NCBI RefSeq assembly: GCF_030819175.1
Contig: NZ_JAUTBJ010000002.1
Location: 1,622,001 to 1,686,000, forward strand
Direction of reading: 5' to 3'
Length of the DNA stretch: 64,000 bases
Source: Sphingomonas sp. SORGH_AS_0879
GTDB lineage: Bacteria > Pseudomonadota > Alphaproteobacteria > Sphingomonadales > Sphingomonadaceae
Below the pieces are notes generated by a model that saw only the letters and a program-made list of their open reading frames with translations, was not told the origin of the DNA and searched no databases. The position numbers and the translations under genes were made by a program. How positions within the stretch are numbered: position 1 is the first letter of the stretch; each line of letters opens with the position of its first letter. Shown piece by piece: positions 1 to 64,000 of this stretch.

Positions 1-24
1 GGCGGCCCCGTGGCGATGCATTGA
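1..24 (+). CDS. 3' end of an upstream gene (partial, unidentified)
   Basis: An open frame enters at the left edge and stops with TGA at 22-24, six bases before the ATG of the efflux lipoprotein. Only seven codons are visible (GGPVAMH), so the product cannot be identified. NodT-type lipoproteins are commonly encoded right after the inner-membrane pump (RND or EmrB/DHA2 type), so this is plausibly the C-terminus of the cognate pump. That is inference from position only. Confidence 0.3.
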   Translation, partial: GGPVAMH

Positions 25-29
25 GAACC

Positions 30-1493
30 ATGATGCGCAAGCAGCTTTCCCTCATCCCGCTCCTCCTGCTGGGGGCCTGCACCGTCGGGCCCAACTATGC
101 CGGGCCGCCCCAGGCGATCGGATCGGCGGCGACCCCGCCCGCCGGGTTCGTTCGCGCGGACAACATGCTCGCGACCACCGCACCGGCGGTGGCCGACTGG
201 TGGACGACGCTGAACGACCCGATGCTCACCTGGCTGGAAGAGCGCGCGCTGGAGGCCAATCCGAACGTCGCGGTGGCGCAGGCGCGGTTGAAGCAGGCAC
301 GCTCGGCTCTACGGCTGGAGCGGGCCAACCAGGCGCCCAACGCCAATGCCAGTGCGACCTATCTCCATGCCAATCTGCCGGGCCTGAACCTGGGCGGCAG
401 CGGCTCGGGCGAAGGGCAGGGCGGTGCCGATGGCGGCGGCGGTTCGGGCGGTCAGAGTGTCAATTTCTTCAACCTCGGCTTCGATGCGAGTTGGGAGGTC
501 GATCTGTTCGGCGGACGCCGCCGCACGGTCGAGGCGGCGCGCGCCAATGCGGCGGCGGCGGAGGCCAATGTCGCCGACGCGCAGGTGTCGCTCAGCGCCG
601 ATGTCGCCCAGGCCTATATCGGGCTGCGCGACACGCAACAGCGGCTGATCCTGGCGCGCGATGCGTCGCGGATGCAGCGCGATACGCTCAAGCTGACCGA
701 GCAGCGCTTCGCCAACGGCACCGCCTCGCAACTGGAGGTGGAGCGGTTGCGCAACCAGGTCGAGAGCACCGATGCGCAGATCCTGCCGCTGTCCTCCTCG
801 GTCGAGACCTATCTCAACGCGCTGGCGATCCTGATCGGCGAGGCGCCGGGGACGTTGGACCAGCGGCTGACCCAGGCGGGGCCGGTGCCGTTGCCGCCCG
901 CGCAGGTGGCGGTGGGCGATCCGACATCGCTGCTCCAGCGCCGCCCCGATATCCGCGCCGCCGAGCGCAACCTGGCGGCGCAGACCGCGCGGATCGGCGT
1001 GGCGGAGGCGGCCAAGTTCCCGCGCCTCAACCTGATGGGGATCATCGGCATCGGCGGCACCTCGCTGGACTCGCTGACCGATCTCGACAATCTGGTGACG
1101 CTGGGTGCGCCGATGCTCCAGTGGAATGTGCTCAACTTCGGGCGGGCCAATGCGCGTGTCGGCCAGGCCGAAGGCGCGCGGGATGAAGCGGAGGCGCAAT
1201 ATCGCGGCGCGGTCCTGTCGGCGCTACGCGATGCGGAGGATGCGCTGTCGCGTTTCCGGGCGCGGCGGAACACGGTGGCGACGCTCGCCCGCGCCAAGGC
1301 GTCGGCGGATCGCTCGGCGGTGTTGATGCAGCAGCGATATCGGGCCGGGGCCGCGACCCTGATCGACACGCTGGATGCGGAGCGGCAGCGGGTGGCGGCG
1401 GACCAGTCGCTGTCGCAGGCGGTGGCGGGGCTGACCAATGATTATGTGTCGTTGCAGAAGGCGCTGGGCCTGGGTTGGCGCGTGCCGTCTTAA
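30..1493 (+). CDS. NodT-family outer membrane efflux lipoprotein (TolC/OprM-like)
   Basis: Outer-membrane channel component of a tripartite drug or metabolite efflux pump, 487 aa from the ATG at 30. The N-terminus is a lipoprotein signal: charged MMRKQ, hydrophobic LSLIPLLLL, then lipobox LLGAC, so the mature protein should be lipid-anchored at Cys. TVGPNY directly after the Cys is typical of this family. Two outer-membrane-efflux repeats follow, rich in Ala and coiled coil (for example VAQARLKQARSALRLERANQ and a second helical hairpin near the C-terminus). The Gly-rich stretch near residues 120-145 is an unusual loop insertion. A TTG at 21 extends the frame but overlaps the upstream stop, so the ATG at 30 is preferred. 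The pump and adaptor genes must lie to the left. The substrate is unknown. Confidence 0.92.
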   Translation: MMRKQLSLIPLLLLGACTVGPNYAGPPQAIGSAATPPAGFVRADNMLATTAPAVADWWTTLNDPMLTWLEERALEANPNVAVAQARLKQARSALRLERANQAPNANASATYLHANLPGLNLGGSGSGEGQGGADGGGGSGGQSVNFFNLGFDASWEVDLFGGRRRTVEAARANAAAAEANVADAQVSLSADVAQAYIGLRDTQQRLILARDASRMQRDTLKLTEQRFANGTASQLEVERLRNQVESTDAQILPLSSSVETYLNALAILIGEAPGTLDQRLTQAGPVPLPPAQVAVGDPTSLLQRRPDIRAAERNLAAQTARIGVAEAAKFPRLNLMGIIGIGGTSLDSLTDLDNLVTLGAPMLQWNVLNFGRANARVGQAEGARDEAEAQYRGAVLSALRDAEDALSRFRARRNTVATLARAKASADRSAVLMQQRYRAGAATLIDTLDAERQRVAADQSLSQAVAGLTNDYVSLQKALGLGWRVPS

Positions 1494-1512
1494 TTCGCTC
1501 GGGAAGAGCGTG

Positions 1513-1770
1513 ATGGAGGGGTGGTGCCGGTCCGTCCTGCCCCTCCACCATCGCTGACGCGATGGTCCCCCTCCCCATCGAAGATGGGGAGGATTGGGGG
1601 GACTGGACGGTGCGGAATATCCCAAATCCTCCCCAAGCTCTGCTTGGGGAGGGGGACCGCCGGGCGTCAGCCCGGTGGTGGAGGGGCAGGGGGCCTCTAG
1701 CTAGCGTTGAAGGCCCCTCCACCACGCCCTGCGAGCGCGATCCCCCTCTCAATCGGAGATAGGGAGGATT
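1513..1770. repeat. Composite palindromic repeat A between convergent genes
   Basis: Non-coding stretch between the efflux gene and the oppositely oriented MerR gene. It is built of small inverted repeats: CCTCCCC and GGGGAGG arms enclosing short variable hearts (ATCGAAGAT at about 1575, AAGCTCTGCTT at about 1634) and linked to GGTGGAGGGG-type arms. The same architecture recurs at 12903-13004, 20714-20845 and 29851-29976. It can fold into several hairpins and probably ends transcription from both sides; that role is inferred. Confidence 0.7.
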
Positions 1771-1776
1771 GGGAGG

Positions 1777-2166
1777 CTACGCCCCCGCTGCCGCGATCCG
1801 TTCGCGGGCTTCGCGTTCGATCGTTTCCAGTTCCTCGACCGTCTGCACCAACGCCGTCATCTGCTGGCGGAGTTCGTCCACGCGTTCGCGGCACCGCTCG
1901 GCCAGCGCACGCATCTGTTCGACATGCTGCGGGTCGGCATCGTACAGCCGTAGAAACTCTTCGATCTCACGAAGGGAAAAGCCCAGCCTTTTGCCGCGCA
2001 GGATCAACTGCATCCGCGCCGTCTCGCGCTTCGAATAGACTCGCGCGGTGCCCACCCGGCGCGGTTCGATCAGCCCGCGATCTTCATAGAATCGCAGCGT
2101 TCGTGTCGTGACGCCCAGGCTGTTCGCGACATCCTGGATGCCGCGCAGCTCCTCATTGTCCCCCAC
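1777..2166 (-). CDS. MerR-family transcriptional regulator of fatty-acid/acyl-CoA catabolism
   Basis: DNA-binding regulator of 129 aa. The N-terminal winged helix-turn-helix carries the MerR signature (IQDVANSLGVTTRTLRFYED then GLIEPRR, residues about 9-40). A long C-terminal dimerisation helix follows (residues about 80-125, Glu/Arg-rich). No Cys cluster typical of metal-sensing MerR proteins is present. It lies 3 bases downstream of the acyl-CoA ligase gene and is probably cotranscribed with it. The class resembles LiuR-type MerR regulators that control acyl-CoA degradation genes in proteobacteria (family knowledge). Control of the divergent ligase/thiolase promoter at 3883-4013 is inferred from context. 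Confidence 0.88.
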   Translation of the reverse strand: MGDNEELRGIQDVANSLGVTTRTLRFYEDRGLIEPRRVGTARVYSKRETARMQLILRGKRLGFSLREIEEFLRLYDADPQHVEQMRALAERCRERVDELRQQMTALVQTVEELETIEREARERIAAAGA

Positions 2167-2169
2167 CGT

Positions 2170-3882
2170 CTATTCCCCCACAGGCCGCGCCGTCGCCGCG
2201 GCCTTCGCCAATTCTTCCTCGACCAGTTCCTTTTTCGACAATTTGCCGATCAGGGTCTTAGGCAGGCTTTCGCGGATTTCGACTTCGCGGGGAAGTTCGA
2301 TCTTGCTGACCTTGTCCTGTAAAAAGGCACGCAGTTCCTCCGGCGTGGCATGGTGATCGACCGCCAGCTTCACAAAGGCCTTGGGCGACTGGCCGCGATA
2401 GGTATCGGGGATGCCGATCACCACCGCCTCGGCGACGGCGGGATGCTCGTACAGCGCTTCCTCGATCATGCGCGGATAGACATTATAGCCGCCGCACAGG
2501 ATCACGTCCTTGATCCGGTCGACGATGAACAGATAGCCGTCCTCGTCCAGATAGCCGACATCGCCGGTGCGCAGCGCGCCGTGAATGAAGACCTGCTCGC
2601 TCTCGACGGGCTTGTTCCAATAGCCGGACATGACCTGCGGCCCGCGTGCGCAGATTTCGCCGACCTCACCCGGCGGCATCAGCCGGTCGGGATTGTCGCG
2701 GTCGCGAATCTCGATCGTCGTGCCAGGGAAGGGCAGCCCCGCCGATCCGCCCTTGTTCTCGCCGATCAGCGGATTGCAGGTGATGATCGGCGAAGCTTCC
2801 GACAGGCCGTAACCCTCGACCAGCTTGGCCCCGGTCGTGGTCTCGAACGCCACGCGCACCTCGGCGGGAAGGGGGGCGCCGCCCGAGATGCACGCCTTGA
2901 TCGCCGACAGGTCGACCTTGCGCGCCTCGGCCACGCCCGCAATCGCGTTGTAGATGGTGGGGACGGCGGGGAAATAGGTCGGCTTGCTGCGCGCGATGGT
3001 CTTCAGCACCTGGTCGAGCTCGAACCGGGGGAGCAGGATCATCTCCGCCCCCACCCGGATCGCGAAGCTGAGCACCGTGGTCAGCGCGAAGACGTGGAAG
3101 AGGGGGAGCACGCCCAATATCCGCTCCGCCCCGATCGCCTCTTCGCCGCCGGTATGGAGCACCATCGCATCGGCATTGGCGATCAGATTGGCGTGGGACA
3201 GCATCGCCGCCTTGGGGCTGCCCGTCGTGCCGCCGGTATATTGCAGCACCGCCACGTCGTCGGGCCTGGCCGATACCGGGGCCAGTACGCCGCCGCGCTT
3301 CATCATCTGCGCGAAGGTCAGGTGGCGGGGGGAGGGGCCGGGCGGCGCGATCATCGACCGCTTGAACAGGCGATAGGCCAGCCCCTTGATGGTCGGCAGC
3401 GCGTCGGCGATGGGGCAGGATATGACATGGCGTACCGACAGCTTGTCGGCGGCATGGCTGACCCGCGCGAAAATGTCGGGAATGTCGCAGGTCGCGATGA
3501 TCTCCGCGCCCGAATCCTCCAGCAGATGGCAGAGTTCGCGCTCGACATAGAGCGGGTTGACGTTGACGACGATGCCCCCGGCCTTGAGCGTCGCGAAGAA
3601 CAGCACCGGGTAATAGACGATATTGGGCAGGCACAGCGCCACGCGCGTTCCCTGCTTCACGCCCAGCGCCTGAAGCCCCGCCGCCGCCCGGTCCACCATG
3701 TCGGACAGTTCGCCGTACCGGGTGATGCGGCCCATGAAATCGATCGCGGGTCGGTCGCCGTGCCGCCGTACCGTAGTCTCGAACATATCGGATAGCAGCC
3801 GGGGTTCCGAAACCAGCGGGCGTCCCGTCGCCTGACCCGGTGCACCGCCCGTCGTGGTTTCCCCGATGGCTCCTGCCGTCAT
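2170..3882 (-). CDS. fadD: Long-chain fatty-acid--CoA ligase
   Basis: Activates free fatty acids to acyl-CoA at the cost of ATP (ATP to AMP), the entry step of beta-oxidation. The 570 aa length is normal. The AMP-binding P-loop is YTGGTTGSPKAAMLSH (residues 215-230), followed by the adenylation motif GYGLSEASP (around 360), TGDVGY and the ligase-type FIVDRIKDVILCGGYNVYPR segment. The start ATG at 3882 has the strong ribosome-binding site AGGAGA 9 bases upstream. It is transcribed with the MerR gene and divergently from the thiolase, so one 131-base region can control both sides. A more specialised acyl chain preference cannot be read from the sequence. Confidence 0.92.
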   Translation of the reverse strand: MTAGAIGETTTGGAPGQATGRPLVSEPRLLSDMFETTVRRHGDRPAIDFMGRITRYGELSDMVDRAAAGLQALGVKQGTRVALCLPNIVYYPVLFFATLKAGGIVVNVNPLYVERELCHLLEDSGAEIIATCDIPDIFARVSHAADKLSVRHVISCPIADALPTIKGLAYRLFKRSMIAPPGPSPRHLTFAQMMKRGGVLAPVSARPDDVAVLQYTGGTTGSPKAAMLSHANLIANADAMVLHTGGEEAIGAERILGVLPLFHVFALTTVLSFAIRVGAEMILLPRFELDQVLKTIARSKPTYFPAVPTIYNAIAGVAEARKVDLSAIKACISGGAPLPAEVRVAFETTTGAKLVEGYGLSEASPIITCNPLIGENKGGSAGLPFPGTTIEIRDRDNPDRLMPPGEVGEICARGPQVMSGYWNKPVESEQVFIHGALRTGDVGYLDEDGYLFIVDRIKDVILCGGYNVYPRMIEEALYEHPAVAEAVVIGIPDTYRGQSPKAFVKLAVDHHATPEELRAFLQDKVSKIELPREVEIRESLPKTLIGKLSKKELVEEELAKAAATARPVGE

Positions 3883-4013
3883 CGCGTCGCTCTCCTATAT
3901 CATTTTTCGACCATACCCGGTTGTCGATCGGGGTCGAGTTGCTTATTGTCTTGACGTATAGGGTAGGTAACGCACCTTAACGTTAGGCCGCAAGCCCATA
4001 AAGAGAGGATTGG
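3883..4013. promoter_or_regulatory. Divergent fadD / thiolase control region with dyad
   Basis: The 131 bases between two divergently transcribed beta-oxidation genes. On the plus strand TTGACG (3951-3956) resembles a -35 box. A perfect inverted repeat TAACG-N8-CGTTA lies at 3968-3985, in the spacer/-10 area, which is where MerR-type activators bind between elongated-spacing promoter boxes. The 9-mer ACGTATAGG at 3954-3962 recurs at 9377-9385 in front of the DUF2147/FadL/Etf genes. Assignment to the adjacent MerR regulator is inference. Confidence 0.45.
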
Positions 4014-5150
4014 ATGACCAACATCGTGATCGCAGGCTATGCCCGCTCTCCCTTCACCCAGGCTGGCAAGGGCGCGTTGGCGCGGGTTCGGCCCGATGAT
4101 CTGGCCGCACAGGTGATTCGCGGCCTGATCGAGCGGACCGGCGTCGATGCCTCGGAGATCGAGGACGTCATTCTGGGTTGCGCCTTTCCCGAGGGCGAGC
4201 AGGGGATGAACGTCGCACGGCTGATCGGCCTGCTGGCGGACCTGCCGCTGTCGGTCGGGGGCATGACGGTGAACCGCTTCTGCGGATCGTCCATGTCGGC
4301 CATCCATATCGCCATGGGCCAGATCCAGATCGGCGCGGGCGAGGCGTTCATCTGTGCGGGCATCGAGTCGATGAGCCGGGTGCCGATGGGCGGCTATAAC
4401 CCGCTGCCCAACCCCGAACTCGCCGCCGCGCGGCCCGGTGCCTATATGGGCATGGGCCAGACCGCCGAGAATGTCGCGCAGAAGTACCAGATCACCCGCG
4501 CCGAGCAGGAGAAGTTCGCGGTCGCCAGCCAGAAAAAGGCCGCCGAGGCGCGTGCCGCCGGTCGCTTGGCCGATGAGATCGTGCCGATCCACACCAAGGC
4601 GGGCGATGTGACCGAGGACGGGTTGATCCGCCCCGACACGACCGAAGAGGTGCTGTCCGGTCTGAAGCCCGCCTTCGACAAGGACGGCACGGTGACGGCG
4701 GGCACCGCGTCTCCGCTGACCGATGGCGCGGCGGCGGTGCTGGTCACCTCGGAAGAATTTGCCAGGAAGCACGGCCTGACCATCCTCGCCCGGATCAAGT
4801 CGGTCGGCATCTCCGGCTGCGAGCCGGAGACGATGGGCCTCGGCCCGATCGGCTCGTCCAAAAAGGCGCTGGAGCGTGCGGGTATCTCTTCGAGCGATCT
4901 CGACATTGTCGAGATCAACGAAGCCTTTGCCAGCCAGGCGATCGCCTGCATCCGCGACCTTGGCTTGAAGGAAGACACGATCAACAAGGACGGCGGCGCC
5001 ATCGCGATCGGCCATCCGCTGGGCGCGACCGGCGCGCGCATCGTCGGCAAGGCGGCGGCTTTGCTGGCGCGTGACGGCGGTCACTACGCACTCGCCACCC
5101 AGTGCATCGGCGGCGGTCAGGGCATCGCGACCGTGCTGGAGCGTGCATGA
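4014..5150 (+). CDS. fadA: Acetyl-CoA C-acyltransferase (3-ketoacyl-CoA thiolase)
   Basis: Last step of beta-oxidation: thiolytic cleavage of 3-ketoacyl-CoA with CoA to acetyl-CoA plus a shortened acyl-CoA. At 378 aa it is slightly shorter than the usual 390. All catalytic parts are present: nucleophile Cys90 in NRFCGSS, His about 334 in GHPLGATG, and the second Cys about 364 in CIGGGQG. GAGRGD-like segments are less typical, so acetoacetyl-CoA specificity cannot be excluded. The start has AGAGAGG upstream. The stop overlaps the start of the next gene (ATGA, 5147-5150), indicating translational coupling to the multifunctional dehydrogenase/hydratase. Confidence 0.92.
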   Translation: MTNIVIAGYARSPFTQAGKGALARVRPDDLAAQVIRGLIERTGVDASEIEDVILGCAFPEGEQGMNVARLIGLLADLPLSVGGMTVNRFCGSSMSAIHIAMGQIQIGAGEAFICAGIESMSRVPMGGYNPLPNPELAAARPGAYMGMGQTAENVAQKYQITRAEQEKFAVASQKKAAEARAAGRLADEIVPIHTKAGDVTEDGLIRPDTTEEVLSGLKPAFDKDGTVTAGTASPLTDGAAAVLVTSEEFARKHGLTILARIKSVGISGCEPETMGLGPIGSSKKALERAGISSSDLDIVEINEAFASQAIACIRDLGLKEDTINKDGGAIAIGHPLGATGARIVGKAAALLARDGGHYALATQCIGGGQGIATVLERA

Positions 5151-7479
5151 TGGCTGACACGATCAACAAGGTTTGCGTGATCGGCGCAGGGGTGATGGGC
5201 GCAGGCATCGCGGCGCAGGTCGCCAATGCCGGTGTGCCCGTCCTGCTGCTCGACATCGTGCCCAAGGACGGCGGCGACCGTGACGCCGTGGCCAAGGGGG
5301 CGGTGGCGAAGATGCTCAAGACCGAGCCCGCCCCCTTCATGTCGTCCGCCGCCGCCAGGCTGGTGGAAACCGGCAATATCGAGGATCATCTCGACAAGGT
5401 TGCCGAGTGTGACTGGATCGTCGAGGCGGTGGTCGAGCGGCTGGACATCAAGCAATCGCTCTATGCCAGGTTGGAGACGTTGAAGCGTCCCGGTACGGCG
5501 GTGTCGTCCAACACCTCGACCATCCCGCTCGGCCATCTGGTCGAGGGGCGGTCGGAGCAGTTCAGACAAGACTTCCTGATAACCCACTTCTTCAATCCGC
5601 CGCGTTACATGCGGCTGATCGAGATCGTGACCTCGGAGCACACCGATGCCGGTGTCGCGGCCAAGGTCGAGCAGTTCGTCGATCACCACATGGGCAAGCG
5701 GATCGTCCGCGCCAAGGATACGCCGGGCTTCATCGCCAACCGCATCGGCACCTATTGGCTGGCGGTCGCGATCAACGCGGCGATGGACCAGGGCCTGACC
5801 GTCGAGGAGGCCGACCAGATTGGCGGCCGTCCGATGGGCGTGCCCAAGACCGGCATTTTCGGGCTGATCGATCTGGTCGGCATCGACCTGATGCCGCTGC
5901 TCGCCAAGTCGCTGTCCTCGACCCTGCCGGAAGGGGACGCCTATTTCGACACGATCCGCCCGCTGCCGCTGGTCGACAGGATGATCGCGGAGGGGTTCAC
6001 GGGCCGCAAGGGCAAGGGCGGCTTCTACCGCCTCGACCGCAAGCCCGACGGCAGCAAGGCCAAGCAGGCGATCGACCTCCAGACGGGCGAATATCGCGCC
6101 GAGCGTAAGCCCGAGCGTCTGCCGGCCCGCGCCGAAAAGGACTTGGCGGCGCTGGTCGCGACGCCGGGGAAGGTCGGCGACTATGCCTGGGCGGTGCTGG
6201 GTCCGGTCCTGTCCTATGCGGCGGGTCTGGTCGGCGAAGCGGCGGACGATGTCGTCGCGATCGATGACGCGATGAAGCTGGGCTATAACTGGAAGTTCGG
6301 CCCCTTCGAGCTGATCGACCGGCTGGGGCCGGGCAAGCTGGCCGAGCGGCTGCGCGCCGGGGGCAAGCCGGTGCCGGCGCTGCTGGAGACGGCGGGCGAC
6401 CGGCCCTTCTACCGCGTGGTCGATGGCAAGCGGCAATACCTCACGCTGGGCGGCGACTATGCCGATGTCGTCCGCGCCGAGGGCGTGCTGCTGCTGGAAG
6501 ACATCAAGCTGCGCTCCGAACCGCTGATGAAGAACGGCTCGGCGGCGCTCTGGGATGTCGGTGACGGCGTCGCGGCGTTCGAGTTCACCGGCAAGATGAA
6601 CGCGCTGGACGAGCAGGTGCTGACCCTGCTGCAAAAGGCCATCGCGCTGGTGAAGAGCCAGTATAAGGCGCTGGTCATCTATAACGAGGGCAGCAACTTC
6701 TCGGCCGGGGCCAATCTGGGTCTCGCCATGTTCGCGGTGAACATCGCGGCCTGGGGCGAAGTCGACAAGCTGGTCGTCGCGGGGCAGCAGGCGTATAAGG
6801 CGCTGAAATACGCGCCCTTCCCGGTCGTCGCCGCGCCGGCCGGCATGGCGCTGGGCGGCGGTTGCGAGATCCTGCTCCATGCCGATGCGATCCAGGCCCA
6901 TGCGGAAAGCTATATCGGGTTGGTCGAGACCGGCGTCGGTCTGGTCCCCGGCTGGGGCGGCAATGGCGAGTTGATCGATCGTCTCGCGAAGTCGCCCAAA
7001 ATGCCCAAGGGGGGCCGATGCCCGCCGTCATGAAGGCGTTCGAGACCATCTCGACCGCGCAGGTGTCGCGCTCGGCGGCGCTGGCCAAGGACATGGGCTA
7101 TCTCCGCAAGGACGATGGCATCACCATGAACCGCGACCGCCTGCTGGCCGATGCCAAGCAAAAGGCGCTGTCGCTGGTCGAGGGCTATCAGCCGCCCGAA
7201 AAGCCGGTCTTCCGCCTGCCGGGTGCCGCGGGCAAGCTGGCCTTTGACGGTGCGGTCGCCGACTTCGCCAGGAAGGGCGTCGCCACCCCCTATGACGTGG
7301 TGGTGGCGGGCCGTTTGTCGCGGGTCATGACCGGCGGCGATGCCGACCTGATCGACGAGGTGAGCGAGGATCAGTTGCTCAAACTGGAACGCGCCGCCTT
7401 CATGGAAAGCGTCAAGGACGCGCGGACGCAAGGACGGATCGAGCATATGCTCGAAACCGGCAAGCCGCTGCGCAATTGA
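5147..7479 (+). pseudogene. fadB: 3-hydroxyacyl-CoA dehydrogenase / enoyl-CoA hydratase, frameshifted
   Basis: Bifunctional beta-oxidation enzyme with the dehydrogenase first and hydratase last, the reverse of E. coli FadB. The first reading frame (5147-7033, 628 aa) has the NAD-binding GAGVMGAGIAAQ, VEAVVERLDIK, SNTSTIP, the C-terminal dehydrogenase domains, then the hydratase oxyanion-hole segments NFSAGANL and GMALGGGCE. The frame breaks at a run of six G (7009-7014) after KSPKMPK. The natural continuation PMPAVMKAFETIST to ETGKPLRN runs in another frame to 7479 and could restart at the ATG at 7018 (153 aa). Adding one G or removing two restores about 776-777 aa, the usual family length. 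The start at 5147 overlaps the thiolase stop. The break is either a recent mutation or a base-call error; the flanking codons look unaltered. Confidence 0.88.
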
Positions 7480-7497
7480 TCGGGAGAGGATAATCCC

Positions 7498-9294
7498 ATG
7501 CAAGTCTATAACGCGCCGCTGCGCGACATGCGTTTCGTCCTGCACGAGTTGTTCAGCGAGGACGAGTTCGGCCCCGTGGCGGGGCAGGACGAGTTCGGCC
7601 CCGAACTCTACGACGCCATATTGGACGAGGCCGCCCGCGTCACACAGGAGGTCCTGCTGCCGCTCAACGCCACCGGCGATATCGAGGGCTGCAAGCTGGA
7701 GAATGGCGTGGTCCGCACGCCTTCCGGTTTCAAGCAAGCCTATAGCCAGTTCTGCGAAGGTGGCTGGGCCGCGCTCGCCTCGCCGGTCGAATATGGCGGG
7801 CAGGGGCTGCCCGAGGCGGTGAACAAGCTGGTCGAAGAGATGATCTGCGCGACCAACCTGTCGTTCAGCCTCTATCCCGGCCTGACCCACGGCGCGACCA
7901 CCGCGCTGATGGGCCATGGCTCGGAGGATTTGAAGCAATTCTATCTGCCCAAGATGATCTCGGGCGAATGGTCCGGCACCATGTGCCTGACCGAAGCGCA
8001 TTGCGGCACCGACCTCGGTTTGCTCCGCACCCGCGCCGAGCCGCAAGGCGATGGTTCGTTCCTGCTGACCGGCGGCAAGATCTTCATCTCGGCGGGCGAC
8101 CATGACCTGACCGACAATGTGATTCACCTGGTCCTCGCGCGCACCCCCGATGCGCCCAAGGGGGTGAAGGGGATCAGCCTGTTCCTGGTGCCCAAATATC
8201 TGCCCAAGGATGACGGCTCGGTCGGCCCCGCCAATGGCGTCAGCGTCGCGGCCATCGAACACAAGATGGGCCTCAAGGCGTCGGCCACCTGCCAGTTGGA
8301 GTTCAACAATTCCAAGGGCTGGGTCGTGGGCGAGTTGAACAAGGGCCTCGCCGCCATGTTCACCATGATGAACACCGAGCGGGTCTCGGTCGGCATCCAG
8401 GGCCTGGGCGTCAACGAGATCGCGTACCAGTCGGCGGTGGCGTACGCGAAGGACCGCTTGCAGGGGCGCGCACTGGGCGGCGCGGCGCGTCCCGACCTGC
8501 CCGCCGATCCGATCATCGTCCACCCGGACGTTCGCCGGATGCTGATGACCATGCGCGCCTATGCGGAAGGGTGTCGTGCGCTGGGTCAGTGGGCGGCACG
8601 CGGTCTGGATGCCGAGGCGCATGCGATCGACCCCGCCGACAAGTCGCGCGCGGCGGACTTCGTGGCGCTGATGACCCCGGTCGTGAAGGCGCTGTTCACC
8701 GATCTCGCCTTCGAGGCGGCCAACATGGCGGTGCAGGTCCATGGCGGCCATGGCTATATCCGCGACCACGGGATCGAGCAGTTCGTCCGCGACGCCCGCA
8801 TCGCCCAAATCTATGAGGGCACCAACGGCGTCCAGGCGCTCGACCTGGTCGGGCGCAAGATGCCCGCGCATATGGGCCGCTATATGCGCCCGTTCTTCCA
8901 TGCGGTGTCGGAACAGGTCGAGGCGCTCACCAAGCATGAGGACAAGGCGATCACCGGCTGGGCGGCGGGGATGCAGCAGGCGTTCGGCGCATTGCAACTC
9001 AGCACCGGCATGATCGCGCAGAAGGGGACGAAAGACCCCGAGGAAGCGGGTGCTGCGGCAACCGACTATCTGCGGCTGCTGGGGCTGGTCGGCATGGGGC
9101 ATTGCTTCCTCAAATCGGCGCGGATCGCCACCGAGCGGCTGGCCGAGGGCACCGACGAGGCGGGCTTCTACAAGGCCAAGCTCGCCACCGCCGGGTTCTT
9201 CTTCGACCGCATCCTGCCCCAGGCGACGGCGGCGTTCCTGGCGATCAAGTCGGGCAAGCGGTCGACCATGGCACTGGAACTGGAAGCGTTTTGA
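7498..9294 (+). CDS. Acyl-CoA dehydrogenase with C-terminal extension
   Basis: FAD enzyme that introduces the 2,3 double bond in acyl-CoA and passes electrons to ETF, encoded below at 11220-12895. At 598 aa it is longer than the usual 380 because of the extra C-terminal acyl-CoA-dehydrogenase domain found in the DmdC/FadE-like subfamily. Motifs: CLTEAHCGTDLG (about 165), the FAD/acyl segment KIFISAGDHDLTDN, and the signature QIYEGTNGVQALDLVGRK (about 440), which contains the expected catalytic Glu. The start has GGGAGAGG about 9 bases upstream. It lies 18 bases after the frameshifted hydratase gene, in the same operon. Long-chain fatty acids are the likely substrate from context; 3-methylthiopropionyl-CoA is an alternative known for the family. 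Confidence 0.92.
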   Translation: MQVYNAPLRDMRFVLHELFSEDEFGPVAGQDEFGPELYDAILDEAARVTQEVLLPLNATGDIEGCKLENGVVRTPSGFKQAYSQFCEGGWAALASPVEYGGQGLPEAVNKLVEEMICATNLSFSLYPGLTHGATTALMGHGSEDLKQFYLPKMISGEWSGTMCLTEAHCGTDLGLLRTRAEPQGDGSFLLTGGKIFISAGDHDLTDNVIHLVLARTPDAPKGVKGISLFLVPKYLPKDDGSVGPANGVSVAAIEHKMGLKASATCQLEFNNSKGWVVGELNKGLAAMFTMMNTERVSVGIQGLGVNEIAYQSAVAYAKDRLQGRALGGAARPDLPADPIIVHPDVRRMLMTMRAYAEGCRALGQWAARGLDAEAHAIDPADKSRAADFVALMTPVVKALFTDLAFEAANMAVQVHGGHGYIRDHGIEQFVRDARIAQIYEGTNGVQALDLVGRKMPAHMGRYMRPFFHAVSEQVEALTKHEDKAITGWAAGMQQAFGALQLSTGMIAQKGTKDPEEAGAAATDYLRLLGLVGMGHCFLKSARIATERLAEGTDEAGFYKAKLATAGFFFDRILPQATAAFLAIKSGKRSTMALELEAF

Positions 9295-9303
9295 AATATT
9301 GCG

Positions 9304-9338
9304 ATGCCGACTGGCACTTGATTGCGGTCAGTCGGCAT
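9304..9338. terminator. Stem-loop after the acyl-CoA dehydrogenase gene
   Basis: A perfect 10-base inverted repeat, ATGCCGACTG (9304-9313) and CAGTCGGCAT (9329-9338), encloses a 15-base loop 9 bases after the stop codon. No U-run follows, so it may be a factor-dependent end or an mRNA-stabilising hairpin rather than a classical intrinsic terminator. Confidence 0.5.
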
Positions 9339-9452
9339 TATAGGCATGGAACATTATCCTATGCGTCAGGCCAATAACGTATAGGTAAGCTGGAAGCGAC
9401 CGCGAAAAGCGGCGCTTCGCCCGGACGAACGGGCATGGAGAGGAGAAGAAGC

Positions 9453-9860
9453 ATGGTGTTGACCCTGACGGCCATGGCCCTTGCGGCGGCTGGCGTGAAT
9501 GCGGACTCGGTGGTCGGCCGCTGGCAGACCCAGACGCGCGGCGGCGTCGTCGAGATCCAGAAATGCGGCAATTCGGTGTGCGGTCGCATCCTGACCTCGG
9601 AAAAGCTGCGCACCAATCCGGCGCTGACCGACCAGGCCAATCGCGATCCCAAGCAGCGCAATCGCCCGCTCAAGAACCTGCTGATCCTGCAAGGCTTTTC
9701 GCAGGACGGCGCGGCCTGGAGCGGCGGCACCATCTACAATGCCGAGGATGGCAAGACCTATAGCGCCAAGCTGACCCCGGAAGGGCCGGACACGCTGAAG
9801 GTGCGCGGCTGCGTCTTCGTGCCGCTGTGCAAGACGCAGACCTGGACGCGTATCCGCTGA
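9453..9860 (+). CDS. DUF2147 domain secreted protein
   Basis: Small exported protein of 135 aa. The signal peptide MVLTLTAMALAAAGVNA is followed by a DUF2147 domain (residues about 20-135). That domain is recognisable by VGRWQTQTRGGVVEIQKC, CGRIL, KNLLILQGF, GGTIYNAEDGKTYSA and the closing LCKTQTWTR. Four Cys residues could form disulfides. The ATG at 9453 is chosen because AGGAG stands 6-8 bases upstream; the in-frame ATG at 9435 has no such site and would spoil the signal peptide. In other bacteria the domain is a small beta-barrel of unknown function. Here it is the first gene before a FadL porin and EtfBA, which suggests an envelope role in lipid uptake (inference). Confidence 0.85.
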   Translation: MVLTLTAMALAAAGVNADSVVGRWQTQTRGGVVEIQKCGNSVCGRILTSEKLRTNPALTDQANRDPKQRNRPLKNLLILQGFSQDGAAWSGGTIYNAEDGKTYSAKLTPEGPDTLKVRGCVFVPLCKTQTWTRIR

Positions 9861-9900
9861 TCCTTTGCCCAATCACGAAAATCCTTCGGGGAGTATGCTC

Positions 9901-11205
9901 ATGATGAAGTCGTTCAAGGCTCCGCTGCTAGCCACCGCCATCGCCTCTTCGTCCTTCGCCTTTGCGGGCGCGGCCTATGGTCAGGCCTTCTATCTTCAGG
10001 AACAGTCGACCCGTGGCCAGGGTCGCGCCTTTTCGGGTGAAGGCGCCGACACCGGCGCATCGTCGCTCTGGTGGAACCCGGCGTCGATCGCGGGCATGGA
10101 TCGCGGCGAGGCGGTGATCGGCGCATCGGCGATCATCCCCAAGGGCGATGTCGTCGATAGGGGCACGGTGATCGTACGTCCCGGCCAGCCCGCGCGACCC
10201 GTCGGTGGCAATGGGGTTTCCGGCGATCCGATCAATCGCGGCATCGTGCCGTCCGGCGCGGTCGCCTATCCGCTCAACGACCGGGTCGCGGTCGGCCTTG
10301 CCGTGACCTCGCCCTATAGCTTCACCACCGAATATGACGCGAACAGTTGGGCCCGGTACAGCGCGCTGAAGACCGAATTGCGCACCATCGACATCCAGCC
10401 TTCGGTCGGTATCGCGGTGCTCGACTGGCTGCGCGTCGGTGGCGCGCTGAACGTCGAATATACCAAGGCCGAATTGGGCAACGCGCTCCCCAATTTGTCG
10501 CCGCTGCTGGCCGATGGGTTTCAGCGGCTGAAGGGCGATGGCTGGGATCTGGGATGGACCGCCGGTGTGCAGCTTCACAATGACTGGGCGACCGTCGGCA
10601 TCAGCTACAAGTCGCGGATCAAGCATCAGTTGAAGGGCAGCCTGGAAGTGGGCGGGCTGCTGGGCCCGCTCGCGGCACAGAACCGGACGGTCGACGGCGC
10701 GACGGCGGAATTCTACACGCCTGCCCAGATCATCGTCGCGGGTCGCTTCCGCGCCACCGACAAGCTGACGCTGAACGCACAGGCGGTGCGGTTCACCTGG
10801 GCCGATTTCGACGCGATCCGCCTCGGCGCGCCGATCAACACCGCGATCCCGGAGAATTACAAGAACAGCTTCTCGCTGGCGGCCGGCTTTGACTATGCCG
10901 CCAATGAACGCCTGACCCTGCGTGCGGGTGTGCAGCGTGGCATTACTCCCACGCAGGACGGCAACCGCGACGCGCGCGTGCCGGATGCGAACCGCTGGAA
11001 CTACTCGATCGGCGGCTCGTACAAGGTGACGCCGCGCTTCACCCTGGATGCGGCTGGCAGCTATATCGACTTCGCCAATGCCAGCATCGATCGCCGTACC
11101 GCCGCCTATGCGGGCACAGCCGCGCAGACGCCGATCCTGACCTCGGGGCAGGTGCAGAACGCCCGCGCGTTCGTCGGGTCGATCGGTGGCCGCTTCAGCT
11201 TCTGA
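9901..11205 (+). CDS. fadL: FadL/OmpP1/TodX-family outer membrane fatty-acid transporter
   Basis: Outer-membrane beta-barrel for passive uptake of long-chain fatty acids or other hydrophobic compounds, 434 aa. A cleavable signal ([27 protein letters not shown]) precedes the family N-terminus [21 protein letters not shown]. This corresponds to the hatch that plugs the barrel, including SSLWWNPAS. The C-terminus SIGGRFSF ends in Phe as expected for barrel assembly. The start at 9901 has GGGGAG 7 bases upstream; the ATG at 9895 is too close to it. It lies 40 bases after the DUF2147 gene and 14 bases before etfB, so uptake and electron transfer are in one transcription unit. Confidence 0.92.
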
Positions 11206-11219
11206 TTGAGAGAGTGGAT

Positions 11220-11969
11220 ATGAAGATCGTCGTGCCCGTGAAACGGGTGTTGGATTATAACGTGAAGCCGCGCGTGAAGGCGGACGGGACGGGCGTCGAT
11301 CTGGCGAACGTGAAGATGAGCATGAACCCGTTCGACGAGATCGCGGTGGAAGAGGCGATCCGGCTGAAGGAGAAGGGGGCGGCGACCGAGGTGGTCGTCG
11401 TCTCGATCGGCGAGCCCAAGGCGGCGGACACGCTGCGCACCGCGCTGGCGATGGGCGCGGACCGGGCGGTGCTGATCACCGCCGACCAGGCCCCCGAACC
11501 ACTCGGCGTCGCCAAGCTGCTCGCCAAGGTGGTCGAGGAGGAGCAGCCCGGCCTGGTGATCCTGGGCAAGCAGGCGATCGACGGCGACAACAACCAGACC
11601 GGCCAGATGCTGGCCGGGCTGCTCGGCTGGGCGCAGGGCACGTTCGCATCCAAGGTCGAGATCGACGGCCAGACCGCCAACGTCACCCGCGAGGTCGATG
11701 GCGGTTTGGAGACGGTGGCGCTGACGCTCCCCGCCATCGTGACGACCGACCTGCGCCTCAACGAGCCGCGCTATGCGTCGCTTCCGAACATCATGAAGGC
11801 CAAATCCAAGCCGATGGCGACCAAGACGGCGGCCGATTACGGCGTCGACATCGCCCCCCGGCTGACGATCACCCATGTCACCGAGCCGGGCAAGCGCCAG
11901 GCGGGCGTCAAGGTCGGCTCGGTCGATGAACTGGTCGAGAAACTCAAAGCACTGGGAGTGGCCAAGTGA
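11220..11969 (+). CDS. etfB: Electron transfer flavoprotein subunit beta
   Basis: Small subunit of the FAD/AMP heterodimer that accepts electrons from acyl-CoA dehydrogenases and hands them to ETF:quinone oxidoreductase. At 249 aa it has the expected length. Recognised by [20 protein letters not shown] at the N-terminus, [14 protein letters not shown], the AMP-binding region [14 protein letters not shown] and the ETF-beta signature around [23 protein letters not shown]. The start ATG at 11220 has GAGAGAG upstream; two extra codons from a GTG at 11214 are unlikely. Its stop overlaps the GTG start of etfA (GTGA), giving coupled synthesis of the two subunits. Confidence 0.96.
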
Positions 11970-12895
11970 AGACGCTGGTATGGGTCGAGCATGACGGCGG
12001 GTCCGTCAAGGATGCCACGCTGGCAACCGTCACGGCGGCGGCCAAGCTGGGCGAGGTCCACCTGATCGTCGCCGGTCAGGGCGTGGACGGTGTCGCGCAG
12101 GCCGCCGCCAAGATCGCCGGTGTGGGCAAGGTCCATGTCGCCGATGACGAGGCCTATGCCCATGCGCTGGCGGAGAATGTCGCACCGCTGGTGGCGAAGC
12201 TGATGGAGAGCCACGACGCCTTCCTCGCCCCGTCGACCACCACCGGCAAGAACATCGCGCCGCGTGTCGCCGCGCTGATCGACGTGATGCAGATCAGCGA
12301 CATCCTGTCGGTCGAGGGGCCGGACAGCTTCACCCGGCCCATCTATGCGGGCAACGCGATCGCGACGGTGAAGACCAGCGACAAGAAGCTGGTCCTGACG
12401 GTGCGCACCACCGCCTTCGAGAAGGCGGCGGCCGAGGGCGGCTCGGGCGAGGTCGAAGCCATCGCGTCCACCGGCGATGCCGGAAGCTCGCGCTTTGTCG
12501 GCGCGGAGAAGGCCGAGAACGCGCGGCCCGAACTGACCAGTGCCAAGGTCATCGTCTCGGGCGGTCGGGCGCTGGGCTCGGAGGAGCAGTTCCATGCGCT
12601 GATCGACCCGCTCGCCGACAAGCTGGGGGCCGCCGTGGGTGCGAGCCGCGCGGCGGTCGATGCGGGCTATGCCCCCAACGACTATCAGGTCGGGCAGACC
12701 GGCAAGATCGTCGCGCCGGAAGTCTATGTCGCGGTCGGCATCTCGGGCGCGATCCAGCATCTTGCCGGAATGAAGGATTCCAAGATCATCGTCGCGATCA
12801 ACAAGGACGAGGATGCCCCCATCTTCCAGGTCGCCGATATCGGCCTGGTCGGCGACCTCTTCACCGTCGTGCCGGAACTGACCGAAAAGGTCTGA
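11966..12895 (+). CDS. etfA: Electron transfer flavoprotein subunit alpha
   Basis: Large FAD-binding subunit of ETF, 309 aa. The N-terminal nucleotide-fold domain ([20 protein letters not shown]) is followed by the C-terminal FAD domain. This has [13 protein letters not shown], the [18 protein letters not shown] stretch and the alpha-subunit signature [20 protein letters not shown] with [18 protein letters not shown]. It starts with GTG inside the etfB stop. It ends the lipid-oxidation region; repeat B follows at once. Confidence 0.96.
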
Positions 12896-12902
12896 CGGAT
12901 CA

Positions 12903-13004
12903 TTCCTCCCCTGCACGGGGAGGTGGCAGGCTGAAGGCCTGACGGAGGGGGGATCGCCGCACGGGACGTACCCGGCGGCGAGCCCCCTCCACCTCCGCCC
13001 CGTG
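12903..13004. repeat. Composite palindromic repeat B
   Basis: Starts 8 bases after the etfA stop. The left hairpin is CCTCCCC-TGCA-CGGGGAGG. A second hairpin (GGCAGGCTGAAGGCCTGAC, near 12924-12942) leads to a GGAGGGGGG arm, answered on the right by CCCCCTCCACCTCC. This is the same layout as repeats A, C and D. A transcription end for the etf operon is likely. Nothing else is visible up to the LacI gene except small palindromes such as GGAAATTTCC at 13051-13060. Confidence 0.65.
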
Positions 13005-13089
13005 TCCATACCGCAGATACGAACGTTCTAATCCATGTAAGTTATGATGCGGAAATTTCCGTGCCAGCTTGTCGGACATGGGCCGCTAC

Positions 13090-13102
13090 GGTTAGCGTTA
13101 CC
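13090..13102. promoter_or_regulatory. Operator-like sequence before the first LacI gene
   Basis: GGTTAGCGTTACC sits immediately before the LacI start codon. GGT/ACC arms around a CG-containing centre resemble the GGTAACG-type half-sites bound by LacI-family proteins, so it may mediate autoregulation. The two halves are not perfectly symmetric, hence low confidence. Confidence 0.35.
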
Positions 13103-13104
13103 GG

Positions 13105-14154
13105 ATGAACGATAATATTTTGGAGGGAGGCGATCGTCGCATTCGCACGATCGCGGATCTGGCGCAGATGGCGGGGGTGTCTCCCGGCACGGTGTCGCGC
13201 GCCTTGGCGGGCAAATCGCTGGTCAATGCCGAAACGCGTGCGCGCATCCAGGCGCTGGCCGACCAGCATGGTTTTCGCCCCAACCAGATGGCCAGCCGGT
13301 TGCGCACGCGCCGTACCGGGGTGATCGGCATCGTCGTGCCGCTGGGGCATGAACGCCGCCAGCACTTGTCCGACCCCTTCTTCATGACGATGCTGGGCTA
13401 TCTGGCGGATGCCCTGACCGAAAACGGCTATGATGTGATGCTGTCGCGGGTCATTCCCGATGCGGTCGACTGGCTGGACCGGGTGGTGGACAGCGGCATG
13501 GTCGACGGCGTCCTGCTGATCGGCCAGTCGGACCAGTATGACGCGATCGAGCGGGTCGCCCGCCGGTATCGCCCGCTGGTCGCCTGGGGCGTGACCCTGC
13601 CGGATCAGGTTCATGCGGCGGTGGGCACCGACAATGCGCAGGGCGGTCTTCTGGCGGGCCAGCGGCTGATCGAGCGCGGATGCCGCCGTATCGCGTTCCT
13701 GGGCGATATCAGCGCGCCCGAAATCCGCCAGCGTCATGACGGCGTCGCCCGTGCCATGGCCCAGGCGGGGATGGAAGGCGCCCTGATGCAACTTGCCACC
13801 CATCTCGCCTCCGATGTGATGGAGCAGGAGATCGCGGCGCATATCGACGCGTTGCTGGAGCAGGGCGGGGGCACCATGCCGATCGACGGGATCGTGGCAG
13901 GGTCCGACATGATCGCGATGACGGCGGTGCGCGTGCTGGCCGACCGGGCCATCGCGGTGCCCGACGTCCTGCCCGTCATCGGTTATGACGACCTGCCGCT
14001 CGCCGCGCAGGCGGTGCCGCGCATCACGACCATTCGCCAGGATATCGCGGCGGGCGCGCGGGCTATGGTCGATGCGCTGTTCGTCCGGCTCCACGGCGGC
14101 GAGGCGGGCTCGGTGGTGCTGACCCCCGAGCTGATCCTCCGCGAAACCGCCTGA
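13105..14154 (+). CDS. LacI-family transcriptional regulator (paralogue 1)
   Basis: Sugar-responsive repressor of 349 aa. The N-terminal LacI helix-turn-helix is IADLAQMAGVSPGTVSRALAGKS (residues about 14-36) with the hinge helix NQMASRLRTRR. The periplasmic-binding-protein-like effector domain follows (GVIGIVVPLGHERRQ to the C-terminus, with GIVAGSDMIAM and VIGYDDLPLA). It is clearly paralogous to the protein at 25228-26250, with an almost identical recognition helix. It faces the GH68 sucrase gene tail to tail (24 bases apart). No clear Shine-Dalgarno sequence is seen, so the start could differ by a few codons. The effector is probably a sugar of the adjacent sucrose/fructoside locus (inference). 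Confidence 0.9.
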   Translation: MNDNILEGGDRRIRTIADLAQMAGVSPGTVSRALAGKSLVNAETRARIQALADQHGFRPNQMASRLRTRRTGVIGIVVPLGHERRQHLSDPFFMTMLGYLADALTENGYDVMLSRVIPDAVDWLDRVVDSGMVDGVLLIGQSDQYDAIERVARRYRPLVAWGVTLPDQVHAAVGTDNAQGGLLAGQRLIERGCRRIAFLGDISAPEIRQRHDGVARAMAQAGMEGALMQLATHLASDVMEQEIAAHIDALLEQGGGTMPIDGIVAGSDMIAMTAVRVLADRAIAVPDVLPVIGYDDLPLAAQAVPRITTIRQDIAAGARAMVDALFVRLHGGEAGSVVLTPELILRETA

Positions 14155-14178
14155 TCCCCTTCAAGGATCGGGCGAGGA

Positions 14179-15294
14179 TCAGGCGATCGTCACCCGCTCG
14201 CCGTCAAAGGCCAGTCGGAACCAGGGCGCGGCGGTCCCGCCGAAACGCTGGCGGCGCAGCGCGGGGTCGTCGCTCGCGTCGCGGCCCTGCAATCCCCAAT
14301 AATCGACGAAGCTGATGACGTCGCCCTCATAGGTGACCCACCAGCAATAGGCCTGGGTCGGCTCGTCCACGGGATTGCCCGCGACCAGTCCGGCGCCGTT
14401 GACCGGCCGCCAGGGCCCGTCGAAGCGGTCCGCGACCATGGCGTAGAGCCCGGTCGGCGCGTCCAGCCCGGGGGCGAAGCGCTTCGCTTGCGTCGACCAG
14501 AAGCAATAATAGAGGCCGTCGCGCAGGATGATATGGGGCCGCTCCAACTCGCTGTTGACGCCCAGCGCCTCGATCAGCGGCGGCTGGATGACCCAGCGTT
14601 CGCCCTCGCGCCTGGCGACGCCGACCACGCCGTCCAAATCCTGGCTCACCCAGCCCGCCGAGCCGACGAACAGCAGATACTCCGCCCCGTCCGCCGGATC
14701 GCGGAAATAGCCGGGATCGCGAAAGCCCTTGATGCCGCCATTCTCCGGCTCGGCCTGGTCGGCGACGATATAGTGATGGCCGTCCGCCGCGACGCTTTCG
14801 ACCGGCTCGCTCCAGCCTTCGGTGCGGGCTTCGTCGGCGAGGAAACGGCCCTGCGTCTCGAACAGGCGCTGCTCGAAGGTACGGGGACCGCCCCGCCGCC
14901 CGGAGGCGGTGAAGTACATGGTCAGCGTCGTGTCGTCCTCGCCCAGCACCGCCGAGCCCGACCATTCCCGGCTGCCCGGCGTGAAGCCATCGGCAAAGGT
15001 CACGCCATGGTCGCGCCAGCCGTCCGCGCCGTGGCTGGTCAGCCGGATGCGCGCCGCGTCGTGCCGCATCTCGGGATCGTCGAAGCGCGGCGTGGCGAGG
15101 AAGAACCACCAGCTCCGCCCCCCGAGAAAGGCGGTGCGGCCATCGGCATAGGCGATCTGCCACATGTCCCACAGGTCGTGATCGGGCAGGATCGGGACGA
15201 CATCGGCGGCGGTGAAGACGGGCAAGCGGGCGCGGCCTTGCGCGGCGATCCCGGCCAGCGCGTCGGCCGACCAATGGGCGGGAAGGGTCGTCAT
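14179..15294 (-). CDS. Glycoside hydrolase family 68 (sucrase / levansucrase-type fructosyl enzyme)
   Basis: Cleaves sucrose or related beta-fructosides and may transfer fructose. Length 371 aa, a compact GH68 five-bladed propeller. All three active-site acids can be placed: nucleophile Asp in LWDMWQ (about 42), transition-state stabiliser Asp in FRDPGYF (about 195) and acid/base Glu in SELERPHII (about 250). The REWSGSAVLG motif is also conserved. There is no signal peptide, so it probably acts inside the cell or leaves without one, as known for some Zymomonas GH68 enzymes. It lies 27 bases after the MFS permease gene in the same operon, which favours hydrolysis of imported sugar over levan synthesis. 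Confidence 0.9.
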   Translation of the reverse strand: MTTLPAHWSADALAGIAAQGRARLPVFTAADVVPILPDHDLWDMWQIAYADGRTAFLGGRSWWFFLATPRFDDPEMRHDAARIRLTSHGADGWRDHGVTFADGFTPGSREWSGSAVLGEDDTTLTMYFTASGRRGGPRTFEQRLFETQGRFLADEARTEGWSEPVESVAADGHHYIVADQAEPENGGIKGFRDPGYFRDPADGAEYLLFVGSAGWVSQDLDGVVGVARREGERWVIQPPLIEALGVNSELERPHIILRDGLYYCFWSTQAKRFAPGLDAPTGLYAMVADRFDGPWRPVNGAGLVAGNPVDEPTQAYCWWVTYEGDVISFVDYWGLQGRDASDDPALRRQRFGGTAAPWFRLAFDGERVTIA

Positions 15295-15321
15295 AATACC
15301 TCGGGAACGGATAGAGGGGGA

Positions 15322-16689
15322 TCAGGCTTGCGGGGCGGCGCCAAGCGGCAGGCCCTGCGGCCCGCGTGCGCGGACCGAGAAGACCGACACCGCCGCGAAC
15401 AGCATCAGCACGCCGCACAGGGTCAGCACGTTGCGCGGATCGCCGCCGAGCCAGCTTTGGTAGAACAGGGGCAGCGTCACTCCGAAGATCAGCATCGGAA
15501 TGACGATCATCATGTTGAAGATGCCCATATAGACGCCGGTCCGCTCCGGCGGGATCGATCCCGCCAGGATGACATAGGGGTTGCCCATCATGCTCGCCCA
15601 GCCCAGGCCGATGCCGATGGCGGGCAGGAACAGCATCGCCTTGCTCGTCATGTGCGGCATCGCGATCATGCCGATGCCGGTGATGACCAGGCAGAGCGCA
15701 TGGAGCGGCGCGGCGCCGATCCGCTTGGCGAGCGGCACCATCGCGAAGGCCGCGACAAAGGCGACGCCGTTGTAGAAGGCCGCGATCTCGCCATTGGTCA
15801 GGACGGCGGCATGGAACCCCGACGAGGTCACGTCGGCGGTGCCGTAGACCGAGCGGCCGATCGCGTAGATGACGTAATTCCAATAGGCCATCATGGCGTA
15901 CCACTGGAACAGGCTCATCAGCGCGAGCTTGCGCATCGGCAGCGGCATGGTGCGGATGGCGTCACCGATTTCCTTCAGGATCGCGCCGATCCCTTTGGGC
16001 GCGGCGGCGATGCGGGCGCGGTCCTCGGGAGTCATCGGCAATTCGGGCACCCGCCGGATCGACCAGACGATGGTGGCGAAGGACAGGACCGCGCCGATCA
16101 TGAAGACGACGCGCGCGGTATAGGGGATGTTGTGCCCGTCGACCCAGTCCGGGCTCATCCCCGCCCACACCAGGATCGACGGCGTCAGGAAGGCGAGCAT
16201 CTGCGCCAGGCCGGTAAAGGCGCTCTGCGTCAGGAAGCCGATATTATGCTGCGCCCCGTCCAGCCGGTCGGAAACATAGGCGCGGTACGGCTCCATGGTG
16301 ATGTTGTTGCCCGCGTCGAGGATCCAGAGCAGCGACACCGCCATCAGCACCGACGAACTGAGCGGCATGAAGAACAGCCCGAAGGCGCACAGCACCGCGC
16401 CGAACAGGAAATAGGGCGTGCGGCGACCCCAGCGGCTATCGGTCCGGTCGCTCATCGCACCGATCAGCGGCTGGATCAGCAGGCCCGTCATCGGCCCCGC
16501 AAGCTGCAGCAACGGAATCTGCGCCTCCGACGCGCCGAGATAGCTGTAGATCGGCGCCATATTCCCCTGCTGCAAACCGAAGCTGAATTGCAGGCCGAGA
16601 AAGCCGAGATTCATCTCCAGGATGCGGGCCAGCGACAGGCGGGGTTTGCGTGGTGCCATGGTTCCGGCGGCGGGGGTGGACGGGGTCAT
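15322..16689 (-). CDS. MFS sugar transporter (sucrose/SLC45-GPH-like)
   Basis: Inner-membrane permease of 455 aa with about 12 transmembrane helices. It has MNLGFLGLQFSFGLQQGNMAPIYSYLGA in helix 1-2 and the loop motif DRTDSRWGRRTPYF, which is typical of plant-type sucrose/H+ symporters and the GPH/SLC45 group. The start ATG at 16689 has GAGAGGA 8 bases upstream; a longer in-frame reading begins in the operator region and is not used. Immediately upstream is a LacI-type operator (16781-16792), and the GH68 sucrase follows in the operon. Sucrose or a similar fructoside is the likely substrate; maltose is an alternative known in the group. Confidence 0.88.
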   Translation of the reverse strand: MTPSTPAAGTMAPRKPRLSLARILEMNLGFLGLQFSFGLQQGNMAPIYSYLGASEAQIPLLQLAGPMTGLLIQPLIGAMSDRTDSRWGRRTPYFLFGAVLCAFGLFFMPLSSSVLMAVSLLWILDAGNNITMEPYRAYVSDRLDGAQHNIGFLTQSAFTGLAQMLAFLTPSILVWAGMSPDWVDGHNIPYTARVVFMIGAVLSFATIVWSIRRVPELPMTPEDRARIAAAPKGIGAILKEIGDAIRTMPLPMRKLALMSLFQWYAMMAYWNYVIYAIGRSVYGTADVTSSGFHAAVLTNGEIAAFYNGVAFVAAFAMVPLAKRIGAAPLHALCLVITGIGMIAMPHMTSKAMLFLPAIGIGLGWASMMGNPYVILAGSIPPERTGVYMGIFNMMIVIPMLIFGVTLPLFYQSWLGGDPRNVLTLCGVLMLFAAVSVFSVRARGPQGLPLGAAPQA

Positions 16690-16780
16690 GCGGGTCCTCT
16701 CGCACGCGGGGGTGTGGACCGTGTCTAGCGCCGGTTCGCCGCGTCGGAGGCTATCATGGCGCGATCGATAAGACATTGCA

Positions 16781-16792
16781 ACAAACGATTGC
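16781..16792. promoter_or_regulatory. LacI-type operator before the sugar permease operon
   Basis: ACAAACGATTGC, flanked by TTGCA and AATCG, matches 11 of 12 bases with GCAAACGATTGC at 22528-22539. It lies 92 bases before the permease start. The central CG and GCAA/TTGC arms are typical of LacI-family operators. Binding by one or both LacI paralogues in this window is inferred. The rest of 16690-16959 holds only a GAGAGGGG/CCTCT-type palindrome near 16920-16945. Confidence 0.6.
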
Positions 16793-16959
16793 AATCGACG
16801 CGACGAACGGCTGCTATGCCATCATTCCGTCCCTCCCCGGCGAAGGCCAGGGTTGATTGCCACCTGAGCCAGCGGTGCGCCAAGGCTGATCGACATTCCA
16901 ATATGGTCTTGTTTTCCCTCGCTCCTCTGAGAGGGGAGAGGGAAGGAGAGGGAGGAACG

Positions 16960-19218
16960 TCAGCGCGCGCCGGGTGGCAGGTTCGTCTCCAGATATCGGG
17001 TCATCAGCGAATAGAGGTGGATGCTGGTATTCTCGCCCTCATAGATGCCATGGCTGCGGTCGGGATAGGCCATCATCGTGAACGGCTTGTTGAAGTGGAT
17101 CAGCCGGTCCACCAGCTGCTCCTGGTTCTGGTAATGGACATTGTCGTCCAGCGTCCCGTGGATCAGCAGCAGATTGCCCTTCAGCCGGTCGGCGAAGGTG
17201 ATGGGTGAGCCGTTCTTATAGCCTTCCACATTATCCTGCGGCAGGCCCATATACCGCTCCTGATAAATGGTGTCGTAGAGCTTCATGTCGGTCGGCCCCG
17301 CCACCGCAATTCCGGTCTTGTACAAGTCTGGATAGCGGAACAGCGCGTTCTGGGTCATCGCGCCGCCGCCGCTCCAGCCCCAGATGCCGATCCGGGCAGG
17401 GTCGATATAGGGTCGCGTCGCCAGCATCGTCTTCACACCCGCCGCATAATCGGCAGAGGCCAGGATGCCGACCTGGCGATAGATGCTCTTGCGCCAGTCA
17501 TGGCCGCGCGGGGTGGCGGTGCCGCGCGGATCGAGGCTGGCGACCAGATAGCCCTTTTGCGCCAACATCCGGTGCCACAGCCCCTGCGACCCCGCCCAGC
17601 GATCCGCGACCGTCTGGCCCCAGGGTTCGCCATAGACGAAATAGAGGATCGGATAGCGTTTCGCCGGATCGAAGCCCGGCGGCCTAATGAGCCAGCCATC
17701 GAGCTGCGTGCCGCCGCCGATATCGACTCGGAAGAACTCGGTGGGGGACAGGCCGGTGTCCTTGATCACCTTGGCCAGTGGCGCATTGGCGGCGAGTGTC
17801 CGCAGCGGCTGTTGCCGGGTCATGTCGAGCATGTCGGTGACCGGCGGCGCATCGAAGCGCGAGACGGTGTGCAGCGCCCAATGCTCGCCCGGTGCGATGT
17901 CGTAGCTATGGGTGCCCGGCTGGTTCGCCGGGGTCAGCCGCTCGACCTTGGGCGTACCCGACAGGGTCGTGCGGTAGAGATAGCGCTGGGTCGGATTGTC
18001 GGGCGAGGCGATGAACCAGGCATAGCCCGCCTTCTCGTCGACGTTGAGCAGTTCGACCACATCGAACTTGCCCGGCGTACGAAGCGTCGCCCGACCGCTC
18101 GCCCGATCGATGGTATAAAGGTGCCGCCAGCCGTCGCGCTCCGACAGCCAGGTGAAGCTCCGCCCGCCGTTCAGCCATTCGGGCGCGACGTTCGCCTCCA
18201 CCCAGGCGGCGTCCTTTTCGACCATGATCGGCTTGACCGCGCCGGTCGCCGGATCGCCGAGCAGGACGTTGTAGCTGTTCTGGAGGCGGTTGGACTGCTG
18301 GATGAACAGCGCGTCGGGGCCGCCCGCCCAACTGATCTGCGGCACGTAATTCTGGCGCGGATCGCCGTCGAGCTTGAACCAGCGGGTCGCGCCGTCCGCC
18401 ACGTCGATCACGCCGGTCGTCACGGCCGAGTTGGTCGTGCCCGCCTTGGGATATTGCAGCGGGATCACCTGCGAATATTGGCCGCCGGTGTTCTTCATCA
18501 TGTCGAAGGTGCCGACGCCCTTCGTGTCGAAGCGGAGGAAGGCGATGCGCCTGGAATCCGGGCTCCATTCAAAGGCGCGGTGGACCGAGAATTCCTCCTC
18601 ATAGACCCAGTCGGCCAGGCCGTTGACGACATAATCGTCGCCGTCCTTGGTCAGCGCGACGGGCGCGCCGCCCGCGATCGGCTCGACATAGATGTTGTTG
18701 GCGCGGACATAGGCGATGCGGCTATTGTCGGGCGAGATGGTCGCATAGAGGAGGGTAGAGGGTGCGGCATCCGCGCCGACCTTGTGCAACCGGCGGTTGG
18801 CGACATCGTAGAGCCAGTAATCGGACAGCGCGTTGGTCCGGCGGAAGCGCTGGCCGTTGGTCTGGATCAGCAACCACTTGTCGTCCGGCGACCATTCATA
18901 GCCGTCGATGTTCAGCGGAGCGCTCGCACCCGGCGGGACCAGGTCGGCGGCGGCGATCAGCACCTGACGCTGGCCATCGGCGATGCGATAGCGGACGATG
19001 TCCTGCCCGCCCTTGGGCGCGGTTTCGAGGGCGAGATAGCTTTCGCCGTCCTTGCTCCACCGGCTGGCGCGGACCGATTCCGTGCGTACCGCGCCCGGAC
19101 CGAAAATGCCCTCGACCGACAGGGGGGTGGGAGCGGTGGTCTGCGCGGCCAGCGGCGTCGCCAGCGCGACCGAGGAAAGGGAAAGCAAAAGTCCGGAAAT
19201 CCGCCAGTACGACCGCAT
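16960..19218 (-). CDS. S9-family peptidase (dipeptidyl-peptidase IV-like)
   Basis: Secreted serine peptidase of 752 aa. The signal peptide MRSYWRISGLLLSLSSVALATPLAAQ is followed by the DPP IV N-terminal beta-propeller (residues about 90-480: WSPDDKWLLIQTN, FSVHRAFEWSPDSRRIAFLRFD). The alpha/beta-hydrolase domain follows. Catalytic Ser is in WGWSGGGAM (Gly replaces the usual Tyr after Ser), Asp in GTLDDNVHYQ and His in PDRSHGIYEG. The ATG at 19218 is preferred to that at 19230 because GAAGAG precedes it and it gives a clean signal peptide. Removal of X-Pro/X-Ala dipeptides in the periplasm is the family role. Its place beside a sugar locus has no obvious functional link. Confidence 0.9.
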   Translation of the reverse strand: MRSYWRISGLLLSLSSVALATPLAAQTTAPTPLSVEGIFGPGAVRTESVRASRWSKDGESYLALETAPKGGQDIVRYRIADGQRQVLIAAADLVPPGASAPLNIDGYEWSPDDKWLLIQTNGQRFRRTNALSDYWLYDVANRRLHKVGADAAPSTLLYATISPDNSRIAYVRANNIYVEPIAGGAPVALTKDGDDYVVNGLADWVYEEEFSVHRAFEWSPDSRRIAFLRFDTKGVGTFDMMKNTGGQYSQVIPLQYPKAGTTNSAVTTGVIDVADGATRWFKLDGDPRQNYVPQISWAGGPDALFIQQSNRLQNSYNVLLGDPATGAVKPIMVEKDAAWVEANVAPEWLNGGRSFTWLSERDGWRHLYTIDRASGRATLRTPGKFDVVELLNVDEKAGYAWFIASPDNPTQRYLYRTTLSGTPKVERLTPANQPGTHSYDIAPGEHWALHTVSRFDAPPVTDMLDMTRQQPLRTLAANAPLAKVIKDTGLSPTEFFRVDIGGGTQLDGWLIRPPGFDPAKRYPILYFVYGEPWGQTVADRWAGSQGLWHRMLAQKGYLVASLDPRGTATPRGHDWRKSIYRQVGILASADYAAGVKTMLATRPYIDPARIGIWGWSGGGAMTQNALFRYPDLYKTGIAVAGPTDMKLYDTIYQERYMGLPQDNVEGYKNGSPITFADRLKGNLLLIHGTLDDNVHYQNQEQLVDRLIHFNKPFTMMAYPDRSHGIYEGENTSIHLYSLMTRYLETNLPPGAR

Positions 19219-19352
19219 CTCTTCACCCATTCCTGATCCGATGCACGAAGCCTAACGCGCGCCCATAAAATCGTATACCGAAATCTTTGTGGCGATCGTT
19301 ACCGATGCGACTAAACACAGGCGCAGGCGATCATGAAGGAGCGGGCTGGCGG

Positions 19353-20714
19353 ATGACGGCGGGAATCGAGCATGTCGCGATCATCGGCGGCGGTTTTGCG
19401 GGGACGCTGCTGGCGATCAATCTGGTGCGCCATGGCGGCCCGCGCGCGACGCTGGTCGAGCGGCGGGCCAACCAGTTGGCGCGGGGAGTCGCCTATAGCG
19501 CGGCCCATGCCGAGCATCTGCTGAACGTGCGCGCCGGTAACATGAGTGCGTTGCGCGACGATCCCGATCATTTCGTTCGGTGGCTGGTCGCGCGCGGGGC
19601 GGGGGATGCGAAGACCTTCGTACCGCGCCGGGTCTATGGCGATTATCTGCGCGACCTGCTGATGGAGACGATCGCCGCGGACCCCGCGCGGCTGACCTTG
19701 GCGAGCGGCGAGGTCGTCGGGCTGGATCGGGAGGGCGCGGGGTATCGGCTCCACATGGCGGAGGGAGCGGCGCTGGCAGCCGATGCGGTGGTGCTGGCGC
19801 TGGGCAATCTGCCGCCGCACACGCCGCCAGGGATCGACCCCGCTTTGCTGGCGGAGGGATGCTACCGCGAAGACCCATGGGCGGGGGATATCGCCGAGGG
19901 GCTGGGGGATGATGACCGGGTGCTGCTGGTCGGTAGCGGGCTGACCGCCATCGACGCGGCGCTGTTGCTCGATGCGAGCGGGTTCGGCGGGCGGACCATC
20001 GCCATGTCGCGCCGGGGCCTAGCTCCCCGTCGCCATGCCGATGCGCCGCCCTTCACCCCTTTGCGCGAGCGACCCGCCGCCACCTTGTCGGCGCTGGTCC
20101 GGCATGTCCGCTGTGCGGCGGGGGAACAGGGCTGGCGCGGGGCGGTCGATGCGCTGCGCCCGGTGACGCAGATGATGTGGGGTGCCGCCGATGGCGTGAC
20201 GCGGGCGCGGTTCCTGCGGCATGTGCGGCCCTATTGGGATGTGCACCGGCATCGCCTCGCCCCTTCGGTCGCCGACCGGGTGGATGCGTTGATCGAGGCG
20301 GGGCGGTTGTCGATCGCGGGTGGCAAGCTGGTCCGCGTCGAACCGAATGGGCAGGGGGCTGTCGTGCACTGGCGACCGAGGGGAAGCGATCAGGTCGAGA
20401 CGCTGCGCGTCGCGCGGATCGTCAATTGCACCGGGCCGCAAGGCGATCTGCTCCGGTCGCGCGAGCCGCTGATCCGGCAGTTGCTGAGCGAGGGGATGAT
20501 CCGGCCTGACGCGCTCCGCATCGGGTTGGAGGTCGATGCGCAGAGCCATGTCGTGGCCGCCGATGGCGGGGTGGACGACCGGCTCTACTGCATCGGCCCG
20601 ATGACACGCGGCGGACTGTGGGAGGTCGTCGCGGTGCCGGACCTGCGGCAGCAGAATTGGGAATTGGCGCGGCGTCTGGCCCATGCGCAATGGGTCGGCG
20701 GCGAGGGGCTGTAA
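19353..20714 (+). CDS. FAD/NAD(P)-binding oxidoreductase-like protein
   Basis: Flavoprotein of the uncharacterised FAD-NAD(P)-binding group, 453 aa. The N-terminal dinucleotide-binding fold is IIGGGFAGTLLAINLV with the acidic end of strand 2 in LVERRANQLARGVAYSA. A second NAD(P)-type Rossmann motif, VLLVGSGLTAIDAALLLDASG, lies near residue 180. The HLLNVRAGNMSALRDDPDHFVRWL segment is typical of this family. It is divergent from the peptidase and convergent with the halogenase gene. Proteins of this type often sit beside TonB receptor/halogenase clusters, so it could supply reduced flavin or oxidise the same substrate (inference). The start at 19353 has AAGGAG about 11 bases upstream. No defined substrate. 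Confidence 0.8.
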   Translation: MTAGIEHVAIIGGGFAGTLLAINLVRHGGPRATLVERRANQLARGVAYSAAHAEHLLNVRAGNMSALRDDPDHFVRWLVARGAGDAKTFVPRRVYGDYLRDLLMETIAADPARLTLASGEVVGLDREGAGYRLHMAEGAALAADAVVLALGNLPPHTPPGIDPALLAEGCYREDPWAGDIAEGLGDDDRVLLVGSGLTAIDAALLLDASGFGGRTIAMSRRGLAPRRHADAPPFTPLRERPAATLSALVRHVRCAAGEQGWRGAVDALRPVTQMMWGAADGVTRARFLRHVRPYWDVHRHRLAPSVADRVDALIEAGRLSIAGGKLVRVEPNGQGAVVHWRPRGSDQVETLRVARIVNCTGPQGDLLRSREPLIRQLLSEGMIRPDALRIGLEVDAQSHVVAADGGVDDRLYCIGPMTRGGLWEVVAVPDLRQQNWELARRLAHAQWVGGEGL

Positions 20715-20845
20715 ATCCTCCCCGGCACGGGGAGGGGGACCGCCGCGAAGCCGTGGTGGAGGGGGATCGCCACACAGGACGTCCCTTGCGGAAGCCCCCC
20801 TCCGTAACCGCTACGCGCTGCCACCTCCCCGTGCCGGGGAGGATT
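20714..20845. repeat. Composite palindromic repeat C filling a convergent gene junction
   Basis: The 130 bases between the stop codons of two convergent genes are entirely this element. The left arm AATCCTCCCCGGCACGGGGA and right arm TCCCCGTGCCGGGGAGGATT are near-exact reverse complements, and each arm is itself a hairpin. The outermost bases form parts of both stop codons. A double-hairpin transcript end serving both genes is the simplest role. Confidence 0.75.
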
Positions 20846-22358
20846 AAGCGGTCGCCCCGATCTTCTTCAGCCAATCCGCATGGCTGGGCATCGACTCCGC
20901 CATCTGTCTGATCGCCTCCGCCAGCTTGCCGACAAACGCGCGGCTCCGCGCGGGGTCGCCGTAAGCCAACAGCGGGTCCAGCCCCTCGGGCGTGTTGAAT
21001 TGCCCGATATGCACGGCCGCCCAGCTCGCCGGGCCGAACAGGTCCATGTCGCGCGCGACCAGCCGCCCGGCGGAACGGAAATGCGCGATCTTCATCGCCA
21101 GCGTGTCGGGGATCGGCATCGCCGCGCATTCGCGCCACAGCGCCGAGTCCCGTCGCTCGGTCAGCTTGTAGTGCAGGATGATGAAGTCGCGAATCCGCTC
21201 ATATTCGGTGATCGCGACGCGGTTATACTCCTCGATCGCCTGCGGCTCGAAGGCGCGGGTCGGGAAATAGGCGAGCAGCTTGGCGATGCCCGCCTGGATC
21301 AGGTGGATGCTGGTCGATTCCAGCGGCTCCATGAAGCCGCTCGACAGGCCGATGGCGACGACGTTGCGGTTCCACAGACGTTTGCGCCGCCCGGTGGTGA
21401 AGCGGAGCGGCCGGGGGTCGCCCAAAGCCTCTCCATCCAGATTGGCCATCAGCGTCGCGGCGGCTTCGTCGTCCGAGATATGGCGGCTGCAATAGACATA
21501 GCCGTTACCGGTCCGGTGCTGGAGCGGGATGCGCCATTGCCACCCGGCTTCGCGCGCGGTCGAGCGGGTATGGGGCGTCAGGCCATCGCCGCCGGTGACG
21601 CAGGGTGCGGCGACGGCCCGGTCGCAGGGCAGCCAATGCGTCCAGTCCTCATAACCGGTGTCCAACGCCTCCTCGATCAGCAGGCCGCGAAAGCCCGAGC
21701 AATCGACGAACAGGTCCGCCTCCAGCATCCGGCCATCGTCCAGCGTGACCGAAGCGACATGGCCGCGCGCCGCGTCCAGGGCATGGCCCGCGATCGTCCC
21801 CTCCACCCGCACCACCCCGCGCGCCTCGGCATAGCGGCGGAGGAACCGGGCATAGAGCCCCGCGTCGAAATGATAGGCATAGTCGAAGGTGGAGGCGACG
21901 CTGCGCGGATCGGCCATGGGGGCGGCGAACCGGCCGCGTTTGCCTGCGCCCCAGGCCATGGACAGGTCATCGAACGCCACGCCGCTGTCGGGGCCACCCG
22001 CCGCCAGCCAATGTTGATGCACCGCGACCAGATCGAAGGATTTTCCGTGCGTGCCGAAGGGATGGAAATAGCGATGCCCTTCGCGGCCCCAGCCGACGAA
22101 TTCGATGCCCAGCTTGAAGCTGCCCTTGGTCTCGCGCAGGAACTCCGCCTCGTCGATGCCCAGCGTCTGGTTGAACAGGCGGATCGGCGGGATGGTCGCT
22201 TCCCCGACGCCGACCGTGCCGATCGCGTCCGACTCGACCAAGGTGATGGTCAGTCCGTGCGGCATGGCATGGGCGAGCGCCGCCGCCGTCATCCAGCCCG
22301 CCGTGCCGCCGCCAACGATCAGGACCGATCGGATCGCATCGGGGGGAGTTTGGCTCAT
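20844..22358 (-). CDS. Tryptophan-halogenase family flavoprotein
   Basis: Flavin-dependent halogenase-like protein of 504 aa. The FAD-binding [17 protein letters not shown] is at the N-terminus. The family fingerprint WxWxIP is present as WQWRIP (about residue 275), with [19 protein letters not shown] further on. The ATG at 22358 has GAGGATAACAGG upstream. Genes of this family are frequently paired with carbohydrate TonB receptors in Caulobacter- and Sphingomonas-type bacteria. Here it is divergent from such a receptor across a region with three LacI-type operators. Halogenation of a free substrate is therefore not assured; its real role in sugar loci is unknown. Confidence 0.9.
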
Positions 22359-22426
22359 CCTGTTATCCTCTTCGTCGGCTTCCGACTCTGTCACGGTCGG
22401 GTGCCCGCCTTCTCCTGCCATATCAT

Positions 22427-22539
22427 GCAAAGGTTTGCGATGCTCATGATCTGGCGCGGTCGCGTACGCTGTGGTTTCCCGATCACACCACCACAGATTT
22501 TATGCAATGGTTTGCAAAACGGCTATTGCAAACGATTGC
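22427..22539. promoter_or_regulatory. Triple LacI-type operator region between halogenase and TonB receptor genes
   Basis: Three similar 12-mers occur: GCAAAGGTTTGC (22427-22438, a near-perfect palindrome), GCAATGGTTTGC (22504-22515) and GCAAACGATTGC (22528-22539). The last two are 24 bases apart, about two helical turns. GCAATGGTTTGC read on the other strand is GCAAACCATTGC, one base from the third copy. They lie between two divergent genes, so one repressor could silence both. The copy before the sugar permease at 16781 ties the two transcription units together. Confidence 0.7.
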
Positions 22540-22598
22540 TGATGTGGTAGCGAGGCTGCACGACATCCCGGACACCGGGGCGAATCAGGAGAGGGTGT

Positions 22599-25163
22599 AT
22601 GACGACGAGGGTTCTACGGTCCTGCGGATCTATGGCTGCTCTGGCGATGGCGTTGGCCAGCGCGCCGGGCTTCGCCCAGGCGAATGACCCCCAGGCGACC
22701 AGCTCGACGGCGCAGCCCGTTCCGACCGGCTCCGACCGCGTGGCGCAGGCGGGCGATATTCCCGATGCGGGCGCGTCGAGCGAGGACATCGTCGTCACTG
22801 CGACCAGCGGCGAGCGCTCGCGCTTCCGCAGCTCGATATCGGTCTCGCAGGTCAGCCAGGAAGCGATCCAGAATTTCACGCCGCGTTCGACCGCGGAAAT
22901 CCTGCGCAACATCCCCGGCCTTCAGCCGAGCGATACGGCGGGCCCCGGCGGTAACGCCAATATCGGCGTTCGCGGTATCCCCGTCTCGACCGGCGGTTCG
23001 GAATATGTGTCGTTGCAGGAAGACGGCCTGCCCGACGTGCTGTTCGGTGACATCAACTTCGGCAACAACGACTATTGGCTGCGCTTCGACCAGAATATCA
23101 AGACGGTCGAGGCGGTGCGCGGCGGTTCGGCCTCGACCTTCGCCAGCCAGGCGCCGGGCGCGGTCATCAACTTCATCAGCAAGACCGGCGAGACCAAGGG
23201 CGGCCAGATCGCCTATTCGAACGGCCTGGGCTTCCGCGAGCATCGCGTCGACTTCGACTATGGCGGGCCGATCGACGACAGCACGCGCTTCCATATCGGC
23301 GGCTATGCGCGCAACGGCGGCGGCTACACCAACGAGAACTTCAACATCCTTCGCGGCTATCAGATCAAGGCGAACATCACCAAGGATCTGCCCGACAATC
23401 GCGGCTTCGTGCGGCTGTACTTCAAGCGGCTGGACGAGCAGGCGCCGACCAACACCACCACGCCGACGCTGGCCACGCTGGACGGCGACCGGGTGACCGG
23501 CTTCACCCCGCTACCGGGTTTCGACGGCCGCAGCGGTTCGTCCTACACGGTCTATAACCGCAACTTCCAGTATCTCGATTACGACAATGGCGGCGTGAAA
23601 TCGGCGGAGGTGCAGGGCATCCATCCGCGCGTGACCGGGATCAGCGGCCAGATTCACTATAACTTCAATGACAATATCTCGTTGGACGACACGATCCGCT
23701 ACCAGTGGATCAGCGGCAACTTCACCACCCAGTTCATCAACGTCCAGATGCTGACCGGCACCGGTGGCCTGATCGGCTCGACGGTCAACGGCCAGACGGT
23801 GGGTTCGGTCCGCTATGCGGCGGGGCCGAAGCTGGGCCAGTTGTTCACCGGCCCCTATGTGAACAACAACCCGAACATCAACGTGTTCATGAAGAACATG
23901 CATAATTTCGCCAACAACCTGACGCTGAACGGCAAGTTCGACGTTGGCCCGGGCAAGGCGCGACTGACCGCCGGTCTGTTCGTCATGCGGCAGAACATCG
24001 TCCAGGACTGGCACGTCAACCGCCAGTATAGCGAGCTGAACGGCGAGAATGCCGCGCCGCTCGACCTGTTCTCGACCACGGGGACGCAGTTGACGGCGGC
24101 GGGCCAGGCAGGGTTCAACGACAATTGGGGCAGCTGCTGCGCCCGCCGCGTCGACCTGACCTATACCGATGTCGCGCCCTTCCTTCAGGCAGGTTACGAA
24201 GTCGGCGGCCTGAACCTCGACGCCTCGGTCCGCTACGACAGCGTCCATGGCGAGGGCACCGCGCAGGGCGGCGTCGCTGGCCCGACGACCCGCGTGGCCG
24301 ATGCGCTGGGTTCGGCGCTGATCCCCTCGCTGGTGCTCAGCCCGACGGTGGAGAAGGTCAATTACACCGATGGCTATTTCAGCTGGTCGGTGGGTGCGCT
24401 CTACGCCTTCAACAAGAACACCAGCGTCTTCGCCCGCGCCAGCCGGGGCGGTCGCTTCAACGCCGACCGCCGCGTCCTGTCGGGCAACTTCAACGCGGAC
24501 GGCTCGCTCAATGCGCAGGGACAGGCGACCTCGGTCAACTATCTCAACCAGCAGGAAATCGGCCTGAAGCAGCGCGGCGGCCTGTTCGGCGCGTCCTATT
24601 CGGTCGAAGTCACCGGCTTCCACTCGACGCTGACTGAGAACAACTACGACTTCACCCGGATCAACAACCCGGCGCCGAACAACAATCCGAACATCTCGAA
24701 CGGCTATCGCTCCTACGGTATCGAGTTCACCAGCCGCGTGACCTATGGCGACTTCCATCTGGCGGTCGATGCGACCTATGCCAATTCGAAGATCACCAGC
24801 AGCGCGACCTCGGCGCTGGTCGGCAAAAAGCCCGGCGGTCTGCCCGACTTCCTGTTCGTGGTGTCGCCGTCCTATGATGCGGGTCCCGTCGCCTTCGGCG
24901 TCAGCATGAACGGCCAGACCAGCACCAAGTCGGACGACTTCAACCTCTACACCGTCAAGGGCTCGACCTTCTTCAACGGCTTCGTGACGGTGCGGCCGAT
25001 GGAGCGGCTGGAGCTGGGCCTGAACGCCAACAACATCTTCGACAAGCTGGGCTTCCGTGGCGGCGGCGGCATCTTCCCGATCCTGTCGCCGACGCAAGGG
25101 GTGTTCAACAATACCGCGCTATATGGGCGCACGGTAACGGCCTCGGTTCGCTATCGTTTCTAA
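22599..25163 (+). CDS. TonB-dependent receptor (carbohydrate type)
   Basis: Outer-membrane active transporter, 854 aa. The signal peptide ends ASAPGFAQ. A TonB box-like EDIVVTA is near residue 62, followed by the plug domain (NIPGLQPSDTAGPGGNANIGVRGIPV) and a 22-strand barrel ending in SVRYRF with terminal Phe. It is divergent from the halogenase and preceded by LacI-type operators. It is followed by a LacI gene after an intrinsic terminator, which points to control by sugar availability. The likely ligand is the sucrose/fructo-oligosaccharide handled by the GH68/MFS genes; the barrel itself does not reveal the ligand. Confidence 0.93.
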   Translation: MTTRVLRSCGSMAALAMALASAPGFAQANDPQATSSTAQPVPTGSDRVAQAGDIPDAGASSEDIVVTATSGERSRFRSSISVSQVSQEAIQNFTPRSTAEILRNIPGLQPSDTAGPGGNANIGVRGIPVSTGGSEYVSLQEDGLPDVLFGDINFGNNDYWLRFDQNIKTVEAVRGGSASTFASQAPGAVINFISKTGETKGGQIAYSNGLGFREHRVDFDYGGPIDDSTRFHIGGYARNGGGYTNENFNILRGYQIKANITKDLPDNRGFVRLYFKRLDEQAPTNTTTPTLATLDGDRVTGFTPLPGFDGRSGSSYTVYNRNFQYLDYDNGGVKSAEVQGIHPRVTGISGQIHYNFNDNISLDDTIRYQWISGNFTTQFINVQMLTGTGGLIGSTVNGQTVGSVRYAAGPKLGQLFTGPYVNNNPNINVFMKNMHNFANNLTLNGKFDVGPGKARLTAGLFVMRQNIVQDWHVNRQYSELNGENAAPLDLFSTTGTQLTAAGQAGFNDNWGSCCARRVDLTYTDVAPFLQAGYEVGGLNLDASVRYDSVHGEGTAQGGVAGPTTRVADALGSALIPSLVLSPTVEKVNYTDGYFSWSVGALYAFNKNTSVFARASRGGRFNADRRVLSGNFNADGSLNAQGQATSVNYLNQQEIGLKQRGGLFGASYSVEVTGFHSTLTENNYDFTRINNPAPNNNPNISNGYRSYGIEFTSRVTYGDFHLAVDATYANSKITSSATSALVGKKPGGLPDFLFVVSPSYDAGPVAFGVSMNGQTSTKSDDFNLYTVKGSTFFNGFVTVRPMERLELGLNANNIFDKLGFRGGGGIFPILSPTQGVFNNTALYGRTVTASVRYRF

Positions 25164-25176
25164 GCGTTAGTCCCCT

Positions 25177-25210
25177 GGGGCGGGTGCCGCATGGCATCCG
25201 CCCCGTTTTT
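25177..25210 (+). terminator. Intrinsic terminator after the TonB receptor gene
   Basis: Twelve-base arms GGGGCGGGTGCC and GGCATCCGCCCC with one G-T wobble enclose the loop GCAT and are followed by GTTTTT. This is a clear rho-independent structure 13 bases after the stop. It separates the highly expressed receptor message from the downstream LacI gene, whose ribosome-binding site begins a few bases later. Confidence 0.85.
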
Positions 25211-25227
25211 CGTTCAGGAGGACGGCC

Positions 25228-26250
25228 ATGACCCATCCGGCCCCGCCCGCCCGAACATTGAAGGATATCGCCCGGCTCGCGGGCGTGTCGCCCGGTACCG
25301 TCAGCCGTGCGCTGGCCGGCAAGAGCGTCGTCAACGCCGAGACGCGCCAGCGGATCGAGGCGCTGGCCGCCGAACATGGTTTCCAGATCAACCAGATGGC
25401 CCGCCGCCTGCGCGCGCAGCGGACCGGCGTGATCGGCGTCGCCATCCCGCTTGGCCATGAGCGGCGGCAGCGTCTGTCCGATCCCTTTTTCATGACCCTG
25501 CTCGGCCATCTCGCCGACGAACTGGCGGCGCGCGACCATGACGTGATGCTGTCGCGGATCATCCCGGATGACGAAGGGTGGCTGTCCCGGATCACCCGGT
25601 CGGGCATGGTCGACGGCGTGCTGCTGATCGGACAGTCGGACCAGTTGGCGGTCATCGAGCAGGTGGCCGAAACCTATCTCCCGCTCGTCGTCTGGGGCAG
25701 CACCATGCCCGGCCAGCATCACTGCGCGGTCGGTGTCGACAACCGGCTCGGTGGACGGCTGGCGGGCGAGCATCTGATCGCGACCGGGCGGCGGCACATC
25801 GCCTTCATGGGCGAAATCCGCACGCTGGAACTGGCTGAGCGTCATGCTGGGCTGTGCGATGCGCTTCGGGCGGCGGACCTGCCTCCGCCGCACCAGCTGG
25901 ACGTCGCGCTCGCGCCCGAGCTGATGCCGGATCAGATCGCCGACAATCTGTCGTGCCTGCGGGAGCGGGGGGAGGGGATCGACGGCATCGTCGCGGCGTC
26001 GGACATGATCGCGCTGGCGACGGTCGCGAAACTGACGTCATGCGGTGTGGCGGTGCCGGGCGATGTCGCGGTCACCGGCTTCGACGATCTGCCGCTCGCC
26101 GAACGGGCAATCCCGCGCCTGACCACGATCCGCCAGGATCTGGAGGCGGGGGCCAGCGCGATGGTCGAGGCGCTCTTCGCCCGACTGGAGGGACAGGCGG
26201 CCCCGGGGCTGGAAATGCCGCCGCGCCTGATCGTCCGCGATTCCGCCTGA
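25228..26250 (+). CDS. LacI-family transcriptional regulator (paralogue 2)
   Basis: Repressor of 340 aa. The helix-turn-helix LKDIARLAGVSPGTVSRALAGKS and hinge NQMARRLRAQRTG are followed by the effector-binding domain (GVIGVAIPLGHERRQRLSDPFFMTLLGHLADEL, GIVAASDMIALATV, VTGFDDLPLAERAIPRLTTIRQD). The protein is similar along its whole length to the regulator at 13105-14154. The VSPGTVSRALAGKS recognition helix is identical, so both may read the same operators. The ribosome-binding site AGGAGG is ideal. Placement behind the TonB receptor suggests it is the local repressor of receptor and halogenase. Confidence 0.93.
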   Translation: MTHPAPPARTLKDIARLAGVSPGTVSRALAGKSVVNAETRQRIEALAAEHGFQINQMARRLRAQRTGVIGVAIPLGHERRQRLSDPFFMTLLGHLADELAARDHDVMLSRIIPDDEGWLSRITRSGMVDGVLLIGQSDQLAVIEQVAETYLPLVVWGSTMPGQHHCAVGVDNRLGGRLAGEHLIATGRRHIAFMGEIRTLELAERHAGLCDALRAADLPPPHQLDVALAPELMPDQIADNLSCLRERGEGIDGIVAASDMIALATVAKLTSCGVAVPGDVAVTGFDDLPLAERAIPRLTTIRQDLEAGASAMVEALFARLEGQAAPGLEMPPRLIVRDSA

Positions 26251-26255
26251 GCCCC

Positions 26256-26292
26256 AAAAATCGGCGCGGTCTTAGGGAAGATCGACCGCGCC
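26256..26292 (-). terminator. Intrinsic terminator for ohr
   Basis: A perfect 9-base stem, GGCGCGGTC (26263-26271) with GACCGCGCC (26284-26292). On the minus strand the stem is followed by GATTTTT (plus-strand AAAAATC at 26256-26262). It stands about 30 bases beyond the ohr stop codon. Confidence 0.7.
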
Positions 26293-26321
26293 GTGAGGTT
26301 TCAGGGAGTAGGTAACGGATG

Positions 26322-26747
26322 TCAGGCCAGCGTCAGGCCGACATCCACATTGCCGCGCGTAGCGTTGGAATAGGGGCAGATCTGGTGCGCCGCCTCGACC
26401 AGCTTCTCCGCCTCGGCGCGATCGACGCCGGGCAGGTCAACGGTCAGGTCGGCCGTGATACCAAAACCGCCCGCCGCACGCGGACCGATGCCGACCTTGG
26501 CGGAAACCGAAACGTCGTCCGGCACCTTCACCTTCAATTGCTGCCCGGCCACCTTCAGCGCGCCGATGAAGCAAGCCGAATAGCCCGCCGCGAACAGCTG
26601 TTCCGGATTGGTGCCGTCGCCGCCCGCGCCGCCCAGTTCCTTGGGCGTCGACAGCTTGACGTCGAGCGTGCCGTCCTGAGTCCGGGCATGCCCGTCGCGA
26701 CCGCCGGTCGCGCTGGCCTGGGTCTGGTACTTCACGTCGATCGTCAC
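26322..26747 (-). CDS. ohr: Organic hydroperoxide resistance protein (Ohr, OsmC family)
   Basis: Thiol peroxidase that detoxifies organic hydroperoxides in the cytosol, 141 aa, normal length. The two redox Cys are in [13 protein letters not shown] (about 60) and [13 protein letters not shown] (about 125). [22 protein letters not shown] at the start and [28 protein letters not shown] are family-typical (each in its usual place). The start is GTG at 26747 with GGAGA 8 bases upstream; no in-frame ATG fits. It is divergent from its MarR-type regulator, with two identical TATCGCGATA palindromes between them. Confidence 0.94.
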
Positions 26748-26767
26748 ATTCGGTCTCCGATAATCAT

Positions 26768-26828
26768 TATCGCGATATATAAATGAGCTCCGCGATCGGA
26801 CTTGTCCAGCCCTTCTTTTATCGCGATA
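26768..26828. promoter_or_regulatory. Paired OhrR operators between ohr and ohrR
   Basis: The perfect 10-base palindrome TATCGCGATA occurs at 26768-26777, just before ohr, and again at 26819-26828, before ohrR. The copies are 51 bases apart. Two identical sites in a divergent ohr/ohrR region strongly suggest binding sites of the MarR-type repressor, one for each promoter. The AT-rich surroundings provide candidate -10 boxes. Confidence 0.75.
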
Positions 26829-26858
26829 TGCATTTTTCGGAATTTCGGGAGAGAGCGG

Positions 26859-27305
26859 ATGTCGGCGCCTTGGCCGCTGGACGATCAACTATGCTTCGCC
26901 TTGTATGCGGCCAATATGGCGGTCCAGCGCACGTACAAGCCGATGCTCGACCAACTTGGCCTGACCTATCCGCAATATCTGGCGCTCCACGTCCTGTGGG
27001 AAGAGGATGGCCGGACGATCGGCGCGATCGCGCAGCGGCTGGGACTGGAGTCGAGCACCGTCACGCCGCTGATCAAGCGGCTGGAGGCGAGCGGTCAGGT
27101 GATGCGCGAGCGCGATCCGCGGGACGAGCGGCAGGTGCGCGTCCGGCTGACCCCGGCGGGCTGTGCATTGCGCGACCAGTGCGGGTGTTTGGGCGAGGAG
27201 ATCATCGCCCGGTCGGGCATGGCGGTCGATGACCTCACCGCGCTTCGCGGCGAGGTCCGCGCGCTGCGTCTGGCGCTGGAGCGGCGCGAGGGGCAGGGGG
27301 CGTAG
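26859..27305 (+). CDS. ohrR: MarR-family organic peroxide sensor OhrR
   Basis: Repressor of ohr that is released when its sensing Cys is oxidised by organic peroxide, 148 aa. The reactive Cys is in the conserved N-terminal [14 protein letters not shown] (Cys12). The winged helix follows ([24 protein letters not shown], then [17 protein letters not shown]). Two more Cys residues, CALRDQCGC near 113-120, could make the resolving disulfide of the two-Cys subtype. The start at 26859 follows GGGAGAGAG; a longer reading through the operator copy is rejected. Confidence 0.93.
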
Positions 27306-27379
27306 CCCTCGACTGCGCTCGGGCTGAACGCGGTCTTGGATGACATCAGCCTCCGTCCGGCCTGAGCGAAGTCGAAGGC
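27306..27379. repeat. REP-like inverted repeat
   Basis: CCTCGACTGCGCTCGGGCTGA at the left is answered by CGGCCTGAGCGAAGTCGAAGG at the right. This is an imperfect inverted pair of the CTTCGACTTCGCTCAGG type that is frequent between genes in sphingomonad genomes (recalled knowledge). It sits between the ohrR end and the convergent hypothetical gene. Confidence 0.6.
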
Positions 27380-27392
27380 AAAGGGAATCCGC

Positions 27393-29778
27393 CTACGACT
27401 TCAACCCCATCGTAAACACCACATTCGGCGCATCCCGGAGCGCCACATACAGCACCCCATCCCGCGCCGAAGGCACTGCGAGCCGCGCCGCCGTGTACCC
27501 CGGCGACACGCCGACCGCGCCCGCCATGTCGGCGCTGGCGGCAACCCGGTCGATCAGGAACAGATCGCGCCCCTCCAGCCAGCAGCCATTCTGCTCGCAG
27601 CCGCCGCCATCGATACGCGGCAACCGGACCAGCGTGGCGAGCGGCGTCCAGTCGCCCTTGATCGCCCCGCGTACGATCCGGTAGCGGAGCGGCCCCGCCG
27701 CCGCCGGACCCAGCCGCGCCGGATCGAGCGTTGCGACCGCGATGTCGGGCGAGGACAGCCGCACGTCGCGCCCGCCCTCCAGCAGGACGGTGGCGGCACC
27801 GTCACCCGTCGCGACCTCGATCGCGTCGGTCGGTGCCAGGCGGGTGCCTTCGGCGGCGCGGACCGAGAAGGTCAGGCGGCTATTGTCGGGTAGGACATTC
27901 TCGTCGCGGGTGGCGAGCGCGACGGCACCGGCGGTGTCCTTGGACGTCAGGCTGCGCGCGATCAGCGTCGCGGCGGGGCGCGGCGGGGCGGGCGTGATCG
28001 GTACCGACAGGGGTCCGTCCGTCGGTCAGCCGGATCTTCGCGCTGGTCCCGTCCGGCACCCGGCCATCGGCGGCGGTGGCGACCAGCCGGTCGCTGTCCT
28101 CCTCGCGGGTCAGGCCATCCGGGGACAGCCGGACATCGCCGACCTCGACGCCTGAAATCTCGTCCAGCCGCTGGCCGGTCAGCGTCACGAAGCGGTCGCC
28201 CTTGGCCAGCGTCACCGTGTCGATCCGGCTGGCGGGCGAATAGGCGCGCAAGCTGACGCTGCGCGGTGTGCTATCGCCGATCTGCTGCACCTCCAGCCTG
28301 ATCTCGCCCGCGCGCGCATTCTTGAGCGGCAGGGTCACGGTGACGCCGTCCGTCCCCCGCAGCGTGAAGGGCACCGGTTGCGCCGTGCCGCCCGGCCCGC
28401 GCATGGTGACGCCGGTGACGCAAGCGGCGGCGGGGCCGCTCAGCGTCACCGCATTGTCGCGACCGACGACCAGGCTCTGTCCCGCATCGCCCGCGCGCCA
28501 TTCGCCGCCATCGGAGAATTGCAGCGTGAAGCCGGGCCCCTCGAACCCGTCGAAACCCCATTCACCGTGCAGCTTGGCGGTTACCTTGCCCGACAGCGCC
28601 CCCGCAGGCAGCGGCTCGGTGAGGACATAGCCGCCCCGGTCGGCACGCGCGCGCACGGGTACATCGATGGTCTTGCCGTTCGCCCCGGTCAGTGACACCC
28701 TCATGTTGCGCGCGAAGGCGGTGGAGTAGATCAGCGGCGCGCCCTCGACTGGCAGGACGAGGGCGGGACGCGCCCCGCACAGCGGCGCGTCCCCGGTCAC
28801 GCGCAGGCGCGGCGGGCTGGACGCATCGATGGCGGGCATGGCGGCGACCAGCACCGATTTGGGCTTGGCGAAGGACGGCGCGGCGTTGAGCAACAGAGAC
28901 AGCCGGTCCCCCTCGCGCGTGGCGAGCGTCGGCAGATAGCTGAACTGCGGATTGCCGAACGCGCCGAACACGCGTGCGATGTCGCGGATCACGCCGATAT
29001 AGGGGCTGTAATAGCCCAGCCCCGCCTCACGCGTATAGCTGAGTTGCAGGGCCAGGTCGGTCGGCGCCCCGATCAGCGTGTCGGTCATCGAACTGCTGTG
29101 AATGTCCGCCAGCACCAGCGAGTCGCGGTTCTCCAAAAGGCATGCCGCCTGCAACTCGATGACGCGCGCCAGGCAGTCGGGGTTCAGCTTGATCGCCAGG
29201 CTGTTCGAGAGGGCGGGGGCCAGGGTGCGCAGGAATTCCGGGTGGCTGTTCTCCTGCGCGCGGATCGCCGCGACGAAGGCGTTGAGCCGCGACCGGTCGA
29301 GCGAGGCCTGGTTCAGATCCTGCACCGCGCGGACGAACTCGCCGGGCCGGTCGCGCACCGCATCGACGATGGTGCCCGATGCGCCGCCGGTCTCCGGCAC
29401 CAGGAACAGCGCCATCTGCCGCGCCCCCTTGGGCACGGTCAGGGTCAGGCGGCGATCCTTGTCCTTGGACTTCCATGTCTCGGCGGACTGGACCCAGTTC
29501 TTGGGCGGCGGATTGGTCGCGCCGCTGAGGAAGGCGGAGAAGAGGATGTAGCGGGCCCGCTGGTCGCTGGGCAGGTCCGCATCGATCGTCAGCCTGTCGC
29601 CGGTGGCGAGGTTGGGCACCTCCGCGATGGGCAGGCTCTTGTCCCCGCGCGTCACCATGATGCGCAGGCCCGGGCCGGGCAGGTCGAAGGGCGCGGGATC
29701 GGCGGCGCAGAGCGGGCTTTCGACCAGGGCGGCGGCGGCCAGCGCGAGCGCCATCAGGGGACGGGGGAAGCGAAACAT
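27393..29778 (-). pseudogene. Secreted protein of unknown function, frameshifted
   Basis: Not recognised. The N-terminal part (29778 down to the break) starts with the signal peptide MFRFPRPLMALALAAAALVESPLCA. It continues as a beta-rich exported protein without transmembrane segments or a catalytic motif that I can name; four Cys pairs are possible. The frame breaks at a tandem GTCC-GTCC (28013-28020). After removal of one copy the protein reads through TDGPLSVPITPAPPRPAATL to the C-terminus at 27393, giving 793 aa. As it stands, translation runs on in the wrong frame to 27880 (632 aa). The last 120 residues (for example RLPRIDGGGCEQNGCWLEGRDLFLIDRV, two Cys) clearly belong to it, because codon use and sense continue smoothly. 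It ends by convergence with the REP-like repeat and is flanked by repeat D. Confidence 0.7.
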
Positions 29779-29850
29779 GACAGGGTTAAGGCCCAGACTG
29801 CCGAAAGGATCAACCCTCTGGCAGCAAATGACATAGGCGTGTCATCTGCA

Positions 29851-29976
29851 AATCCTCCCCATCTATGATGGGGAGGGGGACCATCCGAAGGATGGTGGAG
29901 GGGCGGGGAGCCGGACATTGCCCCCCCACCACCGCTTCGCGGCGGTCCCCCTCCCCAAGCGAGCTTGGGGAGGATT
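29851..29976. repeat. Composite palindromic repeat D
   Basis: The left half has hairpins AATCCTCCCC-atctatgat-GGGGAGG and ACCATCCGAAGGATGGT. The right half has ACCGCTTCGCGGCGGT and CCTCCCCAAGCgaGCTTGGGGAGG. The halves are inverted copies joined by GGAGGGGC...GCCCCCCC arms. It is the most regular of the four copies and shows that the element is a pair of two-hairpin units in head-to-head order. It ends a few bases before the stop of the yghU-like gene. Confidence 0.75.
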
Positions 29977-29981
29977 TACGG

Positions 29982-30845
29982 TCAGGCGAGCTTGTCTGCC
30001 GTGCGCAGGTCGAAGTCGCTGGCTTCGTGCCGCTCGGGCAATTGCTGGGCGGGATCGCCGAAAGTGCGGTTGACCATCCGCCCGCGCTTCACCGCCGGGC
30101 GCGCCGCCAGTTCCTGGGCCCAGCGCAGGACATGGGTGTATTCCTGCACCTGAAGGAATTCGGCGGCGTCATAGAGATCGCCCAGCACGACCTGCCCATA
30201 CCAGGGCCAGATCGCCATGTCGGCGATGCTGTATGCGTCGCCCGCGACATAGGCGTTATGCTCAAGCTGGCGGTTCAGCACGTCGAGCTGGCGCTTGGCC
30301 TCCATGGCATAGCGGTTGATCGCATATTCGATCTTCACCGGCGCATAGGCGTAGAAATGCCCGAAGCCGCCGCCCAGGAACGGCGCGCTGCCCATCTGCC
30401 AGAACAGCCACGACAGGACCCGCGCCCGCGCGGCGGGCTCGGTCGGCAGGAAGGCGCCGAAGCTCTCCGCCAGGTGCATCAGGATCGCACCGGATTCGAA
30501 GATGGGCAGGGGTTCGCCGCCGCGACGGTCGACCAGCGCGGGGATCTTCGAATTGGGATTGATCTCGACGAAGCCGCTGCCGAACTGGTCGCCCTCGCCG
30601 ATACGGATCAGCCAGGCGTCATACTCCGCGTCGGCATGTCCGGCGGCGAGCAGTTCCTCCAGCAGGATCGTGACCTTCACGCCGTTGGGCGTGCCCATCG
30701 AATAAAGCTGGAGCGGATGGCGACCGACCGGCAGCGGCTTGTCGTGTGTCGCGCCCGCGACCGGCCGGTTGATCGAGGCGAAGCGGCCGCCGCTTTCCTT
30801 GTCCCAGGTCCAGATGGCGGGCGGGGTATAGGCGTCGTCACTCAT
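29982..30845 (-). CDS. yghU: Glutathione-dependent disulfide-bond oxidoreductase (YghU-type GST)
   Basis: Cytosolic glutathione transferase-like enzyme that reduces disulfides using two bound glutathiones, 287 aa. It is close to E. coli YghU over its full length: WTWDKESGGRFASINRPVAG, LPVGRHPLQLYSMGTPNGVKVTIL, FVEINPNSKIPAL, FESGAILMHLAE, APFLGGGFGHFYAYAPVKIEYAINRY and the tail PERHEASDF. The thioredoxin-like domain spans about 45-130 and the helical domain about 135-280. The start is at 30845 (MSDDAYTPPAIW). Overlap with repeat D begins just beyond the stop. Confidence 0.94.
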   Translation of the reverse strand: MSDDAYTPPAIWTWDKESGGRFASINRPVAGATHDKPLPVGRHPLQLYSMGTPNGVKVTILLEELLAAGHADAEYDAWLIRIGEGDQFGSGFVEINPNSKIPALVDRRGGEPLPIFESGAILMHLAESFGAFLPTEPAARARVLSWLFWQMGSAPFLGGGFGHFYAYAPVKIEYAINRYAMEAKRQLDVLNRQLEHNAYVAGDAYSIADMAIWPWYGQVVLGDLYDAAEFLQVQEYTHVLRWAQELAARPAVKRGRMVNRTFGDPAQQLPERHEASDFDLRTADKLA

Positions 30846-30921
30846 GCGCTTGCGGCTCCATAAGAGGGTTCGCCGCGGCAAATGGGGCGGGGCGGATACG
30901 AAAACAACCGCGACCGTGCTT

Positions 30922-32433
30922 TTATTTCGGAAGGGAAACGAGCCGGTCGCGACGGACGTAAAGCAGTTCGTGTCGCCCCTCGCGCGGGACCGCCATGACC
31001 GGGCGATAGTCGCTCGCCAGTGCTTGCGTCATCAGCCTTTGCGTCGCCGCGTTCCAGGGGGAAAAGGGGTCGTCCAGCGTCACGATGGCGGGCGGACGGC
31101 GGGCGAGGATGCGCGCGACCTCCGCCCTTTCGTCCACCCCGATCGCGCCCCGCTCGGCTTCATAGGCGAGCGAGGAGGGAAAGGCATAAGGGGTCGGCAC
31201 GCATCCGCCCGACAGATGATAGAGGCTGGAATCTCCGGCGAAGACATAGGGACATTCGCCGCCATCGACCGCCGCCATGACGCTGGCCATGCGGCGGATG
31301 CCATCGCCCTCGCCGGGGTCGTTGGTGGCGGCGTGGAAGACGAACAGCCCGGCGCCGATGACGAAGACGGGCACAAGGGCCTTGCGCCCCATGGCGAAGG
31401 CGGGTGCGGCGGCGAGCGCCAGCGGGGCGAGCAGCGGCAGGGCGTAATGGTCGAAAAAGGCCCCGATCATCGCGAAGGCGATGAGAGCGAAGGCCAGCCA
31501 GATGCGGGTCAGCGTCATGGCGGGGCACTGCGGTCCCTTGCGCCAGGCGACGACCGCGCACGCGATCAGCGGCAGCAACTGTCCGCCGATCCCCGCCAGC
31601 CGCCCCGCGATCTTCGCCGCCGGATAGCCGCGACGCAGCGTGATCGAGGTGAAGTTGGCGAACCAGAAGCCATCGAACGCCGCTGTGCCCTTCAGCCAAT
31701 ATTGCAGGACGATCAGCGCGGTCGGCAACAGCCCCAGCACCATCCAGAGCAACGCCGCCGCCACGACCGTCGCCGGCTTCGCCCGCGCCCGCCACAGATA
31801 CCAGAGATGCGCGAGGCCGAAGATCGCGCCCTCGACCAGCGGGGTGTATTTGATCTGGATCGCCACGCCCGCCAGCAGGCACGCCCCCACGCCGCTGAGT
31901 AGGATCATGCCGCTCGCGCGCCGCTCGGCCAGGCGGGGCAGTTCCAGCGTCAGCATTGCCGCCGCCGTCATCGCCAGATTATAGAAGACCGGCGACTGGC
32001 CGCTCCCGCCGCTGAGCAGCGGCAGCCAGAGGATATAGGCCGCCCCCGCCGCCAGCCCGGCGGGCGGGGCCAGCGCCATCCGCCGCGCCGCCAGCCAGAT
32101 CAGCCAGCCCGTCGTAGCCGCGCATAGCGTGGCGACCAGTTGATAGGCCAGAAAGCCGTCGCCGGGCAGCAGGCGGAACCCGGCGAAGAGCAGGAACAGG
32201 CCGGGCGGCTTGCGATCCCACAGATCGATATAGAGCCGCGCACCGTGCAACAGCCGGTCGCCGACCAGCAGATAATATTGCTCATCGACATGCGCGACGG
32301 GATTTCCATAATCGCGCGCCCGGACCAGCACGGCGAAGACCAGCAGTACGATCGCCACGCCGATCGGCCTGTTGAGAACGCGGGGCGTGGCAAAGCGGCT
32401 GGCGTTAAATCGGGGCGACGTCAGGTCCGTCAT
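30922..32433 (-). CDS. GT39-like membrane glycosyltransferase (ArnT/PMT type)
   Basis: Polytopic inner-membrane protein of 503 aa with about 10-12 hydrophobic helices. The first periplasmic loop holds HVDEQYYLLVGDRLLHGARLYIDLWDRKPPGLF. This is the acidic D-E pair and DRKPPG segment typical of GT39/ArnT/RgtA-like enzymes, which use polyprenyl-phosphate sugars. The soluble C-terminal part (SSLYHLSGGCVPTPYAFP) resembles the periplasmic domain of that family. The start at 32433 is chosen for GGATCG upstream and because it places the first helix near the N-terminus; the ATG at 32484 is an alternative. It is divergent from the GT2/deacetylase pair. Donor and acceptor are unknown. Confidence 0.8.
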   Translation of the reverse strand: MTDLTSPRFNASRFATPRVLNRPIGVAIVLLVFAVLVRARDYGNPVAHVDEQYYLLVGDRLLHGARLYIDLWDRKPPGLFLLFAGFRLLPGDGFLAYQLVATLCAATTGWLIWLAARRMALAPPAGLAAGAAYILWLPLLSGGSGQSPVFYNLAMTAAAMLTLELPRLAERRASGMILLSGVGACLLAGVAIQIKYTPLVEGAIFGLAHLWYLWRARAKPATVVAAALLWMVLGLLPTALIVLQYWLKGTAAFDGFWFANFTSITLRRGYPAAKIAGRLAGIGGQLLPLIACAVVAWRKGPQCPAMTLTRIWLAFALIAFAMIGAFFDHYALPLLAPLALAAAPAFAMGRKALVPVFVIGAGLFVFHAATNDPGEGDGIRRMASVMAAVDGGECPYVFAGDSSLYHLSGGCVPTPYAFPSSLAYEAERGAIGVDERAEVARILARRPPAIVTLDDPFSPWNAATQRLMTQALASDYRPVMAVPREGRHELLYVRRDRLVSLPK

Positions 32434-32439
32434 GTCGAT

Positions 32440-32678
32440 CCGTTCTGGGTGGGCCGCCGGGGCCCCCGGCTTCGCATCGCCCATGTCATCGCCGCAGGTC
32501 CGATCGCAAAGGAAATCGGCGTCGCATCCGCCCTGCGAAAAATATTTCCTAACTTATGTCCGGTCCGCGGGCGGCGGTGACGTCAGCCTTATGAAACACC
32601 TCGGCTTGGGCGGAAACGCTGTCGGGCGGGGGCTTTGGCAACGAGGATGTTTTCGGATTTCATGGGCGGGGTGGGGTA
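32440..32678. other. Divergent intergenic region
   Basis: Non-coding stretch between the GT39-like and GT2 genes. It contains an AT-rich patch near 32535-32555 (GAAAAATATTTCCTAAC) that could carry promoter elements for either direction. No repeat, operator or RNA structure could be supported. Confidence 0.35.
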
Positions 32679-33578
32679 ATGCTGCTCGATGCGGAAGGCG
32701 CGGCTTGGCGCAATGCCAGGGCCTGGGCCGATGCCGGCAAGACGGAACAGGCGGCGGCCTATGTCGCGCCATGTTGGACGGTGGTCGTGCCCTTCTTCAA
32801 CGAAGAGGCCGAACTGGCGGCGACGCTGGAAAGCCTGGCGCGGCAGAAGGTGCGTTTCCGGCTGGTGCTGGTCGATAACGGGTCGCTCGACGCCAGCGCG
32901 CGGGTCGCGGCGGAAAGCTGCGAGCGGCTGGGGCTGGACCATGTCCTGTTGCATCAGGGAGTGCCTGGCAAGATCAACGCGTTGCGGCTGGGCCTCGACC
33001 ATGTCCATACGCGCTTCGTCGCCACCTGCGATGCCGATACCCTTTATCCGGAGACCTATCTGGCCGAGGCGCAGGCGCTGCTGGAGCAGCCGGGCTGCGT
33101 CGTGGCGGGGGCCTATTTCATCGCACCCGGCGACGGCGAGGCGGAGCGGCGGCGCGAGTCCGCGACCATCCGTCTGGCCGCGCGGCTGCTGCCGCGGCAA
33201 TGCCATGCGGGCGGCGCGGGACAGGCTTTCTGCACCAAGGCGCTGAAGGCGGCGGGCGGGTTCGATCCGCGCCGTTGGAACTATGTGCTGGAGGATCATG
33301 AGGTGATCCACCGCGTCCTTCGCCATGGCACGATGCGCTATGCCGACGGTTTCTGGTGCGTGCCGTCGGATCGCGAGCGCGACCGGGAGTCGATCCGCTG
33401 GACGCTGGCCGAGCGCTTGCTCTACAGCGTGACCGCGCCGTTCGCGGGGGACTGGTTCTTCTACACATTCCTTGCGCGGCGGCTGACGGCCCGGCGTCTG
33501 ACCACCGAGCGGATGCGCGAAAAGGCCTATCAGGATCTGGCAGGAGTGGTGGGTGAACCGGCTTATTCTGTGCGCTGA
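32679..33578 (+). CDS. Glycosyltransferase family 2
   Basis: Cytosolic or membrane-associated GT-A transferase of 299 aa. CWTVVVPFFNEEAELAATLESL opens the nucleotide-binding fold, and the metal-binding D-x-D is DAD in FVATCDADTLYPETY (about 113). GGAGQAFCTKALKAAGGFDPRRWNYVLEDHEVI carries the acceptor-site ED motif (about 205). No transmembrane helix is evident except possibly WFFYTFLARRL near the C-terminus. It overlaps the next gene by 26 bases, so the two are coupled. The donor is unknown. With the deacetylase and the divergent GT39-like gene it recalls lipid-linked sugar modification modules (inference). Confidence 0.88.
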   Translation: MLLDAEGAAWRNARAWADAGKTEQAAAYVAPCWTVVVPFFNEEAELAATLESLARQKVRFRLVLVDNGSLDASARVAAESCERLGLDHVLLHQGVPGKINALRLGLDHVHTRFVATCDADTLYPETYLAEAQALLEQPGCVVAGAYFIAPGDGEAERRRESATIRLAARLLPRQCHAGGAGQAFCTKALKAAGGFDPRRWNYVLEDHEVIHRVLRHGTMRYADGFWCVPSDRERDRESIRWTLAERLLYSVTAPFAGDWFFYTFLARRLTARRLTTERMREKAYQDLAGVVGEPAYSVR

Positions 33579-34353
33579 CGATTTCGCCTTTTCCACCGAA
33601 GACAGTCTGGTCATCGCCGAGCTTCTCCATGCTGGAAAGCTGAACGCCACGAGTTGCATGACGCTTCGCCCCAATTGGGCGGAGGACAGCGCGATGTTGC
33701 GCGACGTGCCTGCGACCGTGCAGATCGGGCTCCACCTGACACTGACCGAGGAAGCGCCGATCCATCCCAATGGCTTTACGCAAGATGGGGTGATGCCGGG
33801 AATCGATCCGCTGACCCGGCTGGCGGTGCGGGGACGGCTGGACCCTGCCGAGATCGCACGCGAGTTGGAGGCGCAGTTCGACCGGTTCGAGGCGGCGATG
33901 GGCCGCCCGCCCGCCTTTGTCGACGGGCACCAGCATTCGCACGCGCTGCCCGTCATCCGCCCGATCGTGCTGGAGATCACCCGCCGTCGCGCACCGGATG
34001 CATGGCTTCGCACCTGTGAGGACCGGGTCGCCGGGCTGCTCGGGCGGCCATGGCGTGGCAAGGCGATCGGTAGTGCCTTTCACTCGCGCGGATTCGCGGC
34101 GGCGGCGGAGGCGGTGGGCCTACGCTGCAATCGCGGCTTTGCGGGCCATTACGGGTTTGACGGTTGCTTCGCGCAGGCTCTGCCGCGTTTTCTGGACCGG
34201 GCGGGGGCCTATCATCTGGTGATGTGCCATCCGGGCGCGGGAACGCGCGCGGGCGACGCCATCGCGGCGGCGCGGCGGGACGAGGCGGACGTCTTGCGCA
34301 ATATTTCGGTTTCCGACATGGCGGCGTCACGCGGGCTGGCCTTCGCCGCCTGA
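33553..34353 (+). CDS. ChbG/HpnK-family (YdjC-like) carbohydrate deacetylase
   Basis: Metal-dependent deacetylase of the YdjC/ChbG/HpnK family, 266 aa. The TIM-like barrel opens with LILCADDFAFS, which carries the paired Asp. QIGLHLTLTEEAPI and VDGHQHSHALPVIRPI provide His ligands, and YHLVMCHPGAG ends the active site. It starts with GTG inside the preceding GT2 gene. Family members remove acetyl groups from chitin oligosaccharides or act in hopanoid and lipid-linked sugar maturation. Here coupling to a GT2 suggests deacetylation of the sugar that enzyme transfers. Confidence 0.88.
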   Translation: MNRLILCADDFAFSTEDSLVIAELLHAGKLNATSCMTLRPNWAEDSAMLRDVPATVQIGLHLTLTEEAPIHPNGFTQDGVMPGIDPLTRLAVRGRLDPAEIARELEAQFDRFEAAMGRPPAFVDGHQHSHALPVIRPIVLEITRRRAPDAWLRTCEDRVAGLLGRPWRGKAIGSAFHSRGFAAAAEAVGLRCNRGFAGHYGFDGCFAQALPRFLDRAGAYHLVMCHPGAGTRAGDAIAAARRDEADVLRNISVSDMAASRGLAFAA

Positions 34354-34368
34354 CCAGAGGGCGGCGGT

Positions 34369-34920
34369 TTGAGCGATACGGGTCTGGAGGGCCAGTTCTT
34401 GGAGGCGCGGCCGCTGCTGCGTCGCCTGTTGGAGGCCCGGCTCGGTTCGGCGGAGGATGCCGAGGACGCGCTTCAGGATCTGTGGCTGCGCATCGCCGGG
34501 ATGGACGGCGCGCATGTCGAGCAGCCGGTACCCTTTTTCTGCCGCATGGCGACCAATCTGGCGACCGACCGCCGGATCGCCGCCGCCCGGCGCAGCGCGC
34601 GTGACGGGGCATGGGAAGAGGTGCAGCCCAGGTCGGATGAATATGCCGATCCCGAACGCATCGTCGCGGGCCGCCGCGCGCTGGAACAGGCCCATGCCCG
34701 GATCGCGCATATGCCCGACCGGATGCGCCAGGCCTTCACCCTGTTCCGCTTCGAGGAGCAACCGCAAAGGGTGATCGCCGAGCGCATGGGGATCAGCGTC
34801 AGCGCGGTCGAGAAGCTGTTGCGGCGCGCCTATCGGTTTTTGCAGGAAAATCACGAAGGGGAGGGTGCGGATAGGGGGCTACCGCATCGTCCTGATCATG
34901 AAAGGAGCGCGGACGGGTGA
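34369..34920 (+). CDS. ECF-type RNA polymerase sigma factor (FecI-like)
   Basis: Alternative sigma factor of 183 aa. Region 2 is LLEARLGSAEDAEDALQDLWLRIAGM (residues about 22-46) with the core-binding and -10 recognition helices. Region 4 is LFRFEEQPQRVIAERMGISVSAVEKLLRRAYRF (about 125-158). It starts with TTG 12 bases after AGAGGG. The stop overlaps the GTG of the FecR gene, and a signalling TonB receptor follows: the complete FecI-FecR-FecA layout. It should direct transcription of the receptor when ligand is bound. Confidence 0.9.
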   Translation: MSDTGLEGQFLEARPLLRRLLEARLGSAEDAEDALQDLWLRIAGMDGAHVEQPVPFFCRMATNLATDRRIAAARRSARDGAWEEVQPRSDEYADPERIVAGRRALEQAHARIAHMPDRMRQAFTLFRFEEQPQRVIAERMGISVSAVEKLLRRAYRFLQENHEGEGADRGLPHRPDHERSADG

Positions 34921-35846
34921 CGCGTGAAGAGCAGGCGATCGACTGGCACATCCGGCAGCGCGACATGAGCGCCGCCGAATGGGACGCCTTTGCGACGTGG
35001 CTGGAAGACAGCCCGGCCAATGCGCGCGCCTATGACGCGGTCGCCATGGCCGATGCTTTGCTGGTCGCGCCGCCCGTGCAGGCGGAAGCCGAGCCGGTGG
35101 TCGAAGCCGCCAACGACAATGGCGGATGGGGGCGCTGGTGGTTGCTCGGCGGCGTCGCGGCGGCGGTGGCGCTGGTCAGCGGGCCGGTGCTGTTGAATAA
35201 CGGTCCCGACATGCGGGTCGAGCAGACCCGTGCGGGCGAGACCCGCCGGATCGCGCTCAATGACGGCACGCGGATCGACCTCGCGGGGGGATCGCGGCTT
35301 CGCTACGACCGCAACGACACGCGCGTCGCGACGCTGGAGGCGGGGCAGGCGCTGTTCCATGTCCGCCACGACCCGTCCGCGCCGTTCGAGCTTCATTCGG
35401 GCGGCGTCGTCATTCGCGATATGGGAACGGTGTTCGACGTACGGCGCACGGGGCGGCGACTGGACGTGGCGGTCGCGGAAGGATCGGTGGCGCTGGCCCC
35501 GCTGGGGCAGGAGATCGCGCTGACGGCGGGGCAGGGCATCCATCTGGACGAGGCACGGCACAGCCTTCGCCGAGTGACCGTCGATCCGTCGACCATCGGG
35601 GGGTGGCGCGGCGGGTTGCTCGATTTCGATGGCGAGCCGGTCGGGGCGATTGCTGTACGATTGCAATCGGCTTATGGCATGCGGATCGCGGTGGAGGGGG
35701 CTCTGGCCGATCGCAACGTCACGGGTGTCGTCCGCATGACGGGCGATGCCGGTCGGGACGTTCCTCGTTTCGCGAAGCTGATCGGAGCGGAGTGGCGCCA
35801 GAGCGGTGGGGACTGGATATTGCGGGCGTCGAACGAGGATCGCTGA
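34917..35846 (+). CDS. FecR-family anti-sigma factor/signal transducer
   Basis: Inner-membrane regulator of 309 aa that holds or activates the preceding sigma factor. The cytosolic N-terminus has EEQAIDWHIRQRDMSAAEWDAFATWLEDSP (DUF4880-type). There is one transmembrane helix, WWLLGGVAAAVALVSGPVLL (residues about 77-96). The periplasmic FecR domain follows (GETRRIALNDGTRIDLAGGSRLRYD, GQALFHVRHDPSAPFELHSGGVVIRDMGTVFDV). The C-terminal secretin-like part (AIAVRLQSAYGMRIAVEG) contacts the receptor's signalling domain. GTGA overlap with the sigma gene and a 41-base overlap with the receptor gene show tight coupling. Confidence 0.92.
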   Translation: MTREEQAIDWHIRQRDMSAAEWDAFATWLEDSPANARAYDAVAMADALLVAPPVQAEAEPVVEAANDNGGWGRWWLLGGVAAAVALVSGPVLLNNGPDMRVEQTRAGETRRIALNDGTRIDLAGGSRLRYDRNDTRVATLEAGQALFHVRHDPSAPFELHSGGVVIRDMGTVFDVRRTGRRLDVAVAEGSVALAPLGQEIALTAGQGIHLDEARHSLRRVTVDPSTIGGWRGGLLDFDGEPVGAIAVRLQSAYGMRIAVEGALADRNVTGVVRMTGDAGRDVPRFAKLIGAEWRQSGGDWILRASNEDR

Positions 35847-38178
35847 GCGCGGCCTATGGGCTGCGCTCTGCCTCGTCACGCCGGTCGCGGTTCAGGCGCG
35901 GGAACGGCCGGTGTTGGTCGCGCGGCCCATCCGTATCGCTCCCACGACGCTGGACATGGCTCTGCGCGAACTGGCGCGGCAGGGCGGGATCACCGTCATC
36001 ACCACCGATGACCGATTGCGCCGGGTCCGCACCCCCGCACTGACCACCGACATTCCGCCAGCCCGCGCGCTGAGGCTGTTGCTGCGTGGCACCGGATACC
36101 GCGCGGTGGCGATCGATGGGGAGGGTTTCCGCATCGTCGGGGCACCCCGCCCGCCACGCCCGGCCCCCCGACCCGCGCTGCCCCCGCCGAGTGGCAATGC
36201 GCAGGACATCATCGTCACCGCCAGCAAGCAGGGCACCGAACTGGCCCGCTATCCGGGCAGCGTCTCGGTCATCGGGCGCGGCGTCACGGTGCCGGTCGGT
36301 TCGGTCGACCTCAGCGACGTGGCGGCACAGACCCCGATCCTTCAGACCACCGCGCTGGGACCGGGGCGCAACAAGCTGTTCATTCGCGGCATCGCCGACA
36401 GCAGCTTCAACGGCGCGACCGAGTCGACCGCCAGCCTGTATCTGGACGAGGTGCAGATCGCCTTTGCCGGTCCCGATCCCGGCTTGCGCCTCTATGATAT
36501 CGGCGAGGTGGAGATCGCCGAGGGGCCGCAGGGGGCGCTGCACGGATCGGGGGCGATCGGGGGGATCATCCGGCTGACCTCCAATCCGGTGGCGCTCGAC
36601 CGGGATGCCGGGCGGCTGGAATGGGGCGGCGGGCTGGCCACCCATGGGTCGCCGAGCGGCGACGTGGCGGCGGTGGCGAACAAGGTGCTGCTGCCCGGAA
36701 CGCTGGGGGTGCGGCTGGTCGGCTATCATGCGGTCGATGGCGGCTATATCGACAATGGCCGGACGGGCGCGACCGACATCAACCGCGTGCTGACCAGCGG
36801 GTTGCGTGGCACGCTGCACTGGGACGTGGGCGATGGCTGGCAGGCCGAACTGGGCGGCGGAGGCCAGTCGATCGTCGCGCGCGATGCACAATATGTGATG
36901 AGCGAGGACGTGCTGGTCAGCCGCGCGGCGATCGCGCAACCCTCCTGGAGCGACATGGCGTTCGGTCGTCTGCTGTTGACGAAATATTGGGGCGACGGCC
37001 TGCAATTCGTGTCGGCGACCGGGCTGGTCCGGGGAGCCTCGTTCGAGCGGTTCGACGCCAGCATGCTGGGTGCGGGCCTGGCCTATCAACTCGATGGATC
37101 GAAGACCCTGTTCACGCATGAAAGCCGCCTGTCGCGGCGGCTGGCAGGCGGCGGCTCCTGGGTCGTCGGCATCAATCTGGTGTCCGACCAGTCGGTGATG
37201 GGGCGTACGCTGACCGCCAGACAGGGGGTGCGACCGGTGATCGGCGTGACCAACCTGACGCGCAGCGGCGCGATCTTCGGCGAGGCGACGCATCCGCTGA
37301 GCGCTCGGCTGTCGCTGACGCTGGGCGGGCGGGTGACGGCGGCGCGGGTCGATGGCGAACCCTCGATCCGGCCGCGCAGCGCCAATTACGTCCGGGGGCG
37401 CTCGACCACGCGGGTCGATCCGACCTTCGGCTTTTCCTGGGTGATGGCCCCGGCCTGGAGCCTGTTCGGTCGCTATCAGTCGGGGTTCCGCACCGGCGGT
37501 CTGGCGGTCGCGGCGGGCGTGGGGCGGGTCGCCAATTTCGAATCCGACTCTATCCATATGGTCGAGTTCGGCGTCCGCCGTCTGCGACGCGGGCCGACCG
37601 GGCTGTCCGCCTCGCTCAGCCTGTCGCACGCCCGCTGGACCGCGATCCAGGCCGATCTGCTCAACCGATCGGGGCAGCCGGTGACCAGCAATATCGGCGA
37701 CGCACGGGTCGATGCGCTGGAAGGCTGGGCCGAATGGGTGCCGCAGCGCGACTGGCACCTGACCGGGGCGGTCTTCGTGACGGACAACGAGGTGACCGGC
37801 GCCACCGCCGCGCTCAGCCGGGCGAAGAACCGGCGGCTGCCCGAAACGCCCAGCGTCTCGGCCCGGCTGGGTGTGGCGCGCGATTTCCGGGTGTCGCCCG
37901 AACTGATCCTGTCGGCGCGGGGGGAGGCCAGCTTCGTCGGGCCGTCGGTGCTCGGCGTCGGCGACATGTTCGACGTGCAGCAGGGCGGCTATGGCATCGG
38001 CAACCTGTCGCTGACCGCGCGCAAAGGCCGCTATTCGCTGGCTGCCACGCTCGACAACATCCTGGACGAGCGGGGCAATCGCTTCGCCTATGGCAATCCG
38101 TTCCTGCTGGGTCGGCGCAACGTCTCCACCCCGGTCAGGCCGAGGACGTTCGGGGTGCGGATGGGCGTCGATCTGTGA
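35806..38178 (+). CDS. TonB-dependent receptor with STN signalling domain (FecA-like)
   Basis: Outer-membrane transporter and signal transducer of 790 aa. After the leader (about 1-31, ending VAVQA) the secretin/TonB short N-terminal domain runs from about 40-100 (TTLDMALRELARQGGITVITTDDRLR, ARALRLLLRGTGY). A Pro-rich linker and TonB box AQDIIVTAS follow, then the plug (TPILQTTALGPGRNKLFIRGI) and barrel. The extreme C-terminus ends in Leu rather than Phe. GTG at 35806 within fecR is taken as start. The STN domain touches the FecR protein to signal ligand binding. Ligand unknown: ferric siderophore and carbohydrate are both possible. The 3' end overlaps the convergent GT2 gene by 44 bases. Confidence 0.9.
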   Translation: MGTGYCGRRTRIAERGLWAALCLVTPVAVQARERPVLVARPIRIAPTTLDMALRELARQGGITVITTDDRLRRVRTPALTTDIPPARALRLLLRGTGYRAVAIDGEGFRIVGAPRPPRPAPRPALPPPSGNAQDIIVTASKQGTELARYPGSVSVIGRGVTVPVGSVDLSDVAAQTPILQTTALGPGRNKLFIRGIADSSFNGATESTASLYLDEVQIAFAGPDPGLRLYDIGEVEIAEGPQGALHGSGAIGGIIRLTSNPVALDRDAGRLEWGGGLATHGSPSGDVAAVANKVLLPGTLGVRLVGYHAVDGGYIDNGRTGATDINRVLTSGLRGTLHWDVGDGWQAELGGGGQSIVARDAQYVMSEDVLVSRAAIAQPSWSDMAFGRLLLTKYWGDGLQFVSATGLVRGASFERFDASMLGAGLAYQLDGSKTLFTHESRLSRRLAGGGSWVVGINLVSDQSVMGRTLTARQGVRPVIGVTNLTRSGAIFGEATHPLSARLSLTLGGRVTAARVDGEPSIRPRSANYVRGRSTTRVDPTFGFSWVMAPAWSLFGRYQSGFRTGGLAVAAGVGRVANFESDSIHMVEFGVRRLRRGPTGLSASLSLSHARWTAIQADLLNRSGQPVTSNIGDARVDALEGWAEWVPQRDWHLTGAVFVTDNEVTGATAALSRAKNRRLPETPSVSARLGVARDFRVSPELILSARGEASFVGPSVLGVGDMFDVQQGGYGIGNLSLTARKGRYSLAATLDNILDERGNRFAYGNPFLLGRRNVSTPVRPRTFGVRMGVDL

Positions 38179-39052
38179 TCGCGGCGCGGGCGTAGGCGGC
38201 GAAGCCCGCCAGCACATGGCGCAGGCGAAAGGCGTGGAAGTGGCGGATGGCGGGCACCGGCCCGACGAAGCGCATCCGCAGGTTGCGAACATCCTCGCGG
38301 ATCAGCCGTCCGATGCGGCGGTCGGTCCACAGATGCTTGGCATAAAGCGCGCCGTCGCCGAAGCCATAGCCCGCCAGCAAAGCGACCGCTTCGTCCTCAC
38401 GCCTGCGGCCATGATAATGGTCGACCACGAAACCGGGATCGTAGCGGATGGGGATGCCCGCCGCCTGTGCGCGGAACAGGAAGTCGGTATCCTCGGCGGC
38501 ACGGAAGGGCGCACCCGCCCCGAAGCGTTCGTCGAACCGCCCGACCAGGCTCCGCACATCGGCGGTGAAGGCCAGGTTCGCCCCCATCACGAAGCCGCCG
38601 GGAAACCTGTTCGGGTCCGCCGTCATCGGATGATCCTCCAGCTTGACGGTGACGGGCAGGTCCGCCGGATCGCCCAGCAGGATGCGCCCGCCGATCACGA
38701 CGGGAGCGGAGAATGCGGCAAAGGCCCGGATCAGCCGGGCGAAGTAATCGGGATGCAGCACGCAATCGTCATCGGTCATCGCGATGATCCGCCCCCGCGC
38801 CGCCGCCAGCGCCATGTTGCGGGCCCGCGACAGGCCGGGGCGCGGTTCGGACAGCAGGCGGATGGTGAAGCCGCGCTCGGTCGCCCAGTAGCGCACCATG
38901 GCGGGCGTACCATCGGACGATCCGTTGTCGACGACGATCAACTCCAGCCGCGTCCCGCGCACCTGCTCCGCCGCCCGCACGATCGAGGCCAGCGTCGCGG
39001 CCAGGCTGTCGCGCCGATCGCGGGTGCAGATGAGCAGGCTGACGTCGATCAT
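38135..39052 (-). CDS. Glycosyltransferase family 2 (operon gene 6)
   Basis: GT-A transferase of 305 aa, last gene of the six-gene operon. VSLLICTRDRRDSLAATLASI opens the fold, ELIVVDNGSSDGT follows, and the metal site is DDD in AMTDDDCVLHPDYF (about 95). PFRAAEDTDFLFRAQAAG is the conserved ED region, with late aromatic/basic residues RHFHAFRLRHVLAGF. It starts with ATG overlapping the pyruvyltransferase stop (ATGA). Its own end overlaps the convergent TonB receptor by 44 bases. Donor and acceptor cannot be read from sequence. Confidence 0.88.
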   Translation of the reverse strand: MIDVSLLICTRDRRDSLAATLASIVRAAEQVRGTRLELIVVDNGSSDGTPAMVRYWATERGFTIRLLSEPRPGLSRARNMALAAARGRIIAMTDDDCVLHPDYFARLIRAFAAFSAPVVIGGRILLGDPADLPVTVKLEDHPMTADPNRFPGGFVMGANLAFTADVRSLVGRFDERFGAGAPFRAAEDTDFLFRAQAAGIPIRYDPGFVVDHYHGRRREDEAVALLAGYGFGDGALYAKHLWTDRRIGRLIREDVRNLRMRFVGPVPAIRHFHAFRLRHVLAGFAAYARAAITDRRPSAPRTSSA

Positions 39053-39960
39053 CCGGCCACCATCGCCGCCACCTCCAACGGAGAGCGGGCCCGGCGGACC
39101 AGCGGACTGGCCTGCGTCCAGGTGGCGATATAGGCACCGACCTTGCCATAATCATTGTCCAGGACGACATGCGGAATGCCGAGCAGCAGCGCCAGGATAT
39201 GGCCGTGCAGCCGGTCGGTCACCACCGTCTCCCCCCGCGCCAACAGGCGAAGCCCGCGCTCGACGCGGATACGCGACCGGGCGAGCGGATCGTCGGTGGC
39301 GACCGGCGGCTCCTCCAGCCAGTCGAGCATGACGCTTCCCCTGATGCCCGAGAGCGGCGCATCATCGCGCTCCGCCCGTTCGGCGTCGGAGCGCAGCAGC
39401 ATCAGGCAGGCGCAATCCGGATCGGCGGGGCGGGCAACCGCGCCGAGGCCGAAGGCGGAGTCTGGCGCAAGCGTCGTCGGGCAGTCGAAATGCCGTTCCG
39501 CCAGTGCGAGGCTGGCGGTGTCGCGGACATGGAGGTGAAAGTCGGGATGCTCGGTCCCCACCTTCGCGAAACGGTCGCGCTGGGTTTCGTCGCGGAAATG
39601 GATCGACTGGGGAAGCTGAACCACCCGGCGGTCGCGGAAACGAGCCAGTATCGTCTCACGGAAATGCTGGTGATGCGGCCAGATATCGCCCAGATTGCCG
39701 CCGCCATGGATCAGGATCGGACCGTGGGGGCAGGCGTCCCGCAGCGCCGCCTCGTCGAAATCGTCCCAGCGGCAGATATAGGCCGGACCGCCCGCGCCGA
39801 TGTGATGCAGACAGGCCATCTCCCCCAGCCAGATCGCGCTGTCCCCGACATTGGGATGATCGGGAAAGTCGACCAGCGCGTAAGCTTCGCCCGGTCGGAC
39901 ATGGCGACGATATAGCTCGTGCAGCAACGTCCGCTGGTGTTCGATGACGTCGCCGGTCAT
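39049..39960 (-). CDS. Polysaccharide pyruvyl transferase family protein (operon gene 5)
   Basis: Member of the family that adds ketal-linked pyruvate from phosphoenolpyruvate to sugars of exopolysaccharides or cell-wall glycans (GumL, ExoV, CsaB type), 303 aa. Seen: FPDHPNVGDSAIWLGE, GPILIHGGGNLGDIWPHH, RRVVQLPQSIHF, DTASLALAERHF and TVVTDRLHGHILALLLGIPHVVLDNDYGK, all typical landmarks in order. The ATG at 39960 overlaps the preceding stop; a longer reading to 40248 uses the antisense-like frame of the GT4 gene and is rejected. It is likely to acidify the glycan made by this operon. Confidence 0.9.
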   Translation of the reverse strand: MTGDVIEHQRTLLHELYRRHVRPGEAYALVDFPDHPNVGDSAIWLGEMACLHHIGAGGPAYICRWDDFDEAALRDACPHGPILIHGGGNLGDIWPHHQHFRETILARFRDRRVVQLPQSIHFRDETQRDRFAKVGTEHPDFHLHVRDTASLALAERHFDCPTTLAPDSAFGLGAVARPADPDCACLMLLRSDAERAERDDAPLSGIRGSVMLDWLEEPPVATDDPLARSRIRVERGLRLLARGETVVTDRLHGHILALLLGIPHVVLDNDYGKVGAYIATWTQASPLVRRARSPLEVAAMVAG

Positions 39961-41033
39961 GCGGCGATGGCGCTCGGCCCGGCGGCGCAGACGCTGGCAT
40001 AGAGCGCTTCGCACCGGTCCAGCCACAGGTCGCGGGCGAAATGCGTCTCCACCCGGCGACGGGCGACGCTGCGGGGGATGGCGATGGCGGCAAGGATCGC
40101 CCCGCCCAGCGCCGTGCTGTCGCCCGCCGGGGCGATGCACCCGGCCTCGCCCACGACCTCGCGCGCCGCACCCGCATCGAACGCCGCGACGGGCAGCCCA
40201 CAGGCCATCGCCTCGATCGCGACCAGCCCGAACGGCTCGTCCCAGCACGGCGTGAACAGGAAGACCGATGCCCGCCCCAGTTCCGCCGCCAGGGCCGTGC
40301 CGTCCAGATGCCCGCCATAGCGGATCCCACCGCCCAGCCGGGGCTCGACCTCCGCCGCCCAGTAATCCGGGTCCTCGACCGCGCCGAACAGGGTCAGCGG
40401 GACGCCTGCGATCCGCGCCGCGTCGATCGCCTTATGAGTCCCCTTGTTCGGGGTGATCCGCCCGCACCACACCGCCTCGCCATTGCCGATCGGCACGAAA
40501 GGCCAGGCGGCGGGGTCGATGGCATTGTGCAGCACCGACGCCTCGGGCGGCGCACCCTCCGGCCACCAGGCACGAAGCTGGCTGGCGGAGGTTACGGTCA
40601 GGCGGTGGCTGGGCGCGGGGCTGACCCGGACGAAGTGATGCAGCGCGTCATAGGGCGGCACGTGCAGCGAGGTGACGGTCGGCGTCACGGCGGTGCGGCG
40701 CGGCTCCAGCGGAAAGCGGTGCAGGCTGTTATTGTGCACCACGTCGAACCCGCCGCGCGCGATCCGGTCGCAGGCCTCGGCATAGCCCGCATCGACATGC
40801 GCGATCAGTTCGGGCTTGCCGCGATGCTCGGCCCAGGGGAACACCGCCTCATAATGTTCGGGCAGTACGGGATCGATGGTGAAGCGCGGGTCGCTGTCGC
40901 CGCTGGCGAACAGCACCACCTCATGCCCGCGCGCCGCCAGCCCCTCCGCCAGATACCAGCCATGCGCCTCCATCCCGCCGAGAAAGGGCTGGCGGATCGG
41001 CTGGCGGACATGCGCGAGCAGCGCGATCCTCAT
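39957..41033 (-). CDS. Glycosyltransferase family 4 (operon gene 4)
   Basis: GT-B retaining transferase of 358 aa. The N-terminal domain starts MRIALLAHVRQPIRQPFLGGMEAHGWYLAEGLAARGHEV, with a glycine-rich acceptor loop. The C-terminal donor domain has VWCGRITPNKGTHKAIDAARIAG and the E-x7-E motif in CWDEPFGLVAIEAMACGLPVAAFDAG. ATGA overlaps exist at both ends. The likely donor is a nucleotide sugar such as UDP-Glc or GDP-Man. Position next to the pyruvyltransferase suggests it builds the sugar to be pyruvylated. Confidence 0.9.
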   Translation of the reverse strand: MRIALLAHVRQPIRQPFLGGMEAHGWYLAEGLAARGHEVVLFASGDSDPRFTIDPVLPEHYEAVFPWAEHRGKPELIAHVDAGYAEACDRIARGGFDVVHNNSLHRFPLEPRRTAVTPTVTSLHVPPYDALHHFVRVSPAPSHRLTVTSASQLRAWWPEGAPPEASVLHNAIDPAAWPFVPIGNGEAVWCGRITPNKGTHKAIDAARIAGVPLTLFGAVEDPDYWAAEVEPRLGGGIRYGGHLDGTALAAELGRASVFLFTPCWDEPFGLVAIEAMACGLPVAAFDAGAAREVVGEAGCIAPAGDSTALGGAILAAIAIPRSVARRRVETHFARDLWLDRCEALYASVCAAGPSAIAA

Positions 41034-41959
41034 GCCGCGACCTGGGCGCTCGCGGCGCGCTCCTCCAGCAAGCGGATGACGCTGGCGGTGTTGGCATAGG
41101 GCTGATGGCTCTGCTGGCCGGTCAGGCTCAGGTCATCGGCATCGGGGCGGCGCAGGATGCGAATCGGGCGACCGGGCGTGTCGTCGATCAGGCCCATCAG
41201 GCGAAAGGCGTGCAGCCAATGGCCCATGGTGCGGTATCCCCATTTCTCCTCGAACAGTTCGGCATTGCGCACCACGCTGTCGATATGATGGACGGGGGGC
41301 ATGTGGTGCGGGTGGTATTGGTGATAGGCGAGGCCGCCCTTGATCCAGGCGATCGGCACGCCCGCCTTGTCGACCAGCTTGCCGAAATCGGTATCCTCGC
41401 CGCCATAGCCCGAATAGCGTTCATCGAAGCCGCCCGTCGCCAGGAAGGTCGCCCGCCGCATCGCGAAATTGAGCGACCAGAAGCAGCGATAATCCTCGCA
41501 CCGCTCGATCCCCTCCGGCGGGGGGCCGCGCCGGTCGGAATGGCGGACGGCGCGCGCCGCGAAGTCTTCATAGCGCCATTCGCCCTGGGTCGCGCCGCCG
41601 GGCAGGTACAGGACCTCGCCCATCAGCAACCCGTCCATCTCGTCCAGATAGCGGTCATATTGGGCGATCAGGTCGGGCGCGGGGATGCAGTCCATGTCGA
41701 GGAAGACCAGCTTGTCGCCGATCGCCGCCTTTGCCGCCGCGTTGCGCGCCTGGGCCAGCGGCAGGCGCGGGCCCGACACCATCATCTGGCGGATCGGGAA
41801 GGGCGCGTCGGGCAGGTCATAACCCTCGTCCTGGATCACCGCGACGATCAGTTCGACCGGGAGCAGCGTCTGACGGCTCAGGCCCAGCACCACGTTGCGG
41901 AGATGATCGGGGCGGCCCCCGGCAAGAGTGACCACCGAGATGCTGGATGGCGAGATCAT
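41030..41959 (-). CDS. Glycosyltransferase family 2 with galactosyltransferase-like C-terminus (operon gene 3)
   Basis: GT-A transferase of 309 aa. It begins ISVVTLAGGRPDHLRNVVLGLSRQTLLPVELIV. The metal motif is DMD in KLVFLDMDCIPAPDLI (about 90), and NFAMRRATFLATGGFDERYSGYGGEDTDFG is the acceptor-site segment also seen in galactosyl-/chondroitin-type GT2 proteins. The ATG at 41959 overlaps the preceding gene by 4 bases; an in-frame extension upstream is the shadow of that gene. The tail is Gln/Ala-rich. Specific sugar unknown. Confidence 0.88.
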   Translation of the reverse strand: MISPSSISVVTLAGGRPDHLRNVVLGLSRQTLLPVELIVAVIQDEGYDLPDAPFPIRQMMVSGPRLPLAQARNAAAKAAIGDKLVFLDMDCIPAPDLIAQYDRYLDEMDGLLMGEVLYLPGGATQGEWRYEDFAARAVRHSDRRGPPPEGIERCEDYRCFWSLNFAMRRATFLATGGFDERYSGYGGEDTDFGKLVDKAGVPIAWIKGGLAYHQYHPHHMPPVHHIDSVVRNAELFEEKWGYRTMGHWLHAFRLMGLIDDTPGRPIRILRRPDADDLSLTGQQSHQPYANTASVIRLLEERAASAQVAA

Positions 41960-43101
41960 GAATGGGCTCCGGCGGAATTGGGGGTGGGGGAATGATCGAG
42001 TTCGACCGGCCAGAGCCGCGCGGCCAGCGCCTCCAGCCAGTCGGCGGCGTCCTGCGCGGGGGTGTCGGCGATCATCACGCGCTGGGCGGCGGGGCGGTGC
42101 TGGCTGCGGGTTTCGGCCAGCGCGGCGGTCCAGCTTTGCGCCGAAGAGGGAAGGTGCGGCCGGACACAGGCGACGCCCGCCGCCGCCAGCGCCTCGGCCT
42201 TGCGGTGCTGCTCGTCGAAATAGCGCCATTCCGGAATGGCGAGCCAGGGCCGGGCGGCGGCCAGGATCTGCTGGCAGGTGGTGTTGCCGGTCGAGGCGAT
42301 GACCAGGTCGGCGGCGGCGACATGATCCGCCGGATTGTCGACCCAGCCGCGATGCTCGATATTGGCGGGCTCGGTGGCGTGCCAGTCGCGCACGACCGGG
42401 CCGATGGTGATCCAGCGCGAGCCCGGACGGCTGCGCGCCCCGACGCCGAGCGGGGCCTGAGCGAAGCCTTCGCCGCCGCCGCCCGACAGGACCAGGATCA
42501 CCTCTTCCTCCGGTCCGACGCCGATCCGCTGGCGGGCGAGTTCGCGCTCGGGGACGCGGGTGTCGACGCCCAGGCCGCCCGCGAAACAGGTCTTGGCGCG
42601 CATCGCCGCGTCCCATTCGGGCTGGGCCAGCGCCTCGTCGAACGCGGCGAGCAGCCCGGCGGCCCCGTCATAGGCGGCGCGGTGGCCCGGATCGCTCCGA
42701 TCGCCATGTTGCAGGATCTTCACATGCGGGACCGAGCAGATGCGCGCGAGCTGTGCGATCTCCGCCGACACGTCGCAGATCATCAGCGCGGGGTCGGCGC
42801 GGTCGAACCAGCCCGCGATCACCGCCATGGCATGCCGGATGCCCGGCCAGCCCAGCGGGGCGCAGTGGAGCGTGTCGGGCGTCGGCACCGCGTCCAGCCC
42901 GCGTGCCTCCAGCCCGGTCGGCTCGAACAGGGAGGGGATGACGACCATCTCCACCTGCGGCGGCAGCGGGGAGAAGATATCGTCGCGTGCACAGAACACC
43001 GTCACCGGCCGCTCGGGCGGCAGCGCGTTCAGGATCGCGGCGCAGCGTTCGGCATGGCCGCGCCCCTGATGGTGGACGAAATAGCCGAAGGGCCGGGTCA
43101 T
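41956..43101 (-). CDS. MurG/UGT-like GT-B glycosyltransferase (operon gene 2)
   Basis: GT-B protein of 381 aa. PFGYFVHHQGRGHAERCAAIL gives the GxGHxxR-type loop near the N-terminus. The C-terminal half has SGGGGEGF (donor phosphate loop, about 215) and DLVIASTGNTTCQQILAAARPWLAIPEWRYFDEQHRKAEALA, typical of the MurG/UDP-glycosyltransferase fold. It follows the sucrose-phosphate synthase/phosphatase gene with a 4-base overlap. It could glycosylate a sugar or lipid acceptor; no closer assignment is possible. Confidence 0.85.
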   Translation of the reverse strand: MTRPFGYFVHHQGRGHAERCAAILNALPPERPVTVFCARDDIFSPLPPQVEMVVIPSLFEPTGLEARGLDAVPTPDTLHCAPLGWPGIRHAMAVIAGWFDRADPALMICDVSAEIAQLARICSVPHVKILQHGDRSDPGHRAAYDGAAGLLAAFDEALAQPEWDAAMRAKTCFAGGLGVDTRVPERELARQRIGVGPEEEVILVLSGGGGEGFAQAPLGVGARSRPGSRWITIGPVVRDWHATEPANIEHRGWVDNPADHVAAADLVIASTGNTTCQQILAAARPWLAIPEWRYFDEQHRKAEALAAAGVACVRPHLPSSAQSWTAALAETRSQHRPAAQRVMIADTPAQDAADWLEALAARLWPVELDHSPTPNSAGAHS

Positions 43102-45137
43102 GCCGCGCTGGCCCGGATGGCGCTGCGCACCGGGATCGCGGCGGGCCTGGGATCGGCCAGACCCAGACGTTCCAGCCCCTCCAGCACGCCGCGCGCATGA
43201 TGGCCCGCGACACGCATCAAACCCTCACGCGGGGGCAGTCCCGCGAGTTCGTCGCTGGCATTGCCGACGACGATGGCATGGCCGCACGCCTCCAGCATGT
43301 CGACATCGTTGCCGCTGTCCCCTGCCGCGATGCATGCACCCAGCGGCAGGTTGAGCCGCCGGGCATAGGCCGCCACCGCCGCCGCCTTGCCGCCCATCGG
43401 CGCGAGCACGTCGATCAGCCGACCATGCGAGAAGACGGTCTTGGCGGCGATCCCCCGTTCGGCCAGCGTCGCGCGGACCCGCATCGCATCCTCCGCCGTG
43501 CCGAAGAAGCTCAGCTTGTGCGGCCCGGCGGTGTCGCGCGGCTGGGGACGCAGGCGCAGCGGCTTGAGGGCGGCGACCACCGCCTTGCGGTCCCATCCGT
43601 GATTCAACCGGGCGGAGAAGGCTGGACATTCCTGCCAGCCGCGCTGGCTCTTCAACATGATGCGCGTGCCGACATCGGTGATGAAGGCATCGGGTTCGGG
43701 CAGGCCCCATTGCGACAGGATCGCGCGCGCCATCGCGAAGGAGCGCCCCGTCGCCACGACGAAGGGAAGGCCGCTCGCCCGCCGCCATTCGGCAAACCCA
43801 TAGGCCCCCGCCGGGCAGCCGGTCAGCGTATGATCGATATCGCTCGCCAGCAGTCCCGGCGCGCGGGGCAGCCGAGCATAGAGGTTGATCGAGTCCGCGG
43901 CATAGCGCCGCCAGTCATAGCGGGCCGCCCCCGAACGCCCCGCCTCGCTCATCCGCGCATGGCATTGGGGATCGGACAATATGGTCAGGCACGCCTCGGC
44001 AATGGCGCTTTCGTCGCTCGGCTCGACCAGCAGGCCATGGTCCAGCGCCCCGACGATCTCGCTGGGGCCGCCATGGCGAGTCGCGACCACCGGCACCCCC
44101 GCCGCCGCCGCCTCGATCAGCGTCAGGCCGAAGGGTTCGTGCAGCGCCGCGTTGACGAAGATGCCGCCCTTTGCCGCCCGGTCATAGAGCGCCGCGACGT
44201 CGTGCCCGTCATGTTCGGGCGGCAGCGCGAAGCAGCCGTGCAGCGCGGGGCTTTGCGCCAGCGCCTGAAGTTCGGCCAGCACCGCGCGTTCCTCGGGCGA
44301 TCCGGGGCCCTCATGCTGTCCGGCCAGAATGACCAGATTGGCCGCGTCCCGAAGCGCTGGCGAGGCGGCATAGGCGCGGGCGAGCGCGCCGAGGTTCTTC
44401 TTGGCGACGGGCCTGGCAATCGCCAGCACGATCGGCTTGGCGGGGTCGGCCAGCATGGTGTCTAGCCGTTCGGACAGCGAGGGGCGGCTGATCGGACTGG
44501 CGTCGCGGCTGGGGACGCCGGGCGGGATGCAGTGGATGCGGCCCGTGACCGGCGCGGCATAGGCATGGACCTGCCGCTCCGCCTCGTCGCGGGTGGAGAC
44601 GATGATCGCATCGGCCCCGGCGATGGCGCTGCGCTCGGCGGCGATCCGTCCGTCCAATGCGGGGCTGTTGCCCTGATGCTTGCGCTTGTCGATGCCCAGC
44701 GCATGGGGGGTGTAGATGAAGGGGATGGCGAAGCGGCGCCGTGCCTCGGCCGCGACGGCGGCGGCGTCGGAGAAATGCGCGTGGATCACGTCGGGCAGGC
44801 GCGGCAAGCCTTCCAGATGCGCGCAGAACGCCTCGGTAAAGGCCGCCAGGTCGTTGGCCAGCGCTTCCTTTTCGAGATAGCGGTGATCGCCCGTCGCGAT
44901 CCGATCGATGGTCAGCTTGGGCGAAATCCGCTCGCTGGCCAGACCATGTTCGCGGTCCAGCGCCACATCCTCGAACAGCCGGGTGACGATCGAGACGTGA
45001 TCCGTATCAATATGATCCGCCTGCGCCATCGCTGCATCGAGAATATAGGCGATATGGCCGCCCGTGTCGGCGGTGATGCCATAATGGACAGGCGGCGATT
45101 TCAGGCAGCCGCCAAGTGCCAGATGCAGGATGAACAA
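43098..45137 (-). CDS. Fused sucrose-phosphate synthase / sucrose-phosphate phosphatase
   Basis: Predicted to make sucrose from UDP- or ADP-glucose and fructose-6-phosphate and to remove the phosphate, 679 aa. The N-terminal GT4 synthase (1-430) has TADTGGHIAYILDAA (the SPS DTGGQ motif with His for Gln), YTPHALGIDKRKHQG, ADAIIVSTRDEAERQ, IARPVAKKNLGALARAYA and NAALHEPFGLTLIEAAAAGVPVVATRHGGPSEI. The C-terminal HAD-IIB phosphatase (about 440-670) has LLASDIDHTLTG (DxDxT), VVATGRSF, DAFITDVGT and IAAGDSGNDVDML. It starts with TTG at 45137 after AAAGGGG. It is the first gene of a six-gene operon of overlapping transferases. Mannosylfructose-phosphate synthase is a related alternative. Confidence 0.87.
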   Translation of the reverse strand: MFILHLALGGCLKSPPVHYGITADTGGHIAYILDAAMAQADHIDTDHVSIVTRLFEDVALDREHGLASERISPKLTIDRIATGDHRYLEKEALANDLAAFTEAFCAHLEGLPRLPDVIHAHFSDAAAVAAEARRRFAIPFIYTPHALGIDKRKHQGNSPALDGRIAAERSAIAGADAIIVSTRDEAERQVHAYAAPVTGRIHCIPPGVPSRDASPISRPSLSERLDTMLADPAKPIVLAIARPVAKKNLGALARAYAASPALRDAANLVILAGQHEGPGSPEERAVLAELQALAQSPALHGCFALPPEHDGHDVAALYDRAAKGGIFVNAALHEPFGLTLIEAAAAGVPVVATRHGGPSEIVGALDHGLLVEPSDESAIAEACLTILSDPQCHARMSEAGRSGAARYDWRRYAADSINLYARLPRAPGLLASDIDHTLTGCPAGAYGFAEWRRASGLPFVVATGRSFAMARAILSQWGLPEPDAFITDVGTRIMLKSQRGWQECPAFSARLNHGWDRKAVVAALKPLRLRPQPRDTAGPHKLSFFGTAEDAMRVRATLAERGIAAKTVFSHGRLIDVLAPMGGKAAAVAAYARRLNLPLGACIAAGDSGNDVDMLEACGHAIVVGNASDELAGLPPREGLMRVAGHHARGVLEGLERLGLADPRPAAIPVRSAIRASAA

Positions 45138-45637
45138 TCTCGCCCCTTTCGTTATGGAGCAAGAACGTTAGTAATATTGATTAGCTCCCAGCCGTTTCAG
45201 GGATTTGTCGGGGGCGGCGGCCACGATGGTTTTCGTTGTTCCGATCTTGATCTTTATCAAGTTTGGTTGGACCGATCGGGTTGGGGGTCATTGGACAGAA
45301 AGATGATGGCCTCAGTGATATCCGCCGGTTCGGCACTGCGGCCCGTCGGGATGCCGTCCTTCAGCTTGGCGATCAGCCCGGTATAGGTCAGTGAGGAGTT
45401 GACCACGTTGACCCCCACGCCGGGCACCAACAGGCGTCGCGCGACACCGTTCCCCGAAGGCTTCGAGAATGCGCGTCGGGAACACTCCGACAGAAGCGCA
45501 TGCTTTGGGAGCGCGAGGCAAACTCGCAACGCATGATCGGGCCCACTGGCGCGGGACATGAACATTATTTTATGTTGCGGAGCGGAGCGGCATTTCGCGC
45601 TTTCTCGCTTCCATCGACGAATGGTGGAGACGTCAGG
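45138..45637. other. Intergenic region with promoter and gene remnant
   Basis: About 500 bases between divergent units. Near the transferase operon is an AT-richer stretch (45150-45190). The middle, 45257-45445, holds a decayed short-chain dehydrogenase end (listed separately). The right part leads to the ribosome-binding site of the sorbosone-dehydrogenase-like gene. No complete gene is seen. Confidence 0.5.
45257..45445 (-). pseudogene. C-terminal remnant of a short-chain dehydrogenase (SDR)
   Basis: Reading the minus strand gives LVPGVGVNVVNSSLTYTGLI, then AKLKDGIPTGRSAEPADITE and AIIFLSND. This is the hallmark end of classical SDR oxidoreductases (GIRVNxVxPG..., GR-EP-DIA-A-FL-SD). The Rossmann domain and the catalytic Ser-Tyr-Lys part are absent, and the expected upstream text appears only in fragments in other frames. 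It is a degraded relic about 60 codons long, with base composition like its neighbours. Confidence 0.7.
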
Positions 45638-46954
45638 ATGAATCGACGCACGGCGCGTCGCGCGATGGGCGCGGCGGTCATGACGGCCATGGCGGCTGCG
45701 GCCCAAGCGCAGGATGGTCGGATGCCCGACAAGGCTCCCGGCGCGGATCGGCCCGTGCTGGGCCAGACCGAGCGGGACGCGCCGTTCGCGACCGAGTCCG
45801 CGATGGTCTACCCCAGGACGATCGGCTGGCCGGAGGGGCGGACCCCCGTCGCGCCGCGCGGCTGGCGCGTCACCAAATTCGCGGGCGGGCTCGACCATCC
45901 GCGCCAGGCGCTGATCCTGCCCAATGGCGACGTGATCGTGGCGGAGGCGCGCACCGCCCTGAAGCCCGACCTCGAACCCGAACAGGCGCGGGCGCGGCAT
46001 ATGGCGCGCGGCTATGGCTATTCCGCCAACCGGCTGACCCTGCTTCGCGATGCGGACGGCGACGGCGTGGCGGAGCAGTGCCATGTCCTGCGCGAGGGGC
46101 TGAACCAGCCCTTCGGGATGCAATATGCGAACGGGCGGCTCTATGTCGCCAACACCGATGCGGTACTGAGGTTTCCCTATCAGCCGGGGCAGACGCAACT
46201 GACCGGCGCGCCGCGCACCGTGGTCTCGCTTCCGGCGGGCGGGTATAACAATCACTGGACGCGCAACCTGCTGCTCTCGCCAGACGGACGCACGCTGTAT
46301 GTCTCGGTCGGCTCCGCCTCCAACGTCGCCGAGAACGGTATGGACGAGGAAAAGCGCCGCGCCGCCATCCTCGCCATCGACCTGTCGAGCGGGCGGGAGC
46401 GGCTTTACGCCTCGGGCCTGCGCAATCCGGTGGGGATGGACTGGGCACCGGGGTCGGGAACGCTGTGGACGGCGGTCAACGAGCGCGACCATTTCGGCGA
46501 TGATATCTCGCCAGACTATCTGGTCGGCGTTAAGGAGGGCGGCTTTTATGGCTGGCCCTATAGCTATTACGGCAAGCAGGATCCGCGTCATGCCAACAAC
46601 CGGCGCGATTTGTTGGCGACGACCCTGATGCCGGATGTGGCGGTCGGTGCCCATGCCGCCGCGCTCGGCCTCGCCTTCGCCAAGAACACGCCGGCGGACG
46701 CGCAATATGCCTATGTCGCGCGGCATGGGTCGTGGAATCGATCGACGCTGAACGGCTATGACGTGCTGGTCGTCCCCTTCGCGCAGGGCCGCCCGACCGC
46801 CGCGCCGCAGCCCTTCCTGACCGGCTTCGTCGCCGACGCCAAAAAGCGGGAGGTGTTCGGTCGTCCGGTCAGCGTCCAGACGCGCTCCGACGGTGCGCTC
46901 TATGTCGTCGATGATGCCGGGGATACGGTCTGGCTGGTCCGACGCGCCGGATGA
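45638..46954 (+). CDS. PQQ-type sugar dehydrogenase (L-sorbosone dehydrogenase-like)
   Basis: Secreted six-bladed beta-propeller oxidoreductase, 438 aa. After a signal peptide ending AAAAQAQ the GDH-B/sorbosone-dehydrogenase propeller is seen: GWRVTKFAGGLDHPRQALILPNGDVIVAEAR, LLRDADGDGVAEQCHVLREGLNQPFGMQY, NNHWTRNLLLSPDGRTLYVSVGS, GLRNPVGMDWAPGSGTLWTAVNERD and GFYGWPYSYYG. The DADGDG loop can bind Ca2+. The start ATG at 45638 has GGAG 9 bases before. The stop overlaps the next gene. It likely oxidises an aldose in the periplasm with PQQ; the substrate is unknown. Confidence 0.88.
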   Translation: MNRRTARRAMGAAVMTAMAAAAQAQDGRMPDKAPGADRPVLGQTERDAPFATESAMVYPRTIGWPEGRTPVAPRGWRVTKFAGGLDHPRQALILPNGDVIVAEARTALKPDLEPEQARARHMARGYGYSANRLTLLRDADGDGVAEQCHVLREGLNQPFGMQYANGRLYVANTDAVLRFPYQPGQTQLTGAPRTVVSLPAGGYNNHWTRNLLLSPDGRTLYVSVGSASNVAENGMDEEKRRAAILAIDLSSGRERLYASGLRNPVGMDWAPGSGTLWTAVNERDHFGDDISPDYLVGVKEGGFYGWPYSYYGKQDPRHANNRRDLLATTLMPDVAVGAHAAALGLAFAKNTPADAQYAYVARHGSWNRSTLNGYDVLVVPFAQGRPTAAPQPFLTGFVADAKKREVFGRPVSVQTRSDGALYVVDDAGDTVWLVRRAG

Positions 46955-47829
46955 TGCTCCGGCTCGCGGGGCTGCTCGCGCTGCTTCCCGCCGCTCCGCT
47001 ATGGGGGCAGAGCGTGCCGCTGGTCGATACCGAGGACGCCACATTGTCCTCGGTATCGGTGGGCGGGGGCTGGGGAGGGGGCGGGATGCATCCGATCCTG
47101 ACCCTGGACGTGCGCAACGGCGATTATGCCCGCGCGACCTATGACCAGGACGGACCGGGGCTGGACCGCGTGTCGGTTCATATCGGTATCGGGCTGGCGG
47201 TGGTGCTGGATCGCGATGGGGCGGGACGGGGGCGCTGGTTCCTGACGGGGCAGAGTTCCAATGGCTTCCACGCGCCGTCGCCCGGCGAGCGCAGCCGCCC
47301 GCGCGCTTTTTACGAAAGCAACACGATCGCGGCGCTGGCGTGGCGTCCGGTCGAGGGGCTGACGGCGGCGCTCGCCTATGCGGTGAAGACCAGCCCCAAC
47401 GGCGTCGATCCCACGACACAGGAGGCGAGCGTGACCATGGCCTGGACCGGCAAGGACGCGCTGGGCGATCTCGGCCCCAATATCGTGGTCACCCGGCGGA
47501 CGCAGGGCGATGGCGGGTTCTTCACGCTGGCGAGTCTGTCGCCGTCGCAAAAATTGGGCGAGGGCGAGGATGCGGCGCAACTCTCCCTGCCGTTGGCGTT
47601 CGGCATGGGTTGGGATGGTTTCTACGGCGAAGGTCTGGGCGACCGCGCCTATGGCAGCGCGGGGTTTGCTCTGTCGCAACCGCTGACGCTGGGCGGCGCG
47701 AAGGCGACCTTGCGGGCGGAGATATTGGCGCTGATCCGCGACGGGGCGCTGGCCGCATCGGAAGCGCCCAATGCGACCAGCGACCGGATCATACCACTCG
47801 CCACCCTGTCCTTGCGGATGGGGTGGTGA
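46951..47829 (+). CDS. Predicted outer-membrane barrel protein of unknown family
   Basis: Not recognised as a named family. The signal peptide MMLRLAGLLALLPAAPLWG is followed by about 270 residues of alternating polar/apolar strands, e.g. LSSVSVGGGWGGGGMHPILTLDVRNG, RVSVHIGIGLAVVLDR and TIAALAWRPVEGLTAALAYAVKTS. Gly/aromatic girdles and the terminal LSLRMGW end in Trp, so a 10-12 strand outer-membrane barrel is likely. It overlaps the sugar dehydrogenase stop by 4 bases and is presumably cotranslated with it. It may admit or release that enzyme's substrate (inference). Convergent with the fucosidase gene 12 bases away. Confidence 0.7.
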   Translation: MMLRLAGLLALLPAAPLWGQSVPLVDTEDATLSSVSVGGGWGGGGMHPILTLDVRNGDYARATYDQDGPGLDRVSVHIGIGLAVVLDRDGAGRGRWFLTGQSSNGFHAPSPGERSRPRAFYESNTIAALAWRPVEGLTAALAYAVKTSPNGVDPTTQEASVTMAWTGKDALGDLGPNIVVTRRTQGDGGFFTLASLSPSQKLGEGEDAAQLSLPLAFGMGWDGFYGEGLGDRAYGSAGFALSQPLTLGGAKATLRAEILALIRDGALAASEAPNATSDRIIPLATLSLRMGW

Positions 47830-47841
47830 GCGGCGTGGGAA

Positions 47842-49752
47842 TCAGCGCTTGGTGAAACCGCCGATCCCGGCGATCGCCAGCTTTTCGGCGGGCTTGGACA
47901 TTTCCGCGAAGGTCAGCCGCAGATAGCGGACCGGGCGGACGCTGGTGAAGGGCAGGCGCTGGGTCGAGAGGGCATAGGCGATGTTGGAGAATTCGCCCGA
48001 CCCCGCCGGGGTCCAGCTTTTCCCGTCGACGCTCGTCTCCGCGACATAGCCGCGCGGCGGGGCGGCGTCGATCATCACCTGGCGCGAGGGGGTCAGGCTG
48101 AAGCCCGCGACATCCTGCGTCTTGCCCATGTCGATGGTCACGCTGGCGGGCTTGCCGGGCGTGGGGGCAGGTTGGACCCAGATGGTCTTGGCGTCATTGT
48201 CGAGCAGCTTTTCCGCCCCCGGCGCGCTGGCCGTGACGATGGCCCAGCCCTTGCTATCCATGACCGTCGGGTCGCTCGACACGATGGCGGGGACGGGGAC
48301 CGGCGCGACGCTTTTGAAGAGCGAGATCTCGCTGATCGCGGGGCAGACGGCTGCGTCGACGATGCGCAGGCGTAGGCGGCGTGCGGTGATCGGCGCGGGC
48401 AGGCGGATGATCCGCTGTGCGCTGATGCACTCATGCTCGGCCAGTTGCTGCCATGCGCCGTTCACCTCGGCATCGACCGCGAAGCGCGTCACGCGGACGC
48501 CCAGCGGCAGATATTCGCGGATGCGGATCAGGTCGAAGCTGCGCCCCGGTGGCAGATCGAGCGTCAGGCTGGGCGTGGTCACGCCATCGGGTGCGGACCA
48601 ATAGGTATCGCGGTTGCCGTCCAGCACTTTGGCCGCCTCGAACCCCTTGCCGCGCACATGGCTGGCGCTCGCCACCGCGCCTTGGGCGAGGTCGCTTGCG
48701 AAGCTGGCGCGGATCGCGTCGCCGAAGCTTTTCAGGATCTTCACATCCTGATCGGGGATGCGCCCGCGCCGGTCGGGCGGCAGGTTCAGGTTCATATTGG
48801 TGCCGCGCGCGACCGAGGTGTCGAAATAGTCGACCAGATTTTCAGGGGATCGGACCTTGGAATCCTCGTCGGCGTGATAGAACCAGCCGGGCCGGATCGA
48901 GGTGTTGGTCTCGGCAGGCCACCAGAGCGCCCCCCCGCGCACGCCCGAATTGCCTTCGGACTGGACGTACGGATGGTTCGGCATGGTCGGCCAGCAGGGA
49001 TCGCCCGCCACGCCATCCTCATTGCCGACCCAGCGAATGTCCGCGCCGAGCGGATCGAAGGTGCAGGCCATGGGCTGGTGCTGGTGGACCAGCGCGATGA
49101 TCGAGGGCCAGTTATAATATTTGGGCGCATCGATCTGCCGCGTCTCGCGCGCCCCGCCATAATAGCCGTCGCCGCCATTGGCCCCGTCGAACCAGAATTC
49201 GAACAACTCGCCATAGCCGGTGCAGAGTTCGACCACCTGCTTGCGGAAATACTCCACATAAGCGGGCCGACCATATTCCGGGTGGTTGCGATCCCAGGGT
49301 GACAGATAGATGCCGAACGCGAGCCCGGCGCGCTTGCAGGCGTCCGACATTTCGCGAACGATATCGCCCTGGCCGTTCTTGTAGGGCGCGTTGCGGATGC
49401 AGTGCTCGGTCAGCCGGGTCGGCCAGAGGCAGAAGCCGTCATGATGCTTCGCCGTCAGGATGATGCCCTTCAAATTCCCCGCCTTGGCCGCCGCGACGAT
49501 CTGGTCGGCGCTGAAATCGCTGGGGTTGAAGGTCCTCGGGTCTTCGTCGCCATAGCCCCATTCCTTGTCGGTGAAGGTGTTCATGGCGAAGTGGATGAAG
49601 GCATATTGCTCGCGCTGATGCCAGCGCCACTGCCGCGCCGAGGGGACCGCGCCATAAGGGGCGGGGGCACCCGGCCCGGCTTTGGCGAAGGCGGGCGTGG
49701 CGGAGGCGACGAGCCCGGTGGCGAGGACGGCGCGGCGGGAGAAATCGGTCAT
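47842..49752 (-). CDS. GH29 alpha-L-fucosidase with F5/8-type carbohydrate-binding domains
   Basis: Removes alpha-linked L-fucose, 636 aa. The Tat/Sec-type leader MTDFSRRAVLATGLVASATPAFA carries a near-twin-arginine. The GH29 barrel (about 35-360) has EQYAFIHFAMNTFTDKEWGYGDE, ILTAKHHDGFCLWPT and the nucleophile Asp in ELFEFWFDGANGG. Two discoidin-like domains follow (TYWSAPDGVTTPSLTLDLPPGRSFD; KTIWVQPAPTPGKPASVTIDMGK), of the F5/8 type (CBM32-like). Last gene of the glycan operon, 23 bases after the GH92 stop. A longer reading upstream would run into GH92 and is discarded. Fits removal of core or antennary fucose from N-glycans. Confidence 0.92.
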   Translation of the reverse strand: MTDFSRRAVLATGLVASATPAFAKAGPGAPAPYGAVPSARQWRWHQREQYAFIHFAMNTFTDKEWGYGDEDPRTFNPSDFSADQIVAAAKAGNLKGIILTAKHHDGFCLWPTRLTEHCIRNAPYKNGQGDIVREMSDACKRAGLAFGIYLSPWDRNHPEYGRPAYVEYFRKQVVELCTGYGELFEFWFDGANGGDGYYGGARETRQIDAPKYYNWPSIIALVHQHQPMACTFDPLGADIRWVGNEDGVAGDPCWPTMPNHPYVQSEGNSGVRGGALWWPAETNTSIRPGWFYHADEDSKVRSPENLVDYFDTSVARGTNMNLNLPPDRRGRIPDQDVKILKSFGDAIRASFASDLAQGAVASASHVRGKGFEAAKVLDGNRDTYWSAPDGVTTPSLTLDLPPGRSFDLIRIREYLPLGVRVTRFAVDAEVNGAWQQLAEHECISAQRIIRLPAPITARRLRLRIVDAAVCPAISEISLFKSVAPVPVPAIVSSDPTVMDSKGWAIVTASAPGAEKLLDNDAKTIWVQPAPTPGKPASVTIDMGKTQDVAGFSLTPSRQVMIDAAPPRGYVAETSVDGKSWTPAGSGEFSNIAYALSTQRLPFTSVRPVRYLRLTFAEMSKPAEKLAIAGIGGFTKR

Positions 49753-49775
49753 CTTCAAGGCGGCTCCGGGAGGGA

Positions 49776-52088
49776 TCAGGCAGGCAGGTGGTCGAAGGAG
49801 GGCGGGCGGTCCTTGGGGTTGCGACCAAAGGCGCGGTTGGGCTGCGCGCCCATGGTGAAGGACAGGGTGCCGCCCTTGGACAGCGTCGCATGGTCGATCC
49901 AGCTCTTGGTCCAGGGACGACCGTTCCAGGTCACCGACTGGATATAGGGCGTGGTCGGACCATTGCCCTTGGCCTCGATGGTCAGGGTTCGATCCCCGCC
50001 CATCGCCACCTGCGCCCGATCGAACAGCGGACCGCCGAACACATAGGCGCCGCTGACCGGATCGACCGGATAGAAGCCGAGCGCGGAGAAGAGGAACCAC
50101 GCGCTCATCTGGCCGCAATCGTCATTGCCGATGATGCCGTCGGGCGCGTTCTTGTACATCTCGGTCAGCAGGCGGCGGACCATGGCTTGGGTTTTCCACG
50201 GCGCGCCGACATAGGCGTAGAGATAGGCGGCATGCTGGTCCGGCTCATTGCCATGCGCATATTGCCCGACCAGCCCCGAAATGTCCGGCGGCGCGTTCTT
50301 GGGCAGCGTCGAGGGCGCGTTGAACAACTCGTCCAGCCTGGCCTCGAACTTGGCGTCGCCGCCCATGTGGCGGATCAGGCCGTACACGTCATGCTGGTTG
50401 AGGAAGGTCGCCTGCCAGCCATTGGCCTCGGTGTAATCCCGCCACCAGGGCTTGGGCATATGGCCGAGTTGGACGGGATCATAATCCTTCCACCAGCTAC
50501 CGTCATCGAAGCGCGGACGGGCGAAACCGATCGAGGGATCGATGACGTTGCGCCAATTGCCCGAGCGCTTGAGGAGGCGATCGGCCTCCGCCGTCTTGCC
50601 GACCCGGCGCGCGATGTGCGACGCGGCCCAGTCGTCATAGGCATATTCCTGCGTCCGGCTGACGCTCTCGAACCATTTGTCGGCGGGGACATAGCCCTTG
50701 GCGTCGTACAGGTCGCGGCCCTTGCTATTGTCCAGATCGGGCGCGGAGAAGTCGAAGCTGCGCTTGGCGATGCCGGGCCAGGCGGCGGCGTAATCGGCGG
50801 GAATGCCCTTCACCATCGCCTCGGCCATGATCGGCGTGCCGTGCCAGCCGATCATGATGCCCGTTTCCTTGCCCTGAAGCGTCCAGACCGGCGGGCCGTA
50901 GAGGCTCTGTTGGGTCTGGCGGATGACGTCCTCGATCAGCTTCCTGGCCTGTTCGGGCTGGGTCAGGATCAGCCAGGGGTGCAGCGCGCGGTACGTGTCC
51001 CAGGTGGAATAGGTGCTGTAGGCGAACTGGCCAGCGGGTGTCGTGTGCTCCCGCCCGTCCAGCCCGACGTAACGCCCGTCCACGTCGGAGAAGAGCGTCG
51101 GCGCGATCAGCGTGTGGTAATTGGCCGAGGCCATGATCGTCCGCTGATCCGGCGTCCCGCCCTCGACCCGGACCCCGCCCAGCGCGGTCGCCCAGTGGCG
51201 TTGCGCCGTCTCCAGCACGCGACCGAAGTCCCAATGCGACGCCTCCGCCGCCAGATTGGCCTTCGCCCCCGCCACATCGACTGCCGAGATGCCGCAACGG
51301 ATCAGCAGCGGCGCATCGCCCATTTCGTCGAAATGAAGCGCCGCCTTCAACCGGTTGCCCTTGGCGTTGGTGCCCGCAACCGGCGCATCGCCGTCACCAT
51401 AAAGCTGGATACGGCTCGGCCTCTTCGACAATTGCATCGCGAAGAAGATGCGCCGTCCCTTGGCCCAGCGGAACACGCGGCGGGTGCCGGTGATCGTGCC
51501 ATCGGGCTCGATGGTCAGCTCGGCGTCGGTAATCAGCGGCCTGGCATCGCTCTTGTCGAGGACCAGGTGCGACAGGTCGATCAGGACATGGCCCGGCCCC
51601 TGGGGATAGGTATAGCGGTGCCACCCCGTCCGCTCGGTCACGGTCAGTTCGGCCAGAACGCCGGACTCCAGCTTGACCCGGTAATAGCCGGGTTTGGCCA
51701 TCTCGTCGGAGTAGCGCTGGCGATAGCCTTCGTCCGGGTTGGACAGCGGCCCCGGCACCAGCTTCAATTCCCCGCGCGTCGGCACCACCAGCACGTCCAG
51801 CATGTCGCCGATCCCGGTGCCCGACAAATGGGTATGGCTGAACCCCATGATCGAGCCGTCGCCATGGTGATAGCCCGAACAGGTGTCCCAGCGCTCGACA
51901 TCGGTGTCGGGGCTCAACTGCACCATGCCGAAGGGCAGGACCGCGCCGGGATAGGTATGACCGTCACCGCCCGTCCCGACGAACAAATTGGGTCGGGTCG
52001 GTAAGGCGGGCAGGCTGGCCATCACACCGCGAATGGGGAGGGCGGCGAGCGCGGTTCCGGCCAGGAGCGCGCGGCGGCTCAGGATCAT
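49776..52088 (-). CDS. GH92 alpha-mannosidase (exo-alpha-1,2-mannosidase type)
   Basis: Ca2+-dependent exo-alpha-mannosidase of 770 aa. The leader MILSRRALLAGTALAALPIRGVMA (twin Arg) is followed by the GH92 start LFVGTGGDGHTYPGAVLPFGMVQLSPD and SGYHHGDGSIMGFSHTHLSGTG. Later come GIMIGWHGTPIMAEAM, EYAYDDWAASHIA, YAHGNEPDQHAAYLY and the invariant GNDDCGQMSAWFLFSALGFYPVDP with the catalytic acids. The start at 52088 overlaps the GH125 stop (ATGA) and has GGGAGA upstream. It trims alpha-1,2/1,3/1,6-mannose from high-mannose glycans; linkage needs assay. Confidence 0.94.
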   Translation of the reverse strand: MILSRRALLAGTALAALPIRGVMASLPALPTRPNLFVGTGGDGHTYPGAVLPFGMVQLSPDTDVERWDTCSGYHHGDGSIMGFSHTHLSGTGIGDMLDVLVVPTRGELKLVPGPLSNPDEGYRQRYSDEMAKPGYYRVKLESGVLAELTVTERTGWHRYTYPQGPGHVLIDLSHLVLDKSDARPLITDAELTIEPDGTITGTRRVFRWAKGRRIFFAMQLSKRPSRIQLYGDGDAPVAGTNAKGNRLKAALHFDEMGDAPLLIRCGISAVDVAGAKANLAAEASHWDFGRVLETAQRHWATALGGVRVEGGTPDQRTIMASANYHTLIAPTLFSDVDGRYVGLDGREHTTPAGQFAYSTYSTWDTYRALHPWLILTQPEQARKLIEDVIRQTQQSLYGPPVWTLQGKETGIMIGWHGTPIMAEAMVKGIPADYAAAWPGIAKRSFDFSAPDLDNSKGRDLYDAKGYVPADKWFESVSRTQEYAYDDWAASHIARRVGKTAEADRLLKRSGNWRNVIDPSIGFARPRFDDGSWWKDYDPVQLGHMPKPWWRDYTEANGWQATFLNQHDVYGLIRHMGGDAKFEARLDELFNAPSTLPKNAPPDISGLVGQYAHGNEPDQHAAYLYAYVGAPWKTQAMVRRLLTEMYKNAPDGIIGNDDCGQMSAWFLFSALGFYPVDPVSGAYVFGGPLFDRAQVAMGGDRTLTIEAKGNGPTTPYIQSVTWNGRPWTKSWIDHATLSKGGTLSFTMGAQPNRAFGRNPKDRPPSFDHLPA

Positions 52089-53510
52089 GCAAAGGTCTCC
52101 CGCAGGACTTCCGGCCTCGTGGCCGCGACATGGACGACCAGTTCGCCGAACAGGCCATTGGCCCAGGCGAACCAGTCGCGCGTGAACTTGGTGGGATCGT
52201 CCATATCGACCCCTTCGTGAATGAAGCCGGTCCCGCCATGCGACTGCCGGATCATGGCGAGGCTGGCGCGAAGCAACGCCGGATCGGTCGAGGTCAGCGC
52301 GCGGGTGATGACCGACATGGGCCAGACCTGGCCCGGCCCGGTATGCGGGCCGCCGATGCCGCTGATTGCGCGTCCTTCGAAATACCAGGGATTGTTCCGG
52401 CTCCAGCAGGCCGCGACGGTGCGCTGCCACAGCGGATCGGCGGGATCGACGCAGCCCAGATAGGCGAGCCCCGAAAGCGAGGGCACATTGGCGTCGTCCA
52501 TGAAGACGGCATTGCCATAGCCATCGACCTCATAGGCCCAGACCCGCTCGCCATTCGGCAGCGTCATCGTGCCGAACTGCCTGAGCGCGGTTTCGACTTC
52601 GGCACCGAGGGCTGTCGCATCCTGCGCCAAGGCGGCCTCGCCGACCGCATTCGAGAGCGCGGCCAATTCGCGAAGCACCGTCATCGCGAACAGATTGGCG
52701 GGCACGAACTGCCCGTACAGGCAGGCATCGTCCGAGGGGCGAAAGCCCGAATGGATCATGCCGTTCGGCCGCGTCGGCAGGCCGGTGCCGCGATACAGTG
52801 TCTCGGTCGGCTCGGGCGCGGACCGCCGGAAGCGATAGGGGCCGGGGCCGTCCTTGCGCTGCTGCTCGCGGAAGGTCTTCACGATCAGCGCGGCGGACGC
52901 CTTCCACTCCGCATCGAACGGCGTCGTGTCCCCCGTTTCGCGCCAATAGCCATAGGCCAGCCGGATCGCGTAGCAGAGCGAGTCGATCTCCCATTTCCGC
53001 TCGGCGACGCCGGGGTTTCATCTCGGTATCGTCGCTCAGCGCCCATTTCAGGTTCGTCCGGGCGCTCGGGTCCTGCATGAAGGCATTGGCGTAAGGATCG
53101 ATCAGGATCGACCGCGCCTGTCGCCCGATCAGCCCCCGGAAGAGCCGCCCCAGCGCCGGGTCGCGCTTCACGAGGTGAAGGTACGGCCGCAACTGCGCCG
53201 CCGAATCCCGCAGCCAAAGGCACGGAATGTCGCCGGTGATGACGAAGGCGTCCGGCTTGCCATTCACCTCGCCCAGCGACAGGACGGTGGTGTCGAGCGT
53301 ATTGGGATAGCAGTTGCCGAACATCCAGCGGAGTTCGGGATCGGCGATCATCTTCGAGACGCGGGCGATCTCCGCCTCGACCGCCTTCGACACGAAGCGG
53401 CGTTCGGCCACCGGCGGCCGCTTGCTGATAAGCGAAGGCGCGGCGGCGAAGGCCGGGGCGGCGGCCAGCGCCGCGCCCCCGGCGATCAGTTCACGACGGC
53501 TGGGCCTCAC
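52085..53510 (-). pseudogene. GH125 exo-alpha-1,6-mannosidase, frameshifted
   Basis: Metal-independent mannosidase family (former DUF1237). It starts with GTG at 53510 in the GH3 stop; the leader MRPSRRELIAGGAALAAAPAFA is twin-arginine-like. Part one reads LRWMFGNCYPNTLDTTVLSLGE, FVITGDIPCLWLRDSAAQLRPYL (the expected catalytic Asp) and LSDDTEMKP. There the frame breaks at CCCC (plus-strand G run 53012-53015). With one C removed it continues GVAERKWEIDSLCYAIRLAYGYW into AYEVDGYGNAVFMDDANVPSLSG (catalytic base region), TGPGQVWPM and FIHEGVDMDDPTKFTRDWFAWANGLFGE. Corrected length is 474 aa, normal for GH125. Either newly broken or a consensus error. Confidence 0.88.
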
Positions 53511-56023
53511 TTGGGCAAGTCCTGCGCCTGACCGGTGACGGTGAACTGCGTCCACTGGCCCGCGCCGTCACCCGGCTGGCCGCCGCCGATATAGAGATTG
53601 TACGTACCCGGCAGGATGCGGCGGCTGCCGTCGCGCCATACCTGGCTCATCAGGCGCGGATCGATGGTGAAGCGCGCGGTGCCCGCCTGGCCGGGCTTGA
53701 GCGCGACACGGGTGAAGCCGACCAACTGGCGTTGCAGCACGGGGTCGGTCATCACCGGCTTCTCGTCGGTGGTCGGCGGGACCAGATAGGCTTGCGCGAC
53801 TTCCTCGCCGCTACGCTGGCCGATATTGCGCAACTGCACCGCGACCTCGACCGGCTGGCCGACGGCAACGCTGGCGGTCACGGTCGGCTGGCCATAGTCG
53901 AATTTGGTGTAGCTGAGGCCATGGCCGAAGCCCCAGGCGGGCTTGCCGGTGAAATAGCGATAGGTCCGCTCCTTCATGCCGTAATCGGCGAAGGCGGGCA
54001 GATCGGCGGTTGACCGATAGATGGTGACGGGCAGGCGGCCCGACGGGTTGACGTCACCCGACAGGATCTCGGCCAGTGCGGTGCCGCCCTCGGCCCCCGG
54101 ATAGAAAGCCGCCAGCGTCGCGGCGGGCTTGAAGTCACCCAGCGACACCGCCGAGCCCGACACGACGACCGCGACCACCGGCTTGCCGGTCGCCTGGAGC
54201 GCGGCGAGCAGCTTGCGCTGCATCTCGGGCAGCACGATATCGGTGCGGTCGCCCCCTGCGAAGCCGGGGACCGAGACGCCCAGCGCCTCGCCCTCCAGAT
54301 CCGGCGACAGGCCGACCACCGCGACCAGCACATCGGCATCGCCCGCGACCTTCAACGCCTCGGCCTGAAGCGCCTCGGCGGGGGGGAGCCATTGCAGGCG
54401 GAAGCCTTCGTCGCCGCCCTTATGGTCGATCTCGACGCGGATGCGGCGCGGCGCGCTGCCGTCGATCGCGGTTTCCAGCGTCTTGCCGCCGATCACGTCG
54501 TCGATAACCAGATGGTCGTCGATGTAGAGCTTCACCGCGTCATGCGCCGGGCAGGCATGCCAGCAGGCCGGGCCGTCGAGCCGCAGGCGATACTGGCCCG
54601 GCCCAGGCGGGGTCAGCGTGCCGGTCCAGCGGCGCTGGAAGGGCGCGACCTTGGTATAGTTGAAGTCGATGCGGCGGTCCTGACCCGCCGCCGACCACTG
54701 GCCGTTCGCGCCCAGTGTCTCGAGGGCGAGGCCGGTCTTGCCGTTCGCCGACAGCGCGGTTTCGGGCACGCCGACGAACGCCCCCTCGGCCAGCACCGAG
54801 CCTTGCGCATAGCGAATGTCGCGCCCGAACTTCGCGCGGATGCCCTCCAGCGGCGTCACCGGGTTGATCGCGGTGCCGTGGTAATTGGCCTCCAGCACGC
54901 CCAGATCATCGGCATTCGCACCGAACACCGCGATCCGCTTGCCCTTGAGCGGCAGCAGGTCGCTCGGATTGTCGAGCAGGATGATGCCCTTGCGCGCCGT
55001 CTCCAGCGCCAGCGCGCGATTGGCCGGGGTGGCAAGCTGGCTGGGCTTGATCCGGTTCCATGGGCTATCGACCGTCAGCATCCGCCGCACCGCCAGCGCA
55101 CGGGCCAGCGCGGTGTCGATCTCACCCTCGGTCACCAGGCCGCGCTTCACCCCTTCGGGCAGCGACAGATAGGCCTTGCCGCAATTCAGGTCGGTCCCCG
55201 CGCGCAAAGCCGCCGCCGCCGCGGCGGGCGCGTCCGGCTGGGCATGGTGGAACATCCAGATATTGCCGACCGCGTCGCAGTCCGACACGACCAGCCCGTT
55301 GAAGCCCCAATCGGTGCGCAGCCGCTGGGTCAGCAGCATCGGGCTGGCGCAGACCGGCGTGCCGTGGATCGCATTGTACGCGCACATCAGCGACAGCGCC
55401 TGCCCCTCGGTGATCGTCGCGCGGAAGGCGGGAAGATAGGTCGCCTCCAGATCGCGCGGGGACACCATCACGTCGAAGCTGTCGCGCCCGCCCTCCGGCC
55501 CCGAATGGACCGCGAGATGCTTGACGGTGGCGATGACCTTGGGGTGCTTGAGGTCCGGCCCTTGCAGGCCACGGACGAAGGCGATGCCGATGCGGCTGGT
55601 GAGGAAGGGGTCCTCGCCATAGGTTTCCTGACCCCGGCCCCAGCGCGGATCGCGGAAGATATTGATGTTGGGCGACCAGATGGTGAGCCCCTGATACAGC
55701 CCGCGATCGGCGTTCAGCGGCCGGGAATTGAACTTCGCGCGCGCCTCGACCGCGACGACATCGCCGACCTTCTGGATGAGTGCGGGATCCCAGGTGGCGG
55801 CCATGCCCATCGCCTGCGGAAAGACGGTCGAGGGCCCGTTGCGCGCGATGCCATGCAGCCCCTCGCTCCACCAGTCATAGGCGGGCAGGTCGAGCGCGGG
55901 TTCGGCAGGGGCCTCGTTGACCAGTTGCGCCGCCTTCTGCTCGATGGTCAGCTTCCGTGCTGCTTCGGGAAGGGCGGGGGGAGCAGCCTGACCGGCGGCG
56001 GCGAGGAGGAGGAAGGGGATCAC
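53507..56023 (-). CDS. GH3 beta-glycosidase with PA14 insertion
   Basis: Periplasmic exo-acting beta-glucosidase/xylosidase type, 838 aa. A short leader MIPFLLLAAAGQA is followed by the GH3 barrel: DWWSEGLHGIARNG, GPNINIFRDPRWGRGQETYGEDP-like text and the nucleophile Asp in GLVVSDCDAVGNIW. A PA14 carbohydrate-binding module (about 420-560: FNYTKVAPFQRRWTGTLTPPG, YRLRLDGPACWHAC) is inserted in the second domain. The C-terminal fibronectin-like domain ends the protein. GTG at 56023 overlaps the GH2 stop. Among plant N-glycan clusters GH3 members cleave beta-1,2-xylose; that specificity is inferred from neighbours. Confidence 0.92.
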   Translation of the reverse strand: MIPFLLLAAAGQAAPPALPEAARKLTIEQKAAQLVNEAPAEPALDLPAYDWWSEGLHGIARNGPSTVFPQAMGMAATWDPALIQKVGDVVAVEARAKFNSRPLNADRGLYQGLTIWSPNINIFRDPRWGRGQETYGEDPFLTSRIGIAFVRGLQGPDLKHPKVIATVKHLAVHSGPEGGRDSFDVMVSPRDLEATYLPAFRATITEGQALSLMCAYNAIHGTPVCASPMLLTQRLRTDWGFNGLVVSDCDAVGNIWMFHHAQPDAPAAAAAALRAGTDLNCGKAYLSLPEGVKRGLVTEGEIDTALARALAVRRMLTVDSPWNRIKPSQLATPANRALALETARKGIILLDNPSDLLPLKGKRIAVFGANADDLGVLEANYHGTAINPVTPLEGIRAKFGRDIRYAQGSVLAEGAFVGVPETALSANGKTGLALETLGANGQWSAAGQDRRIDFNYTKVAPFQRRWTGTLTPPGPGQYRLRLDGPACWHACPAHDAVKLYIDDHLVIDDVIGGKTLETAIDGSAPRRIRVEIDHKGGDEGFRLQWLPPAEALQAEALKVAGDADVLVAVVGLSPDLEGEALGVSVPGFAGGDRTDIVLPEMQRKLLAALQATGKPVVAVVVSGSAVSLGDFKPAATLAAFYPGAEGGTALAEILSGDVNPSGRLPVTIYRSTADLPAFADYGMKERTYRYFTGKPAWGFGHGLSYTKFDYGQPTVTASVAVGQPVEVAVQLRNIGQRSGEEVAQAYLVPPTTDEKPVMTDPVLQRQLVGFTRVALKPGQAGTARFTIDPRLMSQVWRDGSRRILPGTYNLYIGGGQPGDGAGQWTQFTVTGQAQDLPK

Positions 56024-58617
56024 TGGGCGTCCTTCGGACCGAGGGTGTAGATGGCAAGCGTGCGCGCCAGCGTGGCGGCGTCCGCGTCACTCCGGATGGT
56101 GAGCGTGATGCTCTCGCCTGGCAACAGGTCGAAGCCATCGTCGGACGGTTCGGCGGCGATGGTGCCGAAATTGACCTGTACCTGCCGCGCGAGGTTGCGC
56201 GCGCTCAGCGTCAATTGCTTGCCCTCCCAGCGGGCGGTGATGCCGGGGGCGGGATAGGCCATGTCGCGCGGCACCTTCCGCTCGACGATCTGGCGCGCGA
56301 TCGCCTTGTCGCCGTCGAACAGTTCGGCGACGGCGTAGCTGCTTTCGGGCGCGGCATTGGCGAACAGCGCTGCGTCGGGAATCATCGCGACATCGCTGGC
56401 CGAGGCGGCGGCCATGGTCACGCCGCCCGATTGCGAGCCCAGCTTGCGGCCGTCCATCGCATAGCCGGTGACGCGCCAGCCCAGCGGCTTGGGACTGGTC
56501 GCGTCCGACACCAGGGCGATCCGGGTCGCACCGGGCTTGGTCTCGGCCACGATGGTCTGGGGCGCGAAGAAGCGGCGGACCTCGTGCTGGAGCATCTTGT
56601 CATGCCCGGTCCAGTCGATGCTCGACCAACTGATCGCAGGCCAGCTATCGTTGAGTTGCCAGTAAAGCGAACCCAGCGTCACCGGGCGGCAGGCGCGGTG
56701 ATGGCGCGCGGCGAGGCCGATGGCGCGCGCCTGCATCGCCTGGGACAGATAGACCAGATCGGCAAAGTCGCGCGGATCGCGCAGATTCTGCTTCAGGTAG
56801 AAGGTGATGCGGTCATTGCCTTCACCGCTCAGGAACTTCTGGTGCGCCTTCATCACCGGACTGTCGATGCGGAAGTCCGCCGGGTCGGCGAAGGTCGCGA
56901 TGGTCGACAGGTCGGGGAAGGCCTGGAAGCCATATTCCGACATGAAGCGTGGGCAGCTATCGGTATAGCGCTCGACTGGCTTGGAGCCCGACCAGACATC
57001 CCAGAAATGGCGGTCGCCATCCTTGTCGGTGTCGGTCGGCCCTTCATAATCGGTCGAGGGCGAGCCGGGCCAATAGGGGATGCCGGGTGAATTCTTCGTC
57101 ACCGCCTCGCGCAGCACGCGGTCGAACAGCACCGCCATGCCGGTGCCGATCCGTTCCTGTTCGTCCGGGCCGACCGCCTTCTTGAACGCCTTGCGATCCG
57201 ACCAGTTTTCCCAACCCGACAGCACCTCGTTATTGCCCGCCCAGATGACCAGCGAGGGGTGCGATTGCAGGCGCGCGACCTGTTCCTCGGCCTCGATGCG
57301 GACATTCTCGCGGAACTTCGCGTCGGGGGGCGTCACGCTGCCGCCGAACATGAAGTCCTGCCAGACCATCAGGCCCAGTTCGTCGGCGGCGTTGTAGAAG
57401 CTGTGCTCGGGATAATAGCCGCCGCCCCAGATGCGGACCATGTTCATGTTCGCGGCGACCGCCTTTTCCAGCATCTGTCGCTCGGTCGCGGCGGAGACGC
57501 GCGCGGGGAAGGCGTCGAAGGGGATGACGTTGGTCCCCTTGGCGAAGATCACGTTGCCGTTGATCTTCAACCCGAAGCTACCCCCTTCACGGACCAGTTC
57601 GACGGTGCGCAGCCCGGTGCGCTTCTCCACCGCATCCGCGCCCGCCAGCGTGGCGTTGACCGTGTAGAGCGGATGCGCGCCGAAGCCGATCGGCTGCCAG
57701 CGCTGTGGGCGGGCGATCGAGACGGGGACGGTGACGTCATTCTCGCCCGCCTGCAACGCCACATCGCGGCGGACACGGATGCGGCGGCCATCGGGCCCGG
57801 TGACGGTGACGTCCATCCGTCCGGTCTGGGCACGGTCCGCCACCACCGAAGCGCGGGCGAGGATACGTGCCTCGGCATCGGTCAGCGCCTCCTGCTCAAT
57901 GCGCAGGCCATCGATCCGCGCGGCGTCCCACGCCTCCAGCCGGACCGAGCGCCAGATGCCGATATCGACGATGCGCGGTGCCCAGTCCCAGCCATATTGG
58001 TACTTCGGCTTGCGGATATAGGGGGCGGTCTGAACGCCCTTGGGCTCGTCGCCATAGGGGGAGTCGTACTCGCCGGGCAGCGGATGCTTCTCGGCCAGCA
58101 CCATCGGCTGGAGCGTCTTGATCGGCGAGGCGAAGGTGACGACGATCTCGTTCGCGCCAGCCTTGAGCAACGGCTTGGCATCCGCGCGCCAGCGGCGATG
58201 CGCATTGTCGGCGGAGAGCAGCGTCCGACCGTTCACGCTGACGGTCGCGAAAGTGTCCAACCCCTCGAACACCAGGTCCAGGTGATCGCGGCGGAGCATC
58301 TCCGGCGTGACGTTCAGCGAGGTCCGATACTGCCAGCCGGTCAGCCCCGCCCATTGGATCGGCGCTTCGTTCGCGCCCTTATAGGGATCGGGGACGATCT
58401 TGGCGGCGATCAGGTCCTGCTGCACGCTGCCCGGCACCGTCGCGGCCAGCCAGTTCGCCGCTTGGGGGTGCGCACGCGCGGCCTCTGCGTCCTTCGGATC
58501 GATCCGCACTTGCCAGCGGTCGAGTGTCGCCACCGTCTTGGGCGCGGCCAGCGCGGGGAAGGCCATGGGCAGGGGGAGGGCGAGCGCGGCCAGGATCAGG
58601 CCGAGGCGATGTTTCAA
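56020..58617 (-). CDS. GH2 beta-mannosidase
   Basis: First gene of the glycan operon, 865 aa from the TTG at 58617 (GGGAG 7 bases upstream). The leader KHRLGLILAALALPLPMAFPALA directs export. The beta-sandwich domain has VPGSVQQDLIAAKIVPDPY and WAGLTGWQYRTSL. The catalytic domain has FPARVSAATERQMLEKAVAAN, MNMVRIWGGGYYPEHSFYNAAD, acid/base Glu in VIWAGNNEVLSG and nucleophile Glu in RFMSEYGFQAFPD. Upstream in-frame ATGs (58716, 58836) would add an unlikely long leader. Cleaves the Man-beta-1,4-GlcNAc linkage of the N-glycan core or mannobiose. Confidence 0.92.
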   Translation of the reverse strand: MKHRLGLILAALALPLPMAFPALAAPKTVATLDRWQVRIDPKDAEAARAHPQAANWLAATVPGSVQQDLIAAKIVPDPYKGANEAPIQWAGLTGWQYRTSLNVTPEMLRRDHLDLVFEGLDTFATVSVNGRTLLSADNAHRRWRADAKPLLKAGANEIVVTFASPIKTLQPMVLAEKHPLPGEYDSPYGDEPKGVQTAPYIRKPKYQYGWDWAPRIVDIGIWRSVRLEAWDAARIDGLRIEQEALTDAEARILARASVVADRAQTGRMDVTVTGPDGRRIRVRRDVALQAGENDVTVPVSIARPQRWQPIGFGAHPLYTVNATLAGADAVEKRTGLRTVELVREGGSFGLKINGNVIFAKGTNVIPFDAFPARVSAATERQMLEKAVAANMNMVRIWGGGYYPEHSFYNAADELGLMVWQDFMFGGSVTPPDAKFRENVRIEAEEQVARLQSHPSLVIWAGNNEVLSGWENWSDRKAFKKAVGPDEQERIGTGMAVLFDRVLREAVTKNSPGIPYWPGSPSTDYEGPTDTDKDGDRHFWDVWSGSKPVERYTDSCPRFMSEYGFQAFPDLSTIATFADPADFRIDSPVMKAHQKFLSGEGNDRITFYLKQNLRDPRDFADLVYLSQAMQARAIGLAARHHRACRPVTLGSLYWQLNDSWPAISWSSIDWTGHDKMLQHEVRRFFAPQTIVAETKPGATRIALVSDATSPKPLGWRVTGYAMDGRKLGSQSGGVTMAAASASDVAMIPDAALFANAAPESSYAVAELFDGDKAIARQIVERKVPRDMAYPAPGITARWEGKQLTLSARNLARQVQVNFGTIAAEPSDDGFDLLPGESITLTIRSDADAATLARTLAIYTLGPKDAQ

Positions 58618-58733
58618 GCGGATGCTCCCAGAAACTGACGGCTTCGCAGGTGCCGCGAGCGGCAAGCCGATGGGTGAAATTCCCTGCAATGTCAGGCTCT
58701 TCTTTGGCACCCGCATCCCCTTGCTTGCCGGCT

Positions 58734-58774
58734 TATCATGCGCCGGTATTCTCATGATATGTTTTGGTATCATG
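58734..58774. promoter_or_regulatory. Candidate operator of the glycan-hydrolase operon
   Basis: Three 7-base half-sites occur: TATCATG (58734-58740), CATGATA (58753-58759) and TATCATG (58768-58774). The last two form a perfect inverted repeat around TGTTTTGG; the first and second form another with a 12-base spacer. They lie about 120-155 bases before the GH2 start. The local regulator gene is not in the window. Repression by a sugar-binding regulator (LacI, ROK or GntR type) is inferred. Confidence 0.55.
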
Positions 58775-58871
58775 GCAAGGCGGACCAAGGGCGTCCACCC
58801 TTTTATGAGGTTGCGAGCATCGCACCGGCGATGCAACCGATTGGCGGGTTATTGACGGGCGGCAGGCGGGT

Positions 58872-59870
58872 TCAGTGCGCGATACCGAGCGCCAGCAATC
58901 CAATCACCCAGAGCAGCAGGACAAGCTCCGCCATCACGCACAATATGATGGTCATGACCAGGCCGGACAGCCAGCCCAGCCCATAGGCCCCGCGCGTCTG
59001 GAAGAAGAGATGGACCGGGAAGGCGAGCAGCAGAAAGGCCTCGCCCGGCAGATGCGCCAGCTTCGCCCACAGGATCATCATCGCGAGCAACAGGCTGACG
59101 AAGCTGAGCGAATAGGTGACGAAGACCGCATGGTCGAACATCGCCACGCCGCGCTTCCAGATGAAGACCAGCCCCATGAAGGGCATCGACAACAGGATCA
59201 GCGCCCAAGAGAATTTATAGCCATTGGCCTCCATCTTGAAGAGGAGGAATTCCGGGTCGCGAATGGCATGGGCCAGCTTTTCGTCGAGCGATTTCCAGCC
59301 CGTTATGACCCGCTCTTCATGCTCGCCGTCGCCCGACGCAGTCGCCTTCGTCGCGCCACCGCCCAATGCGGTGCTGGTCAGTTCGAGCTGGCGATAGCGC
59401 TCCGCCAGCCGCGCACGCTCCTGGTCGACCGCCCCGACATTGCCCTTGTCGGCGAGGATGCTCGATCGCTGGCGGTCGAGCGCGGCGATCTGGCCCTGCG
59501 TCTTGACCGCCTCGGCATGGACTTCGGTCGCCGCTTCCCGCGCGTCCGAGGCGTTGATCGACCCGAAGCCCCCGAATATCGAATAGGCGACGTACAGCAG
59601 GAAGACGCCGAACAGATACAGCGCCAGCGGCGACAGGAAGCGCCGCCGCTCGCCCGCGATATAGCGCCGGGTCAACTCGCCGGGGCGGGTGAACAGGAAG
59701 GCGATGGTGCGCCACACCTGCCCCTCGATATGCAGGACGCCGTGGCTGAAATCATGCCACCACGCCCCCAGCGTCCGGTGGATATGCGAGGACTGGCCGC
59801 ATTCATGGCAATAATGCCCGACCAACGCCGCTCCGCAATTCCGACAGCTTTCCCCGATCTGCGCGTGCAT
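58872..59870 (-). CDS. DUF3667 membrane protein
   Basis: Integral membrane protein of 332 aa. The N-terminus has a zinc-ribbon-like CRNCGAALVGHYCHECGQ followed by a short amphipathic stretch. Hydrophobic helices lie at about 75-110, then a soluble coiled coil (about 120-185, DQERARLAERYRQLEL). Four more helices follow near the C-terminus (ALILLSMPFMGLVFIW, FVTYSLSFVSLLLAMMILW, AFLLLAFPVHLFF, ILCVMAELVLLLWVIG). This pattern is the DUF3667 family, whose function is unknown. The start at 59870 (MHAQIGES) follows a GGGGG stretch. No operon partner is evident. Confidence 0.82.
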   Translation of the reverse strand: MHAQIGESCRNCGAALVGHYCHECGQSSHIHRTLGAWWHDFSHGVLHIEGQVWRTIAFLFTRPGELTRRYIAGERRRFLSPLALYLFGVFLLYVAYSIFGGFGSINASDAREAATEVHAEAVKTQGQIAALDRQRSSILADKGNVGAVDQERARLAERYRQLELTSTALGGGATKATASGDGEHEERVITGWKSLDEKLAHAIRDPEFLLFKMEANGYKFSWALILLSMPFMGLVFIWKRGVAMFDHAVFVTYSLSFVSLLLAMMILWAKLAHLPGEAFLLLAFPVHLFFQTRGAYGLGWLSGLVMTIILCVMAELVLLLWVIGLLALGIAH

Positions 59871-59949
59871 CCCATCCCCCCGATGCAAAAGCCCGTTGGC
59901 GAGACACGATAATTTTCGCGACCGCGCAAGCGCAAAGATGACCGCCGCG

Positions 59950-61581
59950 TCAGCTTTGCGCGGAGAGGCGCGTGTCGATAAGATCGAGTTCACGCCCCAG
60001 TTTCTGTGCCGTGCCGGAGCCGATCATCCGTGCGTTGAGCATCTCGAACACCACCCGCCGCTCGGCACGGATCGCGGCGAGGCGCATCTTGCGCTCGACC
60101 TCTTCGAAACGCTTGGCATCGGGATCGAAGTCGCCTTCCAGCGTGTCGATCCGGCTGCGATAGTCGTCCATCAGGCGCGAGGCGATCTCGACATATTGGT
60201 CGGCATCGTCGCGCCCCTCCGCCATTTCGTGCTGGAGCCGCTCCAGTTCGGCGATGGCGGCCTTGGCGGCGGCGACGCGGGTGCGGTCGAGTTCGCTGGC
60301 TCCGTCTTCGCTCGGCAAGGCGAGCCCGCGCAGCAACAGCGGCAGGGTCAGGCTGGCGATGACCAGCGATGACAGGATGACGCCACAGGCCAGGAAGATC
60401 ACCAGATCGCGCGCCGGAAAGGGCGTGCCGTCGGTCAGCGTCAGCGGCAGGGTCAGCGCACCCGCCAGCGTGATCGCCCCGCGCGCGCCCGCCACCGACA
60501 TGGCGGTGATGACCCGGCGCGGCGGGCTGGTGCGGCCCGGCATGTTGCGCTGGCGGAACAGGGTCAGGCGCAGCGCGACCCAGGTCCAGGCGAAGCGCAA
60601 TGCCGCCAGTCCCGCGACGATGGCGAGCACGTACAGGCCCAGCCACCAGACGCTGTCATGCCCGGTCAGCATCACCGTGTCGCGCGCGCCGGCGAAGACC
60701 TGCGGCAATTGCTCGCCGAGCAGCACGAAGATGATGCCGTTCAGCGTGAATTGCAGCATGTCCCACACCGCCTGCCGCCGGATGCGCGTCGCGGCCTTGG
60801 CCCCGGACGAGACGTTGGTGAAGGACATGGCGATACCCGCCGCCGCCGCCGCCAGCACGCCCGAACTTTCGATATGCTCGGCGACCAGATAGGCGGCGAA
60901 GGGGATCAGCAGGCTGACGAGAATATTCGATCCGCTGTCATCGCCGAAGCGGCGGGCGAACAGCCCCTTGGCGGTGATCGTGCCCCAGGCGATCGCGACG
61001 CCCAGGCCGACGCCCGACACCGCCATCCACAGGAATGTAAGACCCGCTCCGGTCAGCGAAAACGCCCCCGTCAGCGCCGCCGCCACCGCGAAGCGCAGGC
61101 AGACGAGACCCGACGCATCGTTGAGCAGCGATTCGCCCTCCAGAATGTGCATCATCCTTTTGGGAATCGGCGCTTTTTGCGCGATGGCGGACACCGCGAT
61201 CGGATCGGTCGGCGACACCACGGCGGCGAGCGCGAAGGCGACTGCATAGGGCATGGCCGGGATCATCCAATGGATGAACAACCCCATGCCCAGCACCGTC
61301 AGGAACACCAGCCCCAGCGCCAGCCCCAGCACCGCGCCCGCGTCGCGAAACAATTCGTCCTTCGGAATGCGCCAGCCGTCGAGGAAGAGGAGCGGTGGCA
61401 CGAACAACAGGAAGAAGATTTCCGGATCAAGCTCCACCCGGATTTGCGCGATGCCCCCGATCACCGCGCCCAGCGCGATCTGCACCAGCGGGCGTGGCAG
61501 CGCCGAGGGCAACAGGCGGGAGATGACACCGCTCAACACCACGGCGAGCAGGAGAAACAGGCTGAGCGTAATGACGTCCAA
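59950..61581 (-). CDS. CPA1-family Na+/H+ antiporter (NhaP-like)
   Basis: Inner-membrane monovalent cation/proton antiporter of 543 aa. About 12 helices, with conserved ALAAVVSPTDPIAV, ILEGESLLNDASGLV (ND pair of the ion site) and SVAGARGAITLAGALTLPL (Arg-rich helix). A C-terminal cytosolic tail of about 130 residues is rich in charged coiled coil (RTRVAAAKAAIAELERLQHE, MRLAAIRAERRVVFEML) and may regulate transport. TTG at 61581 with AAAGG upstream is preferred. Upstream in-frame ATGs would place an extra charged segment before helix 1. Confidence 0.88.
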   Translation of the reverse strand: MDVITLSLFLLLAVVLSGVISRLLPSALPRPLVQIALGAVIGGIAQIRVELDPEIFFLLFVPPLLFLDGWRIPKDELFRDAGAVLGLALGLVFLTVLGMGLFIHWMIPAMPYAVAFALAAVVSPTDPIAVSAIAQKAPIPKRMMHILEGESLLNDASGLVCLRFAVAAALTGAFSLTGAGLTFLWMAVSGVGLGVAIAWGTITAKGLFARRFGDDSGSNILVSLLIPFAAYLVAEHIESSGVLAAAAAGIAMSFTNVSSGAKAATRIRRQAVWDMLQFTLNGIIFVLLGEQLPQVFAGARDTVMLTGHDSVWWLGLYVLAIVAGLAALRFAWTWVALRLTLFRQRNMPGRTSPPRRVITAMSVAGARGAITLAGALTLPLTLTDGTPFPARDLVIFLACGVILSSLVIASLTLPLLLRGLALPSEDGASELDRTRVAAAKAAIAELERLQHEMAEGRDDADQYVEIASRLMDDYRSRIDTLEGDFDPDAKRFEEVERKMRLAAIRAERRVVFEMLNARMIGSGTAQKLGRELDLIDTRLSAQS

Positions 61582-61716
61582 TCGGGGACCTTTCGGGTGC
61601 AGCGGTTGGAGCGGCCATGGCGACGAGCGGCACGACCGAGAAATCAGCGACAGGCGGGCCAAACCCGCACCGAATCGCGCGAAGCCCATGAATGACATGG
61701 GCGGCAAGGGTGGTTC

Positions 61717-61733
61717 AACCCGTTAAACGGGTT
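61717..61733. other. Small perfect palindrome upstream of the antiporter gene
   Basis: AACCCGT and ACGGGTT enclose TAA. It stands about 135 bases before the antiporter start and 43 bases from the IS element. It could be an operator or a weak terminator (TTC, no U-run). No evidence decides. Confidence 0.35.
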
Positions 61734-61776
61734 TTCGGGGGAGGGGGTGGTGGTTTGGGCCTCTTCCTCCCCTCGC

Positions 61777-62932
61777 AGGATTCCTCTGCGAAACGGCTCA
61801 TTTGTGACAGAGGATCTGGGCGAGGCTGTCGCTTCAGGGATCCGGTACGGGCCTTGGTCAGCTTTGGCTGGCCGGTTTGGAGGGGCAGGATCGCTCCGGC
61901 TCAGCCAGCGGCAAGGATGGCGGCGCGTCTGATATTGTAGATGGTGGCAAAGGCGAGGAAGTCTGCGGCGTTCCGCTCGATCGACAGGCATCTGGTGCGC
62001 GCCTTGCCGTAGAGGCGCTTCATGGCGCTGAAGACCGCCTCGACAGGGGCGCGCCGTCTGGCGATGAGGTGGTTGCGCCGGGCCTGCCAGCGCGGCAGCT
62101 TTGGCATGTAGCGGTGCCGGCGATGCATGATGCGATCCTTGATCCCGGCCGCCTTCAGGGCCTTGCGACGCGCCTGGCCCTCATAGGCCCGGTCGGCATA
62201 GACCGCGCCTTCGTCGCCGCAGACCAGCGCGTCGGCCCGTTCGACATCCTGGACCCTGGCCGAGGTGAAGGCCAGCTTGCGGATCAGGCCCGAGCCCTCG
62301 TCCATGCCGATATGGAAGCGGTAGCCGAACACCGGCTTGCCGTCCTTGCGCGTCCAGTCGGCACCCGGCTCCTGGGGGTGCGGATCACCCGGCGCGATCC
62401 CGTCCCCGCGCGGGGGCTTGCGGGTCGCCTTGACCACCGAGGCATCAAGGATCGTCCCCCGCCGCAGCACCAGCCCCTGCGCATCCAGCTGCCGGTTGAT
62501 CTCGGCAAAGCAGCGCTCCAGCACGTCCCCCGCCGCCGCCGCCGCGCGAAACCGGCACAGCGTCGTCTCGTCCGGCGTGCCGCCATCCAGCGCAAAGCCG
62601 CAGAACCGCCGGAACGACAGCCGGTCGAGCAGCGCCTCCTCCAGCCCGGGGTCCGACGGATCATACAACGCCTGTAGATACAGCGCCTTGACCATCGCCA
62701 GCGGCGCATAGGGCGGTCGACCCGTCCGACCCTGCCGCAGCGGCGACACCAGCGGCTCCAGCCGGCTCCAGTCGATCAGCCGCTCGATCCCCGACAGCTT
62801 CGCATTCGATCCCAAGCGCGGATCCATCAACGCTTCCACCAGCGATCGCTGCTCGACCATCACCATGCCCTCCTGCCCGCACAGTGAATCACTCAACCAT
62901 CCTCATTGCCAGACGTTTCGCAGAGGAATCCT
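61777..62932 (-). mobile_element. IS5-family insertion sequence (complete)
   Basis: Element of 1156 bases. The terminal inverted repeats AGGATTCCTCTGCGAAACG (61777-61795) and CGTTTCGCAGAGGAATCCT (62914-62932) are exact over 19 bases. The flanking CGC (61774-61776 and 62933-62935) is a possible 3-base target duplication. Because neighbouring bases also match, 5 (TCGCA) or 7 (CTCGCAG) bases are equally consistent. It carries one intact transposase gene and no passenger. Intact ends suggest recent insertion. Confidence 0.85.
61901..62860 (-). CDS. IS5-family transposase
   Basis: DDE transposase of 319 aa. The N-terminal DUF772-type domain has LSGIERLIDWSRLEPLV, GRPPYAPLAMVKALYLQALYDPSD and LRFxGF-like FRRFCGFALDGGTPDETTLCRFR. 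The catalytic core has Asp in TILDASVVKATRK and Asp in GAVYADRAYEGQARRK. The Glu is in RRAPVEAVFSAMKRLYG (the Y-R-E-K pattern of IS5). The ATG at 62860 has AGGAGG 8 bases upstream. It is probably active, since no frame break is present. Confidence 0.92.
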   Translation of the reverse strand: MVEQRSLVEALMDPRLGSNAKLSGIERLIDWSRLEPLVSPLRQGRTGRPPYAPLAMVKALYLQALYDPSDPGLEEALLDRLSFRRFCGFALDGGTPDETTLCRFRAAAAAGDVLERCFAEINRQLDAQGLVLRRGTILDASVVKATRKPPRGDGIAPGDPHPQEPGADWTRKDGKPVFGYRFHIGMDEGSGLIRKLAFTSARVQDVERADALVCGDEGAVYADRAYEGQARRKALKAAGIKDRIMHRRHRYMPKLPRWQARRNHLIARRRAPVEAVFSAMKRLYGKARTRCLSIERNAADFLAFATIYNIRRAAILAAG

Positions 62933-62952
62933 CGCAGGGGAGGAAGAGCGAC

Positions 62953-63981
62953 CTACGCCGCCATGCGCAGGCTTCGGTCGATCGGGGCGAGGGCCGCCAG
63001 GAATTGTTCGGCGCTCGCCCGCCACGTGAAGCCCTGCCCATAGGCCGCACAGCGATCGCGATCGAGCGTCAGGGCTTTCGTGATGGCCCGCTCCAGTGCC
63101 TCGTCCATCACCCCGACCTGGGGGGTCAGCACATCCAGCGGCCCCTGCACCGGCAGCGCGGCGACCGGCGTGCCGCAAGCGAGCGCCTCGATCATCACCA
63201 GTCCGAAGGTGTCGGTCCGGCTTGGGAAGACGAACACATCCGCCGCGCGGTAGATGGCGGCCAGATCCTCACCGAACTTCGCACCCAGGAAATGCACCTG
63301 TGGATATTCTGCCGCCAAGGCCGCGCGGGCCGGGCCGTCGCCGACCACGACCTTCGATCCCGGTACATCGGTCGCGAGGAAGGCGGCGATGTTCTTCTCT
63401 ACCGCGACGCGGCCCGCATAAAGCTGGACCGGGCCGGGCAGGGCGCGGACGACGCCGTCGCTTGGGCCATCGGCGCGGAACAGCGTGGTATCCACCCCGC
63501 GCCCCCAATGGCGGCTTTGCGGCAGGCCATGCGCCGCCAGCGCCCGCGCCACGCTGGGCGTCGAGGCGAGGATCGCGGCGGAGGGCGCATGGAACCAGCG
63601 GACATAGCGCCAGACGAATTCCGGGCTGACCGCCCGTATGCGCGCCGCGACATATTCGGGAAACTGGGTGTGATAGGCGGTCGTGAAGGGCAGCCCCCGG
63701 CTCAGGCACCAGCGGCGCGCCGACAGTCCCAGCGGCCCCTCGGTCGCGATATGGACCGCTTCGGGCCGGAACGCCGCCAGCGTCCGCCCGACTTCGCCCG
63801 GCCTGGGCAAAGCCAGGCGGATTTCGGGATAGGTTGGGCAGGGGACCGAGGGGTAAAGATCGGGCGAGACGATCGACAGGTCATGCCCCATCGCGCGCAA
63901 CTCCGCCGCGACCGATTGCAGCGTGCGGACCACGCCGTTCACCTGCGGCGACCAGGCGTCGGTAACGATCGCGATGCGCAT
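62953..63981 (-). CDS. Glycosyltransferase family 4 (GDP-mannose / lipid-linked type)
   Basis: GT-B transferase of 342 aa. MRIAIVTDAWSPQVNGVVRTLQSVAAELRAMGH is characteristic of the DGDG-synthase/mannosyltransferase (MgtA-like) branch. FTTAYHTQFPEYVAARI follows, then the donor domain LYAGRVAVEKNIAAFL, VVVGDGPARAALAAEYPQVHFLG and the E-x7-E loop in SRTDTFGLVMIEALACGTPVAALP. The ATG at 63981 is close to the window edge, so its upstream partner (often a phosphodiesterase-like UDP-diacylglucosamine hydrolase in sphingomonads) is not visible. It may make a glycolipid; the acceptor is inferred only from the family. Confidence 0.88.
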   Translation of the reverse strand: MRIAIVTDAWSPQVNGVVRTLQSVAAELRAMGHDLSIVSPDLYPSVPCPTYPEIRLALPRPGEVGRTLAAFRPEAVHIATEGPLGLSARRWCLSRGLPFTTAYHTQFPEYVAARIRAVSPEFVWRYVRWFHAPSAAILASTPSVARALAAHGLPQSRHWGRGVDTTLFRADGPSDGVVRALPGPVQLYAGRVAVEKNIAAFLATDVPGSKVVVGDGPARAALAAEYPQVHFLGAKFGEDLAAIYRAADVFVFPSRTDTFGLVMIEALACGTPVAALPVQGPLDVLTPQVGVMDEALERAITKALTLDRDRCAAYGQGFTWRASAEQFLAALAPIDRSLRMAA

Positions 63982-64000
63982 GACCCGTCCGTCCCTCTCG

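Follow-up and report, generated by a model that had tools for sequence, protein, structure and literature searches.

Genomic organisation of the locus

Six open reading frames (ORFs) on the minus strand, running from 45137 down to 38135, are found in the ORF list of the window, the 64,000-nucleotide stretch of Sphingomonas sp. SORGH_AS_0879 DNA analysed here. The first, g1 (43098..45137; 679 amino acids, TTG start), encodes a GT4 glycosyltransferase resembling sucrose-phosphate synthase (SPS) fused to a HAD-IIB domain resembling sucrose-phosphatase, with Pfam matches to GT4 and S6PP. It is followed by g2 (41956..43101; 381 amino acids), a GT-B glycosyltransferase of GT1/GT28-like type; g3 (41030..41959; 309 amino acids), a GT2 glycosyltransferase with a galactosyltransferase-type (Glyco_transf_7C) domain; g4 (39957..41033; 358 amino acids), a GT4 glycosyltransferase; g5 (39049..39960; 303 amino acids), a Pvg1p-like ketal pyruvyltransferase (PF04230, PS_pyruv_trans); and g6 (38135..39052; 305 amino acids), a second GT2 glycosyltransferase. 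Genes g1, g2 and g3 are hereafter referred to as the core.

All the five junctions are ATGA overlaps (43098-43101, 41956-41959, 41030-41033, 39957-39960 and 39049-39052), those of g3 and g5 being given by start codons that sit within longer ORFs (41959 and 39960). Thus, the six-gene operon with four-base overlaps and the domains assigned to its products in the initial annotation are both confirmed, the latter by Pfam. Among 21 related loci, four-base overlaps were counted at g1/g2 in 21, at g2/g3 in 14 and at g3/g4 in 21, and among the 16 of these that carry g5, at g4/g5 in 15 and g5/g6 in 16, by a script that prefers four- or one-base overlaps among the start codons within 45 bases and hence leans towards finding them. 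Since the same gene order is found again in other genomes, the arrangement is not a chance one. The g1 DNA is 95.8% identical to that of its nearest relative, Sphingomonas sp. GM_Shp_1.

A convergent TonB receptor gene, accompanied by FecR and sigma-factor genes, lies downstream of the operon, and a divergent GSDH-like gene upstream. At their 3' ends, g6 and the ORF of the TonB receptor share 44 bases (38135-38178); the matching overlap in S. parapaucimobilis (L110) is annotated as 23 bases. An alpha-L-fucosidase gene is located near the operon (47842-50118), and in S. parapaucimobilis a fucosidase gene is accompanied by GH2, GH3, GH92 and GH125 genes upstream of g1; together they may form a locus for glycan use that has nothing to do with the cassette.

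Distribution of the core genes

Relatives of g1, g2 and g3 were identified in 15, 17 and 17, respectively, of 196 genomes of the order, and all the 15 genomes with g1 also carry g2 and g3, which upholds the coordinated pathway proposed in the initial annotation. That proposal would have been refuted by downstream homologues occurring mostly apart from the SPS gene, and on this point the outcome is divided; g2 and g3 each accompany g1 in 15 of 17 genomes, but relatives of g5, present in ten genomes of the order, do so in only three. Of 240 genomes sampled from the class, two carry g1 and the same two carry g2; the cluster is therefore sparse.

A pattern scan with one genome per species yielded 72 loci, some with the phosphatase half only, and a plasmid search returned 140 records, of which 18 regions were inspected; the Methylobacterium plasmid record carried no annotation. 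The complete core was found in Sphingomonas, Novosphingobium, Erythrobacter, Aurantiacibacter, Croceicoccus, Loktanella, Sulfitobacter, Paracoccus, Pontibrevibacter, Falsirhodobacter, Roseomonas, Jiella, Methylobacterium and Notoacmeibacter, and in one carrier outside the class (L199). The distinct loci with g1-g3 number 53, excluding the window and with two loci removed (L018, whose contig equals that of L037 in length, before a count of 54, and L200, at the same place as L029, after it). Gene g4 is present in 45 of the 53, most of the remaining eight having a different GT4 gene, and it is inverted in the Erythrobacter-type loci. The core genes are also found together in rearranged orders.

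Several other arrangements were observed. Two genomes of the order (G062 and G172) carry divergent relatives of g2, g3 and g4 in another cluster that lacks g1 (L194 and L195), together with another GT2 gene and genes for an acyl-CoA-dehydrogenase-like protein, a PIG-L deacetylase and a methyltransferase; this is a sister cluster. A module of the PIG-L, acyl-CoA-dehydrogenase-like and methyltransferase type adjoins the g1 core in L031, L047, L117 and L198 and is spread out in L199. The Methylobacterium-type loci (L108, L196 and L197), in which g1, g2 and g4 are accompanied by two g3-like genes and another two GT4-like genes, represent an enlarged cassette and a second g1 subclade, with a 'QGCL' motif.

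These patterns bear on the view that the sucrose made by g1 serves only as an osmolyte, g1 merely sharing a transcript with glycan assembly genes unrelated to it. Classical sucrose clusters do join SPS-phosphatase fusions to invertase and fructokinase-type genes, as annotated in Acidithiobacillus and likewise in Flavobacterium, where the neighbours were judged from sequence starts only. However, the constant company of g1, g2 and g3, which extends to rearranged orders, and the lack of invertase or fructokinase-type sucrose-use genes as recurring neighbours of the core in the annotated plasmid regions make this view highly improbable. The core is absent at the inspected plasmid regions of Acidithiobacillus and Paracoccus sp. 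TOH, and the Flavobacterium flanks hold a relative of g1 only (1e-6), which bears the SPS-type Gln discussed below.

The SPS-like/phosphatase fusion protein

The initial annotation described g1 as a full SPS-phosphatase fusion. The architecture stands, but the scores of g1 lie below both NCBIfam cut-offs, at 307.6 bits against the equivalog cut-off of 576 for sucrose-phosphate synthase (TIGR02472) and 119.5 bits against 209.75 for sucrose-phosphatase (TIGR02471). The TIGR02472 cut-off was passed by 19 of the 28 matching genomes in a 299-genome sample of the phylum. Among phosphatase families, S6PP (PF05116) gives much the strongest match (162.6 bits, cut-off 20.3), and the HAD catalytic residues of the g1 family are intact, six of the seven positions in 28/28 proteins and the Lys in 27/28.

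In the glycosyltransferase half, the equivalents of His158, Glu331, Arg249 and Glu339 of the Thermosynechococcus elongatus enzyme TeSPS (catalytic and donor residues) are kept in all the 37 core proteins. The fructose-contacting Gln51 of TeSPS (the Gln of GGQ) is replaced by His in 36 of the 37 and by Ala in one, a count that is partly circular for four proteins (L141-L144), which were assigned to the core on an N-terminal motif seen beforehand and were later grouped with it by the tree. The same site is Gln in 14/14 SPS-type proteins (ten exceeding the TIGR02472 cut-off and four, from two Flavobacterium, Acidithiobacillus and Pirellulaceae, labelled by us), in 3/3 Halothermothrix-type proteins and in 9/9 MFPS proteins, a name that JGI gives to several of the latter. 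The acceptor of g1 may therefore not be fructose 6-phosphate. Six near-fixed differences separate 28 core from 10 SPS-type proteins; two of them, at positions 22 and 28, map to loop 1 of TeSPS (position 28 is the Gln51 site), and position 244 lies two residues past the Arg249 equivalent.

In a quick, midpoint-rooted tree, the core forms its own clade of 35 proteins (support 99; L117, with a broken frame, and L106, whose start was lost in the ORF call, are left out) that adjoins the 14 SPS-type proteins (support 82) and does not fall within them. MFPS proteins form a clade apart, and their characteristic Asn253 and Met335 are absent from the core. Mannosylfructose-phosphate synthase and phosphatase (mfpsA/mfppB) of Agrobacterium, reportedly described by Torres and Salerno in 2007, are said to resemble g1 in pairing an SPS-like GT4 enzyme with a HAD phosphatase to give a non-reducing fructose disaccharide; they differ from it in being separate genes in a separate clade with different residues, and the MFPS locus of Paracoccus sp. 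TOH has no downstream glycosyltransferase set. MshA, which makes no sucrose, fits a model of g1 as well as TeSPS does.

The evidence says that g1 is no standard SPS and points to a separate family with its own partner enzymes. Given the separate clade and the changed acceptor residue, the dedicated sucrose synthesis read into the operon by the initial annotation is unsupported. The main rival to a sucrose-type primer is that g1 makes a different non-reducing disaccharide, from another ketose phosphate, a polyol phosphate or another donor sugar, which is then lengthened and made acidic by the same route. The six near-fixed differences, the Gln51 site among them, the low NCBIfam scores and the separate clade all speak for it; against it, the donor, phosphate and phosphatase residues remain SPS-like, S6PP is the best phosphatase family and the MFPS-specific residues are missing. 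It is considered rather unlikely, yet the most serious of the alternatives. The finding bears on the naming of the g1-family proteins, which are at present annotated as 'HAD hydrolase' or 'sucrose-phosphate synthase'.

Some members deviate individually. The Falsirhodobacter g1 (L118:2232-3446) is annotated as the glycosyltransferase half only and has no HAD half. Of the cassette, Paracoccus yeei (L115:10001-13159) has just g1 and a relative of g4, next to a plasmid replication gene; having no g2 or g3, it is outside the 53 loci. The His and the phosphate-binding residues shared by the 36 others are missing from its g1, which may therefore be decaying or changed. Several SPS-type fusions (L128, L109 and others), unlike the core family, are missing some of the catalytic residues in the phosphatase half.

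The glycosyltransferases and the acidic group

The GT28 C-terminal domain of g2 is barely above the Pfam cut-off (22.4 against 22). The nearest solved relatives of g4 are tetrahydrobiopterin glucosyltransferase and glucosylsucrose synthase, and its match to tll1591 extends across residues 1-350 (1.3e-29). The T. elongatus synthase holds sucrose via Trp10 and Tyr18, as given in the part of PMC9909042 used here; the g4 protein of the window keeps the donor residues (Arg179 and Lys184, aligned with Arg and Lys) but has Arg and Leu in place of these two acceptor residues.

Gene g5 scores 98.1 bits against PF04230 (cut-off 25.3) and matches the fission yeast galactose pyruvyltransferase Pvg1p (5AX7) at 3e-38, with Asp106, Arg217, Arg337 and His168 of the latter kept. 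Pvg1p differs from it as a eukaryotic Golgi enzyme that acts on glycoprotein oligosaccharides, according to the portion of PMC4872226 consulted.

The proposed search for the six-gene order elsewhere showed that the order recurs, g5 being present in 17 of the 53 loci, each time together with g6. A sulfotransferase gene is found in 20 loci, neither acidic gene in 16 (over visible flanks of 2 to 14 kb per side) and both in none. Genes g5 and g6 are an add-on module of one Sphingomonas lineage; relatives split the operon, and a fixed six-gene pathway is consequently unsupported. Among the 15 g1 genomes of the order sample, seven have the sulfotransferase, three g5 and five neither; sought at 1e-40, the sulfotransferase occurs in seven of the 196 genomes, always beside the core. 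The relatives tested (3/3) are Sulfotransfer_3 proteins. Nineteen of the 53 loci, among them none of the 17 pyruvyl ones, carry a Crp/Fnr-type regulator relative close to the core; the single one tested is HTH_Crp_2.

A g1 tree of 51 proteins (omitting L110 and L116 as near-copies and L117 for its broken frame) separates the pyruvyl from the sulfotransferase loci with one change. If it is rooted as drawn, sulfate would be the ancestral cap and the pyruvate ketal the derived one. One replacement of sulfate by pyruvate suggests that the negative charge itself may be the feature kept; as a single change on the tree, it gives suggestive and not repeated evidence for a role of charge. The sulfotransferases of the related loci point to the same product class as the initial annotation, an acidic oligosaccharide or glycolipid, which is still the best one.

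Probable product and biological significance

The conserved cassette may make a small, negatively charged and non-reducing oligosaccharide whose primer is sucrose or a sucrose-like disaccharide. In this reading, which we hold tentatively, at somewhat below an even chance, the sucrose itself, the sugars added to it and the biological role are all deduced. Judging from family and residues, the glycosyltransferase half of g1 would use UDP-glucose to glucosylate a phosphorylated ketose, fructose 6-phosphate being the likeliest, and the HAD half of the same protein would strip the phosphate. Up to three sugars could then be added by g2, g3 and g4. In this Sphingomonas lineage, g6 would add one sugar, probably galactose, on which g5 would set a pyruvate ketal, a sulfotransferase acting instead in many sister lineages. 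A stress or osmotic role for the product is a guess. Counted against this explanation are the Gln51 change, the fit of MshA, the loss of Trp10 and Tyr18 from g4, the single origin of the swap, the 16 loci with neither acidic gene, the g2-g4 relatives without g1 in two genomes and the Falsirhodobacter g1 without a HAD half.

No gene for export or polymerisation belongs to the operon, and a polymer is therefore less likely than an oligosaccharide that is soluble or anchored to a lipid. The lack of a polymerase or flippase in the operon, noted initially, is borne out by Pfam; no flippase, polymerase or initiating phosphoglycosyltransferase was found among 16 window proteins, namely those of the operon and ten flank ORFs (three without a Pfam match, which may not be genes). 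In this the locus is unlike Wzx/Wzy-type polysaccharide loci, and no such gene recurs in the annotated plasmid regions, which argues against the product being a surface glycolipid or a lipopolysaccharide or capsule decoration, with the g1 product within a lipid-linked glycan. That idea, which is improbable, draws on the common occurrence of pyruvyl groups on surface glycans and on the nucleotide-sugar genes that follow the core in Sulfitobacter pontiacus W028. It also draws on the M. smegmatis glycolipids, whose pyruvylated oligosaccharides bear a (1->1)-linked glucose disaccharide end in the section of PMC6801904 relied on, trehalose-type in our reading. These resemble the proposed product in their non-reducing disaccharide end, short chain and acidic pyruvate ketals, and differ in that the end is glucose-only and not of sucrose type; the likeness drawn here is one of product structure. 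That pyruvylation review gave no match to the word sucrose.

As for the oligosaccharide on a sucrose-type primer, a close parallel is cyanobacterial. According to the part of PMC9909042 cited above, cyanobacteria stressed by salt and heat convert sucrose into glucosylsucroses, and T. elongatus likewise has an SPS-type gene near a GT4 gene that elongates sucrose (tll1590/tll1591); that system has one elongating enzyme that adds glucose only, and no acidic group is described there. TeSPS, a chain of 455 residues, is too short to hold a phosphatase half. No published pathway or paper describing the present cluster was found in a literature search, in line with the initial annotation.

The wider proposal, which is possible and still more tentative, is that of a new class of anionic oligosaccharides, mostly alphaproteobacterial, in which a neofunctionalised SPS-phosphatase fusion makes the sucrose-type primer and the acidic cap is exchangeable. 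If true, it would define a metabolite class to seek in common plant-associated and marine bacteria, and it names the genes to test.
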